Shown: one piece after another, positions 1 through 59,682 of the stretch
Layout: every line of letters begins with the position of its first letter
Numbering within the stretch: the stretch's first letter is position 1
Origin: an uncultured Pelagibacteraceae bacterium
GTDB lineage: Bacteria > Pseudomonadota > Alphaproteobacteria > Pelagibacterales > Pelagibacteraceae
Assembly (NCBI GenBank): GCA_902511185.1
Contig: CABXEK010000004.1
Span: 1-59,682, forward strand
Length of the DNA stretch: 59,682 nt
Direction of reading: 5' to 3'
Translations under genes and position numbers: made by a program
The notes under the pieces: model-generated
The model's database searches: none
Told to the model about the DNA's origin: nothing
Seen by the model: only the letters and a program-made list of their open reading frames with translations

Positions 1-345
1 GGAAACCCCTACTTTTTTTTTTAATTCTTTAATCTTTAATATAGAAGCTTCCAAGTTATCAGTTGCTTCTGGATGGATGGTAATAATATCTGCTCCAGCA
101 TCTGCATATGCTTCAATATATTTGTGAACTGGCGAAATCATTAAATGTACATCAAATTCGATAGAGCACTGTTTTCTTAGAGCTTTAATTACAGGTGGAC
201 CAATTGTCAAATTAGGAACAAAATGCCCATCCATTACATCTACATGGATCATGTCAGCACCACCTTCTTCAAGTCTTTTAATTTCATTTCCCAGTTGACT
301 AAAGTCAGCAGATAAAATTGAAGGTGAAATTTTTATTTTTTTCAT
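1..345 (-). CDS. rpe: Ribulose-phosphate 3-epimerase, partial (C-terminus beyond window start)
   Basis: Minus-strand translation begins MKKIKISPSILSADFSQLGNEIKRLEEGGADMIHVDVMDGHFVPNLTIGPPVIKALR, the typical Rpe N-terminus; start codon complement at 343-345. Confidence 0.93.
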   Translation of the reverse strand, partial: MKKIKISPSILSADFSQLGNEIKRLEEGGADMIHVDVMDGHFVPNLTIGPPVIKALRKQCSIEFDVHLMISPVHKYIEAYADAGADIITIHPEATDNLEASILKIKELKKKVGVS

Positions 346-373
346 TGATTGCTAGGTCTACTAGTATCAATTT

Positions 374-730
374 TTAAAATTTAATTGAATTAAATAATTG
401 ATAAATTTGTCTCGAAATTTCACTTTCTAGAGGAAAGGATAGCATGCCCATTACAGAATATCCCAAGATCCAAGGCATAAAATAAAATCTAATCATATAA
501 AAGAACCAAGCAACGTATAGTGGAACTAGAGGTGCTATAATGAAATTTGGAGTAACTGGCTTAAATAACTTTATTAGTGGATTTGTGTATTTTACAAATA
601 TTTTCATAAAGAAGAATTCAGAGTCTTCTTTTTGAAAAATATTCATCGCAACTCTTCCTATTAAAGTCCACATAATCACACCGAGCAAGTAATCAATAAA
701 ATAGACTAAAGGATGAAGGTTTGCTGACAT
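374..730 (-). CDS. YggT-like small membrane protein
   Basis: 118 aa ORF with several hydrophobic segments; resembles YggT-type proteins. Confidence 0.5.
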   Translation of the reverse strand: MSANLHPLVYFIDYLLGVIMWTLIGRVAMNIFQKEDSEFFFMKIFVKYTNPLIKLFKPVTPNFIIAPLVPLYVAWFFYMIRFYFMPWILGYSVMGMLSFPLESEISRQIYQLFNSIKF

Positions 731-760
731 TAAGAAATTTATATTGGAAAAAAGAATAAA

Positions 761-787
761 TTAAAAGGGGCGAAATTAATCGCCCCT
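761..787 (-). terminator. Rho-independent terminator of the symporter operon
   Basis: Minus-strand reading AGGGGCG-ATTAATTT-CGCCCCT followed by TTTTAA; lies directly after the stop of the 808-2616 ORF. Confidence 0.85.
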
Positions 788-807
788 ATAATTAAGATTT
801 GATTGAT

Positions 808-2616
808 CTATTTACCAGTAACGGTTCTACCGCTTGGTATACGAACCTCATCAACCATTTTTTGAGTAGCTTTATCTGGCTCTTCAGTCATTAAGCTTAC
901 TACGACCATAGCAACAAAACTTACAGCCGCTCCAAAAATACCAAATGTTAATTGAGTAATACCAAGGAAACCACTTCCACCAGTTCTTACCCAAACTAGG
1001 TACCAAATTGAAGATGCAAGACCTAAAGCCATACCAGCAATAGCACCTTGTCTGTTAGCTCTCTTCCACCATACACCAAGTACAAGTGGGAAGAACAATC
1101 CAGACATCGCAAAGTCAAAAGCCCATATCACTGAACCTAAGATACCTTGGATTTCCATTGCAGCAATAGTTGCTCCAGCAAAACCAATTACTACAAGTAA
1201 TACCCTTGCAACAAGTAGTCTTTTTGCAGTCTCTGCTTTTGGATCTATCATTTTGTAATAAACATCATGAGAAATCGCATTAGCAATCGCTAAGATCAAA
1301 CCATCAGCAGTTGACATGGCAGCAGCCATACCTCCAGCAGCAACCAGACCTGAAATTACATATGGTAATCCAGCTATTTCTGGTGTTGCTAATACTACAG
1401 CTTTACCACCCATGAAAAACTCGTTTAATTCAAGAGTTCCATTTCCGTTAAAGTCACTGATGAACATCAAGTTTGCTTGATTCCAGTTTTGGAACCAATC
1501 AATTGATTGAACTTCAGCAAATGATTTACCAATAATACCCGTAGATAAAGTTGGATCAATCAACGATAGTTTAGATAGTGTTGCTAACATTGGCGCAGAA
1601 GAATACAGAAGGAAGATAAAAAATAACGACCAACCAACTGATTTTCTAGCTGCTTTTACACTTGGAGTAGTAAAGTATCTCATCATAACATGTGGTAATG
1701 ATGCTGTTCCCATCATCATCGCCAATGCTAGAGAAATAAACGCCCAAGGCGTTGCATTTACTGCAGAGTGTGCTTTAGTTATTCCAGCTAACCCTTTAGG
1801 TACTGTTGCTAAATCAGCTGCAGAGTTTTTAACAAACCCAAATTGCTGTTCTAGTTCACCAATTCTAGCTACTTCATCAGCTAACATAAAGTGAGGGAAG
1901 AAACCTGCACCCATTTTGTTACTGATCCAAAAAATTGGAAGTAAGTAAGCTATAATTAGTACGATATATTGTGCAACCTGTGTCCAAGTTACCGCTCTCA
2001 TACCCCCTAACATTGAACAAAGTAAAATACTTATTAGTCCAATATATACAGCGTATTTAAAGTCGATATCTAGAGCAACAGAAGCGATTGTACCTGTAGC
2101 GTTAATTTGTGCAGTCACATAAGTGAATGAGGCAACAGTTAAAACTATTACCGCACATAGTCTTGCTAAATTACCACCGTATCTTGTACCTACAAAATCT
2201 GGAACTGTGTAACAGCCAAATTTTCTTAGGTATGGTGCTAATAAAGTTGCAACTAATATATAACCACCAGTCCAACCAACAAGTAGTGCCATATATCCGT
2301 AACCTTTAAAGTAAATACCACCGGCCATTGCAACGAAAGATGCACCAGACATCCAGTCTGCTGCTGTCGCCATACCGTTGAATACAGTTGGTACTTGCCT
2401 TCCAGCTACGTAGTAAGCATCTGCTTGAGCTGTTCTTGATAGATAACCGATTAATGCGTAGATGAATATTGTAAAAGCTACAAAAGCAACACCTATTGCC
2501 TTAGCACTCATACCCATCTGCTCACCAATTGCCATTAAGATTATGAAACCTATAAAACCTCCAGTATAGATCCCGTAAACTTTTGGCAAATTGTCTATAA
2601 ATTTACCTTTAATCAT
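808..2616 (-). CDS. Sodium:solute symporter (VC_2705/ActP-like, large subunit paired with DUF4212)
   Basis: 602 aa SSS-family protein with multiple TM segments, adjacent to a DUF4212 small subunit. Confidence 0.88.
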   Translation of the reverse strand: MIKGKFIDNLPKVYGIYTGGFIGFIILMAIGEQMGMSAKAIGVAFVAFTIFIYALIGYLSRTAQADAYYVAGRQVPTVFNGMATAADWMSGASFVAMAGGIYFKGYGYMALLVGWTGGYILVATLLAPYLRKFGCYTVPDFVGTRYGGNLARLCAVIVLTVASFTYVTAQINATGTIASVALDIDFKYAVYIGLISILLCSMLGGMRAVTWTQVAQYIVLIIAYLLPIFWISNKMGAGFFPHFMLADEVARIGELEQQFGFVKNSAADLATVPKGLAGITKAHSAVNATPWAFISLALAMMMGTASLPHVMMRYFTTPSVKAARKSVGWSLFFIFLLYSSAPMLATLSKLSLIDPTLSTGIIGKSFAEVQSIDWFQNWNQANLMFISDFNGNGTLELNEFFMGGKAVVLATPEIAGLPYVISGLVAAGGMAAAMSTADGLILAIANAISHDVYYKMIDPKAETAKRLLVARVLLVVIGFAGATIAAMEIQGILGSVIWAFDFAMSGLFFPLVLGVWWKRANRQGAIAGMALGLASSIWYLVWVRTGGSGFLGITQLTFGIFGAAVSFVAMVVVSLMTEEPDKATQKMVDEVRIPSGRTVTGK

Positions 2617-2876
2617 TAGTCATCTCCTCTTTCGTTGAAGCCGAACTCTTCGTCGATCTTTTCTTGCCTATTAGCAAACCAGAAACACAAGATTACGAAA
2701 ATCCCAAGAGATCCCTGACATGTAAACCAATATGTCCATGGATATCCGAAAGGTCCAGTAACCTCATTCATTTCAGCTGCAAAAAGGAAGATGCCAATTG
2801 AGAATACAAACCAAATTGCCAATGTTACAAATAACAATGACCTGGTCTTTTCCCAGTGTTTTTCTGCGTTTGACAT
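2616..2876 (-). CDS. DUF4212 domain protein, putative symporter small subunit
   Basis: 86 aa, two TM segments, WPYTYWFTCQGS-like motif (here YPWTYWFTCQGSLG); overlaps the symporter start. Confidence 0.85.
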   Translation of the reverse strand: MSNAEKHWEKTRSLLFVTLAIWFVFSIGIFLFAAEMNEVTGPFGYPWTYWFTCQGSLGIFVILCFWFANRQEKIDEEFGFNERGDD

Positions 2877-3011
2877 TATATACCTCTCTCTTTTTAGTTA
2901 TAACTGTGAAAACCATAACCATTCTAGAGGTTTTGAAAAGGTCAAAATTATTTATAATATGTAGATAATTACTTACTTTTTTAAGTTATAATTGTCACAA
3001 ACATCAAATTT

Positions 3012-3635
3012 ATGGAAAAATACAAACTTTCATGGCGAGATATATCCTTTAAGGATTTCAAGGTTTACTTGTTTGCTTTGTTTAAAGCTTTTATTCCCAA
3101 AAAAAAAATAAAAAATATAGATGAGCTTGAACATTTCATTCAAACCAAATCTGCATGGGTTACGCAAGTTACCTTATATAGTTATTTAAAAACTCGGATG
3201 GGAACAAAATATGTTCTACATTTTGACAATGACGTTTTTATGTCTTCAGTAAATTTGGCAAAATGGAATATCTACTCTGTTGCATTACAAGACTTAACTT
3301 TTTTTACATTTTCATATTTAAAAGTAAACTTTAACTATCAAAACACAAGTCACGCTAATGAAATTTTTAATAAAATTTTAGATGATGAAATTTCTAATAA
3401 GATGCCCCTTGATATAATCAAGAACGCAAGAGAAGATTTTAATACTAGATTAAAAAATTTAAATTGGGAAAGTTATTATAAAGATCTTCCATTTAATCCA
3501 AGCGCTCTTTCTTTATATAAGTGGGCTCCTATAGCAGAAGAGCTCAAAACTTTAGATCGAAAAATTGTATTAAATTCTATGATCTTAAAGTGGGATATTA
3601 TTAAACAAGAATTTGAAAAATTAATAGAATTTTAA
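3012..3635 (+). CDS. Hypothetical protein
   Basis: 207 aa complete ORF; no family recognised. Confidence 0.6.
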
Positions 3636-5704
3636 ATATTTTTTCTATTATCAATTAAACTTTCAACAACACTTGGGTCAGCTAACGTAGTTGTATCACC
3701 TAATTGTCCATGTTCATTTGCTGCAATTTTTCTTAAAATCCTTCTCATAATTTTTCCTGATCTTGTTTTTGGAAGTCCAGGAGTAAAATGAATTAAATCT
3801 GGAGTAGCCAGAGGTCCAATTTGTTTTCTAACCCAAAGTTTTAAATCCCTTTCAAGCTCACCTGTTTCTTGTTCTCCAGCATTTAAAGTTACATAACAAT
3901 ATAATCCGTTACCTTTAATATCATGTGGGTAACCTACAACAGCAGCCTCAGCTACTTTTGGGTGAGCAACAAAGGCACTTTCAATTTCAGCAGTTCCAAG
4001 ATTATGTCCTGAAACTATAATTACGTCATCAACTCTGCCTGTAATCCAATAATATCCATCTTTATCTCTTCTACACCCATCACCAGTAAAATATTTTCCG
4101 TCAAATTGTGAAAAATATGTATCAATAAATCTTTGATGATCCCCATAAACGGAACGCATTTGTCCGGGCCATGATTGTGCTATACAAAGCCTACCTTCAC
4201 CAGCACCTTTAATTTCTTTACCATTTTTATCCATTAAAACAGGTTTAATTCCATAAAATGGTTTTGTTGCTGAGCCTGGTTTTAGGGGAATAGCACCTGT
4301 TTGAGGAGCTATCATTATTCCACCTGTTTCTGTTTGCCACCAAGTATCTACAATTGGGCATTGAGAGTTTCCTACAGTTTTATAATACCACATCCAAGCC
4401 TCAGGATTAATTGGTTCTCCTACAGTGCCTAGTAATTTAAGTGATTTTCTTGATGTTTTATTAACTGGTTTATCACCTTCACGCATTAACGCTCTGATAG
4501 CTGTAGGCGCTGTATAAAATGTATTAACTTTATATTTATCTACAATTTGCCACCATCTTGAATTGTCAGGATAATTTGGGACACCTTCAAACATTATTGT
4601 AGTGGCCCCGTTAGCAAGTGGTCCATAAATTATATAACTATGACCAGTTACCCACCCAATATCAGCCGTACACCAATAAATATCTTTTGGTTTATAATTA
4701 AAAATATATTGATGGGTCATTGATGCGTAAACCATATAACCACCTGTCGTATGCAAAACTCCTTTAGGTTTGCCTGTTGAACCCGATGTATATAAAATAA
4801 ACAAAGGATCTTCAGCATTCATTTCTTCTGGCTCACAGTGGCTAGAAACGTCTTTAATCAAATCATGATACCAAACATCCCTGTCATAATGCCAACTAAT
4901 ATCGTTACCAGTTCTTTTTACAACAATACATTTTTTAACATTAGGACAATTTAATAATGCATCATCAGCAGTATCTTTAAGTGGAATAATTTTTCCACCT
5001 CTAACACCTTCATCTGCGGTAATAATATATTCAGACTCACAATCATTAACTCTTCCCGAAATAGACTCTGCTGAAAAACCTCCAAAAATAATTGAATGAA
5101 CAGCGCCAATTCTTACACATGCTAGCATTAAAATTGCAAGCTCAGGTATCATAGTTAAATAAATTGTAACTCGATCACCTTTTTTAATCCCTAATTTTTT
5201 TAGACCATTAGCTGCTTTTGATACTTTTTGATGAAGTTGTTTATAAGATATTTTTTGACTGTCTTTAGGATCATCACCGACCCAAATAATTGCTGTTTTA
5301 TCTTTTTTATCTTTTAAATGTCTATCAATACAGTTTGCTGATGCATTTAAGGTTCCATCTTGAAACCAATTAATTTTAACTTCTTTTGAACTGTATTTTA
5401 CATTTTTGATCTTTTTATATGGTTTAATCCAACTAATTCTTTTTCCTTCTTTTCTCCAAAATTCTTCATTATTTTTTATAGATTGAGAATATTTTTCTTG
5501 ATATTTGCTTTTACTAGCTAAACTGCTTTTTACCCACTCAGGTTTTGTTTTAATTATAAGTTCTGGTTCAGGTTTTCCGTTTTCTCTTAAATTTTGGTTT
5601 TTTTTCTTAATTCTTTTAGAAACTTTTTTTCTTACTTTAGTTTTCTTCCTACTTTTTTTAGAAACTTTTTTTCTTACTTTAGTTTTTTTCTTTTTTTTAG
5701 GCAT
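3632..5704 (-). CDS. acs: Acetyl-CoA synthetase with lysine-rich N-terminal extension
   Basis: AMP-binding motif [46 protein letters not shown], and C-terminal [14 protein letters not shown]. Confidence 0.96.
5606..5689 (-). repeat. 42-bp tandem duplication encoding [11 protein letters not shown](K/R)xx x2 in the acs 5' end
   Basis: Protein [28 protein letters not shown]; the two DNA copies are visible as repeated ttagaaactttttttcttactttagtttt. Confidence 0.85.
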
Positions 5705-5720
5705 GAAATAATTTATTTAT

Positions 5721-6134
5721 TTAAATATTACCTATTTTATTTATAATTCTCCAGCTCTTATAGTCAATCGGCATCACAGATAATCTGCTTTGTTTTATTA
5801 ATGCTAAATGGCTTAAATGCTTATTTTTTTTGATTTCTTCAAGAGTAACTGGCTTTAACAATTTATTTTTAAATTTAACTGTAACAGCAACGAACCGACC
5901 ACTTTGGTCCGTTTTATCTAAATAGAACTCTTTTATTACCTCAACTATACCAACAATTTCTTTTCCTATATTTGAATGATAAAAAAAACAAAGATCACCT
6001 TTTTTCATACTCTTCAGGTTTTTTGCTGCCTGATAATTTCTAACACCATCCCACGGAGCTCCCTTGACGCCAGCTTTTTTTTGCTGATTAATTGACCAAA
6101 CATCGGGTTCTGATTTTAATAACCAATATTTCAT
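5721..6134 (-). CDS. EVE domain-containing protein
   Basis: MKYWLLKSEPDVWSI...GAPWDGVRNYQAAKNLKSMKKGDLCFFYHSN is the EVE signature. The ORF track starts at 6170 but internal Met at 6134 fits the family start. Confidence 0.9.
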   Translation of the reverse strand: MKYWLLKSEPDVWSINQQKKAGVKGAPWDGVRNYQAAKNLKSMKKGDLCFFYHSNIGKEIVGIVEVIKEFYLDKTDQSGRFVAVTVKFKNKLLKPVTLEEIKKNKHLSHLALIKQSRLSVMPIDYKSWRIINKIGNI

Positions 6135-6193
6135 GCTCGTACTTTGTATTATTTTTAAGGAATTTATCAATTAATTTTGATAATTATATCACT

Positions 6194-6736
6194 ATGAGGG
6201 CAGCAAATTATTCATCAATGAACGTATTTAATCTGGAGCAAATAAGAGAGATTAATAATGTTATTAAATTAAATTTTATTCAAGGGAATGATGTTCATGA
6301 TAAAGATGCAATTAAAACTTCTGATGTAAAATTTGTAAATTATGGAAAAATTCAAAAATATATTTCTCCTTTTGTTGAGTTTTGTTTAACAGCAAATAAT
6401 AATTTTTTTGGTTTTGATCTTCATCCGCTGACCACAATGAAAAAACTTAATTACAACATTTATGAAGAGGGCACAGAGTATAATTGGCATATTGATGCTG
6501 TTCCTCGAGATCCCGTGAGAGATATAAAGCTTACTGCCTTATTAAACTTGTCAGAGGAATCTTATGAGGGTGGAGATCTAGTTTTATTTAGATCAAATGA
6601 GATTATATGTAATGAGTTTAACACACCCGGTAGTGCAATTATTTTTCCATCTTTTATAAATCATAAAGTAAATAAAGTTATATCTGGTAGAAGACTTACG
6701 TTAGCTATTTGGATGTCTGGACCAAAATTTAGATAG
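6194..6736 (+). CDS. 2OG-Fe(II) oxygenase (PKHD-type hydroxylase-like)
   Basis: WHIDAVPRDPVRDIKLTALLNLSEESYEGGDLVLF...FPSFINHKVNKVISGRRLTLAIW gives the HxD...H...R pattern. Start 6194 preferred over 6092, which would overlap the EVE gene. Confidence 0.85.
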   Translation: MRAANYSSMNVFNLEQIREINNVIKLNFIQGNDVHDKDAIKTSDVKFVNYGKIQKYISPFVEFCLTANNNFFGFDLHPLTTMKKLNYNIYEEGTEYNWHIDAVPRDPVRDIKLTALLNLSEESYEGGDLVLFRSNEIICNEFNTPGSAIIFPSFINHKVNKVISGRRLTLAIWMSGPKFR

Positions 6737-6742
6737 CAAAAC

Positions 6743-7816
6743 CTATAATTTAACTCCAGCACCTTTTAAAAATTTGGCTTTTTCATCTAAGGGCCATCTT
6801 GGTTTTGCTGGATAATTTAAATTATTAAATTGTTTTAATTTAAATTTTTCTAAACCAACCATAGCAATCATAGCCGCGTTGTCTCCACAAAATTCAATAG
6901 GCGGAAACATACTCTGATAATTTTCCTCGTTACATAAGTTAATTAGCATAGATCTAATTCTTTTATTAGCCGCCACTCCTCCAGCAACTACAAATATTTT
7001 TTCTTTTAAATTATTTTGTTTTTCAAATTCAGAAAATGCAATCTTAGTTTTTTTGTACAAAATTTGTTCAATTGTTTTTTGAAAAGAAGCTGCAAGATCA
7101 AATTTTTCTTGATCAGTTTTAATATTTTTTACTATTCTTAAAATTGCTGTTTTAAGACCTGCAAAAGATAAGTTGCATCCTCCTTTATTAAAAATAGGTT
7201 TTGGTAAATCATATTTATTTGGATTACCTTTTTCTGCTAAAATCTCAATTTGAGGTCCTCCAGGAAATTCAATTCCTAAAAGTTTAGCAGTTTTATCAAA
7301 AGCTTCACCTAAAGCATCATCAATAGTTGTTCCTAATCTTCTATATTTTCCCAAACCTTGAACATTTAAGAATTGTGAATGTCCACCTGAAATTAATAAA
7401 AGCAAATAGGGATAGTTTAATTCTGAATTTAGTTTTGGGCTTAGAGCATGACCCTCCAAGTGATTAACAGCGATGAATGGTTTTTTTAATGCAGAAGCAA
7501 AAGCTTTTCCAAAGCTTAGTCCAACGGATAAGCATACTATCAGACCTGGACCAGCAGTTGATGCTACTGCATCAATTTCTTCTATTTTTTTTCCACTATC
7601 ATTTATTGCTTTTTGAACAATCCAATCAATTTTTTCCACGTGGGATCTTGCTGCTAATTCTGGAACAACACCTCCAAACTCTTTATGAATATCAACTTGA
7701 CTTGAAACAATGTTGGATAAAACTTCAGGTATTCCTTGTTCATTTTCAGTAATTATTGATGCTGCCGTTTCATCACAGCTAGATTCAATTCCAAGAATTA
7801 AGGGTTTTTTAGTCAT
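6743..7816 (-). CDS. tsaD: tRNA N6-adenosine threonylcarbamoyltransferase TsaD
   Basis: ILGIESSCDETAASI, NHLEGHALSP, LLISGGHSQF. Confidence 0.97.
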   Translation of the reverse strand: MTKKPLILGIESSCDETAASIITENEQGIPEVLSNIVSSQVDIHKEFGGVVPELAARSHVEKIDWIVQKAINDSGKKIEEIDAVASTAGPGLIVCLSVGLSFGKAFASALKKPFIAVNHLEGHALSPKLNSELNYPYLLLLISGGHSQFLNVQGLGKYRRLGTTIDDALGEAFDKTAKLLGIEFPGGPQIEILAEKGNPNKYDLPKPIFNKGGCNLSFAGLKTAILRIVKNIKTDQEKFDLAASFQKTIEQILYKKTKIAFSEFEKQNNLKEKIFVVAGGVAANKRIRSMLINLCNEENYQSMFPPIEFCGDNAAMIAMVGLEKFKLKQFNNLNYPAKPRWPLDEKAKFLKGAGVKL

Positions 7817-7872
7817 TCAAATAGTTTTTATTAATTGTACAATCTCAATACAAGTAAGAAATATATTTATTT

Positions 7873-8790
7873 ATGAATAAGAAAATCGTTATTGGATCAA
7901 GGGGAAGCAAGTTAGCATTAATATACGCTCAAAATGCTAAAGATAAAATTCTTCAAAATACAAATTTAAATTATGAAGATATTAAAATTAAAGAAATAAC
8001 AACAATGGGAGATCAGATTCAAGATCAAAGGTTATCAGAAGTAGGTGGGAAAGGTTTATTTTCAACAAATATAGAAAAAGAACTTCAAGAAAAAAAAATT
8101 GATATTGCAGTTCACGCTTTAAAAGATATGCCAGCAATTGAAACTGATGGTTTAAGAACAGATACATTTTTAAAAAGAAATGATCCAAGAGAAATATTAA
8201 TAACCAAAGATAAAAAAAAACTTAAAGACCTAAAAGCTGAATCTATAATTGGAACCTCATCTTATCGAAGAGAGTTTCAAATAAAAAAAATAAGATCTGA
8301 TCTTAATTGTAAGCTTATTAGAGGAAATATTGATACAAGAATTAAAAAACTCAAAGATGGTTTGTATGATGCAATCATATTATCTTATGCAGGAATTAAA
8401 TCTTTATCAATAGAAGATAAAATTACAGAAGTTTTTTCAATTCAAGATATAATTCCAAGTGCAGGACAAGGAATTATTTCTCTTCAATGTCGAAAAGATG
8501 ATAAAGATGTTATTTCAATTTTGAATAAGATTAACGACCAAGAAACATCCTTGAGAGCTCATGCTGAAAGAAATGTTCTCAAAGTTTTAGAGGGTGACTG
8601 CGAAACAGCTGTAGGAGCTCATGCTGTTATCAATGGTGATGAAATAATTTTAGAGGCTGAGCTTTTTTCTTTAGATGGTAGCGATAGATTCTATGAAAAA
8701 AAATCTGCAAAAATTGAAAATGCAAAATCACTTGGCAATGAGGTTGGGATGATATTAAAAACAAAATCAAATAATTCTTATAAAAAATGA
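7873..8790 (+). CDS. hemC: Hydroxymethylbilane synthase
   Basis: IGSRGSKLALIYAQ..., IDIAVHALKDMP, IIPSAGQGIISLQCR. Confidence 0.97.
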   Translation: MNKKIVIGSRGSKLALIYAQNAKDKILQNTNLNYEDIKIKEITTMGDQIQDQRLSEVGGKGLFSTNIEKELQEKKIDIAVHALKDMPAIETDGLRTDTFLKRNDPREILITKDKKKLKDLKAESIIGTSSYRREFQIKKIRSDLNCKLIRGNIDTRIKKLKDGLYDAIILSYAGIKSLSIEDKITEVFSIQDIIPSAGQGIISLQCRKDDKDVISILNKINDQETSLRAHAERNVLKVLEGDCETAVGAHAVINGDEIILEAELFSLDGSDRFYEKKSAKIENAKSLGNEVGMILKTKSNNSYKK

Positions 8791-8791
8791 T

Positions 8792-9490
8792 ATGCATATT
8801 TTATTAACCAGACCATTAGAAGATTGTTCTGAAATGATCATAAAATTTAAATCATTAGGGCACCAAGTTTCTCACCTTCCATTATTAAGTATAGAAAAAG
8901 TAGGTTATGAACATATTAATTTTTCAGATTTTAAAAGTATTATTTTTACAAGTGCGAACGCTGTAAAATTTTTAGATTTAAAGAATATTGATAAAAATCT
9001 TTTATGTTTTTGTGTTGGAAGTGCTACTGAAAAAAAAGCCAGGAGTGTTGGTTTTCAAAATATAATTACGGCTGAGGGTAATGTTGAAAATTTAAAAGAG
9101 TTAATTCTGCAAAATTTTAATCAGATAGATGGAACTTTAATTTATATAAGTGGTGAAACAGTTTCAGTTGATCTGGATCAGCAATTACTAAAAGAAGGAT
9201 ACAATATTAAAAGGGTTATTAATTATAAAACTACTCATAATCAAAATTTTGATGATGGATTTGTAAATGAATTAAAGCTTAAAATGCCTGATATGGTTTA
9301 TGTTTACTCACAAAATAGTGCTTTAAGTTTAATAAATTTTATTAAGATGTACCAATCAGAAAGTCTTTGGATGAATACGAATTTAATGTGTATAGGTGAA
9401 AAAACCTCGTCAATATTGAATGAAATCAAGTGGAAGAAGATATTTCTTTTTAATCCTGGAGAAGAAGAGTTTTTGTTATATAAAATTTAG
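8792..9490 (+). CDS. hemD: Uroporphyrinogen-III synthase
   Basis: HILLTRPLEDCSEM..., FTSANAVKF, directly downstream of hemC. Confidence 0.88.
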   Translation: MHILLTRPLEDCSEMIIKFKSLGHQVSHLPLLSIEKVGYEHINFSDFKSIIFTSANAVKFLDLKNIDKNLLCFCVGSATEKKARSVGFQNIITAEGNVENLKELILQNFNQIDGTLIYISGETVSVDLDQQLLKEGYNIKRVINYKTTHNQNFDDGFVNELKLKMPDMVYVYSQNSALSLINFIKMYQSESLWMNTNLMCIGEKTSSILNEIKWKKIFLFNPGEEEFLLYKI

Positions 9491-9492
9491 CT

Positions 9493-10578
9493 ATGGAAAT
9501 AATAAATAATTTTTCTGACGTATTTTCGTCGGTTTGGAAAAAAGGAATTCTAGGTGTTGATATTTTTCAAATATTAATTGGAATTGGTATATTTTTTATT
9601 TTCTTAATTTTTAGAGGAATAATCTCCAAGCTTATAATTAAAAAGTTAGAAATAATTTCTAAAAGAACAACCAATAAACTTGATGATACTTTTGTTAAAG
9701 CTCTAGAAGGTCCTGCAAGATTTTTGCCAATTGTTCTGGGTTTTTTTATTGCAAGTTACTACATGACTTTTTCAAGTGAGGGGCGAGAAGTTGTGGATAC
9801 TATAAACAGAACTTTGATTACAATATTAATATTTTGGGTTATTCATCAAATCATCGAACCAATTTCTTATATTTTAAGTGGACTGGATAAACTTTTAACC
9901 AGAGAGTTAATTGGATGGATAATTAAATCTCTTAAAATTTTAATTTTTATTTTAGGGCTTGCAGCAGTTTTAGAGTTATGGGGAATAAAGATAGGACCAA
10001 TTATTGCAGGACTAGGTTTATTTGGTGTGGCAGTTGCATTGGGTGCTCAAGATTTGTTTAAAAATTTAATTTCAGGAATTTTAGTATTAGTTGAAAAGAG
10101 ATTTAAGATAGGTGATTGGATTACCGTAGAAGGTATCATAGAAGGGATTGTTGAAAAGATTGGATTTAGATCAACAACAATTAGAAAATTTGATAAGTCA
10201 CTTGCAATTATTCCAAATTTTCAATTTGCAGAAAACGCTGTAGTAAATGTAAGTGAAACATCTAATTGGTTGATAAGTTGGATAATAACTCTTCAATATG
10301 ACACGACTGTCGATCAGTTAAAAACAATTAGAAATGAAATTGAAGCATACATTAATAAAAGTGAAGACTTTGATACAAGCGTTGGTATAGCAGTTAGAAT
10401 TGATAAATTTTCTGATAGCTCCATTGATATGTATGTTCGTTGCTTTAAAAAAACTAACAGCTGGAATGAAATGCTCTCTGTTAAGGAGAGACTTGCTATT
10501 GAAATTAAACAAATCGTAGAAAATAATAAAGCAGCTTTTGCTTTCCCAAGTCAGTCGATTTATATCGAGAAAAAATGA
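9493..10578 (+). CDS. MscS-family mechanosensitive channel
   Basis: GLGLFGVAVALGAQDLFKNLISGILVLVEKRFKIGDWI. Confidence 0.93.
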   Translation: MEIINNFSDVFSSVWKKGILGVDIFQILIGIGIFFIFLIFRGIISKLIIKKLEIISKRTTNKLDDTFVKALEGPARFLPIVLGFFIASYYMTFSSEGREVVDTINRTLITILIFWVIHQIIEPISYILSGLDKLLTRELIGWIIKSLKILIFILGLAAVLELWGIKIGPIIAGLGLFGVAVALGAQDLFKNLISGILVLVEKRFKIGDWITVEGIIEGIVEKIGFRSTTIRKFDKSLAIIPNFQFAENAVVNVSETSNWLISWIITLQYDTTVDQLKTIRNEIEAYINKSEDFDTSVGIAVRIDKFSDSSIDMYVRCFKKTNSWNEMLSVKERLAIEIKQIVENNKAAFAFPSQSIYIEKK

Positions 10579-10865
10579 TAGCAATTTTCTATTTAGTTTT
10601 ACAAATTTTAAAGCTGTATTCTTATGTAGTAATAGCAAATGTCTTAATAAGCTGGTTGATTGCTTTCAATATTTTAAATACTCAAAATAGATTTGTTTAT
10701 TCTGTTTTAGAACTAACTTATCGATTGACTGATCCAATTTTATATAGAATTAGACGTTTTTTGCCTAATCTAGGCTCTTTAGATATTTCTCCAATAATTC
10801 TTCTTTTATTGATTTGGTTTATTGAAATGTGTATGAAGCTTTACATTGCGCCAATGATTTTTTAA
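10575..10865 (+). CDS. YggT family membrane protein
   Basis: 96 aa; NVLISWLIAFNILNTQNRFVYSVLELTYRLTDPILYRIRRFLPNLGSLDISPIILLLLI. Confidence 0.9.
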   Translation: MIAIFYLVLQILKLYSYVVIANVLISWLIAFNILNTQNRFVYSVLELTYRLTDPILYRIRRFLPNLGSLDISPIILLLLIWFIEMCMKLYIAPMIF

Positions 10866-10874
10866 GGAATTAAA

Positions 10875-11720
10875 ATGATTTTAATAGATGGAAAAAAAGC
10901 TGCAGCAGAACTTAGAGAAGAGCTCAAACAAGAAGTAGCTGAGTTAAAAAATAAATATAATAAAGTTCCTGGTTTAACAGTAATCTTAATTGGAGATATG
11001 GCTCCAAGTCAAATTTATGTTCGTAATAAAGAAAAGTCAGCTAATGAGGTTGGTTTGAAATCTGAGGTAATAAGATATCCAGATACAGTTGAAGAAAAAA
11101 TTGTTTTAGAAAAAATTGAGGAATTAAATAAAGATGAAAGTGTTTCGGGAATTTTAGTTCAGCTTCCACTACCAAAACATATTGATAAGCAAAAAGTAAT
11201 TGAAATGATTACACCTTCAAAAGATGTAGATGGTTTTCACCCAATGAATGTTGGAAATTTATCATCTGGTTATGAAAGTTCAGTACCTTGTACTCCGCTA
11301 GGATGTTATCTTATGATAAAAAAAATTGAACCAAACTTAAGTGGCAAAAAAGCAGTTGTAGTGGGTAGATCAAATTTGAATGGTAAACCAATGACACAAC
11401 TACTTCTTAAAGAAAATTGTACAGTTACAATTACTCACTCAAGAACGAAAGATTTAAAAGCTGAGTGTTTAGAAGCTGATATTATTGTTGCAGCAGTAGG
11501 TATTCCAGAACTTGTAAAAGGTGATTGGATTAAAAAAGATGCAATTGTAATTGATGTTGGAATTAATAAAACTGAAAATGGTTTAGTTGGCGACGTTGCA
11601 TTTGAAGAAGTTTCAAAAGTTGCTAAAGCTTTAACGCCAGTTCCAGGAGGAGTAGGCCCAATGACAATTGCCTGCTTGTTAAAAAATACTGTAGATTGCT
11701 TTAAGAGATCACAAAAATAA
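10875..11720 (+). CDS. folD: Methylenetetrahydrofolate dehydrogenase/cyclohydrolase
   Basis: YVRNKEKSANEVG, VQLPLPKHID, KDVDGFHPMNVG, VVVGRSNLNGKPM, PVPGGVGPMT. Confidence 0.98.
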   Translation: MILIDGKKAAAELREELKQEVAELKNKYNKVPGLTVILIGDMAPSQIYVRNKEKSANEVGLKSEVIRYPDTVEEKIVLEKIEELNKDESVSGILVQLPLPKHIDKQKVIEMITPSKDVDGFHPMNVGNLSSGYESSVPCTPLGCYLMIKKIEPNLSGKKAVVVGRSNLNGKPMTQLLLKENCTVTITHSRTKDLKAECLEADIIVAAVGIPELVKGDWIKKDAIVIDVGINKTENGLVGDVAFEEVSKVAKALTPVPGGVGPMTIACLLKNTVDCFKRSQK

Positions 11721-11736
11721 AAGTGTATACTTTTTA

Positions 11737-12414
11737 ATGATCAATGAAATAAAGAATAAAATTCACTTACTTCACAACATATATATTAAACATAAATACT
11801 TTATAAAAAAAAAATCCTATTCTATGGATGGAGAAGATTTATTTATAATTGATTATTTTAAACATAGAAAGCTAGGTTTTTATGTTGATGTTGGTTGTTA
11901 TCATCCAATACACAGAAATAATACTTTCCTACTTCATAATAAAGGATGGCATGGAATAAATATTGATATACATAAGTTTTCGATAGATTTATTTGATTAT
12001 CTAAGACCAAATGATTTTAATTACAACTTAGCAGTCTCAAACAAAAATCAGATATTAGATATGTACTTTCAAAAACATTTAAGCCAATTAAGCACAATAG
12101 AGGAAGGTCAATCAAAAAAAGTTTTTCAAGGAAATATAAAAAAAAAAAAAATTAATGCAGTTACATTGGACTCAATTTTAGAAAAGATTAAAACTGATAG
12201 TTTAAAAATAGATTTACTTGATATTGATGTTGAAGGAGCTGATTTTAAGGTTCTTGAAGGATTTTCTATTGAAAAATATAAACCAGAATTAATCTGTATA
12301 GAAATACATCAAAAAAATATAAAAGAGAGTTTAATAAGCAAGTATTTACATAATTTTAAATATGAATTGATATGGTCTGGTGTATTTAGCCACATATTTA
12401 AATCAAAAGCTTAA
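11737..12414 (+). CDS. FkbM family methyltransferase
   Basis: SMDGEDLFIIDYF...GFYVDVGCYHPIHRNNTFLLHNKGWHGINIDIH...IDLLDIDVEGADFKVLEGF. Confidence 0.85.
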   Translation: MINEIKNKIHLLHNIYIKHKYFIKKKSYSMDGEDLFIIDYFKHRKLGFYVDVGCYHPIHRNNTFLLHNKGWHGINIDIHKFSIDLFDYLRPNDFNYNLAVSNKNQILDMYFQKHLSQLSTIEEGQSKKVFQGNIKKKKINAVTLDSILEKIKTDSLKIDLLDIDVEGADFKVLEGFSIEKYKPELICIEIHQKNIKESLISKYLHNFKYELIWSGVFSHIFKSKA

Positions 12415-12438
12415 AGTCTTAATTTTTATTGATATGGT

Positions 12439-12648
12439 GTGTTAATGAAAAAACCACCTTATGAATACAGAATTGGAATTATTATGATATTGCTTACTGC
12501 AGTTCCAATTGGTGCAACACAGCTTGGCTGGTACTTTTACAATAAACAAGTTGGTTTTGACTTTGGAATGATTGCTGGAGTCTTTTCTGTTATATTGGCC
12601 GGATATTTAATGTATCAAAAAGGATGGCGTGATGAGGATGAAGATTAA
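12439..12648 (+). CDS. Small membrane protein, unknown
   Basis: 69 aa ORF (GTG start, or internal ATG 12445) between tightly spaced genes. Confidence 0.6.
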   Translation: MLMKKPPYEYRIGIIMILLTAVPIGATQLGWYFYNKQVGFDFGMIAGVFSVILAGYLMYQKGWRDEDED

Positions 12649-12651
12649 TTC

Positions 12652-12912
12652 ATGGAAAAAATAATATTTTTTGCACTAGCAATTCCTATCCTTGGTTTTG
12701 TTTTTTATTTAGGAGGCACTGCAATCATGAAAGGCTTTAAAGCTAAAATTGATAACAGACCTCAAAAATTAGAAGAAAATGAAACTGAAGATACATCTTC
12801 AAATAACAATCAGTTAAGTAAAGAAATTACAAAACTTAATGAATTACGTCAAAGTGGAGTACTAACAGAAGAAGAATTTGATAAAGCAAAAAAAAAATTG
12901 TTAAATAATTAA
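12652..12912 (+). CDS. SHOCT-domain small protein
   Basis: C-terminal EITKLNELRQSGVLTEEEFDKAKKKLL is a SHOCT motif; N-terminal TM segment. Confidence 0.8.
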   Translation: MEKIIFFALAIPILGFVFYLGGTAIMKGFKAKIDNRPQKLEENETEDTSSNNNQLSKEITKLNELRQSGVLTEEEFDKAKKKLLNN

Positions 12913-12923
12913 ATTGTTTAATC

Positions 12924-13805
12924 GTGTTCACAGGATTTAAAAAAAAATTTGTTAGGGTAAGTAGGGGAAAAATTTTTTGCAGATTTAAAGGTACTGGACC
13001 TCCATTACTTTTGCTTCATGGATACCCTCAAACTCATGTTATGTGGCATAAAACTGCGCCAGAATTAAGTAAATATTTTACAGTAGTAGTTGCTGACTTA
13101 AGAGGGTATGGAAATAGTCTAGTTTTACCTGGGGACAAAAAACATATTAATTATTCAAAAAGAGAAATGGCTAAAGATATGGTTCAGCTAATGAATAAAT
13201 TAAATTTTAAAAAATTTTTTCTTGCAGGTCATGACCGAGGTGGAAGAGTTGCACATAGGATGGCAAGAGATTTTAAAAATAAAATTTTAGCTTTATGTGT
13301 TTTAGATATTTGCCCAACTCTAGATATGTACGAAACTACTGATAGAAAATTTGCAAAAGCTTACTTCCATTGGTTTTTTTTGATCCAACCATCTTGGTTA
13401 CCAGAAAGAATGATAATGAGTGATCCAAAAAAATGGATGAAAAGTTGTTTACATAAATGGTCTGGAAAGCATAAGTTTGGTAAAGCTGAGGAGGCTTATC
13501 TTAAATCATTTAAACAAAAAAAAAGAATTCATGCTTCATGTGAGGATTATAGAGCTTCAGACACAATAGACTTAGAGCACGATAAAAAAGATAAAAATAA
13601 AAAACTTAATATTCCAATTCAAGTTTTGTGGGGTAAAAAAGGTGTTATCGGAAAACAGTTTAATTCAATAAAAATTTGGCAGAAATATTCTAACAAACAA
13701 ATTATTGGAAAAGCTATAGACTCTGGACATTTTATTCCTGAACAAAATCCACAACAAACAATAGTTCAATTAAGAAATTTTTTTCTCAAACAAATTAAAA
13801 ATTAA
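12924..13805 (+). CDS. Alpha/beta hydrolase, haloacetate (fluoroacetate) dehalogenase-like
   Basis: LLHGYPQTHVMWHKTAPELS, GHDRGGRVAHRMARD, YFHWFFLIQP, CEDYRAS, SGHFIPEQNP. Confidence 0.85.
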   Translation: MFTGFKKKFVRVSRGKIFCRFKGTGPPLLLLHGYPQTHVMWHKTAPELSKYFTVVVADLRGYGNSLVLPGDKKHINYSKREMAKDMVQLMNKLNFKKFFLAGHDRGGRVAHRMARDFKNKILALCVLDICPTLDMYETTDRKFAKAYFHWFFLIQPSWLPERMIMSDPKKWMKSCLHKWSGKHKFGKAEEAYLKSFKQKKRIHASCEDYRASDTIDLEHDKKDKNKKLNIPIQVLWGKKGVIGKQFNSIKIWQKYSNKQIIGKAIDSGHFIPEQNPQQTIVQLRNFFLKQIKN

Positions 13806-14788
13806 TCTTTAAGAATTGATTTTAAAGAGTTGATTTCTCCAATTTTAAATGTAATTGCATCTTTTTTTTTAAACCCAAATTTTTCTGCATTTTCTTTAAA
13901 TCGAATGGGAGGCTCCATTATGGGCTCTAGAGACAAAACAAAACTTCCCCAATGCATTCCTAATACTTTTTTGCTTCTTAAATCTTGAGCAACATTAAGG
14001 GCTTCTTCAGGAGTGGTGTGATAAATAGATTTGTCAAACATTGGTCTAAAATCATAGGCGCCAATATTAATCATTGTAATATCAATTGGACCATATTTTT
14101 CACCAATTTCTTTATAAATATTTCCATAACCCGTGTCACATGCAAATAAAATCTTTATATCCTTATATTGAATTAAAAAATTACCCCACAAAGTTTTGTT
14201 AGTATCAGTTAGACTCCTTTTCGACCAATGTACTGCTGGCAAGAAAGTTATTTTTAAATGATCATTAATTTTAATTTCCTCATACCAATCCATTTCATTT
14301 ACATCTTTGTATTTTTTAAAATATTTTCCTAGTTTTAGAGGAACCAAAACTTTTGAATCTTTAAAAGGAAAATTCCGAATTGTAGACATATCTTGGTGAT
14401 CATAGTGATTATGAGTTAATAGAAATATATCTGTTTTTGGAATTTCATTAAGTTTTAAAGCCGGTTCAGTAAATCTTTTTGGTCCAAAAATTAATGGTCC
14501 TGCATTTTTTGAAAATACAGGATCAGTTATTATTGTCATATTTCCTAATTTAATTAAATAAGTGGCATGACCAATCCATGCAATATAATCATCATCTTTA
14601 AATTTCTCTAAGTTTTCTTTAACAATTTTTTTATCGATTACATGATCTTTTGGAAAAGTAATATCAATTTTCTTTTTTTCTTTAATAAATGTTCTGTAGG
14701 AAAATCTTACATCATTTGCTCTAACTGGAGATCCTTCGGGATTCCTAAAGGTTCCATCTGGAAGATGGTGGTAAGGTTTTTTTTTCAT
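13802..14788 (-). CDS. MBL-fold metal hydrolase (UlaG/NAPE-PLD-like)
   Basis: WIGHATYLIKLGNMTIITDPVFS, LLTHNHYDHQD, FACDTGYG, LGMHWGSF. Confidence 0.9.
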   Translation of the reverse strand: MKKKPYHHLPDGTFRNPEGSPVRANDVRFSYRTFIKEKKKIDITFPKDHVIDKKIVKENLEKFKDDDYIAWIGHATYLIKLGNMTIITDPVFSKNAGPLIFGPKRFTEPALKLNEIPKTDIFLLTHNHYDHQDMSTIRNFPFKDSKVLVPLKLGKYFKKYKDVNEMDWYEEIKINDHLKITFLPAVHWSKRSLTDTNKTLWGNFLIQYKDIKILFACDTGYGNIYKEIGEKYGPIDITMINIGAYDFRPMFDKSIYHTTPEEALNVAQDLRSKKVLGMHWGSFVLSLEPIMEPPIRFKENAEKFGFKKKDAITFKIGEINSLKSILKD

Positions 14789-14792
14789 ATCT

Positions 14793-15860
14793 TTAATTAA
14801 TTATTTTTTCCATTAACCATAACTCATCTCCTGCTAAAAAATAAATTTTTCCGTTGTTTGGATGTACTTGAATATCTCTAATTCTTCCTATTTTATTTTT
14901 AAAAATAACTTCTTCACTTATATTAGATATATTATTAAAAATTATTTTTCTTAAGGATTTATCTTTAAGTGAGGTTATTAAAGCATGACCATTCCATTCT
15001 TTAAACTCATTTCCTTTATAAATAGTTATTGCACTGGTAGCAATTGAGGGCACCCAGTATTGAATAGCTTTAGTAAAACCAGGTTTCCATTTTGGTCCAA
15101 TTTTAGTACCTGAATAGTTCTTCCCGCCCCATCCTAATATTTTCCATCCATAGTTTTCTCCTTTTTTTGCTTCACCAAACCAGTCACCACCTCTTGCTCC
15201 ATGGTTGCTTAAATAAATTTTTTCATCATAAGGAGATAGTGCTAATCCCTGCGGGTTTCTAACACCTATTTGATAAATTTCTGGCAACCAATCTGATTTA
15301 CCCTCAAATTTTGGATTATCTTTTGGAATACTACCGTCTGTATGAATTCTTATAATACTACCAGGGTGTTTTGTAGGATCTTGTGCAATCATTCCCATTC
15401 CTCTTTCACCAGCCGAAGCATAAAGATATTTACCTTTTATCGCTAATCTAGATCCAAAATGATAGCCAGAGTCTATAGGAGGATTTGCTTGAAATATGTT
15501 TTTAAAGTTTAATTCTTTTTTACTTAAGGATGCTCTAGCAATTGAAGTACTTGTTTTTCCATTACCTCTATCTTCAGAATATGAAACCCAAAGATAATTG
15601 TCTTGGTAAATAATATCTAACAATCCACCTTGTCCAACATTTAAAACATTTAAGTTATGTTTAACTTCAAAAGTATTTTTTGAATTAATATTAACTATTT
15701 TTATTTTTCCATCTTTCTCAGTTATAATTATTTCATCATTGTTAATGAACGTAGAGCCCCAAGGTTCATCTAATTTTGTAATTTTGGTTAAAGAATAATC
15801 ATCAGAATAGCTTAATGAAGAAAAAAAAAGAAAAAAAATTAATAAAAAATATTTTTTCAC
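14793..15860 (-). CDS. PQQ-dependent sugar dehydrogenase (aldose sugar dehydrogenase-like)
   Basis: EPWGSTFINNDEIIITEKDGKI, QGGLLDI, GVRNPQGLALSP, GKNYGW-like GENYGWKILGWG. GTG start at 15860 gives a signal peptide (VKKYFLLIFFLFFSSLSYS). Confidence 0.88.
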   Translation of the reverse strand: MKKYFLLIFFLFFSSLSYSDDYSLTKITKLDEPWGSTFINNDEIIITEKDGKIKIVNINSKNTFEVKHNLNVLNVGQGGLLDIIYQDNYLWVSYSEDRGNGKTSTSIARASLSKKELNFKNIFQANPPIDSGYHFGSRLAIKGKYLYASAGERGMGMIAQDPTKHPGSIIRIHTDGSIPKDNPKFEGKSDWLPEIYQIGVRNPQGLALSPYDEKIYLSNHGARGGDWFGEAKKGENYGWKILGWGGKNYSGTKIGPKWKPGFTKAIQYWVPSIATSAITIYKGNEFKEWNGHALITSLKDKSLRKIIFNNISNISEEVIFKNKIGRIRDIQVHPNNGKIYFLAGDELWLMEKIIN

Positions 15861-15861
15861 T

Positions 15862-16572
15862 CTAAGATAGTTTTGACCTACCGCCATCAACTGCAATAAT
15901 TTGACCTGTTACCCAGGAACTATCTTCAGTAATTAAAAATTTTGCAAGAGAAGCAGAGTCTTTTCCTTCACCTAATCTTTTTAGTGGATGAGCTTTTGCA
16001 ATACCCTCTGCTATAGTAGTATTCTTTAACATTGGTTCAGCAATTTTTGATTTTGTTAAACTTGGAGCAATACAGTTCACTCTTATATTTGGGGCAAATT
16101 CTGCTGCTAACGATACCGTTAAACCTTCAACGGCAGCTTTAGCTGATGCAATAATTGCATGGTTTGTAAACCCTCTTTGAGCAGCAACTGTTGAGAATAA
16201 AACGATTGACCCCTTATTCTTCTTTAAGTTTTCTTGGTATCCTTTAATAGCCTCTACAGCTGAATAAAGATTCAATTTCATACATTTGTTAAAATCTTGC
16301 TCAGTAACCATTCTTAGTGGTTTTAAATCAATTGAACCAACACAGTACGCTATGCCTTTTATCTCAGAGACATCTTCTTTAACTTTTTCAATAAAACCTT
16401 CTTCTAAAACATCAGCAACTGTAAATGTGCAACTTAATTTTTTCGCAATTGAACTTACGTCATTTTCATTTCTTGCAATTAAGTGAATATCATTTCCAGA
16501 ATTTTTTAACTGTTCAGCTAGATTTGAACCAATTGAACCTGTCGCACCAAAGATTAGATATTTTTCTGACAT
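15862..16572 (-). CDS. SDR family oxidoreductase
   Basis: FGATGSIGSNLAEQL, AAQRGFTNHAIIASAKAAVEGLT, VNCIAPSLTKS, GQIIAVDGG. Confidence 0.92.
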   Translation of the reverse strand: MSEKYLIFGATGSIGSNLAEQLKNSGNDIHLIARNENDVSSIAKKLSCTFTVADVLEEGFIEKVKEDVSEIKGIAYCVGSIDLKPLRMVTEQDFNKCMKLNLYSAVEAIKGYQENLKKNKGSIVLFSTVAAQRGFTNHAIIASAKAAVEGLTVSLAAEFAPNIRVNCIAPSLTKSKIAEPMLKNTTIAEGIAKAHPLKRLGEGKDSASLAKFLITEDSSWVTGQIIAVDGGRSKLS

Positions 16573-16599
16573 AAATTATTTAATTAGTTATATTTAGTT

Positions 16600-18090
16600 A
16601 TGAAATTATTTTTTATACTTGGTAATCAATTATTTCCATCAAAATACATAGACCGCTTCAAAAAGGACCATGTGTTTTTTATGGCAGAAGATAATGGATT
16701 ATGTACCTATGAAAAACATCATAAGCAAAAAATCCTACTATTTCTATCTTCTATGCGGTCTTACGCAGATAACTTAAAGAAAAATAAATTTAAATTAGAC
16801 TATCTGAAAATTGAAGATAAGGATTTTAAAGATGATTATTTCAAAAAATTAAAAAAAATAATAACTAAAAATAAAATAACCGAAATTTCAAGCTTTGAAG
16901 TTGAAGATAAATTTTTTGAAACAAAAATTAACGATTTTTTAAAAAAACAAAAAATCAATTGGAATGTTATTCAAACTCCAATGTTTTTAAATTCAAGAGA
17001 TGAATTTAAAAATTATTTAGGAAAATCAAAAAAGCCATTTATGGCAACATTTTACAAAGAAGTTAGGAGAAAATCTGGAATTTTAATGGGTGCAGATGGT
17101 AACCCAATTGGTGGCAAGTGGAGTTTTGATGAAGATAATAGAAATAAACTGCCTAAAGACATTTCAATTCCAAAATTTCCAAGGATAAACGAAACCAATC
17201 ATACAAAAAAATTAAAACCAATAATTGAGAAATTATTTAAAGACCATCCTGGAAGCACTGATAATTTTTGGCTAGCGACAGAGTATGACGATGTTGTTAA
17301 ACTTTTAAATTTTTTTATAAAAGAAAAATCAAATTTATTTGGTGATTATGAAGATGCTGTTAATCAAAAAGATAACATATTATTTCATAGCGCACTAAGT
17401 CCTTATATCAATTTAGGATTAATAACTCCCGAATTTATTATTCAAAAAATTTTGGATTTCCATAAGAAAAATAAAATAAGAATGAACTCCCTTGAAGGAT
17501 ATATTCGTCAGGTAATTGGGTGGCGAGAATTTATGAGAGGTATCTATCAAGGGTATTCGGAAAAAATGGAAGCTAGAAATTTTTTTAAACAAAATAGAAA
17601 AATGAAAAATTCTTGGTATAAAGGAACTACAGGATTACCACCTTTAGATCATGCGATTAAAAATGCAGTTAATCATGGATGGTCTCATCATATCGAAAGG
17701 TTAATGATTTTATCTAACATAATGAACCTTTGCGAGATTAAGCCCACAATTGTTTACAAATGGTTTATGGAGATGTTTGTAGACTCATCTGATTGGGTAA
17801 TGGTTCCAAACGTATATGGAATGGGATTATTCAGCGACGGAGGTATTTTTGCAACGAAACCTTATATTTGTGGTTCAAGTTATTTTATGAAGATGATGGA
17901 TTTTAAAAAAGGGGATTGGTGTAATACGATGGATGGATTGTATTGGAGGTTCATTGATCGAAATAGAAAGTTCTTTCTAACTAATCCTAGACTTTCTATG
18001 ATGGTTCGAATTTTTGATAAAATGAAGGATGAAAGAAAAAAAATGATTTTATCTGAAGCAGATAAGTTCATAAAATTAAACACGAACTAA
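16600..18090 (+). CDS. Cryptochrome/photolyase-related protein (FeS-BCP/PhrB-like clade)
   Basis: N-terminal ILGNQLFP, EGYIRQVIGWREFMRGIY, HGWSHHIERLMILSNIMNLCEIKPTIVYKWFMEMFVDSSDWVMVPNVYGMGLFSDGG. Confidence 0.93.
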   Translation: MKLFFILGNQLFPSKYIDRFKKDHVFFMAEDNGLCTYEKHHKQKILLFLSSMRSYADNLKKNKFKLDYLKIEDKDFKDDYFKKLKKIITKNKITEISSFEVEDKFFETKINDFLKKQKINWNVIQTPMFLNSRDEFKNYLGKSKKPFMATFYKEVRRKSGILMGADGNPIGGKWSFDEDNRNKLPKDISIPKFPRINETNHTKKLKPIIEKLFKDHPGSTDNFWLATEYDDVVKLLNFFIKEKSNLFGDYEDAVNQKDNILFHSALSPYINLGLITPEFIIQKILDFHKKNKIRMNSLEGYIRQVIGWREFMRGIYQGYSEKMEARNFFKQNRKMKNSWYKGTTGLPPLDHAIKNAVNHGWSHHIERLMILSNIMNLCEIKPTIVYKWFMEMFVDSSDWVMVPNVYGMGLFSDGGIFATKPYICGSSYFMKMMDFKKGDWCNTMDGLYWRFIDRNRKFFLTNPRLSMMVRIFDKMKDERKKMILSEADKFIKLNTN

Positions 18091-18095
18091 ACTTT

Positions 18096-18425
18096 ATGTA
18101 TATTTCTATTACAGGACTTAAATCAAAAAATTTTTTATCAAAAATTAAGTTTTGGATGTTGGCAGCTCCTGCCTTTAAAGCAGCTCAAAAAGCTGAAGGT
18201 AATTTATTTTGTGAAGTAAAAAGTGCCAATGGTTATCAGCACACAATAACTGCATGGGAAAATCGAAATTTTATGACAAAATATTTAATGAGTAAACCAC
18301 ATGCAAAAGCAATGAAGAATTTTAGATCAATTGCAACGGGATCAACGTATGGTTATGAAGGTAGTCAAATACCATCTTGGAAAGAAGCACTAGAGCTCTG
18401 GCAAAAAAATTATAAAGAATACTGA
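18096..18425 (+). CDS. Hypothetical protein (possible monooxygenase-like/ABM-fold)
   Basis: 109 aa; ...YQHTITAWENRNFMTKYLMSKPHAKAMKNFRSIATGSTYGYEG. Confidence 0.65.
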   Translation: MYISITGLKSKNFLSKIKFWMLAAPAFKAAQKAEGNLFCEVKSANGYQHTITAWENRNFMTKYLMSKPHAKAMKNFRSIATGSTYGYEGSQIPSWKEALELWQKNYKEY

Positions 18426-18426
18426 A

Positions 18427-18555
18427 TTGAAAAAACAAAACTTACCATCCAAAATATGTCCTGTTTGTAAAAGACCTTTTATTTGGCGAAAGAAATGGAA
18501 ACTGAATTGGGATAGAGTTAAATATTGCTCTAAGAAATGCTCTAAGCTAAGTTAG
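18427..18555 (+). CDS. DUF2256-type zinc-ribbon mini-protein (42 aa), absent from the supplied ORF track
   Basis: TTG start; translation (M)KKQNLPSKICPVCKRPFIWRKKWKLNWDRVKYCSKKCSKLS*; CPxCxRPFxWRKKW...YCSKKC is the DUF2256 pattern. Confidence 0.9.
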   Translation: MKKQNLPSKICPVCKRPFIWRKKWKLNWDRVKYCSKKCSKLS

Positions 18556-18561
18556 TCTTTA

Positions 18562-19278
18562 GTGGAAATAATAGTTTTACAACATATTAAAATCGAAGAC
18601 CCTGGTTACATTAAAGATTTGATGCTAGCTGATAGGGTTAATTTAACAACGATAGAGCTAGACGAGGGTGAAAAAATTCCAAATGATTTAAGTAAATTTG
18701 ATGGAATGTTTTGTATGGGTGGTCCAATGGATACTTTTATGGAACAAGAATATCCTTGGTTAATTGATGAAAAAAAAGCAATTAAAGAATTCGTAGTAAA
18801 TTTAAAAAAACCTTACCTAGGTTTTTGCTTAGGATGTCAGTTATTAGGTGAAGTAGTTGGTGGTAGGGTAGTTAAATCAAATCCGGCAGAAATTGGTATT
18901 ATGGATATTAACTTTTCAAAAGAAAAAAATAAAGATAAATTATTTTCTAATTTTCCAGAAAAAATTAAAAGCTTACAATGGCATTCGTATGAAGTTCAAG
19001 GAATAGAGAATAATAAAGATATAACCTTATTAGCATCATCACCCATAACCAAATACCAAATTTTTAAATACCAAAACCATGCTTACGGCATTCAATTTCA
19101 CATAGAAATTAAAGACACCACAGTTAATGAATGGGGATGTGTGCCTGAATATAAAAAAGCTCTTGAAGATCAGTTAGGAGATGGTGCTCTGGAAAAATTT
19201 GATAATGCCTCAAAAGATAACATGAAAGATATGAATAATTATTCTAAAATTCTTTATGAGAACTTTAAAAAAATATAA
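18562..19278 (+). CDS. Class I glutamine amidotransferase
   Basis: PYLGFCLGCQLLGEVVGGRV with catalytic Cys; GIQFHIE. Confidence 0.9.
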   Translation: MEIIVLQHIKIEDPGYIKDLMLADRVNLTTIELDEGEKIPNDLSKFDGMFCMGGPMDTFMEQEYPWLIDEKKAIKEFVVNLKKPYLGFCLGCQLLGEVVGGRVVKSNPAEIGIMDINFSKEKNKDKLFSNFPEKIKSLQWHSYEVQGIENNKDITLLASSPITKYQIFKYQNHAYGIQFHIEIKDTTVNEWGCVPEYKKALEDQLGDGALEKFDNASKDNMKDMNNYSKILYENFKKI

Positions 19279-19499
19279 TGAATAATAAATTTTTTGAATG
19301 GGCAGGGGTCATTACAGCAATTTTATATTCGTTGTTCGTTGCACTAAATATTGGAATTGAATTTTTTGGTTTCTGCTTATTGCTTTTATCAGCAATTCTA
19401 ATTGGAATTTGGGCATATAGAGGAGGTCACAAAGGAATACTTCTATTGCAGTTTTTTTATGCAACAGCAGGTATAATTGGAATGATACGTTGGTTTTAA
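19278..19499 (+). CDS. Small membrane protein, unknown
   Basis: 73 aa ORF, overlapping start with preceding stop. Confidence 0.65.
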   Translation: MNNKFFEWAGVITAILYSLFVALNIGIEFFGFCLLLLSAILIGIWAYRGGHKGILLLQFFYATAGIIGMIRWF

Positions 19500-19539
19500 T
19501 TTAAATTGTAAAATATTTTTAAAGAGATAGATAAACCAC

Positions 19540-20148
19540 ATGTTAGAAATTTTTATTCAAACTTTTTTTTTATATTTTATAGTTATTGACCCACTTGGAA
19601 ATACTCCATTATTTTTAAGTATAACTCAGCACATGGAAACAAAACAAAAAGTTAAAGTTGCATTCAGTGCAACTGTAATTGCAACGATTATATTATTATT
19701 CTTTGCACTTCTTGGCAGTTCATTATTAAGCTATTTACATATTTCTTACCCTGCATTTACAATTGGCGGTGGAATAATTCTGTTAATAATAGCAATAGAG
19801 ATGTTGTTTGATAAGCGTCAACAAAGGAAAGAAGAAGACATAGATCTTAACTCAGATAATGTTAGCGTTTTTCCCTTAGCAACTCCTATTATTGCTGGTC
19901 CAGCAGCTATTACGTCAGTGATTGTTTCAGTTTCAGATATTGGAACAAATTTTACAAATCAAACAGTAGGAATGTTTTCATTAGTATTTGTTTTGTTTCT
20001 TACTTTTGTAATTTTTTTTATGGCTTCAAAATTTTCTAAATTGATAAATAAAAAAATAATTAGCGTTATCTCAAGAGTGGTAGCTATAATTCTTGTTGGG
20101 CTAAGTGTGCAGTATATTTTAGATGGTATCAAAACCTTTTTAGCTTAA
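19540..20148 (+). CDS. MarC family membrane protein
   Basis: FFLYFIVIDPLGNTPLFLSIT..., FPLATPIIAGPAAITSVIV. Confidence 0.92.
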   Translation: MLEIFIQTFFLYFIVIDPLGNTPLFLSITQHMETKQKVKVAFSATVIATIILLFFALLGSSLLSYLHISYPAFTIGGGIILLIIAIEMLFDKRQQRKEEDIDLNSDNVSVFPLATPIIAGPAAITSVIVSVSDIGTNFTNQTVGMFSLVFVLFLTFVIFFMASKFSKLINKKIISVISRVVAIILVGLSVQYILDGIKTFLA

Positions 20149-20160
20149 ACTATAAATAAT

Positions 20161-21300
20161 TTAATTAAATTTAGAAATTATTTTTGGGATATAAATTTTA
20201 AAATTAAAAAATCCTTTATTACAGTATTGCCAAGCTAATTGATCAAGATCTCTATATAAAAAATTCATTTTTAGATTATTTGAATTTAGATAATCTAAAT
20301 TTTCTCCAACAGTAGGATATAAGCTATAATAGTTTTCAATATTTTTAATTTCACTTATATCGATTACTTCACAATCAATAGATTTATCTTTTAACCTTTG
20401 TTTTTGATCTTCCATCAAAAGAGACTTAAATTTTACTAATTTTTCACTTAGTTTTATTGATCTATTTTCATTTTTGTTTGAAACAATATAAATTTTTTCA
20501 AACTTATTTTCTTTAAAATCAGTGATTTCAAAAGATATATTATTTTCAAAAATTAATAGATTTTCATCTTCAATATTTTGTGGGTTAATGAATTCTCGTT
20601 TTATTAAGGGGTAAGATTTTTCAGAGACCTTTGGAAGAGCATTTTCATTTAATTTAATATTTTGAAATCTATTATTTGTAAACTTTTTAATATTCCACTC
20701 ACTTGCAAGGTAATGTTTTCCTTGTGTTTGAATTCCTGCTACCCATCTCCAACCAAGAGTATTTGATGCAGCGTCTCCATCGTAAAGATGTTGTAAAAAA
20801 AGCTCAGCTCCTAATTGCCATGGTAGTCCTAGAGTAAATATCCAGATGCTCGCAAACCACATTCTAGTATGATTATGAAGATAGTTATTTTCTTTTAGTT
20901 CATTTACCCACTGATTAAAGCATTCTAATTCAGTTTTTCCTTCAATTGCATTTAGATAATTTTGATTACCCTTAAATTCATTTCTAAGATTATTTAATTC
21001 CTTTAAATAATCTGACCAAACGTTTGGTCTTAACTCTAACCAACCTTTCCAATAAGTTCGCCATAAAACTTCTTGAATAAACTTTTCATTTTTTACAAAA
21101 GAGAATTTTTTAAGAGATTTATTAATCACCTCTAATTCATTTATTACCCCATGTGTTATGTAGGGAGATAAACATGAAATATTAGATCTATTATTAGGAC
21201 CGAAATCAAAATTTCTTAATTTAGAGTATTCAGAAAGATTATTTTCAACAAAATAATTTAATTTATCAACGGCCTTAGCCCTCGAAGCTTCAAATTCCAT
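20161..21300 (-). CDS. Photolyase/cryptochrome-like protein: FAD-binding domain first, extra C-terminal domain
   Basis: Starts in the FAD domain (RSNISCLSPYITHGVINE, HNHTRMWFASIWIFTLGLPWQLGAELFLQHLYDGDAASNTLGWRWVAGIQTQGKHYLAS) with no N-terminal antenna domain. Confidence 0.88.
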   Translation of the reverse strand: MEFEASRAKAVDKLNYFVENNLSEYSKLRNFDFGPNNRSNISCLSPYITHGVINELEVINKSLKKFSFVKNEKFIQEVLWRTYWKGWLELRPNVWSDYLKELNNLRNEFKGNQNYLNAIEGKTELECFNQWVNELKENNYLHNHTRMWFASIWIFTLGLPWQLGAELFLQHLYDGDAASNTLGWRWVAGIQTQGKHYLASEWNIKKFTNNRFQNIKLNENALPKVSEKSYPLIKREFINPQNIEDENLLIFENNISFEITDFKENKFEKIYIVSNKNENRSIKLSEKLVKFKSLLMEDQKQRLKDKSIDCEVIDISEIKNIENYYSLYPTVGENLDYLNSNNLKMNFLYRDLDQLAWQYCNKGFFNFKIYIPKIISKFN

Positions 21301-21306
21301 GTTAGA

Positions 21307-21687
21307 TTATTTTGATTTTTTTTTCTTTAGACCTAGTTTATCACTATGTCTTAGTCTTAAAATCACGATTGCAGCTGCAATAAGCACTATGGCAATAGCT
21401 TCATACACTAACGCAGTTGGATCCATTTCTTTACCTTGTAAGATTATAAATCGAGCAAGTGCAGTAATTGCTATTAAAAGAGGAAGAGTTATGCTGATTG
21501 ATTGTTGGTCCCAAAATACTCTGACCATTGCTAGAACTTCCAAATACAGAAACATTAAAAGTAAATCAGCTAGAGTTACTGATTGATTAAGAAACATATT
21601 TTTAATTTCTATACCAACAGCAATTACTGTGCTTATTAAAATAATGCACATTAAAACTAATTGTAAATTTTTTGCTATTTTTTCCAT
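21307..21687 (-). CDS. PsiE-family (phosphate-starvation-inducible) membrane protein
   Basis: LADLLLMFLYLEVLAMVRVFWDQQSISITLPLLIAITALARFIILQGKEMDP. Confidence 0.85.
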   Translation of the reverse strand: MEKIAKNLQLVLMCIILISTVIAVGIEIKNMFLNQSVTLADLLLMFLYLEVLAMVRVFWDQQSISITLPLLIAITALARFIILQGKEMDPTALVYEAIAIVLIAAAIVILRLRHSDKLGLKKKKSK

Positions 21688-22145
21688 TACTTATCTTTAC
21701 TAAATGGCAACCATTTTTCAAACACTGATTTAGATGGCCCATCATAAGGAATAGAATATGAGCTAGGATTTGGACTGGTTAAAACTTCAATTCCTTTAGA
21801 AAATACAAAAATGAATACTATGACAAAAACAATTACCATTATTTTAAATGGGTCAAAATTTTTTGTTTTAAAAACACTACTGGATTTTTCTTCAGCTTTG
21901 TGAAAATTTTTAAAAGTCATATAGACTGCAAAAATTAAACCTATGTGTGCCACATAAAGTCCTGCCCAACCAAATGCAAAAGTTGTGTAAGAAAAAATAT
22001 ATAAACTAAAAACTGTTGTCCAAATAAAACTTAAAACCAAAAGTATTTGTAGTCTTACAGTTTTAGGAAGAGATCTAAGATCATTCTTACTGTCATCAAA
22101 CAAGATGTTTGCCGCATCTATCATCCAGTTTTTTAGTGATTCCAT
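21687..22145 (-). CDS. Hypothetical membrane protein
   Basis: 152 aa, about three hydrophobic segments, overlaps PsiE-like start. Confidence 0.65.
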   Translation of the reverse strand: MESLKNWMIDAANILFDDSKNDLRSLPKTVRLQILLVLSFIWTTVFSLYIFSYTTFAFGWAGLYVAHIGLIFAVYMTFKNFHKAEEKSSSVFKTKNFDPFKIMVIVFVIVFIFVFSKGIEVLTSPNPSSYSIPYDGPSKSVFEKWLPFSKDK

Positions 22146-22153
22146 AAGTTTAA

Positions 22154-22177
22154 GTTATAATCTTTAAAGATTATAAC
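22154..22177. promoter_or_regulatory. Perfect 24-bp palindrome GTTATAATCTTTAAAGATTATAAC upstream of the 21687-22145/psiE-like pair
   Basis: Sequence equals its own reverse complement over 24 bp; sits in the 54-bp gap before the minus-strand start at 22145. Confidence 0.8.
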
Positions 22178-22199
22178 AAATGTCAAATTGTCCTAAATA

Positions 22200-22817
22200 T
22201 TAGGTTAAATTTGCTTTAATAACGCTTTCTATTTGGCTAGGGCTTTGAGCGCCTGAAATAAAATCTTTCCCTATCTCAAAAAAAGGAACACCATTAATAT
22301 TTTTTTCTCTAGCATCTGACATTTTGAAATTTACAAGTTCGATATTTTTTTCATTAATAAATTCTTTAAATACGTTTTCAGAAATATTATTTTGTTTAGC
22401 AATATTAATTAGAATATCTAAATTTCCTATATCAAGCCCATCAACAAAATATGATTGATATATTTTTTCTTTAATTTCATTACCTAAATTAAATTGTTCA
22501 CTTAAAATAATAAGTAAATGAGAAAGAACAGTGTTTGGGGTTTTTTTTATTTCATCTAAATTAAAATTCATTCCAGACTCTTTTGCTTTTAATCTCATAT
22601 TTTCATACATTGGAGTAGCATAATCTTTTCCACCAAACTTTATTTCAAGATATTTCTCTCTAGAAATTCCTTCAACTGGCATATCAGGATTTAACTGAAA
22701 AGGGATATGTCGAATATCAAATTTAATATTAGAAAATTTTTTTAACGCGTTATTTAAATTTGTATGTCCAATGAAACACCATCCACAAATAGTGTCAGCA
22801 AAAACATTTATTTTCAT
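22200..22817 (-). CDS. DsbA family oxidoreductase (FrnE-like)
   Basis: INVFADTICGWCFIGHTNL, FQLNPDMPVEGISREKYL, NINGVPFFEIG...SGAQSPSQIE. Confidence 0.9.
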   Translation of the reverse strand: MKINVFADTICGWCFIGHTNLNNALKKFSNIKFDIRHIPFQLNPDMPVEGISREKYLEIKFGGKDYATPMYENMRLKAKESGMNFNLDEIKKTPNTVLSHLLIILSEQFNLGNEIKEKIYQSYFVDGLDIGNLDILINIAKQNNISENVFKEFINEKNIELVNFKMSDAREKNINGVPFFEIGKDFISGAQSPSQIESVIKANLT

Positions 22818-22821
22818 TAAT

Positions 22822-24009
22822 CTAAGAACGAAGTTTTCTTTTGTGATAATTAATAAATCTTTCTACATTTGATTTATTAAATGTTTTGTTTTCCTCAAAA
22901 GAAACTTTTTTCATAGAGTAAGCTGAGCTATTAGTTTGTCTTGACTCAATTATTACATTCCCTTTGTAAAGTTTAAGTTTAACAGAGCCGTTAACTTTAT
23001 TCCTTTTAAGATCTACAATTTTTTGAAGTTTAAATCTTTCTTTAGAATACCAATAACCATTGTAAATAAGTTCTGCATATCTTGGCATTATTTGATCTTT
23101 CTTGTGCATTGTCTCTTTATCTAATGTGACAGACTCCATTGCTCTATGAGCATGAATTAACAATGTACCACCAGGTGTTTCGTATACTCCTCTAGATTTT
23201 ATTCCAATAAATCTATTTTCGACTAAATCTACTCGCCCAATTCCATTATTTCCTGCAAGTTGGTTAAGTTTTTCTAATAATTTTGCAGGTGAAAGTTTTT
23301 TACCATTGATCCCATATGGATCACCATTTTTAAAATTTATAGTTACAAAACTTGGTTTATTAGGAGCTTTTTCTGGCGAAACAGATCTTTGAAAAATAAA
23401 TTCTGGTGCTGAATTTTTTGGATTTTCTAAAACCTTACCTTCTGTAGAAGTATGAAATAAATTATCATCAACTGAAAAAGGAGGCGCACCTTTTTTATCC
23501 TTTGGAATAGCTATTTCATGTTTTTTTGCATAATTGATAAGATCTGTTCTTGATTTTAATCTCCAAATTCTCCATGGCGCTATAATTTTTATAGCGGGTC
23601 CAAAATAATGGTATCCTAACTCAAATCGAACTTGATCATTTCCTTTACCAGTTGCCCCATGTGAAACTGCATAAGCTTTGAACTTTCTGGCAACTCTAAT
23701 TTGATCTTTTGCAATAAGTGGTCTGGCTATTGATGTGCCTAATAAATAAACACCCTCATAAATTGCATGACCTCTTATCATTGGATAAACATAGTCTTTA
23801 ACAAAAGTATCTTTCAAATCTTTAATTATAATATTTTTAACTCCAAATTTTTTTGCATTAGTTATGATTTTTTTTCTATCAATTTCTTGACCAACATCTG
23901 CTGTATAACAAATTACTTCAGCATCATAATTTTCCTGAAGCCACTTTAAAATTATAGATGTATCAAGGCCTCCAGAATAGGCTAAAACGATTTTCTTTTT
24001 TGATTTCAT
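22822..24009 (-). CDS. argG: Argininosuccinate synthase
   Basis: KKIVLAYSGGLDTSIILKWL, VSHGATGKGNDQVRFEL. Confidence 0.98.
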   Translation of the reverse strand: MKSKKKIVLAYSGGLDTSIILKWLQENYDAEVICYTADVGQEIDRKKIITNAKKFGVKNIIIKDLKDTFVKDYVYPMIRGHAIYEGVYLLGTSIARPLIAKDQIRVARKFKAYAVSHGATGKGNDQVRFELGYHYFGPAIKIIAPWRIWRLKSRTDLINYAKKHEIAIPKDKKGAPPFSVDDNLFHTSTEGKVLENPKNSAPEFIFQRSVSPEKAPNKPSFVTINFKNGDPYGINGKKLSPAKLLEKLNQLAGNNGIGRVDLVENRFIGIKSRGVYETPGGTLLIHAHRAMESVTLDKETMHKKDQIMPRYAELIYNGYWYSKERFKLQKIVDLKRNKVNGSVKLKLYKGNVIIESRQTNSSAYSMKKVSFEENKTFNKSNVERFINYHKRKLRS

Positions 24010-24013
24010 TAAA

Positions 24014-24526
24014 TCAACTACAAGCTTTTTTTGTAGCGTTATAAGCTTTAGTAAACCCTAACAAAGAATAATGATCAATTGTTTGAGAGCCTTTTTGATT
24101 ATAGCCTGTGATCATAATTCTAGAGCCTTTTTTCATTCTGCTAATCATTCTAAATTCAACCTTGTTGTCAGCAATCCATGCAAAACCTTGTTCTTTAATA
24201 TCAAATTTGAATTTATTTTTTCCTGATGCAGCAGTTACAGAATTATTATTATTAAATTCATACCCCCCTGTAACACTTACCTCGTTAATAATTTTTTCAG
24301 CAGGTCTAAATGCAATGAACAATTTTGCGTCTCTCTTATTTGATTTTGGAGCTTGTAATATAGGAGATGATTGAGCAAAACACACTTTTCCAGTAGCTTC
24401 AGTAATTACCATTGCCTCCCAATCTTTATATTTTCCAATTTTCTTAATTTCTTCTGCTGATAATTGATTACACCAAGAAACTAAAATTATTGGTAAAGTT
24501 AATATGATTTTTTTAATTATGGACAT
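24014..24526 (-). CDS. Invasion-associated locus B (IalB)-like protein
   Basis: Signal peptide then KDWEAMVITEATGKVCFAQSSP...; IalB-type length and pattern. Confidence 0.75.
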   Translation of the reverse strand: MSIIKKIILTLPIILVSWCNQLSAEEIKKIGKYKDWEAMVITEATGKVCFAQSSPILQAPKSNKRDAKLFIAFRPAEKIINEVSVTGGYEFNNNNSVTAASGKNKFKFDIKEQGFAWIADNKVEFRMISRMKKGSRIMITGYNQKGSQTIDHYSLLGFTKAYNATKKACS

Positions 24527-25554
24527 GGGTTTGGATAAATTGATTGAACTTTATTAATTTCTTTAATGACTTCATCAGTTAAATTTATGTTTACACTTTC
24601 TATATTAGTTTTCAACTGCTCCATTGTGGTAGCACCAATAATAACAGAAGTTACAAATGGTTTAATTTCTAAAAATTTTAAAGACATTTGAGCCATATCT
24701 AAGCCATGATTTTTTGAAATTCTATAATATTCCTCAATTGCATTATTTCTGTTAGGTTTATTATATCTAGTCCAAAAATCTCCGTCTCGTTCTATTCTTG
24801 AATTTTTTGGAAGTTCATTATTTCTATATTTTCCAGTTAAAAACCCACTAGCTAGAGGTGAATATGCTAAAAGACCAATTTTATCTCGAACAGATATTTC
24901 AGCTAGGCCGACTTCATATGTTCTATTTAACAAGCTGTAAGGATTTTGAATAGACATCATTCTTGGAAGATTTTTTTCTTTTGATAATTCTAAAAATTTA
25001 GAAACACCCCAAGGAGTTTCGTTTGATAGACCAATTTCTCTTATTTTTCCTGATTCAACAAATTTTTTAAGATTTCCTAGAACATCTTCAATTTCATTCC
25101 AGTTTTCATTTTCCTTATGTTCATATCCTAATTTTCCAAACATATTTGTGTTTCTTTCAGGCCAATGTAGCTGATAAAGATCTATATAGTCTGTTTGCAA
25201 TCTTTTTAAACTGCCATCAACAGCCTCTGTCATCTTTTTTATTCCATAATTATTTCCACCTCCTCTGATATATGCTCTTGCTGGTCCAGCTATTTTTGTT
25301 GCAATAATAATTTTGTCTCTTTTTTTTGATTTTTTAAACCAATTACCAATTATAATTTCTGTAAGTCCAAAAGTTTCTGCTTTAGGGGGTACGGAATATA
25401 GTTCTGCTGTATCCCAAAAATTTACACCTTGATCTAGAGCATAATCCATTTGTTCAAAACCCTCTTCTTGAGTATTTTGTTCACCCCAGGTCATAGTACC
25501 GAGACAAATTGTACTTACATTGAGATCAGTATTACCTAGTTTTTTATAATTCAT
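24517..25554 (-). CDS. Aldo/keto reductase (Tas-like)
   Basis: MNYKKLGNTDLNVSTICLGTMTWGEQNTQEEGFEQMDYALDQGVNFWDTAELYSVPP...; ORF track start 25611, family start Met at 25554. Confidence 0.92.
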   Translation of the reverse strand: MNYKKLGNTDLNVSTICLGTMTWGEQNTQEEGFEQMDYALDQGVNFWDTAELYSVPPKAETFGLTEIIIGNWFKKSKKRDKIIIATKIAGPARAYIRGGGNNYGIKKMTEAVDGSLKRLQTDYIDLYQLHWPERNTNMFGKLGYEHKENENWNEIEDVLGNLKKFVESGKIREIGLSNETPWGVSKFLELSKEKNLPRMMSIQNPYSLLNRTYEVGLAEISVRDKIGLLAYSPLASGFLTGKYRNNELPKNSRIERDGDFWTRYNKPNRNNAIEEYYRISKNHGLDMAQMSLKFLEIKPFVTSVIIGATTMEQLKTNIESVNINLTDEVIKEINKVQSIYPNPCP

Positions 25555-25628
25555 ATCTTTTTTTGATTTTTTTTTATCTTTTAAGGTATCTTGAATAATT
25601 AGTAAAAGCATATTATATATTACTTATT

Positions 25629-26390
25629 ATGGAATTTGATAAAAACGGAATACTAAATAGAGCTAAAGCAGCTCAACAGACAACAGTTGTAATGGATGAA
25701 GGTTTAAGATCTTACATGCTAAAAGTTTACAACTACATGGCAACAGGAATTTTATTAACAGGAATAGTTGCGCTTTTAACATTTAAAATGTCAGTAGTAA
25801 CAAATGATGCTGGGTCAATAACAGGTCTAACTCAAATAGGTGGTGCAATTTATATGTCTGGATTGAAGTGGCTTGTGATGTTGGCACCTTTAGGAATTGT
25901 TTTTTATATGAGTTTTGGAATTAATAAGATGAGTGCATCAAAAGCTCAAACAACCTTTTGGGTGTTTGCAGCATTAATGGGTCTTTCCTTATCTTCAATT
26001 TTATTAGTCTACACAGGGATGAGCGTTACAAGAGTGTTTTTTATTTGTTCAGCAACTTTTGGTGCAATGAGTATTTATGGTTACACCACTAAAAGAGATT
26101 TAACAAAATTGGGATCATTTTTAATGATGGGTTTAATTGGAATTATAATTGCATCTATAGTTAACATATTTATGAAGTCTTCAATGATGTACTTTGTAAT
26201 ATCAATTTTAGGAGTATTAATTTTTGTAGGTCTGACTGCTTATGATACACAAAAAATTAAAAATATGTATGCCGTAACTGACTCAGGTGAAATTATGGGC
26301 AAAAAAGCAGTTATGGGTGCTCTTACACTTTATCTAGACTTTATAAATTTATTTATAATGTTGTTAAGATTATTTGGACAAAGAAGATAA
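25629..26390 (+). CDS. Bax inhibitor-1/YccA family protein
   Basis: AQQTTVVMDEGLRSYMLKVYNYMATGILLTG..., seven hydrophobic segments. Confidence 0.92.
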   Translation: MEFDKNGILNRAKAAQQTTVVMDEGLRSYMLKVYNYMATGILLTGIVALLTFKMSVVTNDAGSITGLTQIGGAIYMSGLKWLVMLAPLGIVFYMSFGINKMSASKAQTTFWVFAALMGLSLSSILLVYTGMSVTRVFFICSATFGAMSIYGYTTKRDLTKLGSFLMMGLIGIIIASIVNIFMKSSMMYFVISILGVLIFVGLTAYDTQKIKNMYAVTDSGEIMGKKAVMGALTLYLDFINLFIMLLRLFGQRR

Positions 26391-26398
26391 TTATTTTT

Positions 26399-26740
26399 TT
26401 AAAGCCTTTTCCAATTAGTATTTTTTAAAAGTGAACTGAGATTAAAAGAGTTTTTAAGAATTTTACCACTAGTATCAGTGATTAAGTATTTGAGGTTTTT
26501 AGTTTTAGGCTTAAAGTTTTTACAAATTTTATATAAAGCATTTTCTGTAGCATTTCTAAAAACGCTAAAACTGACTTGTTTACTGGAAATACTTAAACCG
26601 TAGTCTTTCCAAGATCCCTCAGAAACCATTTTAGCGTACAAATCTAAAATTATTTTAAGCTCATCTTTTTCAAAAAATTGTCTTTCTTCTATTTGTTTTT
26701 TTGGATTGTTGATTACTAGTTTTAAATTACTGCGCATCAA
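26399..26740 (-). CDS. DUF2794 family protein
   Basis: FFEKDELKIILDLYAKMVSEGSWKDYGLSISSKQVSFSVFRNATENALYKICK. Confidence 0.8.
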   Translation of the reverse strand: MMRSNLKLVINNPKKQIEERQFFEKDELKIILDLYAKMVSEGSWKDYGLSISSKQVSFSVFRNATENALYKICKNFKPKTKNLKYLITDTSGKILKNSFNLSSLLKNTNWKRL

Positions 26741-27281
26741 TTTTATATTTATTTATCAATGGTATTTGAAAGCCTGTAAAAATAATTGTTATTGGTAGCA
26801 TTCCCCATACCTTAAAGTTAACCCAAAACTCTTCAGATTGTGTTCTCCAAATACATTCATTTAATATTGCAAGACCAAAGAAAAAAAACATCCATCTTTT
26901 GTTTAATAATTCCCAACCAATATCTGTTAAGGGAATTGATTTACCCATAATTTTTTTAAGAACAGGCTCTTTAGTAAAATATTTTCCAAAAAACAAAGCT
27001 AGCGCAAATAAAATATTAATTATAGTTGGTTTAACATAAATAAATATTGGATCATTAAAATAGATTGTAAGTCCACCAAAAAATGTAATCAAAATTCCAC
27101 TCACGAGTGGCATGGTTGGTATTTTTTTCTCAAAAAACCAAACAACAACTAGTGCGATTAAAGTTGCAACTATTAGTGGAGGAATTGCGACTGATAAATT
27201 TTTGTCGTTATTATAATAGAAGAAAAAAAATATAGCTAATGGGCCAAAATCAGTAACAAATTTTAAAAAAGATTTATTCAC
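26727..27281 (-). CDS. ispZ: Inner membrane-spanning protein YciB / septation protein A
   Basis: KFVTDFGPLAIFFFFYY..., GIGW-like DIGWELLNKRWMFFFFGLAILNECIWRTQSEEFWVNFKVWGMLPIT. Confidence 0.92.
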   Translation of the reverse strand: MNKSFLKFVTDFGPLAIFFFFYYNNDKNLSVAIPPLIVATLIALVVVWFFEKKIPTMPLVSGILITFFGGLTIYFNDPIFIYVKPTIINILFALALFFGKYFTKEPVLKKIMGKSIPLTDIGWELLNKRWMFFFFGLAILNECIWRTQSEEFWVNFKVWGMLPITIIFTGFQIPLINKYKIDAQ

Positions 27282-27368
27282 TTAAAAGATATTAACATAT
27301 TAATCACATCACAAAACAAGATAATTTTAACCATTGATTTTTATTTTTAAATACCCATACTAATATCT

Positions 27369-27689
27369 ATGCCGATACAAAAAGCTAAATTTTCAATTGG
27401 AGATATTGTAAAACATAAACACTTTGAATTTAGGGGTGTGATTTATGATGTAGACTTTGAATTTAATAATTCAGAAGAGTGGTATCAATCTATCCCAAAA
27501 AATGTAAGACCGAGAAAAGACCAACCATTTTATCATTTGTTGGCTGAAAATGATGAAATTACTTATGAAGCTTATGTTTCACAACAAAACCTTCTTATGG
27601 ACGATTCTGACGAACCTATAAAACACCCATTAATTGAAGAGATTTTTTCAGGCAAAAAAGGTTCAAGTTATTTTAAGATGTCTAATTAG
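27369..27689 (+). CDS. hspQ: Heat shock protein HspQ
   Basis: AKFSIGDIVKHKHFEFRGVIYDVDFEFNNSEEWYQSIPKNVRPRKDQPFYHLLAEND. Confidence 0.93.
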   Translation: MPIQKAKFSIGDIVKHKHFEFRGVIYDVDFEFNNSEEWYQSIPKNVRPRKDQPFYHLLAENDEITYEAYVSQQNLLMDDSDEPIKHPLIEEIFSGKKGSSYFKMSN

Positions 27690-27758
27690 TTTTATCACTA
27701 TTCAAACACATTTAGCTCAAATCTAGGCCATATAAATTAAATATTCTAAACATATATT

Positions 27759-27818
27759 CTGATCAAGAGTGTTAAACGTTAATTTCAAATTGTTATCTCC
27801 CTCTGCATTCTTGATCGG
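27759..27818. promoter_or_regulatory. Long-loop inverted repeat upstream of ccmC
   Basis: CTGATCAAGAGTG (27759-27771) pairs with CATTCTTGATCGG (27806-27818): 13 contiguous pairs including two or three G-U type pairs. Confidence 0.5.
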
Positions 27819-27862
27819 AAATCATTTTCATAATAGATATTATTAATAAATCCAAAATTAAT

Positions 27863-28570
27863 ATGTTTAAACTTTTTCAACCTAATAGAATTTTTCAGAT
27901 AACTTCTAGAGCCCCTAAATATGTTTTATTCTTATTTGTTTTAGTTCTTTCGGTAGGATTAACAGAGGCATTAGTATTTTCACCAGAAGATTATAAACAA
28001 AGTGATGCTGTTAGAATTATGTATGTACATGTCCCAGCTGCTTGGATTTCACTTGGAATTTTTTCATCAATTACTGTTTTATCGATAAGTGGTTTTATCT
28101 TTAAAAATAAAAACTTATTTTTAATAGCAAAAAGTTTAGCACCGTCTGGTTTTGTTTTTAATATTATTGCATTAGTTACGGGTTCAATTTGGGGCAAACC
28201 AACATGGGGAACTTGGTGGGCATGGGATGCTCGAATTACTTCAATGTTAATTTTAGCCCTCTTTTATGCAATGTATTTAATATCTTGGAGAATTTATGAA
28301 AATGAAGAAAAGGTTTTTAAAATTAGTACTATAATTACTATCCTAGGTATTGTTAATGTTCCCATCATTAAATATTCAGTCGATTGGTGGAATACACTTC
28401 ATCAGCCAGCTTCAATTAATATATTGTCAAAAAGCTCAATTCATTCATCAATGCTTTTTCCTCTATTGATAATGACTGCGGCATTTGCCCTTTTTTCATT
28501 GCTAATTTTTTTAATGAAATATAATACAGAACTGATAAAAATTAAAAATAAAGGCCTAGATAGATTATGA
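27863..28570 (+). CDS. ccmC: Heme exporter CcmC
   Basis: MYVHVPAAWISLGIF, GKPTWGTWWAWDARITSMLILALFY, WWNTLHQPASI. Confidence 0.96.
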   Translation: MFKLFQPNRIFQITSRAPKYVLFLFVLVLSVGLTEALVFSPEDYKQSDAVRIMYVHVPAAWISLGIFSSITVLSISGFIFKNKNLFLIAKSLAPSGFVFNIIALVTGSIWGKPTWGTWWAWDARITSMLILALFYAMYLISWRIYENEEKVFKISTIITILGIVNVPIIKYSVDWWNTLHQPASINILSKSSIHSSMLFPLLIMTAAFALFSLLIFLMKYNTELIKIKNKGLDRL

Positions 28571-28794
28571 TTAATGAAATACTTTTTATGAACGGATATG
28601 GTGTTTACGTATTATCTGCTTTCATCTTTACGCTTTTAAGTTTTACAGCCTTATATTTGGTTACAAAAATTCAATTTGTTAAAGAACAAAGTAAATTTGT
28701 TTCTAAGTTTGGATCTCTTAACACTGAGAAAGCTAATTCTGCAAAATTACAAAAAATCAACAAAGAAATTTTAGCTAACGCCACAAACGACTAA
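28567..28794 (+). CDS. ccmD: CcmD-like small membrane protein
   Basis: 75 aa, MNGYGVYVLSAFIFTLLSF between ccmC and ccmE. Confidence 0.75.
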   Translation: MINEILFMNGYGVYVLSAFIFTLLSFTALYLVTKIQFVKEQSKFVSKFGSLNTEKANSAKLQKINKEILANATND

Positions 28795-28804
28795 CTTTTG
28801 AACC

Positions 28805-29224
28805 ATGTATGGTCGTAAAGTTAAATTAAGATTTTTGTTTGTAGTTGTAATCTTAATAACTTTAATTTTATCAGTTTTTTTAATTTTAAAATCCCTTGAA
28901 GAAAATGTGGTTTATTTTCAATCACCTTCGGAAATTAATATGTCAGCTGAATTAGATAAAAAAAAAATTAGAGTTGGAGGAATGGTTAAAAAAGACTCTA
29001 TTTCTATTACTGCCAATGAAATTAAATTCATAATTACTGATTTTAAAAATGAAATAAATGTTACTTTCAATGGCGCGGTTCCAAATCTTTTTGAGGAAGA
29101 AAAAGGAGTAGTTGCTGAGGGATTTTTAAAAGATAGAAATTATTTTTCTGCTACTAAAATTTTAGCAAAACATGATGAAAATTATATGCCGCCAGAAGTA
29201 AAAGCAGCAATGGAGGGAAAGTAA
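28805..29224 (+). CDS. ccmE: Cytochrome c maturation protein CcmE
   Basis: [13 protein letters not shown], heme-binding [12 protein letters not shown]. Confidence 0.96.
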
Positions 29225-29225
29225 A

Positions 29226-31106
29226 TTGATATATAGTGTTATTGGATATTATTCATTAATTTTAGGTTTGTGTTTTAGTTTAATTTTAATCTTTTTTTCA
29301 GTAAGAAATTTTAATAATTCCAAATTATTAGATCCAAAGATTTTATCATTCACATTTTTACAATTTTTTTTTGTTGTAATCAGTTTTTTGAGTTTAGTTT
29401 TATCTTTTGTTTTTTCTGATTTTAGTAATGAAACTGTTTTTAATAACTCGCATACAACTAAACCACTTTTTTATAAAATAGCTGGTACTTGGGGAAATCA
29501 TGAGGGAAGTCTTTTACTTTGGTTATTTGTATTAACGCTATTCATTTTCATATTTTTATTAAGAAGCAAAAGTCAACCAACAAAATATAAAATTTTAACT
29601 TTAGTATTTCAGCAAATTATAATTATTGGTTTTTTTATATTTTTAATTAAGACATCCAACCCTTTTAATTTTCTATTTCCAACTCCAGAAGAGGGGTTGG
29701 GATTAAATCCAATATTACAAGATCCTGCTTTAGCAATTCATCCACCAATTTTGTATTTAGGTTACGTTGGTTCATCAATTATTTTCTCATCAGCGCTATC
29801 AGCAACATCACTAAACTTAATTACTAAAACTTGGGCCTCACATATCAAAAAGTGGGTTTTAATTTCATGGATATTTTTAACTCTAGGAATTTTATTAGGA
29901 TCAATTTGGGCTTATTATGAACTAGGTTGGGGAGGCTTTTGGTTTTGGGATCCTGTTGAAAATGTCTCACTAATGCCATGGCTAGCATTAACAACACTTT
30001 TACATTGTATTCTTGTTTTAGAAAAAAAATTGATTTTAACCTCTTGGGTAATAATTTTATCAATAGCAACGTTTACACTGAGCATGTGTGGTACGTTTTT
30101 AGTAAGATCTGGAATTCTTAATTCTGTACATACTTTTGCAAATGATCCAGAGAGAGGATTATTTATCTTAATTTTTCTATTTTCTTTAATTTTTCTTTCT
30201 TTATTTATTTTTTTCTTTTTTTACAAAGCCAACAAAGATACTCCGACAAGTTTTTTTTGGTTAAGTAAGGAAGCTGCAATTATAATTAACAACTGGTTTA
30301 TGATGTATTTTTTGTCAGTAGTATTGATTGGTACAGTTTATCCTATATTTCTTGACGTTTTATCTTCACAGAAAATATCTGTAGGACCACCATTTTATCA
30401 TAAATTAATAATTCCAATTATAATTCCATTTTTGTTGATGATGGCAATTGGTCCGAAATTAAAATGGATTAAATCTAACTTGGAAGATAAAATTTATTTA
30501 TTTATTCTATTAGTAATTTCTACCTTATTGTCTTTTTTAATTGTAAAAAATTTTGATACAAATTTACTTGTAAATACAATTTTAGTTTCAAGTGCCTTAT
30601 ATCTTTTCTTAATAACGTTAAGAGATTTTTTTATTAAGAAATATAATAATATCTCACAAAATATTGCCCATTTTGGATTTAGTTTACTAATTTTGAGTAT
30701 CTTATTGAACAACTTTTTTTCAACTGAAATTATAACCAACTTAAAAGTTGGAGAAACTTTTGAAACTGAAAATACTAAGATTATATTTGAAGATATTAGT
30801 CAAAAAAAAGAAAAAAATTATCAATTAATTACAGGAAAATTTATTATTCAAAATCCAGGTGGTAAAATAGATAATTTGTCACCCGAACTTAGAATATATA
30901 ATCAACCAAATATTGTGACCAGCGAAGCAGATATAAAAACAACCATAATTGCCGATAAATTTATAGTAATTAATTTAGTTCAGAATCAAGAATATTTTAA
31001 TGTTAGGTACCAGGTAAAACCATTTATGATATGGATTTGGTTATCAGTATTGTTGATTAGTTTTGGTGGCTTAACAAGTTTAATTAAAAAGAAACATGAA
31101 AAATAA
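29226..31106 (+). CDS. ccmF: Heme lyase CcmF
   Basis: TWGNHEGSLLLWLF, WAYYELGWGGFWFWDPVENVSLMPWL, FLVRSGILNSVHTFANDPERG; TTG start. Confidence 0.97.
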   Translation: MIYSVIGYYSLILGLCFSLILIFFSVRNFNNSKLLDPKILSFTFLQFFFVVISFLSLVLSFVFSDFSNETVFNNSHTTKPLFYKIAGTWGNHEGSLLLWLFVLTLFIFIFLLRSKSQPTKYKILTLVFQQIIIIGFFIFLIKTSNPFNFLFPTPEEGLGLNPILQDPALAIHPPILYLGYVGSSIIFSSALSATSLNLITKTWASHIKKWVLISWIFLTLGILLGSIWAYYELGWGGFWFWDPVENVSLMPWLALTTLLHCILVLEKKLILTSWVIILSIATFTLSMCGTFLVRSGILNSVHTFANDPERGLFILIFLFSLIFLSLFIFFFFYKANKDTPTSFFWLSKEAAIIINNWFMMYFLSVVLIGTVYPIFLDVLSSQKISVGPPFYHKLIIPIIIPFLLMMAIGPKLKWIKSNLEDKIYLFILLVISTLLSFLIVKNFDTNLLVNTILVSSALYLFLITLRDFFIKKYNNISQNIAHFGFSLLILSILLNNFFSTEIITNLKVGETFETENTKIIFEDISQKKEKNYQLITGKFIIQNPGGKIDNLSPELRIYNQPNIVTSEADIKTTIIADKFIVINLVQNQEYFNVRYQVKPFMIWIWLSVLLISFGGLTSLIKKKHEK

Positions 31107-31614
31107 GTTATCATCAATACTTATAACCTTTGCTTTTGTTTTTGTTTTTGTTCTTTTTTATAAAGGTTTAAAAAACACAAATATTTACACTCCAGAAAAA
31201 AAAATTAACAATGTAGTTCCTTTATTTACTGTAGATTTATTTAGCACTGGAAAAAAAGTAAATTCAATAGAGTTATTCAGTGCAGAGAAATTTTATCTAT
31301 TGAATATTTGGTCATCGTGGTGTGTGCCATGTAGGCAAGAGCATCCTTTATTAATGTATTTATCAAAAAATAAAATAGTTGAAATTATAGGTTTAAATTA
31401 CAAAGATAAAAAGATTAATGCTCAGAGTTTTTTAGATGAGCTTGGTAATCCGTACAAAAATATTATTTTTGACAAAGAGGGCATCTATGCAATTGAATGG
31501 GGAGCTTATGGTGTGCCAGAGACTTACTTAATTCATAATGGTGTTATAATAAAAAAATACATTGGGCCCTTAAACGAAGAATTAATCAAAGAAATTAAAT
31601 CATTAATAAAATGA
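31096..31614 (+). CDS. ccmG: Thiol:disulfide interchange protein CcmG/DsbE
   Basis: LLNIWSSWCVPCRQEHPLL, GVPETYLI. Confidence 0.95.
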   Translation: MKNKLSSILITFAFVFVFVLFYKGLKNTNIYTPEKKINNVVPLFTVDLFSTGKKVNSIELFSAEKFYLLNIWSSWCVPCRQEHPLLMYLSKNKIVEIIGLNYKDKKINAQSFLDELGNPYKNIIFDKEGIYAIEWGAYGVPETYLIHNGVIIKKYIGPLNEELIKEIKSLIK

Positions 31615-31973
31615 AATTATTAAAATTATTTTTTATTATTTTTATTATTTTTTCTTTAAATCATTTGAAAGCAAATAATGAGAATATCAAAAACGATATT
31701 ACTAAAAACTTACGTTGTTTGACTTGTCAGGGTCAATCTGTTTATGATTCAGACTCTGAATTTGCAAATAGTATAAAAATTTTAGTAAAAAAAAAATTAA
31801 ATGAGGGTTTATCTAAAAAACAAATTTATAAATTTTTTAAAGATAAATATGGAGAATGGATACTGTATGAAACTGAACTTAACAAAAATACATATATATT
31901 ATGGTTATTACCAATATTGATATTTTTAATTGGAGGTGCAATAGTCTTTAAAAATTTTATTTTTAAAAAATAA
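31611..31973 (+). CDS. ccmH: Cytochrome c maturation protein CcmH/CcmL
   Basis: NLRCLTCQGQSVYDSDSEFANSIK, FKDKYGEWILYE. Confidence 0.94.
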   Translation: MKLLKLFFIIFIIFSLNHLKANNENIKNDITKNLRCLTCQGQSVYDSDSEFANSIKILVKKKLNEGLSKKQIYKFFKDKYGEWILYETELNKNTYILWLLPILIFLIGGAIVFKNFIFKK

Positions 31974-31983
31974 TTTATCTAAT

Positions 31984-32496
31984 ATGAATTTAAAAAACTT
32001 TTGTTTAACACTTATTTTTGTATTTTCTGTATTTACATTAAATGCTGAAGAAATAAAAACTGATAATCAAGATACAGAGTTTAATGTTTACACAGGCATG
32101 TTTGACTTTAGTGATCAAGGAAAAAGATCTACACTTATTGGTTTTCAACATCAAAATGAAAATTTAAACAGAGATACTTTTTTAGGAAATCTATCACCTA
32201 TTACAGGTGCATTTATTACTGCTGATAGTGCGGGTTATATTTATACAGGTGTACAAGCTCAATATAAAATTGGTGCTTTAAATATTACACCAAGTTTTAT
32301 GCCTGGATTATATCACCAAGGAGATGGTAAAGATCTTGGGCATGTTCTTGAATTCAAGAGTGAAGTTCAATTATCACTTGATATATCGAAAAGTACTGAA
32401 TTAGGGTTTTCATATAATCATTTATCTAATGCTAGCTTAGGAGATAAAAATCCTGGGGCAAATAGTTATATGTTTAATTTTCTTAAAAGTTTCTAA
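31984..32496 (+). CDS. PagL/acyloxyacyl hydrolase-like outer membrane protein
   Basis: Signal peptide, beta-barrel style, YNHLSNASLGDKNPGANSY matches the PagL HxSNA region. Confidence 0.75.
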   Translation: MNLKNFCLTLIFVFSVFTLNAEEIKTDNQDTEFNVYTGMFDFSDQGKRSTLIGFQHQNENLNRDTFLGNLSPITGAFITADSAGYIYTGVQAQYKIGALNITPSFMPGLYHQGDGKDLGHVLEFKSEVQLSLDISKSTELGFSYNHLSNASLGDKNPGANSYMFNFLKSF

Positions 32497-32505
32497 TAAT
32501 TCAAT

Positions 32506-33657
32506 ATGAAAATAAATGAATGCTATAATTTCAATGATTTTAGAAAACTTGCTAAAAAAAGATTACCTTCACCAATTTTTCACTACATAGATGGTGGGGC
32601 AGATGATGAAACTACACTAAAAAGAAATACTGACTCTTTTAATGATTGTGATTTAGTGCCTAATGTTTTGGCAAGTGTAGGTAAGCCAGATCTATCAACA
32701 ACTGTTTTTGGCAAAAAAATCAATATGCCAATTTTTTTGTCACCAACAGCTATGCAAAGATTATATCATCATGATGGAGATAAAGCATCAGCTCGAGCTG
32801 CAGAAAAGTTTGGAACCTTTTACAGTATGTCGACAATGGCAAATAATACCATTGAGGAAATTGCAGAAATTTCTAAAGGTCCAAAGTTATTTCAACTATA
32901 TGTTCATAAAGATCAATCAATCACAGATGATTTAATTGAGAGATGTAGAACGTCAGGTTATGATGGTATGTGTTTAACGGTTGATACATTGGTTGGTGGA
33001 AATAGAGAGAGAGACCATAGAACAGGATTTACAACTCCTCCAAAACTTACTTTTCAAAGCTTGCTTAGTTTTGCAATGAGACCTGAATGGGTTTTTAATT
33101 ATTTTACTCATAAAAAATTTGAATTATCAAATGTTGCAAAGAAGACAGATAAAGGAACCAATATTGCAAAGTCAGTAGTAGAGTATATCAACGAACAATA
33201 TGATCCAGCAATGAACTGGAAAGATGCAGAGTACTGTGCAAAAAAATGGAATAAGCCCTTTGCACTCAAAGGAGTTATGTCAGTAGAAGATGCAAAAAGA
33301 GCAATTGATATTGGTTGTACAGCAATCATGGTTTCAAACCATGGTGGAAGACAATTAGATGGATCAAGATCACCATTTGATCAGGTAAAAGAACTGTCAG
33401 ATGCTGTAGGTGATAAACTTGAAATTATATTAGATGGGGGCATTAGAAGAGGAACACATGTCTTAAAGGCTATAGCTGCGGGCGCAAAAGCATGCAGCTT
33501 TGGAAAAATGTTCTTGTTTTCTTTAGGTGCTGGAGGCCAACCAGGAGTAGAACGTCTATTGCAGAATATGCATGATGAAATAAATCGTAATATGGTATTA
33601 ATGGGCTGTAAAAATATTAAAGAGTTAAATAGATCAAAATTAATTTATAGAAAATAA
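32506..33657 (+). CDS. FMN-dependent alpha-hydroxy acid dehydrogenase (LldD/glycolate oxidase family)
   Basis: FHYIDGGADDETTLKRN, SPTAMQRLYHHDG, LTVDTLVGGNRERDHRTGF, IMVSNHGGRQLDGSRSP, LDGGIRRGTHVLKA. Confidence 0.94.
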   Translation: MKINECYNFNDFRKLAKKRLPSPIFHYIDGGADDETTLKRNTDSFNDCDLVPNVLASVGKPDLSTTVFGKKINMPIFLSPTAMQRLYHHDGDKASARAAEKFGTFYSMSTMANNTIEEIAEISKGPKLFQLYVHKDQSITDDLIERCRTSGYDGMCLTVDTLVGGNRERDHRTGFTTPPKLTFQSLLSFAMRPEWVFNYFTHKKFELSNVAKKTDKGTNIAKSVVEYINEQYDPAMNWKDAEYCAKKWNKPFALKGVMSVEDAKRAIDIGCTAIMVSNHGGRQLDGSRSPFDQVKELSDAVGDKLEIILDGGIRRGTHVLKAIAAGAKACSFGKMFLFSLGAGGQPGVERLLQNMHDEINRNMVLMGCKNIKELNRSKLIYRK

Positions 33658-33675
33658 CACAAAAGGAAAAAAAAT

Positions 33676-34839
33676 ATGAAATTAGCTTCAAGTTTAAATC
33701 GTTTAGGAACCGAGTCAGCATTTAGTGTTTTAGCAGAAGCCAAAAAATTAGAAGCTGCTGGAAATCCAATGATTCACTTGGGACTTGGTCAACCTGATTT
33801 CAAAACCCCAAAACATGTAGTTGAGGCTGCTAAAAAAGCTTTAGATGATGGACATCATGGATACGTTTTATCAAATGGGATTTTAGAGTGTAGGCAAGCT
33901 GTAACAAGGTGGATAAAAAAACGTTACAACGTTGATGTAGATGCTGAAAGAATTACAATTATGCCAGGGGGCAAGCCTACGATGCACTATGCTATTCAAT
34001 GCTTTGGAGAGCCTGGAGCTGAAATTATTCATCCAACACCTGCATTCCCAATTTATGAGTCCATGATTAATTATACTGGGTCTACAGCAGTTGCTTATGA
34101 TTTAACAGAAGACAAAGATTTAAAATTTAGTGCAGATAAAATTTTATCTTTAATAACTGATAAAACTAGATTGTTAATTTTGATTAACCCAAATAATCCA
34201 ACTGGAAGTTTTGTGGAAAAATCAGAAATAGATAAATTAGCTGAAGGATTAAAAAAACATCCTCATGTAACAATCTTGAGTGATGAAATTTACAGTAGGC
34301 AAATTTTTGATGCTAAAGAAATGCCAACTTTTTTCAATTACCCAGAACTAAGAGATAGATTAATTGTTCTTGAAGGTTGGAGTAAAGCTTATTCAATGAC
34401 AGGTTGGAGATTAGGCTGGAGTTTTTGGCCAGAAAATTTAATTGAACATGTAAATAAATTATTAATCAATAGTGTCTCATGCGTTAATGCAGCTGCTCAG
34501 TTTGCGGGTATTGCTGCGTTAGATGGACCAGATGACTCTATTCATCTAATGATGGAAAAATTTACTCAAAGAAGAAAATTAATTCATGAAGGGCTAAATA
34601 GTTTACCAGGTATTGAATGTAGTTTACCAGGTGGAGCATTCTATGCATTTCCTAAAGTAATAGGAACTGGAATGGATGGCTCAGAATTTTGTAAAAGAGC
34701 AATGCATGAAGCTGGAGTAGCAATTGTACCAGGCACAGCCTTTGGCAAAACGTCTAAAGACTATGTCAGATTTAGCTTTGCAGCCTCTCAAGATAACATT
34801 TCTAACGCATTGGAAAATATTAAAAAAATGTTAGGCTAG
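33676..34839 (+). CDS. Class I/II pyridoxal-phosphate aminotransferase
   Basis: HLGLGQPDFKTPKHV, INPNNPTGSFV, LEGWSKAYSMTGWRLGW. Confidence 0.95.
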   Translation: MKLASSLNRLGTESAFSVLAEAKKLEAAGNPMIHLGLGQPDFKTPKHVVEAAKKALDDGHHGYVLSNGILECRQAVTRWIKKRYNVDVDAERITIMPGGKPTMHYAIQCFGEPGAEIIHPTPAFPIYESMINYTGSTAVAYDLTEDKDLKFSADKILSLITDKTRLLILINPNNPTGSFVEKSEIDKLAEGLKKHPHVTILSDEIYSRQIFDAKEMPTFFNYPELRDRLIVLEGWSKAYSMTGWRLGWSFWPENLIEHVNKLLINSVSCVNAAAQFAGIAALDGPDDSIHLMMEKFTQRRKLIHEGLNSLPGIECSLPGGAFYAFPKVIGTGMDGSEFCKRAMHEAGVAIVPGTAFGKTSKDYVRFSFAASQDNISNALENIKKMLG

Positions 34840-34844
34840 ACATA

Positions 34845-36341
34845 ATGTCTGAACTAGCACTACCTAAAGTTGATAAAAATATATTAACCAAGAAATCTTT
34901 AATTGTATCTGATCTTAAAAGGATTATTAACAAAGATAATGTTTTAAGTGATGCAGATGAAATTAAACCATATGAAACAGATGCTTTAGCAGCCTACAAA
35001 AACACACCCCTAGCTGTTGTGTTGCCTGAAAATACACAAGAGGTTAGTGAAATTTTAAAATATTGTAATAATGAAAATATAAAAGTTATTCCAAGAGGAG
35101 CTGGGACTGGATTGTCAGGTGGGGCACTACCTTTAAATGATGCAATTCTTTTAGGACTTGGAAAATTTAATAAAATTCTTGATATTGATTTCAATAATAA
35201 CTGTGTTGTTACTCAACCTGGTGTCACTAATTTATCAATAACTCATGCTGTAAAACACAAGGGATATTATTATGCACCCGATCCATCAAGTCAATTAGCC
35301 TGTTCAATTGGTGGAAACGTAGCGGAAAATTCAGGAGGTGTTCACTCCTTAAAATATGGAACTACAACAAATAATATTTTAGGTGCAGAGATGGTTTTGA
35401 TGGATGGAACCATATGTAGATTAGGTGGAAAAACATTAGATCAAGAAGGTTATGATTTGATGGGACTTATCTGTGGTTCAGAAGGATTACTTGGAGTTAT
35501 TACTGAAGTAACTGTTAAAATTTTAAAAAACCCTCAAACGGTCAAAGCAGCATTAGTTGGTTTTCCAACAATTGAAGATGGTGGAAATTGTGTAACTGAA
35601 ATTATCTCTAGTGGGATTGTTCCTGCTGGAATGGAAATTATGGACAAAGCTTTAATTGATGCAACTGAAAAATTTGCTAAAGCAGGATATCCAATGGATG
35701 CAGAAGTTCTAATGATTGTTGAGCTTGATGGAACTAATTCTGAAGTTGATAGTATGCTAAAAGAAATAGAAAAAATTTCTCAAAAAAATAATTCAAATAG
35801 TTTCAAACTTAGTAAAAATGAAAAAGAAAGAATGGCTTTTTGGTCAGGAAGAAAAGCTGCTTTTCCTGCATGTGGAGCTATGGCACCAGATTATTATTGT
35901 ATGGATGGATCAATCCCAAGAGGAAAATTATCAGAAATATTAAAAGAAATTACCAGACTTTCAAAAAAGTATAACCTAGCTGTAGCAAATGGTTTTCATG
36001 CAGGCGATGGAAACTTGCATCCTCTTATTTTATTTGATGGAAGCAAAAAAGAGGAATTAAAAAAGACAGAGGAATTTGGAGCAGAAATATTAAAAGCGTG
36101 TGTGAAAATGGGAGGTGCATTAACCGGAGAACATGGTGTGGGTATTGAAAAACGTGAGTTGATGTGTGAAGCTTTTAACAACGATGATATTCAGCAACAA
36201 TTAGATATAAAAAAATCATTAGATACAAAAAATCTTTTAAATCCAGGAAAAGTTTATCCTATATTAAGAAAATGCGCAGAGGAAGGGAGAGTTCATGTTC
36301 ATAGAGGAGAAGAAAAATTCCCAGATCTACCAAGATTCTAA
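34845..36341 (+). CDS. glcD: Glycolate oxidase subunit GlcD
   Basis: VIPRGAGTGLSGGALP, DPSSQLACSIGGNVAENSGGVHSLKYGTT, NGFHAGDGNLHPLILFD, LTGEHGVGIEKRELM. Confidence 0.96.
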   Translation: MSELALPKVDKNILTKKSLIVSDLKRIINKDNVLSDADEIKPYETDALAAYKNTPLAVVLPENTQEVSEILKYCNNENIKVIPRGAGTGLSGGALPLNDAILLGLGKFNKILDIDFNNNCVVTQPGVTNLSITHAVKHKGYYYAPDPSSQLACSIGGNVAENSGGVHSLKYGTTTNNILGAEMVLMDGTICRLGGKTLDQEGYDLMGLICGSEGLLGVITEVTVKILKNPQTVKAALVGFPTIEDGGNCVTEIISSGIVPAGMEIMDKALIDATEKFAKAGYPMDAEVLMIVELDGTNSEVDSMLKEIEKISQKNNSNSFKLSKNEKERMAFWSGRKAAFPACGAMAPDYYCMDGSIPRGKLSEILKEITRLSKKYNLAVANGFHAGDGNLHPLILFDGSKKEELKKTEEFGAEILKACVKMGGALTGEHGVGIEKRELMCEAFNNDDIQQQLDIKKSLDTKNLLNPGKVYPILRKCAEEGRVHVHRGEEKFPDLPRF

Positions 36342-37572
36342 TTATCTTAAACCTGATACAGAAATTGGAGTTTCAAACTTAGTTAAAGATTTTTATAAAA
36401 AAAAATTACCAATAAATTTACAAGGAACAAATAGTAAAAAATATATTGGTTACAATGTTCAGGCTGCAAAAACTTTAGATTTATCTAATCTAAACGGAGT
36501 AATAGAGTATTTACCAGAAGAACTTTATATTAAGGTGTTGGCAGGAACACCAATTAAAACTATTGAGGATTTATTAGAAAAACACAATCAACAGTTGGCA
36601 TTTGAGCCTTTAGATTTTGGTTATATAAATGAAGGCAAATCTAATAAAGGCTCCGCAGCTGGATGTGTTGCCACCAATTATGCTGGCTCACGTAGATTTA
36701 AAGTTGGAAGTGTTAGAGATTTCGTATTAGGTTTTAGAGGAGTAAACGGTAAAGGAGATATTATAAAATCAGGTGGAACAGTAGTAAAAAATGTCACTGG
36801 ATATGATTTATCAAAAGTAGTGTCAGGTTCTTTTGGAACTTTAGTAGCACTTACTGAACTAACATTAAAAGTTTCTCCAAAAAAAATATTCCAAAATACT
36901 ATCGTTATATATCTGAAGGACATAAAAATTGTTTCCTCTCTTTTTCATAAAGTTTTAGACTCAAGTAATGAAATTTCAGGAGCTATATATATTCCTGATG
37001 AGCCAAAAAGTAAAAAGTTTGACTTAAACAAAAGCAGAGTTTTTAAATTTAATGATCTTAAAAATGATGGTCCTTTCTTTGCCATCAGATTAGAGGGAGA
37101 TCGAGTATCCGTTCAAGAAAGATTACAAGATATAAACAGAGAATTAGAACTTAAAAAATATAAAACATCTATTTTGGATAATCATCAATCAGTTCCATTT
37201 TGGATAAAAGTAAATAATTTAGAGTTATTTACGAATACAAAAAATAATTTAATAAGAGCAGTGATTCCTCCATCTAATTCTGAAAAGTTAATGAAATTTT
37301 TAGGTAATAAATTAAAATATTTCATTGATTGGTCTGGATCTTTGTTTTGGATAGAAGTTCCTGATAACGAGGATAATAAAATTGCACAAATTAGAGAGTT
37401 TATAAGCAATAATGAAGGATATATGACCATCATCATGAAATCAGAAAATTTTGATTTTAAAGAAAAAGTATTTTCAACTGATAAAGCAAAATTAATGATA
37501 TCAAAAAAAATTAAAGAAAGTTTTGATCCTAAGAGCTTGTTCAATCCAGGAAGAATGTATCGAGAGATTTAA
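36295..37572 (+). CDS. glcE: Glycolate oxidase subunit GlcE (FAD-binding)
   Basis: RRFKVGSVRDFVLGFRGVNGKGDIIKSGGTVVKNVTGYDLSKVVSGSFGTL; between glcD and glcF. Overlaps glcD end by 47 nt; exact start uncertain. Confidence 0.92.
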   Translation: MFIEEKKNSQIYQDSNYLKPDTEIGVSNLVKDFYKKKLPINLQGTNSKKYIGYNVQAAKTLDLSNLNGVIEYLPEELYIKVLAGTPIKTIEDLLEKHNQQLAFEPLDFGYINEGKSNKGSAAGCVATNYAGSRRFKVGSVRDFVLGFRGVNGKGDIIKSGGTVVKNVTGYDLSKVVSGSFGTLVALTELTLKVSPKKIFQNTIVIYLKDIKIVSSLFHKVLDSSNEISGAIYIPDEPKSKKFDLNKSRVFKFNDLKNDGPFFAIRLEGDRVSVQERLQDINRELELKKYKTSILDNHQSVPFWIKVNNLELFTNTKNNLIRAVIPPSNSEKLMKFLGNKLKYFIDWSGSLFWIEVPDNEDNKIAQIREFISNNEGYMTIIMKSENFDFKEKVFSTDKAKLMISKKIKESFDPKSLFNPGRMYREI

Positions 37573-38864
37573 TGCAAACAAATTTTTCTAACACACAACT
37601 AAAAGATAAAGATAATCAATCTACTGAAAAAATTTTTAAAAAATGTGTTCATTGTGGAATGTGTAATGCTACCTGTCCAACATATGGAATTCTTGGTGAT
37701 GAATTAGATGGTCCAAGAGGAAGAATATATCTAATTCAAGACATGCTAGAAAATAATAAGAAGCCGTCTGAAAAAGTAGTTAAGCATATTGATAGATGTC
37801 TTTCATGTTATAGTTGTATGACCACTTGTCCTGCTGGAGTAAATTATATGCATGTAATAGATCATGGCAAAAAATATATAGAGCAAAATTATGAGAGACC
37901 TTTTTTTGATAAATTATTAAGGAATTTTTTATCAATAACTCTTCCAAATGTTAGATACTTTAAAGTTGCAAGTTTTTTTGTAAAAATTGGGAAACCTTTT
38001 AGTTTTTTATTTCCAAAAAAAATAAAGAATATGATTAGCTTAATGCCAACGTCTTTTCCAAAAAAACTTCTTAAGAACCAAGAAACTTATCGCGCTAAAG
38101 GAAAAAAAATAGCAAGAGTTGCCTTGTTAACTGGCTGTGTTCAAAAAGAAATTTCTCCTCAAATAAATGAGTCTACAATAAGATTATTAAATAGACATGG
38201 GGTTGAAGTTGTTGTTCCAAAAAAAATTCGATGTTGTGGGTCTCTAAATCATCATCTTGGAAAAAGTGAAGAGGCACATACTGATTTTACTAACAATATT
38301 AACATTTGGTATGAAGAACATAAAAAAGGAAATTTAGATGCAATATTATCTAATACATCTGGTTGTGGAACTACCCTGAAAGATTACGGCTTTATTTTTA
38401 GAGATGATAAAGATTATAAAGATAAAGCAAAAATAATTTCTAAATTAACAAAAGATGTAACTGAATATTTGTCTGAAAGTTTAAAATTAAATATTAAGAA
38501 AAAAAATAAAAAATATAAAATTGCTTATCATTCAGCCTGTTCAATGCAACATGGTCAAAATATTCATTCACAACCTTTAGAATTATTGTCAAAAACTGAA
38601 AATGATATAATGGAAATACCCCAAGGACATCTATGTTGTGGGTCTGCTGGAACTTATAACATCTTACAATCTGAGATAGCAACAAAACTGCTTAAAGATA
38701 AAGTTAAAAATATAGAAAGTACTAATCCTGAAATTATTTCAACAGGAAATATTGGTTGCATTACCCAAATATCTAATGGTACCAATATTCCAATTTTACA
38801 CACAATAGAATTATTAGATTGGTACACTGGTGGTCCTAAGCCTAAAATTTTAGAAAGAATATGA
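37572..38864 (+). CDS. glcF: Glycolate oxidase iron-sulfur subunit GlcF
   Basis: KKCVHCGMCNATCPTYGILGDELDGPRGRIYL, CLSCYSCMTTCPAGVNY, RCCGSLNHHLG, HLCCGSAGTYNILQ. Confidence 0.97.
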   Translation: MQTNFSNTQLKDKDNQSTEKIFKKCVHCGMCNATCPTYGILGDELDGPRGRIYLIQDMLENNKKPSEKVVKHIDRCLSCYSCMTTCPAGVNYMHVIDHGKKYIEQNYERPFFDKLLRNFLSITLPNVRYFKVASFFVKIGKPFSFLFPKKIKNMISLMPTSFPKKLLKNQETYRAKGKKIARVALLTGCVQKEISPQINESTIRLLNRHGVEVVVPKKIRCCGSLNHHLGKSEEAHTDFTNNINIWYEEHKKGNLDAILSNTSGCGTTLKDYGFIFRDDKDYKDKAKIISKLTKDVTEYLSESLKLNIKKKNKKYKIAYHSACSMQHGQNIHSQPLELLSKTENDIMEIPQGHLCCGSAGTYNILQSEIATKLLKDKVKNIESTNPEIISTGNIGCITQISNGTNIPILHTIELLDWYTGGPKPKILERI

Positions 38865-39820
38865 TTATGAAAAAAATATTGGTTACAAGAAAGTTGCTTA
38901 AAGACTGTGAGGATAAAGCAATCAAAGCTTTTGAGGCTAAATTAAATACAAATGATGAACTTTATTCTCAATCAAAACTAATTGAATTAAGTCAGGGGTG
39001 CGATGCAGTTTTAACTTCTTTAACTGATAAAATGGATGAAGAAACAATTAATAAATTACCTGAGACTGTAAAAATAATATCAAATTTTGCAGTTGGATTT
39101 GGAAACATTGATTTAGAAGCAGCAAAAAAAAGAGGTATTGTTGTAACTAATACTCCTGAAGTTCTATCTGATGCCACAGCTGAAATTGGAATTCTTTTAA
39201 TTTTGGGTGCTTGCAGAAGAGCAGCAGAAGGAATTGAAGCTGCAAAAGAAAGTAATTGGAAATGGTCAGCAGATTATTTAATTGGAAAGCAATTAACTGG
39301 TTCTAGACTAGGTATCTTAGGCATGGGAAGAATTGGACAAAAAATTGCAAAAATTGCAAAGTCACTTGGAATGATTATTCATTATCATAATCGTTCAAAA
39401 TTAAACGAAGATAAAGAGCAAGGTGCTGTTTATCATGATAGTCTTAAAAGTTTGTTTTCAGTTTCAGATGTTTTGTCAATTTGTTGTCCAGCAACAAAAG
39501 AGACAGTGAATTTAATTAATAAAGAAACGGTTGAATATTTCCCAAAAGGAGCGGTAATTACAAATGTTGCCAGAGGAGATATAGTTGATGATGATGCTTT
39601 AATTGATGCTTTGAATAGAAGAAAAATTTATGCAGCTGGATTAGATGTTTATAAAGGTGAACCAAATTTAAATCCTGGTTACTTGAAAATAAAAACTGCT
39701 TTTATTCTGCCTCATCTTGGAAGCGCAACTAAAGATACAAGAACTGCAATGGCTAATCTTGCAATTGATAACATTGATGAGTTTTTCAATACAGGTAATT
39801 GTAAAAATAAAGTAAACTAA
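38861..39820 (+). CDS. D-2-hydroxyacid dehydrogenase (glyoxylate reductase-like)
   Basis: NTPEVLSDATAEIGILLIL, LGILGMGRIGQKIAK, VARGDIVDDDALIDAL, LPHLGSAT. Confidence 0.93.
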   Translation: MIMKKILVTRKLLKDCEDKAIKAFEAKLNTNDELYSQSKLIELSQGCDAVLTSLTDKMDEETINKLPETVKIISNFAVGFGNIDLEAAKKRGIVVTNTPEVLSDATAEIGILLILGACRRAAEGIEAAKESNWKWSADYLIGKQLTGSRLGILGMGRIGQKIAKIAKSLGMIIHYHNRSKLNEDKEQGAVYHDSLKSLFSVSDVLSICCPATKETVNLINKETVEYFPKGAVITNVARGDIVDDDALIDALNRRKIYAAGLDVYKGEPNLNPGYLKIKTAFILPHLGSATKDTRTAMANLAIDNIDEFFNTGNCKNKVN

Positions 39821-39835
39821 GCGAAAAGAAAAAGT

Positions 39836-40750
39836 ATGTCCGAATTAATAGCATTTATTGGTGTTGGAAACATGGGTTTGCCTATGGCTGAAAATTTAAT
39901 GAAATCTGGAAAAAAGATTAGAGTTTTTGATGTTTCTAAAAATACAATTGAAATTGCTCAAAAAAAAAATTTAGATGTTGTTGAAAATTTAAGCGACTTA
40001 GTTACGACAGATGTAACAACTGTAATAACTATGCTTCCTGAAGGAAAACATTCTAAAGAAGTTTTTTTAGGAGAAAATGGAATTATCAACAAAGTATCAA
40101 AAGATTGTCTATTAATTGACTGCTCTACAATTGATATTCAAACTTCGAAAGAGATTGGAAAAAAAGCAACTGAAAACGGAATTAAAATGATTGATGCCCC
40201 AGTGAGCGGAGGTGTTATGGGTGCACAAAAAGCAACTTTAAATATAATGGTAGGTGGAACCAAAGAAGCATTTGATCTTGCATTACCTCTTTTAAAAATT
40301 ATGGGAAAAAATATTTTTCATGCAGGAGAATTAGGAAGTGGAAATGGAGCAAAGATTTGTAATAACATGTCATTAGGAATTACAATGATTGCAGCTTCAG
40401 AGTCATTAATGTTAGCTAAGAGATTAAATATAGATATTAAAAAAGTTCATGAAATTATGAAAAATGCATCAGGGAATAGTTGGCCAATTTCTGTTTATCC
40501 ACCTCTACCAGATTTAATTGAGGGCACGCTCTCTAATAATAATTATCGACCAGGATTTTCTGCGGGTATGATGAATAAAGATCTTAAACTTGCTTATGAA
40601 TGTGCAAAAAGTGTTAATGCAGATACACCTCTTGGTAAAGCGGCATTAGAAATATATGAAAAATTTTGTAAAGATGGTAACGATGACAAGGATTTCTCTG
40701 CTATTTCAAAAGTAATCGGTGGAGATGCTTGGGATTACCCAATAGAGTAA
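39836..40750 (+). CDS. 3-hydroxyisobutyrate dehydrogenase / tartronate-semialdehyde reductase family
   Basis: IAFIGVGNMGLPMAENLMKSG, DAPVSGGVMGAQKATLNIMVGG, GAKICNNMSLG. Confidence 0.93.
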   Translation: MSELIAFIGVGNMGLPMAENLMKSGKKIRVFDVSKNTIEIAQKKNLDVVENLSDLVTTDVTTVITMLPEGKHSKEVFLGENGIINKVSKDCLLIDCSTIDIQTSKEIGKKATENGIKMIDAPVSGGVMGAQKATLNIMVGGTKEAFDLALPLLKIMGKNIFHAGELGSGNGAKICNNMSLGITMIAASESLMLAKRLNIDIKKVHEIMKNASGNSWPISVYPPLPDLIEGTLSNNNYRPGFSAGMMNKDLKLAYECAKSVNADTPLGKAALEIYEKFCKDGNDDKDFSAISKVIGGDAWDYPIE

Positions 40751-40754
40751 ATTT

Positions 40755-41840
40755 TTAATTTAGATGTTTATAAATTGTTGTTCTGGATACGCCAAGTTTT
40801 CTAGAGGCAACAGAGATATTATTTGTTTCTAAAAAAGTTGATCTAATTAATACACACTTTTCTCTTTTAATTTTTGTATCTTTACATGATTTACACGCAT
40901 ATGTTTTTTTGGATACATTTTCTTTAATTTTATTTTCTTTAAAATTTTGACTCTTTACTACAAAAACTGATGATCCTAGGTGATCAGTTATTTTCAATAT
41001 TTTATTATTCAGTAAATCAGAGACTATTGATGAAAATGAATTTGTAAAAATATTATTGAAGTTTTCATTCTTTAAATCTACCAATCCATGAAGCATAATT
41101 TTAGCATTACTGTTTGCACCAACCACAACTCCATCACCATTAATAGCTAGTAACCCAACACTTGTAGTTGAAAGATATTCTGATCTCGGATGAAAAGATA
41201 AAATTAATTCACTAGAAAATTTTTGAATAAATAATTTGGTTTCTATACTTCTAGTTGCTAATTTTACTAGTGCTAAAGTATGTTGTTCTCTTGATTTTGA
41301 GTCTGTGGAGGCATCAATGATACCTATTGTTTTCCCATCATAATTAATAATAGGGCTAGCAAAACAAGATATTTTTTCATGTGCAATGAAAAAGTGTTCT
41401 TTGCCAGACACTATTGTGGGTTTCTTAAGTTCTACTGACAATCCAAGACCATTTGTACCACAAACTTTTTCTGCCCATATAGAACCAGGTATTACTGATT
41501 TACCAACATCACCTTGTAAGCAAGTTTTATCATAGATAGTGTCGAGCACTAATCCATTTTCATCTGAATAAGCTACCATAAAATTCGTTCCTGCAATTTG
41601 AGAATATAGTAGTTCTATTTCTGGAATAACAATTTTTCTAAGTGCTTCATTTTTTTCTTTAATTTGTTTAAGCTCAACTGAAGATACAAGACTTTGTTTG
41701 GGATCTTTGAATGGATCAAGACCTGTAGAGATACATCTCATCCAACTTTCAGAAATATCTTCTCCCATTGTATCTGAGAGCATATTTCTTTTTTTTAAAA
41801 TATTTTTAAACTCTTTGTTAGCTGAATTTAAATTATTCAT
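40755..41840 (-). CDS. AcoR-like regulator with GAF and Fis-type HTH but no AAA+ domain
   Basis: SWMRCISTGLDPFKDP, VIPGSIWAEKVCGTNGLGLSVELKKPTIVSGKEHFFIAHEKISCFASPI, C-terminal VASRKLGVSRTTIYKHL. Confidence 0.88.
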   Translation of the reverse strand: MNNLNSANKEFKNILKKRNMLSDTMGEDISESWMRCISTGLDPFKDPKQSLVSSVELKQIKEKNEALRKIVIPEIELLYSQIAGTNFMVAYSDENGLVLDTIYDKTCLQGDVGKSVIPGSIWAEKVCGTNGLGLSVELKKPTIVSGKEHFFIAHEKISCFASPIINYDGKTIGIIDASTDSKSREQHTLALVKLATRSIETKLFIQKFSSELILSFHPRSEYLSTTSVGLLAINGDGVVVGANSNAKIMLHGLVDLKNENFNNIFTNSFSSIVSDLLNNKILKITDHLGSSVFVVKSQNFKENKIKENVSKKTYACKSCKDTKIKREKCVLIRSTFLETNNISVASRKLGVSRTTIYKHLN

Positions 41841-41892
41841 ATTTCAATTTAAGTCTCTTTAATCCTCAAAACAACTAACCACAGGTTGTATT

Positions 41893-41909
41893 TGTACATT
41901 TATTGGACA
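41893..41909. promoter_or_regulatory. Candidate operator TGTACA-tttat-TGGACA in the divergent regulator/ADH promoter region
   Basis: Dyad TGTACA N5 TGGACA, 5 of 6 symmetric positions, in the only sizeable gap of this locus. Confidence 0.45.
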
Positions 41910-41985
41910 TATTTGAGTCGCGTTGACTGTCACTTTACCTCCGTGTTGAATAGGATTTGTTTAAATAGATTAGGAGAAAAAAATT

Positions 41986-43047
41986 ATGAAGGCACAAGTT
42001 TTACATAAGTACGACCCAGAAATGAAAGAAAAAGTATGGGTCACAGAGCAAGAAATGCCAGAACCAAAATTGGAAAAATCTTCAGATGTAATTGTAAAAA
42101 TAGGAGCTGCAGGAGTTTGTAGAACTGATTTACATATAGTTGAAGGAGCTTGGAAGCATATTCAGGATCCTAAAGGTGATTTATTGCCTATGGTTATGGG
42201 GCATGAAAATGCTGGATGGGTTGAAGAAGTAGGAAAAGATGTTGTTGGGTATAAAAAGGGTGATCCAGTAATTCTACACCCAATTATTTCAGGAACTGAT
42301 GGAACATGTTTAAGTTGCCGAAGAGGTTTAGATCAACATGCAGAAGAAGGATCATTTCCAGGTCTTAATATTAAAGAAGGTGGTTATGCAGAATTGCTTA
42401 AGACAAGTGTTCGTAACTTAATTAAGCTACCTACAGTATTAGCACCTAAAGATGTTGCACCTTTTTCAGATGCAGGCTTAACAGCTTATAGAGTTGTTAA
42501 AAAAGCTACCAGACATTTATTGCCAGGTCAGAATTGTGTAATCATAGGTGCTGGTGGATTGGGTCATATTGCAATTCAATGTTTGAGAGCAATGTGTGCT
42601 GCAAATATTATTATTGTTGAAAAATCTAAAGCAGCATTAGATCATGCTATGCCTTTAGGTGGTGATGAAGGTGTTTTAATTGATGGAAATGAAATAGAGA
42701 GAGTTTTAGAGCTCACAAAAGGTAAAGGTGCTGAAGCCGTTATCGATTTTGTTGGCGAACATGGCTCCACTAAGATGGGTCTTGATATGACTTCAGGTGG
42801 TGGATTTTATTATATCGTTGGTTATGGAGAAGAAATTAAAATTTTAGCTGTTGATGTAATTATTTCAGAAAAAAACATAATAGGAAATTTAGTAGGAACG
42901 TGGTCTGAGTTATATGAGCTTATGGAGTTGGCTAACAAAGGTTTAGTTAAACTTTCTATGCAGGAGTATAAGTTAGGCGATGCTAATAGAGCGCTTCATG
43001 AACTTAACGAAGGTAAAGTTAAGGGTAGAGCTGTTTTAGTTCCATAA
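41986..43047 (+). CDS. Zinc-dependent NAD(P) alcohol dehydrogenase (MDR family)
   Basis: GAAGVCRTDLHIVEGAW, MGHENAGWVEEVG, VIIGAGGLGHIAIQCLRA. Confidence 0.94.
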   Translation: MKAQVLHKYDPEMKEKVWVTEQEMPEPKLEKSSDVIVKIGAAGVCRTDLHIVEGAWKHIQDPKGDLLPMVMGHENAGWVEEVGKDVVGYKKGDPVILHPIISGTDGTCLSCRRGLDQHAEEGSFPGLNIKEGGYAELLKTSVRNLIKLPTVLAPKDVAPFSDAGLTAYRVVKKATRHLLPGQNCVIIGAGGLGHIAIQCLRAMCAANIIIVEKSKAALDHAMPLGGDEGVLIDGNEIERVLELTKGKGAEAVIDFVGEHGSTKMGLDMTSGGGFYYIVGYGEEIKILAVDVIISEKNIIGNLVGTWSELYELMELANKGLVKLSMQEYKLGDANRALHELNEGKVKGRAVLVP

Positions 43048-43069
43048 TAACAAAAAGGGGAGAGTAACA

Positions 43070-44608
43070 ATGAAAATAACAAAAACTTGCTTGAGTGCAA
43101 TAATATCAAGTGTCTTGATATTTAGCCCAATGGCATATGCAGATAAGTGGAGTGATCAATTTCCACATATCAAAGCTACAGGAGATATTGCTGGTGATTG
43201 TTCTTATGAAAAAATTTCAAAGAAAAATTATAAAGGAAAAACTCTTAAAATAAATACGCACGCAGTTCCAGTAATCGGACAGCCTACAGCTCTTCATGCT
43301 GAACAGTTTGCAAAACTAACAGGGGCAAAAGTTGACGTAACACATACACCTGCAGGTGACTTGTATGCGAAAGCTATGGTTCCTTTTAAAGCTGGTCAAG
43401 CTCCATACGATATCGTATTTGGTTTTTCTAACTTTATAAATGACTGGAGACAATACTTAGCACCAGTTCCAAAAAAATACATAAACACAGTTGAGATGAA
43501 AGATGTAACTAAATCTCATGTTGGTGTTTCTTCTTGGGATGGAACTATGTATCAATACCCAGTTGACGGTGACAGACATTATCTAAAATACAGAAAAGAC
43601 GTAATAGATAATCCTGAAATGCAAAAAAAATACAAAGCAGATACTGGTAAAGAGTTAAAAGTTCCTACTACTTGGAAAGAATATGGCGAAATGGCCAAAT
43701 ACTTTAACGGTTGGGATTGGGATGGAGATGGAGAAAAAGAATACGGTTCAGCTGAAGTAATGAAAAAAGACGATTTAATGTTCGCAGCTTTTTTCAGTAG
43801 ATCAGTAGCGTACGCTAAAAATCCCAGAACTCCAGGTGGTTTCTTTTTTGATTTAGAAACTATGAAACCAAACATTAACAATCCAGGATTTGTTGAGGCT
43901 TTAACTGATTGGGTAGAGGCTACGAAGTATGTTCCTCCAGGAGGGATAAACTTTGGACTAGGTGATGAAATAGGATCATTTGGTGGTGGTCAAACTCTAT
44001 TTAGTTTTTCATGGGATGATGCTTTTATTGCAGCAATGCAAGATGATAGTCCTATTAAAAACAAAGTAGGTACAGCTCCTCTTCCAGGTGCAGATAAAGT
44101 TTGGAACAGAGTATCTGGTAAATGGGAAAACAAATACAACCAAGCACCATACATTGTATGGGGTTGGGCAGTAGGTGTTGCTAAGAAAAGTAAAGTACAA
44201 GAGATGGCATTTGATTATCTATGTTTCTTTTCTAACGGAGCAAACCACCAAGCTGACTTAGCTATTGGTAACTTTGGAGTTAATCCATTTAAAAACTCTG
44301 ATTTTGATCCACAACTTTATATTAATACTATGGGTTGGGATGCAGACATCGCTAATAGTTACACTAAGACACTTAAAGATATGGAAAAAAGTAAAAATAG
44401 AGTTTTCCCTTTAAGAGTTAGAGGTGTGTTTGAGTTCACTAGTGCAGTTGCTACTGGAACTTCAAAAGCGCTTGCGGGACAATTATCTCCACAAGAGGCT
44501 TTAGATGAAGTTGCTAAAGAGTGGGAGGCAATTGTTAGCAGAGTAGGTATGAAAAACGTTCAAGAAGACTACGCTGTTGGTGTTAAAATGGAAGACAACA
44601 AGTTATAA
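43070..44608 (+). CDS. ABC transporter substrate-binding protein (family 1, sugar/polyol type)
   Basis: Signal peptide; KVDVTHTPAGDLYAKAMVPFKAGQAPYDIVFGFSNFIND..., FNGWDWDGDGEKEYGSAE. Confidence 0.92.
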   Translation: MKITKTCLSAIISSVLIFSPMAYADKWSDQFPHIKATGDIAGDCSYEKISKKNYKGKTLKINTHAVPVIGQPTALHAEQFAKLTGAKVDVTHTPAGDLYAKAMVPFKAGQAPYDIVFGFSNFINDWRQYLAPVPKKYINTVEMKDVTKSHVGVSSWDGTMYQYPVDGDRHYLKYRKDVIDNPEMQKKYKADTGKELKVPTTWKEYGEMAKYFNGWDWDGDGEKEYGSAEVMKKDDLMFAAFFSRSVAYAKNPRTPGGFFFDLETMKPNINNPGFVEALTDWVEATKYVPPGGINFGLGDEIGSFGGGQTLFSFSWDDAFIAAMQDDSPIKNKVGTAPLPGADKVWNRVSGKWENKYNQAPYIVWGWAVGVAKKSKVQEMAFDYLCFFSNGANHQADLAIGNFGVNPFKNSDFDPQLYINTMGWDADIANSYTKTLKDMEKSKNRVFPLRVRGVFEFTSAVATGTSKALAGQLSPQEALDEVAKEWEAIVSRVGMKNVQEDYAVGVKMEDNKL

Positions 44609-44619
44609 TAATAACTTTA

Positions 44620-44652
44620 ATATGTGGCCGCTTTTCATTAGCGGTCACATAT
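44620..44652 (+). promoter_or_regulatory. Strong intercistronic hairpin after the ABC substrate-binding gene
   Basis: ATATGTGGCCGCT-TTTCATT-AGCGGTCACATAT, 13 pairs with one G-U; no following U-tract. Confidence 0.8.
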
Positions 44653-44674
44653 ACTATAATTAAAATTCAACTTC

Positions 44675-45535
44675 ATGAACTTCAAACACAAATATATTTT
44701 TTTATTTCCTGGGTTATTTGTACTCATCGGAATTTTAATATTTCCAATAATATTTGTAGTACGATTGAGTTTGTCAGGATGGAACAGTTACAATGGACTA
44801 AATTTCATAGGCCTTGAAAATTATATTAGGCTTTTCACAGATGATCCTCGATTTTGGGAATCATTTTTTAGATTAAGTTTTTTATCAGTTACCACTGTTT
44901 TTCTCCAGTATGTCATTGGGTTTGCACTGGCACATATGGTCTGGAAGGATATTAAGTTTCAAAGGTTTTTTAGAGTACTATTTTTAATACCAATGATGAC
45001 AACACCTGTGATTATGACAGTTATTTGGAGAACCTTCTTTCACGAATCTTTAGGTCCGGTTAATGATATTTTATCTAACTTTGGTATGTCACCTAAGTGG
45101 CTCACGGACCCTACTTTAGCTAAAATTACCGTTATTATTGTTGAGGTTTGGCAGTGGACACCTTTCATGTTTTTATTACTATTAGCTGGCCTTTTATCGC
45201 TTCCAAAAGAACCATTTTTAGCTGCTGCAATTGATGGTGCTAGTCCTATTAGAAAATTCATCTACGTTACATTTCCGTTAATGGCACCAATTTCAATTGG
45301 AGCAATAATTATTAGATTAATTGAAGCCTCAAAAATAATGGACACTGTTTATGTGTTAACTTCTGGTGGTCCAGGGACTTCAACTGAAACATCTAGTTTT
45401 TATATATTTATCAAAGGATTAAGAGAATTTCAGATGGGTTACGCGGCCTCAATGTCATTCACTTATTTAATTATAATGATCATAAGCTTAACTGTCATTG
45501 CTAAAGTATTAACTAAATTATTACTGAAAGATTAA
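44675..45535 (+). CDS. ABC transporter permease (MalF/UgpA type)
   Basis: FLFPGLFVLIGILIFPIIFVVRLSLSGWN, EAAAIDGAS-like LAAAIDGASPIRKFIYVTFPLMAP. Confidence 0.95.
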   Translation: MNFKHKYIFLFPGLFVLIGILIFPIIFVVRLSLSGWNSYNGLNFIGLENYIRLFTDDPRFWESFFRLSFLSVTTVFLQYVIGFALAHMVWKDIKFQRFFRVLFLIPMMTTPVIMTVIWRTFFHESLGPVNDILSNFGMSPKWLTDPTLAKITVIIVEVWQWTPFMFLLLLAGLLSLPKEPFLAAAIDGASPIRKFIYVTFPLMAPISIGAIIIRLIEASKIMDTVYVLTSGGPGTSTETSSFYIFIKGLREFQMGYAASMSFTYLIIMIISLTVIAKVLTKLLLKD

Positions 45536-45537
45536 AT

Positions 45538-46386
45538 ATGGGAAAAATATATACATTTTTAAAATACTTTTTCATAACAGTTTGGACAGTGTTTGTTGTA
45601 GCTCCTTTTCTTTGGGCTCTAACCACTTCTTTTAAAGATTTTAATTCTGTAAATGGTGGAGCAACATATATTCCTTGGGTTGATTTTGAGCCTAAGTTAG
45701 AAGGTTGGAAAGTTCTAATTAAATCACCTGCAAATGGCGGGGTTGATATTATTGAACCTTATTTTAATAGTTTGTTTGTAACTTGTACCGCAAGTTTAAT
45801 AAGTATTGTACTTGGAACATTATCTGCTTACGCCTTATCTAGGTATACATTTAAAGCTGGTTTTGTAAAAAATAATGATATTACATTTTTTTTTATATCT
45901 CAGAGAATTATGCCACCAATTGTTTTATCGATACCTTTCTTTTTATTTTTGGGATCAATAAATTTGTTAGACAGTCTAATTGGATTAATAGTTGTTTATA
46001 TTGTTTTGTTAATGCCCATAGCTGTTTGGATTATGGTAGATTTTTTTAATAAAGTTCCAAGAGAGATCGATGAAACAGCTTTAATTGATGGCTGCAATCC
46101 TTATCAGGCTTTTTTTAAAGTTGTACTGCCAAATTCAATACCTGGATTAATTGTAGCTGGAATGTTTTGTATTATATTTGGTTGGATTGATTTTTTCTTT
46201 GCATTCATATTAACTTTTACTGAGGTACAATTATTACCAGTTAAGATAGTAGCATTGAACTCTTCTATTACTCCATGGTGGAGTTTATCTGCCTCAGCAT
46301 TAGTATCAGTTGCACCTCTGATCGTAGTTGCATTTATTGTTGAAAGATACTTATCAAAAGGAAATTTATCTGGAGCTATTAAATAA
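45538..46386 (+). CDS. ABC transporter permease (MalG/UgpE type)
   Basis: APFLWALTTSFKDF, EIDETALIDGCNPYQAFFKVVLPNSIPGLIV. Confidence 0.95.
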   Translation: MGKIYTFLKYFFITVWTVFVVAPFLWALTTSFKDFNSVNGGATYIPWVDFEPKLEGWKVLIKSPANGGVDIIEPYFNSLFVTCTASLISIVLGTLSAYALSRYTFKAGFVKNNDITFFFISQRIMPPIVLSIPFFLFLGSINLLDSLIGLIVVYIVLLMPIAVWIMVDFFNKVPREIDETALIDGCNPYQAFFKVVLPNSIPGLIVAGMFCIIFGWIDFFFAFILTFTEVQLLPVKIVALNSSITPWWSLSASALVSVAPLIVVAFIVERYLSKGNLSGAIK

Positions 46387-47465
46387 TGAATTTAGTTGCT
46401 GAAAACTTGAATTACAAACCAGACGATCAATTTCATTTAAACGAAGTGTCTTTTAATTTCAAGAAAGGTAATATTTATACAATTCTTGGAAGAACTCTAT
46501 CAGGCAAAACAACATTATTAAAAACTATTGCTGGATTATTAACTCCTGATAGTGGTTCTATGAAATTTGAAGATAGAGATTTTTTAAAAGTTCCAGTGTG
46601 GGAAAGAAATATAGCAATGGTTTATCAACAGTTCATCAATTATCCCCACTTAAATGTTTATGAGAACGTTGCTTTCCCGCTTAAACAAAGGAAAATAGAC
46701 AATCATGAAATAAATGATGTGGTTTTAAAATCTCTTAAGTCAGTAGGACTAGAAGGATATGAAAATAGAAAAATTCAAGAATTATCTGGTGGTCAACAGC
46801 AGAGAGTATCTCTTGCTAGGTCTCTTGTTAAGAATGCAAAAATTTTATTGCTTGATGAGCCTTTAGTGAACTTAGATTATAAATTAAGAGAGCAATTAAG
46901 AGAAGAATTTAAAAATATTTTTTCACAAGGTTTGTCTGAAGAAAGTATTGTAATCTTTTCAACAACAGATCCAAGAGAAGCAATGGAACTAAATGGAGAA
47001 GTAATAGCAATTGATGAAGGTAAAGTCTTACAGGTTGGACCAGCAAAAGAAATTTTTGAAAACCCCAAAACATTAAAGGTTGCAGAAATTTCTAATGATC
47101 CTCCAATGAATATTTTAAATGCTAATATTGATTCTAATAAGATTAAGTTTGAAGGGATAGAGATAGATGCACCTAACCATTTGTCTAATTTAAAAGATAA
47201 AAATTTTAATTTGGGTATTAGAGCTTCAGATATTTTGTTAAGTGATAGTGGTTTTGAATTTGAAGTGGAACTAGCAGAAATAAGTGGTTCAGAAACATTG
47301 CTTCATCTTAAGAGGGGAGATGTAAAAATTATAACTTCAATTGAAGAAGTTATGAATTTTAATATTAATGATAAAGTAAAAATAAATTTTGATACCAAAA
47401 AAGTTTATGCATTTAATGAAAGTGGAATTTTAGCATCGTCACCGTTTGGAGGTTCATATGTCTAA
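46386..47465 (+). CDS. ABC transporter ATP-binding protein 1
   Basis: LGRTLSGKTTLLKTIAGLL, LSGGQQQRVSLARSLVKNAKILLLDEPL. Confidence 0.95.
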   Translation: MNLVAENLNYKPDDQFHLNEVSFNFKKGNIYTILGRTLSGKTTLLKTIAGLLTPDSGSMKFEDRDFLKVPVWERNIAMVYQQFINYPHLNVYENVAFPLKQRKIDNHEINDVVLKSLKSVGLEGYENRKIQELSGGQQQRVSLARSLVKNAKILLLDEPLVNLDYKLREQLREEFKNIFSQGLSEESIVIFSTTDPREAMELNGEVIAIDEGKVLQVGPAKEIFENPKTLKVAEISNDPPMNILNANIDSNKIKFEGIEIDAPNHLSNLKDKNFNLGIRASDILLSDSGFEFEVELAEISGSETLLHLKRGDVKIITSIEEVMNFNINDKVKINFDTKKVYAFNESGILASSPFGGSYV

Positions 47466-48531
47466 AATAGATCTTAATAATATCTCTCATTCATACAATC
47501 CTAATGATGCAGAGCCTAAATATGCGCTAAATCCTTTTTCTATGACCTGGGAAAATGGAAAAAGATATGCAATTTTAGGACCTTCAGGGTGTGGGAAAAC
47601 TACAATGTTAAATATCGTTTCTGGACTGGTAAGACCTTCAGCTGGAAATATTTTGTTTGATGATAAAGATGTTACAGATCTTAAAACTGAAAGTAGAAAT
47701 ATAGCTCAAGTGTTTCAATTTCCAGTAATTTATAACACAATGACTGTTTATGAAAACTTAGCCTTTCCATTAAAATGTAGAGATTTTTCAAAAGACAAGA
47801 TTGAAGAAAGAGTTAATTCTGTAGCAGATACTTTAAATTTAAAATCTTTTTTAAATTCTCCAGCTAGAAAGCTTACTGCAGATCAAAAACAACTAATTTC
47901 CCTTGGTAGAGGATTGGTCAGAGAAGATGTTGCAGCTGTTTTAATGGATGAGCCATTAACAGTTATTGACCCTGATTTGAAATTTAGACTTAGAAGAAAA
48001 CTAAAAGAAATTAATGAAGAGTTTAAAACAACTCTAGTTTATGTAACACATGATCAAAATGAGGCCATGACTTTTGCAGATAATATAATTGTGATGAGCG
48101 AGGGTGAGGTGGTGCAGGCAGGAACACCCAAAGAATTATTTGAAAGACCTAATACTACTTTTGTTGGATATTTTATTGGTTCTCCAGCAATGAATTTATT
48201 TGAGTCAGAACTATCATCTAATAACAGTGTTAAGATTAATAATACCTTAGTTAAAACAAATACTGATTTATCAAGCTTAAAAAGTCAGAATATTAAATTA
48301 GGTATAAGATCTGAGTTTATTAAAATTGCAGAAAATCAAAAAGAAAACATAGTAAATGTTAATGTTGAGAAAGTAGAAGATCTTGGAAATTATAAATTGT
48401 TAACTGCAAAAATGGGAAATCTTACTATTAAATCTAAAATAAATAGAGAAACTGAAGTCCCATCCCATAACGTTAAACTACATATACCTGCTGAAAAATG
48501 TTGCGTTTATGATGATAATAAACTGATCTAA
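47446..48531 (+). CDS. ABC transporter ATP-binding protein 2 (divergent signature motif)
   Basis: LGPSGCGKTTMLNIVSGL, signature region LTADQKQLISLGRGLVREDVAAVLMDEPL. Confidence 0.95.
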   Translation: MEVHMSKIDLNNISHSYNPNDAEPKYALNPFSMTWENGKRYAILGPSGCGKTTMLNIVSGLVRPSAGNILFDDKDVTDLKTESRNIAQVFQFPVIYNTMTVYENLAFPLKCRDFSKDKIEERVNSVADTLNLKSFLNSPARKLTADQKQLISLGRGLVREDVAAVLMDEPLTVIDPDLKFRLRRKLKEINEEFKTTLVYVTHDQNEAMTFADNIIVMSEGEVVQAGTPKELFERPNTTFVGYFIGSPAMNLFESELSSNNSVKINNTLVKTNTDLSSLKSQNIKLGIRSEFIKIAENQKENIVNVNVEKVEDLGNYKLLTAKMGNLTIKSKINRETEVPSHNVKLHIPAEKCCVYDDNKLI

Positions 48532-48558
48532 ATTAACAGGTTCTACCTCAGATTGTAA

Positions 48559-48630
48559 TTTAAAGTTAACGTAGTCATTTTGACTATGGACTTCGAAGTC
48601 CAATTATAATTAACTTCAAAAAGTTAATTA
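48559..48630 (+). ncRNA. Candidate structured leader (riboswitch-like) of the TRAP operon
   Basis: Consecutive inverted repeats 48572-48586, 48587-48602 (perfect 16-bp palindrome), 48607-48630, plus alternative pairing 48559-48569/48610-48620. Confidence 0.6.
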
Positions 48631-48656
48631 ACTAATACTAAAAAAGAGGAGAGAAA

Positions 48657-49787
48657 ATGATTAAAGAAAAAAAATCATTGAAGGGTAAAGCACCTTCAAG
48701 ACGTAAGTTCTTTAAGACTGCTGCTGCAACTGGTGTTGCTGCTGTAGCTGCAACATCTTTATCTGCTCCAGCTGTTGCCAAAGAAAGAGTTGAAGCTTCT
48801 ATGGTAGCTACTTGGCCAAGAGATTTTCCTGGTCTAGGAACTGGTGCACAAAGACTTGCTACAAGATTAAGCGATATGAGTGATGGAAGAATACAAGTTA
48901 CTTATTATGCTGCTAACGAAAGAGTTAAAGCATTTGACTCATTTGATGAAGTTGCTTCTGGTAACTCACAAATGTACCACGGTGCTGATTACTACTGGGT
49001 TAAAAAACATCCTGCATTTGGATACTTTACTGCAAGTCCATTTGGTTTCACATATGCTGAAATGAATGCTTGGCTTAAGTTTGCTGGCGGACAAGAACTT
49101 TGGGATGAGTTAACTGATGATTTCGGTACTCAAAGTTTTGCAGCTGGTAACACAGGTGTGCAAATGGGTGGTTGGTTTAATAAAAAAATTAGATCAGCTA
49201 ATGACTTAAAAGGTTTAAAAATGCGTATGCCTGGATTAGGTGGACAAGTACTTGGAAAACTTGGTGGTTCTCCAATTTCACTACCTGGTGGACAAATTTA
49301 TGAAAACCTTGTGTCAGGTGCAATTGATGCAACTGAATGGGTAGGTCCTTGGAATGATGAAGCTATGAAGTTTCATGAAGCTGCCAAGTATTACTACTAT
49401 CCAGGTATGCATGAACCAGGATCTACATTAGCATGTGGTGTTAATAAATCTTGGTTTACAAGCCTTACAAAATCAGACCAATTGATAATTAAAACTGCTT
49501 GTGATTGGGCAGATACGACTACAATGGCTGAATATAATGCTAAGAACGGTGCCGCATTAAATCGTCTAGTAAACGAGAATGGTGTTAAACTTGAGAAGTT
49601 TAGTGACAAAGTTTACGACGCATTTGCTAAAGGTGCTGCTGAAGTATACGACGAAGTACAGCAACATAGTGCTCTTGCTAAAAAAGTACATGGTGCCTTT
49701 ATTAAAGGTCGTAAAGAAATTGGTGCTTGGACTAACTTGTCTGACTCACCTTACATTTCTCAAAGAAACAGAGCATTAGGAATATAA
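48657..49787 (+). CDS. TRAP transporter substrate-binding protein, 2-oxoacid (TakP-like) type, Tat-type signal
   Basis: SRRKFFKTAAATGVAAVAATSLSAPAVA signal; ATEWVGPWNDEAMKFHEAAKYYYYPGMHEPGS. Confidence 0.94.
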   Translation: MIKEKKSLKGKAPSRRKFFKTAAATGVAAVAATSLSAPAVAKERVEASMVATWPRDFPGLGTGAQRLATRLSDMSDGRIQVTYYAANERVKAFDSFDEVASGNSQMYHGADYYWVKKHPAFGYFTASPFGFTYAEMNAWLKFAGGQELWDELTDDFGTQSFAAGNTGVQMGGWFNKKIRSANDLKGLKMRMPGLGGQVLGKLGGSPISLPGGQIYENLVSGAIDATEWVGPWNDEAMKFHEAAKYYYYPGMHEPGSTLACGVNKSWFTSLTKSDQLIIKTACDWADTTTMAEYNAKNGAALNRLVNENGVKLEKFSDKVYDAFAKGAAEVYDEVQQHSALAKKVHGAFIKGRKEIGAWTNLSDSPYISQRNRALGI

Positions 49788-49804
49788 TTTAATTCTATAA
49801 ATTT

Positions 49805-49833
49805 AAAGAGGGCCCCATAAGGGGCCCTTTTTT
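49805..49833 (+). terminator. Rho-independent terminator/attenuator between TRAP dctP-like and dctQ-like genes
   Basis: AAAGAGGGCCCC-ATAA-GGGGCCCTTTTTT; 7 GC pairs plus flanking A-U pairs then U-tract. Confidence 0.93.
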
Positions 49834-49863
49834 AAAAAAAATACTAAAAAAACCTTTGGTTCT

Positions 49864-50847
49864 ATGGTTGATAAAAATAATTTACCAATTTTTTTAAGAG
49901 TATTGAGTTATTCAATACTAGCCTTCACTTTTATTTTTTTAGTCAACAACGTTTTAACAATATGGTTTGATTGGCCAGGACTAAAGCAATTATTTGCCCA
50001 TCATGGATTATTTGGATTTAAAAAATTAAGCACACCTTTAGATGGTGCTGTATTAAATTTATCTTATATTCAATTATCATTTTATTTTATTTCATTCATT
50101 GCGGTTATTTATTTCGTTTTAAAATCAATTAATCAGACATTAGAAACTGATGCAAAAATACTAACTAATATCACAGCTTACATTGTTAGATCATCTTTTT
50201 GGGCAGTATTAATTGTTGGGATCGCAGATTTTTTAATTTCATTTTTGGTTGTTGAAAAATTAGCAGAACCAATTTTTAATGAAGCCATAAAAATTAATTT
50301 AGTTATTCCAACTTTTAGAATAACATTTATTCATTTTCCTTTAATATTAATTTCATTTGTAATCGGATATTTCACAAGATCAGTAGGTTTTATTTGGTTA
50401 GCAGTTCTGGTGGTTGGTAGTGAATTTTTAATTGTTTTATCTAGATTTATATTTGAGTATGAACAAGCTTTTCAGGGAGATTTAGTTCGTTTTTGGTATG
50501 CTGCTTTATATCTTTTTGCCAGCGCATATGCTTTAATACACGAAGGTCATGTAAGAGTTGATGTTCTTTATACTGGATTTAGTGAAAGAAAAAAAGCTTG
50601 GACTAATGCAATAGGCTCATTTGTTTTTGGTATTCCACTTTGTCTTATAATTCTTTTTTTAGGTATGGGTGGTAAAGCAAGCATAATTAACGGCCCAGTT
50701 ATTTCCTTTGAAATTACTCAACAAGGTTCAAACGGATTATATTTACTTTATTTAATGGCAGTGTATTTAGCAGTATTTGCTGTCACTATGTTAATTCAAT
50801 TTACAAGTTATTTTATGGGTAGTAGCCACAAAATTTTAAAAAATTAA
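49864..50847 (+). CDS. TRAP transporter small permease (DctQ-like) with N-terminal extra membrane region
   Basis: C-terminal half LYLFASAYALIHEGHVRVDVLYTGFSERKKAWTNAIGSFVFGIPLCLIILF is DctQ; about 200 residues precede it. Confidence 0.88.
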   Translation: MVDKNNLPIFLRVLSYSILAFTFIFLVNNVLTIWFDWPGLKQLFAHHGLFGFKKLSTPLDGAVLNLSYIQLSFYFISFIAVIYFVLKSINQTLETDAKILTNITAYIVRSSFWAVLIVGIADFLISFLVVEKLAEPIFNEAIKINLVIPTFRITFIHFPLILISFVIGYFTRSVGFIWLAVLVVGSEFLIVLSRFIFEYEQAFQGDLVRFWYAALYLFASAYALIHEGHVRVDVLYTGFSERKKAWTNAIGSFVFGIPLCLIILFLGMGGKASIINGPVISFEITQQGSNGLYLLYLMAVYLAVFAVTMLIQFTSYFMGSSHKILKN

Positions 50848-50851
50848 AAAA

Positions 50852-53503
50852 ATGGAACATTTATTTTTAGCTTTACTTGTAATTATAATGATTTCAGCTT
50901 TAGCCTCAGGTTTCCCTGTTGCTTTTGCGCTTCCGGGCTCTGCAATAATTTCAATTGGTCTTGCAGCTTTAACCGGTTACTTATTTGAGGGAGATGCAAG
51001 CTCATATTTTGCTGTAGATGGGCCAAAAGAATGGCTAACAGCTGGAATTACAAATTTTAGGAGCAATTATTGGGATGTAGAAACTGATACATTAATTGCA
51101 ATTCCTCTATTTATCTTTATGGGAATTATGTTGCAAAAATCTAAAATTGCAGAAGACCTTTTGGTTACTATGGGGCAATTATTTGGTCCTATTCCAGGTG
51201 GGCTAGGTATTTCTGTAATCTTTGTTGGAGCATTGCTTGCGGCAACAACAGGTATAGTTGGAGCTACTGTAATAGCTATGGGATTAATTTCTCTCCCAAC
51301 CATGCTGAATAATAAATATGATAAAAGTCTCGCTAGTGGAATCGTTTGTTCTTCTGGAACACTTGGTCAAATAATACCACCATCAATAGTTTTAATAATT
51401 ATAGCAGATCAATTAGCAAGTGCTGCTGATGTTGCCAATACAATGAGACAGACAGACTATAAAATTGTTACTGGTGAGTTTAATATGCCTGGTGAATTTA
51501 GAGTTGGATCAACTAGCGCTGGAGATATGTTTCTTGGGGCACTATTGCCTGGATTAGTATTAGTTGGTTTATATATGTTATACGTTTTAGTGTATGCAAG
51601 ATTAAACCCTAAAGCAGCTCCACCTGTACCGTTTAAAGGTCAATTTGATTCTAAATTTTGGACTAGAGTTGTTATGGTGATAATTCCACCACTTGCATTA
51701 ATTTTTGCTGTACTTGGATCTATATTAATGGGAATAGCTACAGTAAATCAGGCGGGCTCTATTGGTGCGATAGGTGCAACTATGATGGCAGGTTATCGTC
51801 TTCATAAAGGTAAAAAAAATGCCTACTACCCAATTATATTAGCAATTGTATCAATTATACCAATTTATATACTTTCAAAAAATTATAACTTAAACATTAA
51901 AGCTATAGAAACTAGAGATTTTAATGCAATACTAGTTACTGCATTTTTTACTATTTTATTTTTGATTGGAATTTCTTGGAGTTTTTGGAGAACCTACAAA
52001 ATTAATAATGTTTTAAAAGAGGTTGTTACTGAAACCTGTGTAACTACTTCAATGGTTTTTATAATTCTTCTTGGAGCAGCGATGTTAACTTCTGGCTTTA
52101 GAGCTTTTGGAGGTGAAGAATTGGTTAGAGATTTTTTACAAGATTTACCTGGAGGTTTTTGGACCCAATTTATTGTTGTAATGGCAGTAATATTTGTTTT
52201 GGGCTTCTTTTTAGATTTTATTGAAATTGCAGTAGTAGTTGTTCCTATAATCGCACCAATATTATTAGCAGAACCTGGTGCTAATGTTAGTGCAATTTGG
52301 TTGGGTGTAATGATTGGGGTAAATCTACAAACTTCTTTTTTAACTCCACCGTTTGGTTTTGCTTTGTTTTATCTAAGAGGAGTTGCATCAAAATTAGTTT
52401 CAACTTTGAACATCTGGAAAGGTGTTGTACCTTTTATAGTTCTTCAGCTTATAGGACTTGGAATTGTTGGTTTATATCCAACCCTAGTAAATTATCTGCC
52501 AGCAAGAACATATTTAACTTCTAAAGTTGCACCACCACCAATAAATCCAAAACTTCAACATTGTTTACAGGAATATAAGTTTGATATTTATAAAAACGAT
52601 GAACAAAGAATTAAAACTGCAATTAATAGTTTTCAAAAGTTAGTGCCTTCAAATCTTCCTAATGATAAATTAGATATTTTTGAAGAACATTTTGATAATG
52701 CTTTAGTAACTTTTGATTTAGTGGCAAAATTACAAAAAACAGAGAAAGAGTATGATTTATTTGCTGAGGATTATAGTGATCTACATTTTAAAGTTAGAAA
52801 AACAGAAAAAAAGATTAGAAAATTAAATAAAAAAATTGAAAAGTTAAAATCTGAAATTAGAAATTTAAATTCAGAGGAAGCTTCAGATAAAAATAAATTA
52901 GAACTCAAAATAGAAAATTATCAATTAGAAGTTGATGAATTAGTCAAAACTATTCCTGAAATTTGGAAATCTAAAAATGAAGAATTTAAGATTATTCAGA
53001 AAGCAAAAAATACAAGAACAAAAAGATATAGAAAAAATGTTGATGAAGCATATGACAATTTGGATCAAATAGTTATGTTTATTCAAGACCATGAAAAACT
53101 AAATGCAATTTCACCTCAAATTAATGATTTAAAATATTTAATTGAAAATAAAGATTATGAAAACGCAATTACAATTATTGATAATCTTTTTGAAAAATTG
53201 GGAGAAATTTCAGGTACTGAAGAGTTTGCAAATAAATTAGACGACCTAATATCAATTCTAGATAGCGATAACATTAATGAAGACGAATTATTGACAGTAA
53301 GCTCAGATACATTCGATCTCTTCAATATAGAAAATTCTTGGAGAAAAGATGCTAATAAAAATTTGTTACCTGAGTTAATGACTTATAATGAAGTGATTAA
53401 AAATAATATTGGTTTAAGAAGACAGTCTAAGTTAACAAAAGAGCAGGCAAAATTTGTTGCTAGATGTAATTCAATTCATCGAGACGTATCATTAAATTTT
53501 TAA
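50852..53503 (+). CDS. TRAP transporter large permease (DctM-like) with about 325-residue C-terminal coiled-coil extension
   Basis: SGFPVAFALPGSAII, LLAATTGIVGATVIAMGLISLPTMLNNKYDKSLASGIVCSSGTLGQIIPPSIVLII; tail rich in K/E/L heptads (KVRKTEKKIRKLNKKIEKLKSEIRNLNSEE). Confidence 0.93.
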   Translation: MEHLFLALLVIIMISALASGFPVAFALPGSAIISIGLAALTGYLFEGDASSYFAVDGPKEWLTAGITNFRSNYWDVETDTLIAIPLFIFMGIMLQKSKIAEDLLVTMGQLFGPIPGGLGISVIFVGALLAATTGIVGATVIAMGLISLPTMLNNKYDKSLASGIVCSSGTLGQIIPPSIVLIIIADQLASAADVANTMRQTDYKIVTGEFNMPGEFRVGSTSAGDMFLGALLPGLVLVGLYMLYVLVYARLNPKAAPPVPFKGQFDSKFWTRVVMVIIPPLALIFAVLGSILMGIATVNQAGSIGAIGATMMAGYRLHKGKKNAYYPIILAIVSIIPIYILSKNYNLNIKAIETRDFNAILVTAFFTILFLIGISWSFWRTYKINNVLKEVVTETCVTTSMVFIILLGAAMLTSGFRAFGGEELVRDFLQDLPGGFWTQFIVVMAVIFVLGFFLDFIEIAVVVVPIIAPILLAEPGANVSAIWLGVMIGVNLQTSFLTPPFGFALFYLRGVASKLVSTLNIWKGVVPFIVLQLIGLGIVGLYPTLVNYLPARTYLTSKVAPPPINPKLQHCLQEYKFDIYKNDEQRIKTAINSFQKLVPSNLPNDKLDIFEEHFDNALVTFDLVAKLQKTEKEYDLFAEDYSDLHFKVRKTEKKIRKLNKKIEKLKSEIRNLNSEEASDKNKLELKIENYQLEVDELVKTIPEIWKSKNEEFKIIQKAKNTRTKRYRKNVDEAYDNLDQIVMFIQDHEKLNAISPQINDLKYLIENKDYENAITIIDNLFEKLGEISGTEEFANKLDDLISILDSDNINEDELLTVSSDTFDLFNIENSWRKDANKNLLPELMTYNEVIKNNIGLRRQSKLTKEQAKFVARCNSIHRDVSLNF

Positions 53504-53507
53504 ATAA

Positions 53508-54731
53508 ATGGATAAATATATTCTTCCAAAAAAAAAAGCCATAGGTGTTTTTTTTGTTTTTGCTTTTGGATATTTTTTATCATGCCTGTTAAGAGCAATT
53601 ACAGCAACTCTGTCTCCAATTTTAACTTCAGAATTCAATTTATTGGCAGCAGATTTAGGACTTTTAGCTGGAGGATATTTTTTAGGATTTGCTTGTATGC
53701 AAATTCCTTTAGGATATTTATTAGATAAGTATGGTCCCAAAAAAATAGTTTCGTCATTTTTGTTGATTGCATTAATTGGAACTTCATCGTTTGCTTTAGC
53801 TCAAAGTTTTTCAGGTTTATTGATTTCTAGAATTTTAATAGGAGTCGGAGTTAGTGCTTGTTTAATGGCGCCATTAACTGGTTATAGAATTTGGTTTGCT
53901 GAAAATCAACAGCAGAGAGCCAATTCTTGGATGTTAATGATTGCTTCATTAGGATTTTTATCATCAACGTTACCGGTACAACTTTTGCTTCCAAGTTTTG
54001 GGTGGAGATGGATATTTGGTGGAATTGCAGCATTGATATTAGTTAGCATAATTTTAATGTTAGCTTTTATTCCAAAATGGGATCATCAAAAAGATGAGTC
54101 TTTAAAAGACCAAATTAAGCAAGGTTCATTAGCCGATGTATGGAAAAATAAATTTTTTATTAGTGTTATACCAATGGGTTTATTTAATTATGGAGGTTTA
54201 ATGGCGATCCAAACATTGTGGGCAGGACCATGGATGATTAGAGTTGCTGGTTATACTCCTCTTGAAAGTGCTACAGGATTATTTTGGATAAATATCACAA
54301 TGCTTATTTCTTTTTTTTTATGGGGTTATTTTTTGCCTAAAATTACAAATCTTGGATTTAGTGCATTAAAAATACTTAAACTTGGTTTGCCAATCAGCTT
54401 TTTTGTTATGTTAATCATAATACTTATTGGCCCAAAAGCTGGAGCATTTTATATTACATTATTTATTTTGAGCTCAATTTTTTTATCAGTTACTCAACCA
54501 GCTGTTGGATTGTCATTTCCTAGTTATTTAGCTGGCAAAGCTCTTACATCTTTTAATTTATTAATCTTTTTAGGAACTTTTATTATGCAGTGGTTAATGG
54601 GTCTTGTGATTGATTTAATTAAAAATTTTGGATATTCAGAAATATTAGGTTTTAAGTCAGCATTTTCTGTCTTCTTAATTTTTAGTCTTATCTCATATAT
54701 ATTTTTTTTAATTATTAATAAAAAAAAATAA
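53508..54731 (+). CDS. MFS transporter
   Basis: RAITATLSPILTSEFNLLAADLGLLAGGYFLGFACMQIPLGYLLDKYGPKKI. Confidence 0.93.
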   Translation: MDKYILPKKKAIGVFFVFAFGYFLSCLLRAITATLSPILTSEFNLLAADLGLLAGGYFLGFACMQIPLGYLLDKYGPKKIVSSFLLIALIGTSSFALAQSFSGLLISRILIGVGVSACLMAPLTGYRIWFAENQQQRANSWMLMIASLGFLSSTLPVQLLLPSFGWRWIFGGIAALILVSIILMLAFIPKWDHQKDESLKDQIKQGSLADVWKNKFFISVIPMGLFNYGGLMAIQTLWAGPWMIRVAGYTPLESATGLFWINITMLISFFLWGYFLPKITNLGFSALKILKLGLPISFFVMLIIILIGPKAGAFYITLFILSSIFLSVTQPAVGLSFPSYLAGKALTSFNLLIFLGTFIMQWLMGLVIDLIKNFGYSEILGFKSAFSVFLIFSLISYIFFLIINKKK

Positions 54732-54732
54732 A

Positions 54733-55533
54733 ATGAGTTTTTTGAAAATTATTATAGGAATATTAGTTATTTACACTTCTCTTTTGCTACTGTTATTTAT
54801 ATTCCAAAGAAACCTGATGTATCATCCAGATGAAAATAATTATTCTGGTGATAAGCTAGAAGTAGATATCAAAAAAGTTAAAATCAATACCTCTGATGGT
54901 TTAGATTTATTAGGATGGTTTCATAAAAAAGATCTTAAAAGATTTAAAACAATTATTTATTTTCATGGAAATGCAGGAAAATTAGAAAATAGGATACATA
55001 AACTAAATCACTTTAAGGACATGGATGTTAACTTTTTAATTATTGCATGGAGAGGCTTTAGTGGAAATGACGGTAAACCTTCTGAAGAAAATCTCTATAT
55101 AGATGGAAACAGCTCAATTAAGTGGCTAAAGAATTTAGGCCTATCAGAAAAAGATATTATAATTTATGGAGAGTCGCTTGGCACTGGTGTTGCTACAGAA
55201 ATAGCTAAAAACAATAATTTTGCTGGATTAGTTTTAGAAACTCCTTTTACTTCAATGATCGAGGCAGCAAAAAATTTTTATCCCTATATTCCCGTAAGAA
55301 TTTTATTAAGGGATAAATATGAAAATGATAAAAAAATTAAGAATATTAATATTCCAGTTTTTGTGATGCATGGTGAAGCTGACCAAATAGTTCCTTTTTG
55401 GATGGGTAAGAAAATTTATGAGATGGCTAATCAACCTAAATATTCATATTTTACAGAATATGACGATCATATGATGGAATTTGATGAAAAGCTTGTATTT
55501 GAGTTAAGGACATTTTTTAAAAGTTTAAATTAA
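54733..55533 (+). CDS. Alpha/beta hydrolase (BEM46/ABHD13-like)
   Basis: QRNLMYHPDENNYSG, YFHGNAGKLENRIHKL, IYGESLGTGVATEIA, FVMHGEADQIVPFWMGKKIYE. Confidence 0.92.
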   Translation: MSFLKIIIGILVIYTSLLLLLFIFQRNLMYHPDENNYSGDKLEVDIKKVKINTSDGLDLLGWFHKKDLKRFKTIIYFHGNAGKLENRIHKLNHFKDMDVNFLIIAWRGFSGNDGKPSEENLYIDGNSSIKWLKNLGLSEKDIIIYGESLGTGVATEIAKNNNFAGLVLETPFTSMIEAAKNFYPYIPVRILLRDKYENDKKIKNINIPVFVMHGEADQIVPFWMGKKIYEMANQPKYSYFTEYDDHMMEFDEKLVFELRTFFKSLN

Positions 55534-55582
55534 GCCACATTCTAAACAAACATAGTACAAGTTTTTTTTTGAATATTAGTAT

Positions 55583-56146
55583 GTGAAAAAATCTATTTTA
55601 ATGATTATTATATTTTTATCATTCAAAAATATTGGGTACACACAAGACAACAAATCTAACGTAGACAAATTATTTCATATTGATCAAATGAACTCTCATA
55701 ATGAAAATTTCGCCCTTTATTTTAAAACTAGAGAAAAAGCTATTTTAGCAAGAGGTGAGAGTAGTAATTATATAAATGATTATCCAAAAGATCTTTATAT
55801 TTATGATTATAAAACAAAAAGTTCATCTCCGCTGATATCTTATGAATGGTTTCCAACGAGAGCAAAATATTTTCTCGAAGAATATGATTTTCCAGTATTT
55901 CCAGATGATTTTGCTTATTATCTTTTAAAAGATAATAAAACATTAGTGATGATTAGTGCTGTTAAAAGTTTAAACGCTAATTTTAAATTTGATATTTCTG
56001 AGAGGAAATTAGAACTTTACCCACAAAATGGAAAATTTGATTTTATAATTTCATCAATTGCAAAAAATTGTGGACATGACAGTTTTAAAGAAAATTATAA
56101 ATGTAGTTTTTATAAACCTTTAATTTCAAGCACTTTAATTAACTAA
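55583..56146 (+). CDS. Hypothetical secreted protein
   Basis: 187 aa ORF, GTG start, signal peptide-like N-terminus. Confidence 0.6.
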   Translation: MKKSILMIIIFLSFKNIGYTQDNKSNVDKLFHIDQMNSHNENFALYFKTREKAILARGESSNYINDYPKDLYIYDYKTKSSSPLISYEWFPTRAKYFLEEYDFPVFPDDFAYYLLKDNKTLVMISAVKSLNANFKFDISERKLELYPQNGKFDFIISSIAKNCGHDSFKENYKCSFYKPLISSTLIN

Positions 56147-57056
56147 TTTGAGTAAATGCTTCGGCAAATTTTTCTGCTTCAAAAATTTGTAGATCATCCT
56201 CTTTTTCTCCTAAGCCTAAAGCAATAATTGGAAGTTTATATTTCTTTGCAACGGCTAAAAGAATCCCTCCTTTTGCTGTTCCATCTAATTTCGTCATAAT
56301 TAGACCTGTAATTGGAATAATCTTATTAAACTCATCCACCTGATTTATAACATTTTGACCTGAAGTAGCGTCTAAAACTAATATGACATCATGGGGTGCA
56401 TCTGGATCTATCTTTTTAGTAACATTTGCAATTTTTTTATATTCTTCCATTAAATTTTTTTTATTTTGTAATCTTCCAGCTGTATCAATTAAAACTTGAT
56501 TAAAATTATTAGCAATTGCTTCTTCAATAGCTTTATATGCAACTGAGGCTGGATCTGCTCCTTGTGAAGATTTTGTTATTTCAACACCAACTTTTTTTGC
56601 CCAATTTTCTAATTGCTCTATAGCAGCTGCTCTAAAAGTATCTGATGCCGCAAGCATTACTTTATTACCATTTGATTTTAATATTTTGCTAATTTTTCCA
56701 ATAGTTGTTGTTTTGCCAACACCGTTTACACCTGAAACTAATGTAGCATTTATTTTTTCTTTCTTATTAAAAAAATTATTATTTTCCAAAGGCTTCATTA
56801 GCGAAACAATATAGTCTTTTAAAATTATATTTAATTCATCAGCAATATCCTTTTTTGGATCAATTTTACTATCTGAAATGATTTCTTTAATTTCAGCTGC
56901 AGCAACAACCCCAACATCAGATTGAATTAAATACTCTTCAATTCTATCTAAAGTTTTGTCATCAATCTCTTTTTTTACAACTATATCTCTTAAGCCAGAT
57001 GTAAAAGCAGATGCACTCTGTTTAAAACCAGATCTAAATTTATCAAAAATTCCCAT
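56139..57056 (-). CDS. ftsY: Signal recognition particle receptor FtsY
   Basis: VSGVNGVGKTTTIGKISKIL, AASDTFRAAAIEQLENWA, IDTAGRLQNKKNLMEE, TKLDGTAKGG. Confidence 0.97.
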   Translation of the reverse strand: MGIFDKFRSGFKQSASAFTSGLRDIVVKKEIDDKTLDRIEEYLIQSDVGVVAAAEIKEIISDSKIDPKKDIADELNIILKDYIVSLMKPLENNNFFNKKEKINATLVSGVNGVGKTTTIGKISKILKSNGNKVMLAASDTFRAAAIEQLENWAKKVGVEITKSSQGADPASVAYKAIEEAIANNFNQVLIDTAGRLQNKKNLMEEYKKIANVTKKIDPDAPHDVILVLDATSGQNVINQVDEFNKIIPITGLIMTKLDGTAKGGILLAVAKKYKLPIIALGLGEKEDDLQIFEAEKFAEAFTQIS

Positions 57057-57880
57057 TAAATATTTATCTCAATTTTCTTAATATCAGATACAGGTCCTTT
57101 CATGTGAATACTGTTTTTTTCATCTATTGATATTGATAGTCTTCCTAATGCAAATTCAATATCAGTTTTTTTATCTGCCAATCCATTAATATTTGCAGCA
57201 ACAGCAGTAGCACACGCTGCTGTTCCACATGCTTTTGTAAGTCCAGCACCTCTTTCCCAAACTTTAACTTTAATTAATTTTTTATTGATAACTTTTGCAA
57301 GAGTTACATTACACTTCTCTGGAAAATAATCATGATTTTCTATTTTAGGTCCTATCTTTTTTAAATCATAGTTTTCAATATTATCTACAAAAAAAACAAC
57401 ATGAGGATTTCCTACATTTACAGAAGTGCCACCAAAGTGTTCAGTATTATTTTTATCGACAATTTTAATATTAAGATTTTTTGTATCTAAATTTTTTTTT
57501 AGTGGAATTTCATCCCAATTTTGTTTTGGAATTCCAATTTCAGTTTCTACTAAATTGCCACTTAAAATTTGTGATTTCAACGCCCCAGAAGAAGTCCAAA
57601 GTATAATTTCTTTATCATTATTTTCTTTTGATAAAAGATCAGCCACACATCTTGTGCCATTTCCACAAGCACCTGAAATGCTGCCATCAGAATTGTAAAA
57701 CTCTAAACCAGCATCTTTTTTTTCATTTTTTTGGATTAAAATTAGTTGATCACATCCAACATGATTTCGATCACATATTTTAATTATCTGATCTTTGGTT
57801 AGATTATAATTTTGACTTCTTTGATCAATAATTACAAAATCATTACCTAAACCATCCATTTTAAAAGCTTTAATATCCAT
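57056..57880 (-). CDS. dapF: Diaminopimelate epimerase
   Basis: FKMDGLGNDFVIIDQR, FYNSDGSISGACGNGTRCVA, WERGAGLTKACGTAACAT. Confidence 0.97.
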   Translation of the reverse strand: MDIKAFKMDGLGNDFVIIDQRSQNYNLTKDQIIKICDRNHVGCDQLILIQKNEKKDAGLEFYNSDGSISGACGNGTRCVADLLSKENNDKEIILWTSSGALKSQILSGNLVETEIGIPKQNWDEIPLKKNLDTKNLNIKIVDKNNTEHFGGTSVNVGNPHVVFFVDNIENYDLKKIGPKIENHDYFPEKCNVTLAKVINKKLIKVKVWERGAGLTKACGTAACATAVAANINGLADKKTDIEFALGRLSISIDEKNSIHMKGPVSDIKKIEINI

Positions 57881-57930
57881 ATATAGATATTTAACTTATT
57901 TATTGACTTTTTGAACCTCTATTATAGTTT

Positions 57931-58022
57931 GTTGCCGTTTCCGCAAAAACATTAACTTTGCGGTGTCTTTGGAAACAAAGAGATCGACACTAGTCAGCGA
58001 GGCTTCGCCCACTAGTGCGATT
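57931..58022 (+). ncRNA. Candidate structured RNA/leader upstream of ffh (two strong hairpins)
   Basis: CCGCAAA(57941-57947)/TTTGCGG(57957-57963) with GTTT/AAAC outer pairs; ATCG-a-CACTAGT-ca-GCGA-GGCT-TCGC-cc-ACTAGTG-CGAT (57983-58021). Confidence 0.6.
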
Positions 58023-58041
58023 ACTGCTGTGCGTAATAAAT

Positions 58042-59400
58042 ATGTTTGAAAATTTGACAAATAAATTCGAAGAAATCTTTTCTTCTTTAAAAAAAGCTCC
58101 TTCACTTGATGAAGCTCAAGTTGATGAAGGTTTAAGAGGTATCAGGCAAGCTCTTTTAGAAGCAGACGTTACCTTAGAAGTAGCAAAAGACTTTATCGAC
58201 AATGTAAAACCAAAGGTTTTAGGACAAGAAATTATTAGATCAACTTCTCCAGGAGATATGGTCGTAAAAATTGTTTATGATGAATTAGTTAATTTATTAG
58301 GTGGATCAAATAATGAGATAAATTTGAGCGCTGTACCACCAGTTCCTATGATGCTTGTCGGTCTACAAGGTTCAGGAAAAACAACTACTACTGCAAAACT
58401 GGCTAAATATTTAGAGACCAATAAGAAAAAAAAGGTGATGATGGTTAGTCTTGATATTTATAGACCAGCAGCTCAAGAGCAATTAAGATCTCTAGGAGAA
58501 CAAAATAATATCTTAACATTACCCATCATTGAAGGCCAACAACCAACTGATATTTGTCAAAGAGCTATTAGTGCAGCTAATCTAAATGGAGCAGAGATTA
58601 TATTATTTGATACAGCTGGAAGAACTCAAATTGATTTACAAATGATGAGTGAAGTTAAACAAATTGAAAATGTGATAAACCCTACAGAGACATTTTTAGT
58701 TGCAGACTCGTTAACAGGACAAGTTGCAGCATCTGTAGCAAAAGAGTTTAAAAATACAGTCAATCTATCAGGGATAATTTTAACTAGAGCAGATGGTGAT
58801 GCAAGAGGTGGTGCAGCTGTCAGTATGAAATATGTTTCTGATGTACCGATCAAATTTTTAGGTATAGGAGAAAAAATTGATAATCTTGAAGTATTTCATC
58901 CGGATAGAATAGCAAACAGAATTCTTGGTATGGGAGATATAGTTTCTCTTGTAGAAAAAGCTGCACAAGATTTAGGAGAAGAGAATATTAAAAAAGCAGA
59001 AGAAAATTTAAAAAAAGGTCAATTTTCTATGCAAGATTATTTAACCCAGTTAAGACAAATGAAAAAAATGGGGGGTATCGAAGGCATCATGTCATTTATG
59101 CCAGGAGTTTCTAAAATGAAATCTCAAATGGATTCAGCTGGAATTGATGAAAGTATTATTACAAAAAATGAAGCTATTATTTTGTCAATGACAAAAAAAG
59201 AAAGAGAGAACCCAAAACTTATTGACGGTTCTAGAAAAAAAAGAATTGCTAATGGCTCTGGCACAGATCCAGCCACTATCAATAAATTGCTTAAGCAATT
59301 TAAAATGATGTCTGAAATGATGAAGAAGATGTCTAAAGGAAATCTGAAAGGTATGTCTGATAAAGGAATACCGCCAGAGCTATTTAATCAATTAAAATAA
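58042..59400 (+). CDS. ffh: Signal recognition particle protein Ffh
   Basis: MFENLTNKFEEIFSSLKK, VGLQGSGKTTTTAKLAKYL, DIYRPAAQEQLRSLG, FDTAGRTQID, C-terminal M domain; start corrected from ORF-track 58015 to ATG 58042. Confidence 0.97.
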   Translation: MFENLTNKFEEIFSSLKKAPSLDEAQVDEGLRGIRQALLEADVTLEVAKDFIDNVKPKVLGQEIIRSTSPGDMVVKIVYDELVNLLGGSNNEINLSAVPPVPMMLVGLQGSGKTTTTAKLAKYLETNKKKKVMMVSLDIYRPAAQEQLRSLGEQNNILTLPIIEGQQPTDICQRAISAANLNGAEIILFDTAGRTQIDLQMMSEVKQIENVINPTETFLVADSLTGQVAASVAKEFKNTVNLSGIILTRADGDARGGAAVSMKYVSDVPIKFLGIGEKIDNLEVFHPDRIANRILGMGDIVSLVEKAAQDLGEENIKKAEENLKKGQFSMQDYLTQLRQMKKMGGIEGIMSFMPGVSKMKSQMDSAGIDESIITKNEAIILSMTKKERENPKLIDGSRKKRIANGSGTDPATINKLLKQFKMMSEMMKKMSKGNLKGMSDKGIPPELFNQLK

Positions 59401-59415
59401 TAAAAAGGAGAACAA

Positions 59416-59682
59416 ATGTTAAAACTAAGATTATCAAGAGGTGGAACAAAAAAACGTCCTGTTTACAAGGTTGTTGTAGCAGACAGTCGTTTTGCAAGAG
59501 ATGGAAGATTTATTGAAAAAGTTGGTTTTTTTAATCCTCTTCTTCCTAAAGACAAAAAAGAAAGAGTTGGTCTTGAAGCTGAAAGAATTAAATACTGGCT
59601 AGGTCAAGGTGCTCAACCAACTACTAGAGTGGCAAGAATTTTAGGTGAAAATGAATTAATGCCAATGCCTGCAAATGGTAAC
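59416..59682 (+). CDS. rpsP: 30S ribosomal protein S16 (truncated by window end)
   Basis: [42 protein letters not shown]...; RBS aaaggag. Confidence 0.97.

Follow-up and report, generated by a model that had tools for sequence, protein, structure and literature searches.

A probable NewPHL-class photolyase in SAR11 and a possible antenna-domain origin of its C-terminal domain

Background

How does a photolyase come to carry its catalytic FAD domain in front, and are the proteins that show this reversed order ancestral or derived? The question is raised by a gene in the stretch of DNA analysed here (the window, 59,682 nucleotides), which is contig 4 of a 0.97-Mb assembly, about 76% complete, of a SAR11/Pelagibacteraceae bacterium. 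A sequence-only reading of the locus had noted the reversed order, had proposed circular permutation, or else a replaced antenna domain, as ways to it and had implied that the architecture is new. The novelty does not stand, because a characterised family of this layout, NewPHL/Phr7, is already described (PMC9426592, PMC13274461): the reversed layout has been known since 2020, and the window gene, which we assign to this family below, is an ordinary, expected member. The question that remains of interest is how the order arose.

Domain layout of the window protein

The photolyase gene occupies positions 20161..21300 on the (-) strand and encodes 379 amino acids followed by a stop codon, as delimited by the ORF, Pfam and the relatives. 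The stop-to-stop frame around this ORF (21300..20161, (-) strand) comprises only 381 codons' worth of residues (381 aa), and the upstream neighbour, a PsiE-family gene, is separated from it by a gap of 6 bases, so there is no room for an N-terminal antenna domain. An overlooked upstream antenna domain, or a frameshift, was considered and is excluded, as the frame closes two codons before the photolyase start. Downstream lies a MarC gene in convergent orientation on the opposite strand, which leaves no separate antenna gene on that side either. ORF, Pfam match and frame thus agree with the sequence-only reading that the protein begins directly in its FAD domain, and the sequence motifs quoted there are present in the ORF.

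Pfam recognizes a single domain in the protein, FAD_binding_7, at residues 74-198 (E 1.3e-16), and the match spans only positions 1-127 of the 203 in the profile. From Pfam and residue mapping, we delimit an N-terminal catalytic FAD domain of residues 1-210 (20671..21300, (-) strand). Alignments place behind it a poorly conserved linker of residues 211-244 (20569..20670, (-) strand), in which the cysteines found in this region of Phr4/6 proteins are all absent. Residues 245-379 (20164..20568, (-) strand) form a C-terminal alpha/beta domain, which we call the Z-domain; it is equated with the published Z-domain by layout, not by sequence. Near its end the alignments reveal a conserved motif, W-x4-KGFF-x-FK-x3-P, at residues 357-372 (20185..20232, (-) strand). 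No Pfam family scores above its cut-off in the Z-domain (residues ~245-379), either in the window protein alone or in 33 relatives, and a PDB sequence search returned no relative covering it. An AlphaFold2 model of residues 246-379, built from 66 SAR11 rows, has a mean pLDDT of 77.7 and the order strand-helix-strand-long helix-strand-helix-strand-helix, followed by C-terminal helices, with the last ~25 residues uncertain; this alternation of strands and helices bears out the earlier impression that about 140 C-terminal residues look alpha/beta. The full-length model, built from SAR11-only rows, has a pLDDT of 53, which is too poor for domain packing to be read from it.

Catalytic residues and electron relay

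Residues were mapped onto E. coli photolyase in the numbering of the literature, which starts at the Thr after the initial Met. E77, W80, R81, N143, R146 and M147 of the window protein correspond to E. coli E274, W277, R278, N341, R344 and M345, and D174, D176, N180, W161 and W184 to D372, D374, N378, W359 and W382. Nearly all of the mapped positions, which are catalytic or contact FAD, are kept, and fifteen are identical in 33/33 family members (in E. coli numbering Y222, R226, L237, S238, E274, W277, R278, N341, R344, M345, W359, D372, D374, N378 and W382). The position of E. coli R342 is taken by H144 in the window protein and by His across the 33 members, with Trp in one. W306, which is the outer Trp in the triad of class I enzymes, shows no conservation across the 33 members and the equivalents of W359 and W382 are kept, so that a Trp dyad remains, such as has been described for the NewPHL of Dinoroseobacter shibae (PMC8948257). 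The Fe-S cysteines of Phr4/6 are absent from the alignments of the window protein and its relatives; Phr7 likewise lacks Fe-S cysteines of the Phr4/6 type (PMC9426592).

Family assignment and distribution

These features, taken with the kinship of the protein to other alphaproteobacterial members, make it very likely that the window gene encodes a NewPHL-class photolyase, a SAR11 member of a family whose characterised enzymes we know by description. In a tree of FAD domains, whose final version leaves out one fragmentary row, all sampled NewPHL rows fall into one group with support of 100/99 to 100/100, and the SAR11 protein groups with proteins of the same layout from Roseobacteraceae and other Alphaproteobacteria. 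The N-terminal PF00875 antenna domain and the Trp triad that define class I are absent from the window protein, and with the DASH profile TIGR02765 it scores 59.8 bits against a cut-off of 317.

The characterised NewPHLs, UniProt A8LJA9 of D. shibae and M7YZC8 of Methylobacterium mesophilicum, share with the window protein the FAD-first order, the Z-domain, the Trp dyad and the lack of Fe-S cysteines, and their hosts are likewise alphaproteobacterial; the window protein differs in its SAR11 host, in its identity of 33-34% to the Ruegeria member and in that its activity is predicted. Prochlorococcus Phr7, described as an N-terminal FAD domain plus a C-terminal 'Z-domain' (PMC9426592), has the same layout, also occurs in marine surface plankton and, like the window protein, is accompanied in its host by further photolyases, one of them a prokaryotic (6-4)-type enzyme without Fe-S; its host is cyanobacterial and the likeness rests on the description. 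The SPL (Xu et al. 2021, as far as PMC9649867 describes them), Phr4-Phr5 and Phr6 proteins also have the FAD domain first and no N-terminal antenna domain, and SPL/Phr4/6 are the group nearest to NewPHL in the FAD-domain tree. What they possess and the window protein lacks are conserved cysteines behind the FAD domain and a domain recognisable as antenna-type, which either has its own gene downstream or is fused on at the C-terminal side. E. coli Phr, a class I CPD photolyase, resembles the window protein in the fold of its FAD domain and in nearly all of its catalytic residues, but carries an N-terminal PF00875 antenna, a Trp triad and a full-length FAD_binding_7 domain.

The best 80 matches in our genome contig collection all belong to Pelagibacteraceae or SAR11; across these 80 SAR11 loci the whole photolyase is 80-89% identical, and the C-terminal part alone is 78-91% identical among SAR11 relatives. 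Within the window's genus the gene is present in 32/35 genomes. Relatives that cover the full length in the same domain order, at 31-48% identity, are found across Alphaproteobacteria, namely in Roseobacteraceae, Rhizobiaceae, Sphingomonadaceae, Caulobacteraceae and Azospirillaceae (with Ruegeria, Peteryoungia, Novosphingobium, Asticcacaulis and Niveispirillum as named genera), where their annotation, if any, is 'FAD-binding domain-containing protein'. The SAR11 members are 33-34% identical to the Roseobacter-type member from Ruegeria, and the strong matches to that protein in a sample of 399 Pseudomonadota genomes lie in Alphaproteobacteria without exception (23/23). Outside SAR11, conservation is lower in the Z-domain than in the FAD part, and the Z-domain has the same extent in 33 relatives. 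Given that conservation runs along the whole length in SAR11 and in the alphaproteobacterial relatives, the domain layout is not due to chance. SAR11 bacteria, which rank with the most abundant in the sea, are thereby added to the hosts of the reversed-order photolyase type, and the gene is near-universal in them.

Two scans of viral contigs found no relative. Separately, phage records labelled as Listeria, Staphylococcus, Enterococcus or Acinetobacter phage match the FAD domain only, at 24-30% identity; several of them, short and unannotated, may be sequence from the host deposited under a phage name.

Proposed function

We propose that the window protein is a flavoenzyme powered by blue light; its most likely reaction is the reversal of cyclobutane pyrimidine dimers (CPDs), with a preference for single-stranded DNA. 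NewPHLs are photolyases that repair CPDs in single-stranded DNA, as Emmerich et al. 2020 (doi 10.1093/nar/gkaa1147) are cited in PMC9426592 and PMC13274461. By analogy with such characterised relatives, which are the source for the activity, the cofactor and the idea that the Z-domain seals the FAD site, specificity for CPDs in single-stranded DNA seems likely, if held less firmly than the family assignment. The N-terminal helical domain would bind FAD and the flipped-out lesion, and photo-excited FADH- would hand an electron to the dimer. Photoreduction of FAD would proceed through a relay of two Trp residues where three are usual; the two are W184 and W161 (E. coli W382 and W359). In front of the FAD domain there is no antenna chromophore domain. 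The C-terminal Z-domain would cover the FAD site, taking the place of the C-terminal portion that usual FAD domains have and this one lacks; in NewPHLs it reportedly closes off this site. The SAR11 NewPHL gene stands beside a second photolyase and without a DASH cryptochrome passing the family cut-off, which was reached in 0/37 SAR11 and related genomes. The DASH result fits NewPHL as the single-stranded DNA photolyase in place of DASH, a substitute role that it is said to have.

Alternatively, the protein could be a cryptochrome-like photoreceptor that has kept FAD photochemistry and lost DNA repair, with the Z-domain as its signalling output. Non-repairing cryptochromes arose several times within the photolyase family, and the lower conservation of the Z-domain outside SAR11 would agree with such a change. 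However, the equivalents of the lesion-binding and catalytic residues E274, W277, N341, M345 and N378 are among those invariant in the 33 relatives, a further photolyase gene, of the (6-4) type, adjoins the NewPHL gene in 73/80 SAR11 loci, and characterised NewPHL members repair CPDs, as PMC9426592 relates with reference to Emmerich 2020. We therefore consider a photoreceptor very improbable and retain CPD repair as the predicted function.

Origin of the C-terminal domain

A Z-domain profile of 54 sequences aligns to the C-terminal or downstream domains of Phr5/6 with a profile-profile E-value of 7.7e-5 (62%), and the alignment is colinear from end to end over 128 columns; 0/100 block shuffles and 0/50 reversed-rotated versions were as good. 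Against the antenna domains of class I the same profile gives weak matches (E 0.003-0.004, 11.5% probability), with 2/100 shuffles as good. For its part, the Phr5/6 domain is matched to class I antenna domains at 95-96% by hhalign (E 1e-8 to 5e-9), and in the Deinococcus C-terminus PF00875 matches with E 7e-4, below the Pfam cut-off. Searches with single-sequence HMMs were marginal. Foldseek with the Z-domain model gave no match at E < 0.001, and the best E-values belong to Rossmann-like dehydrogenases; by TM-score, the top of the 50 matches listed are the prokaryotic (6-4) photolyases 8ijy and 4dja (0.54; probability 0.93 and 0.84). The antenna likeness anticipated by the sequence-only reading is thus seen against Phr5/6 by profile-profile comparison, where it is moderate yet exceeds the controls, and is weak against class I; in structure it shows in the ranking by TM-score and not in the Foldseek E-values.

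The surroundings of the sister group bear on the route. In 7/7 loci, alphaproteobacterial SPL/Phr4-like genes have a Phr5-like gene directly downstream, and on a plasmid of Deinococcus sp. AJ005 the Phr4-like and Phr5-like parts are fused. Since each of these FAD-only SPL genes is followed by a small antenna-type gene, 'antenna-less' SPLs may carry their antenna as a separate polypeptide. In the tree, NewPHL and Phr4/6 lie together on one side, opposite class I and DASH, with support of 100/100, which drops to 72/63 once the distant prokaryotic (6-4) group is added; Phr7 was independently reported to be closest to Phr4/6 (PMC9426592).

From these observations we consider an antenna-type origin of the Z-domain, by whichever route, fairly probable. 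Because the antenna-like gene of the sister group is separate and directly downstream, joining of the gene for a short Fe-S photolyase (SPL/Phr4) to its downstream phr5 antenna gene, with the antenna degenerating into the Z-domain in the NewPHL line, is an equal or better route than permutation, and we give such a fusion about an even chance. The gene order in the seven loci, the fused Deinococcus protein, the clear antenna character of the Phr5/6 domain, the colinear match that beats 100/100 block shuffles and the tree against class I and DASH all argue for it, while the weak likeness of the Z-domain to class I antenna domains taken alone and the lower support in the presence of the (6-4) group weigh against it. 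The circular permutation of a two-domain photolyase can draw on the same likeness in profile, shuffles and TM-score, but no duplicated or intermediate architecture was seen, and the separate downstream antenna genes of the sister group make fusion the simpler account; we regard permutation as unlikely. It could also be that the Z-domain has no kinship with antenna domains and was acquired independently as an alpha/beta domain, in keeping with the lack of a significant Foldseek match and the marginal single-sequence searches; against this stand the profile comparison with Phr5/6, which is colinear throughout and better than every shuffle, and the place of two photolyases at the head of the TM-scores. 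We hold an unrelated origin to be a lesser but real possibility.

We therefore hypothesize, tentatively, that the Z-domain of NewPHLs goes back to an antenna domain which was encoded by a separate phr5-type gene, downstream in the SPL/Phr4 sister group, and which has degenerated. A fusion origin is compatible with the function proposed above. If the hypothesis is true, SPLs and NewPHLs would not be primitive photolyases from before the antenna was gained but a single lineage with reversed order, whose antenna partner was split off, fused behind or eroded, and proposals that SPLs or NewPHLs resemble the ancestor of the family would be weakened.

Neighbouring genes

The second photolyase of the window is a separate protein of the prokaryotic (6-4) type, encoded at 16600..18090 on the (+) strand and composed of a DPRP domain and an FAD domain. 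Its sequence aligns lengthwise to Agrobacterium PhrB (PhrB/DPRP type) with E ~1e-84; relative to PhrB the stretch with the CxxC pair is deleted and the remaining Fe-S cysteines are unaligned, and the protein is probably an Fe-S-less, PromaPL-like form. An ORF of 109 aa at 18096-18425 (+), without a Pfam match, occurs at the same place in 1/80 SAR11 loci (4-kb flank). A DSBA-family gene near the photolyase, at 22200-22817, is patchy in its occurrence and was found in 10/80 SAR11 loci.
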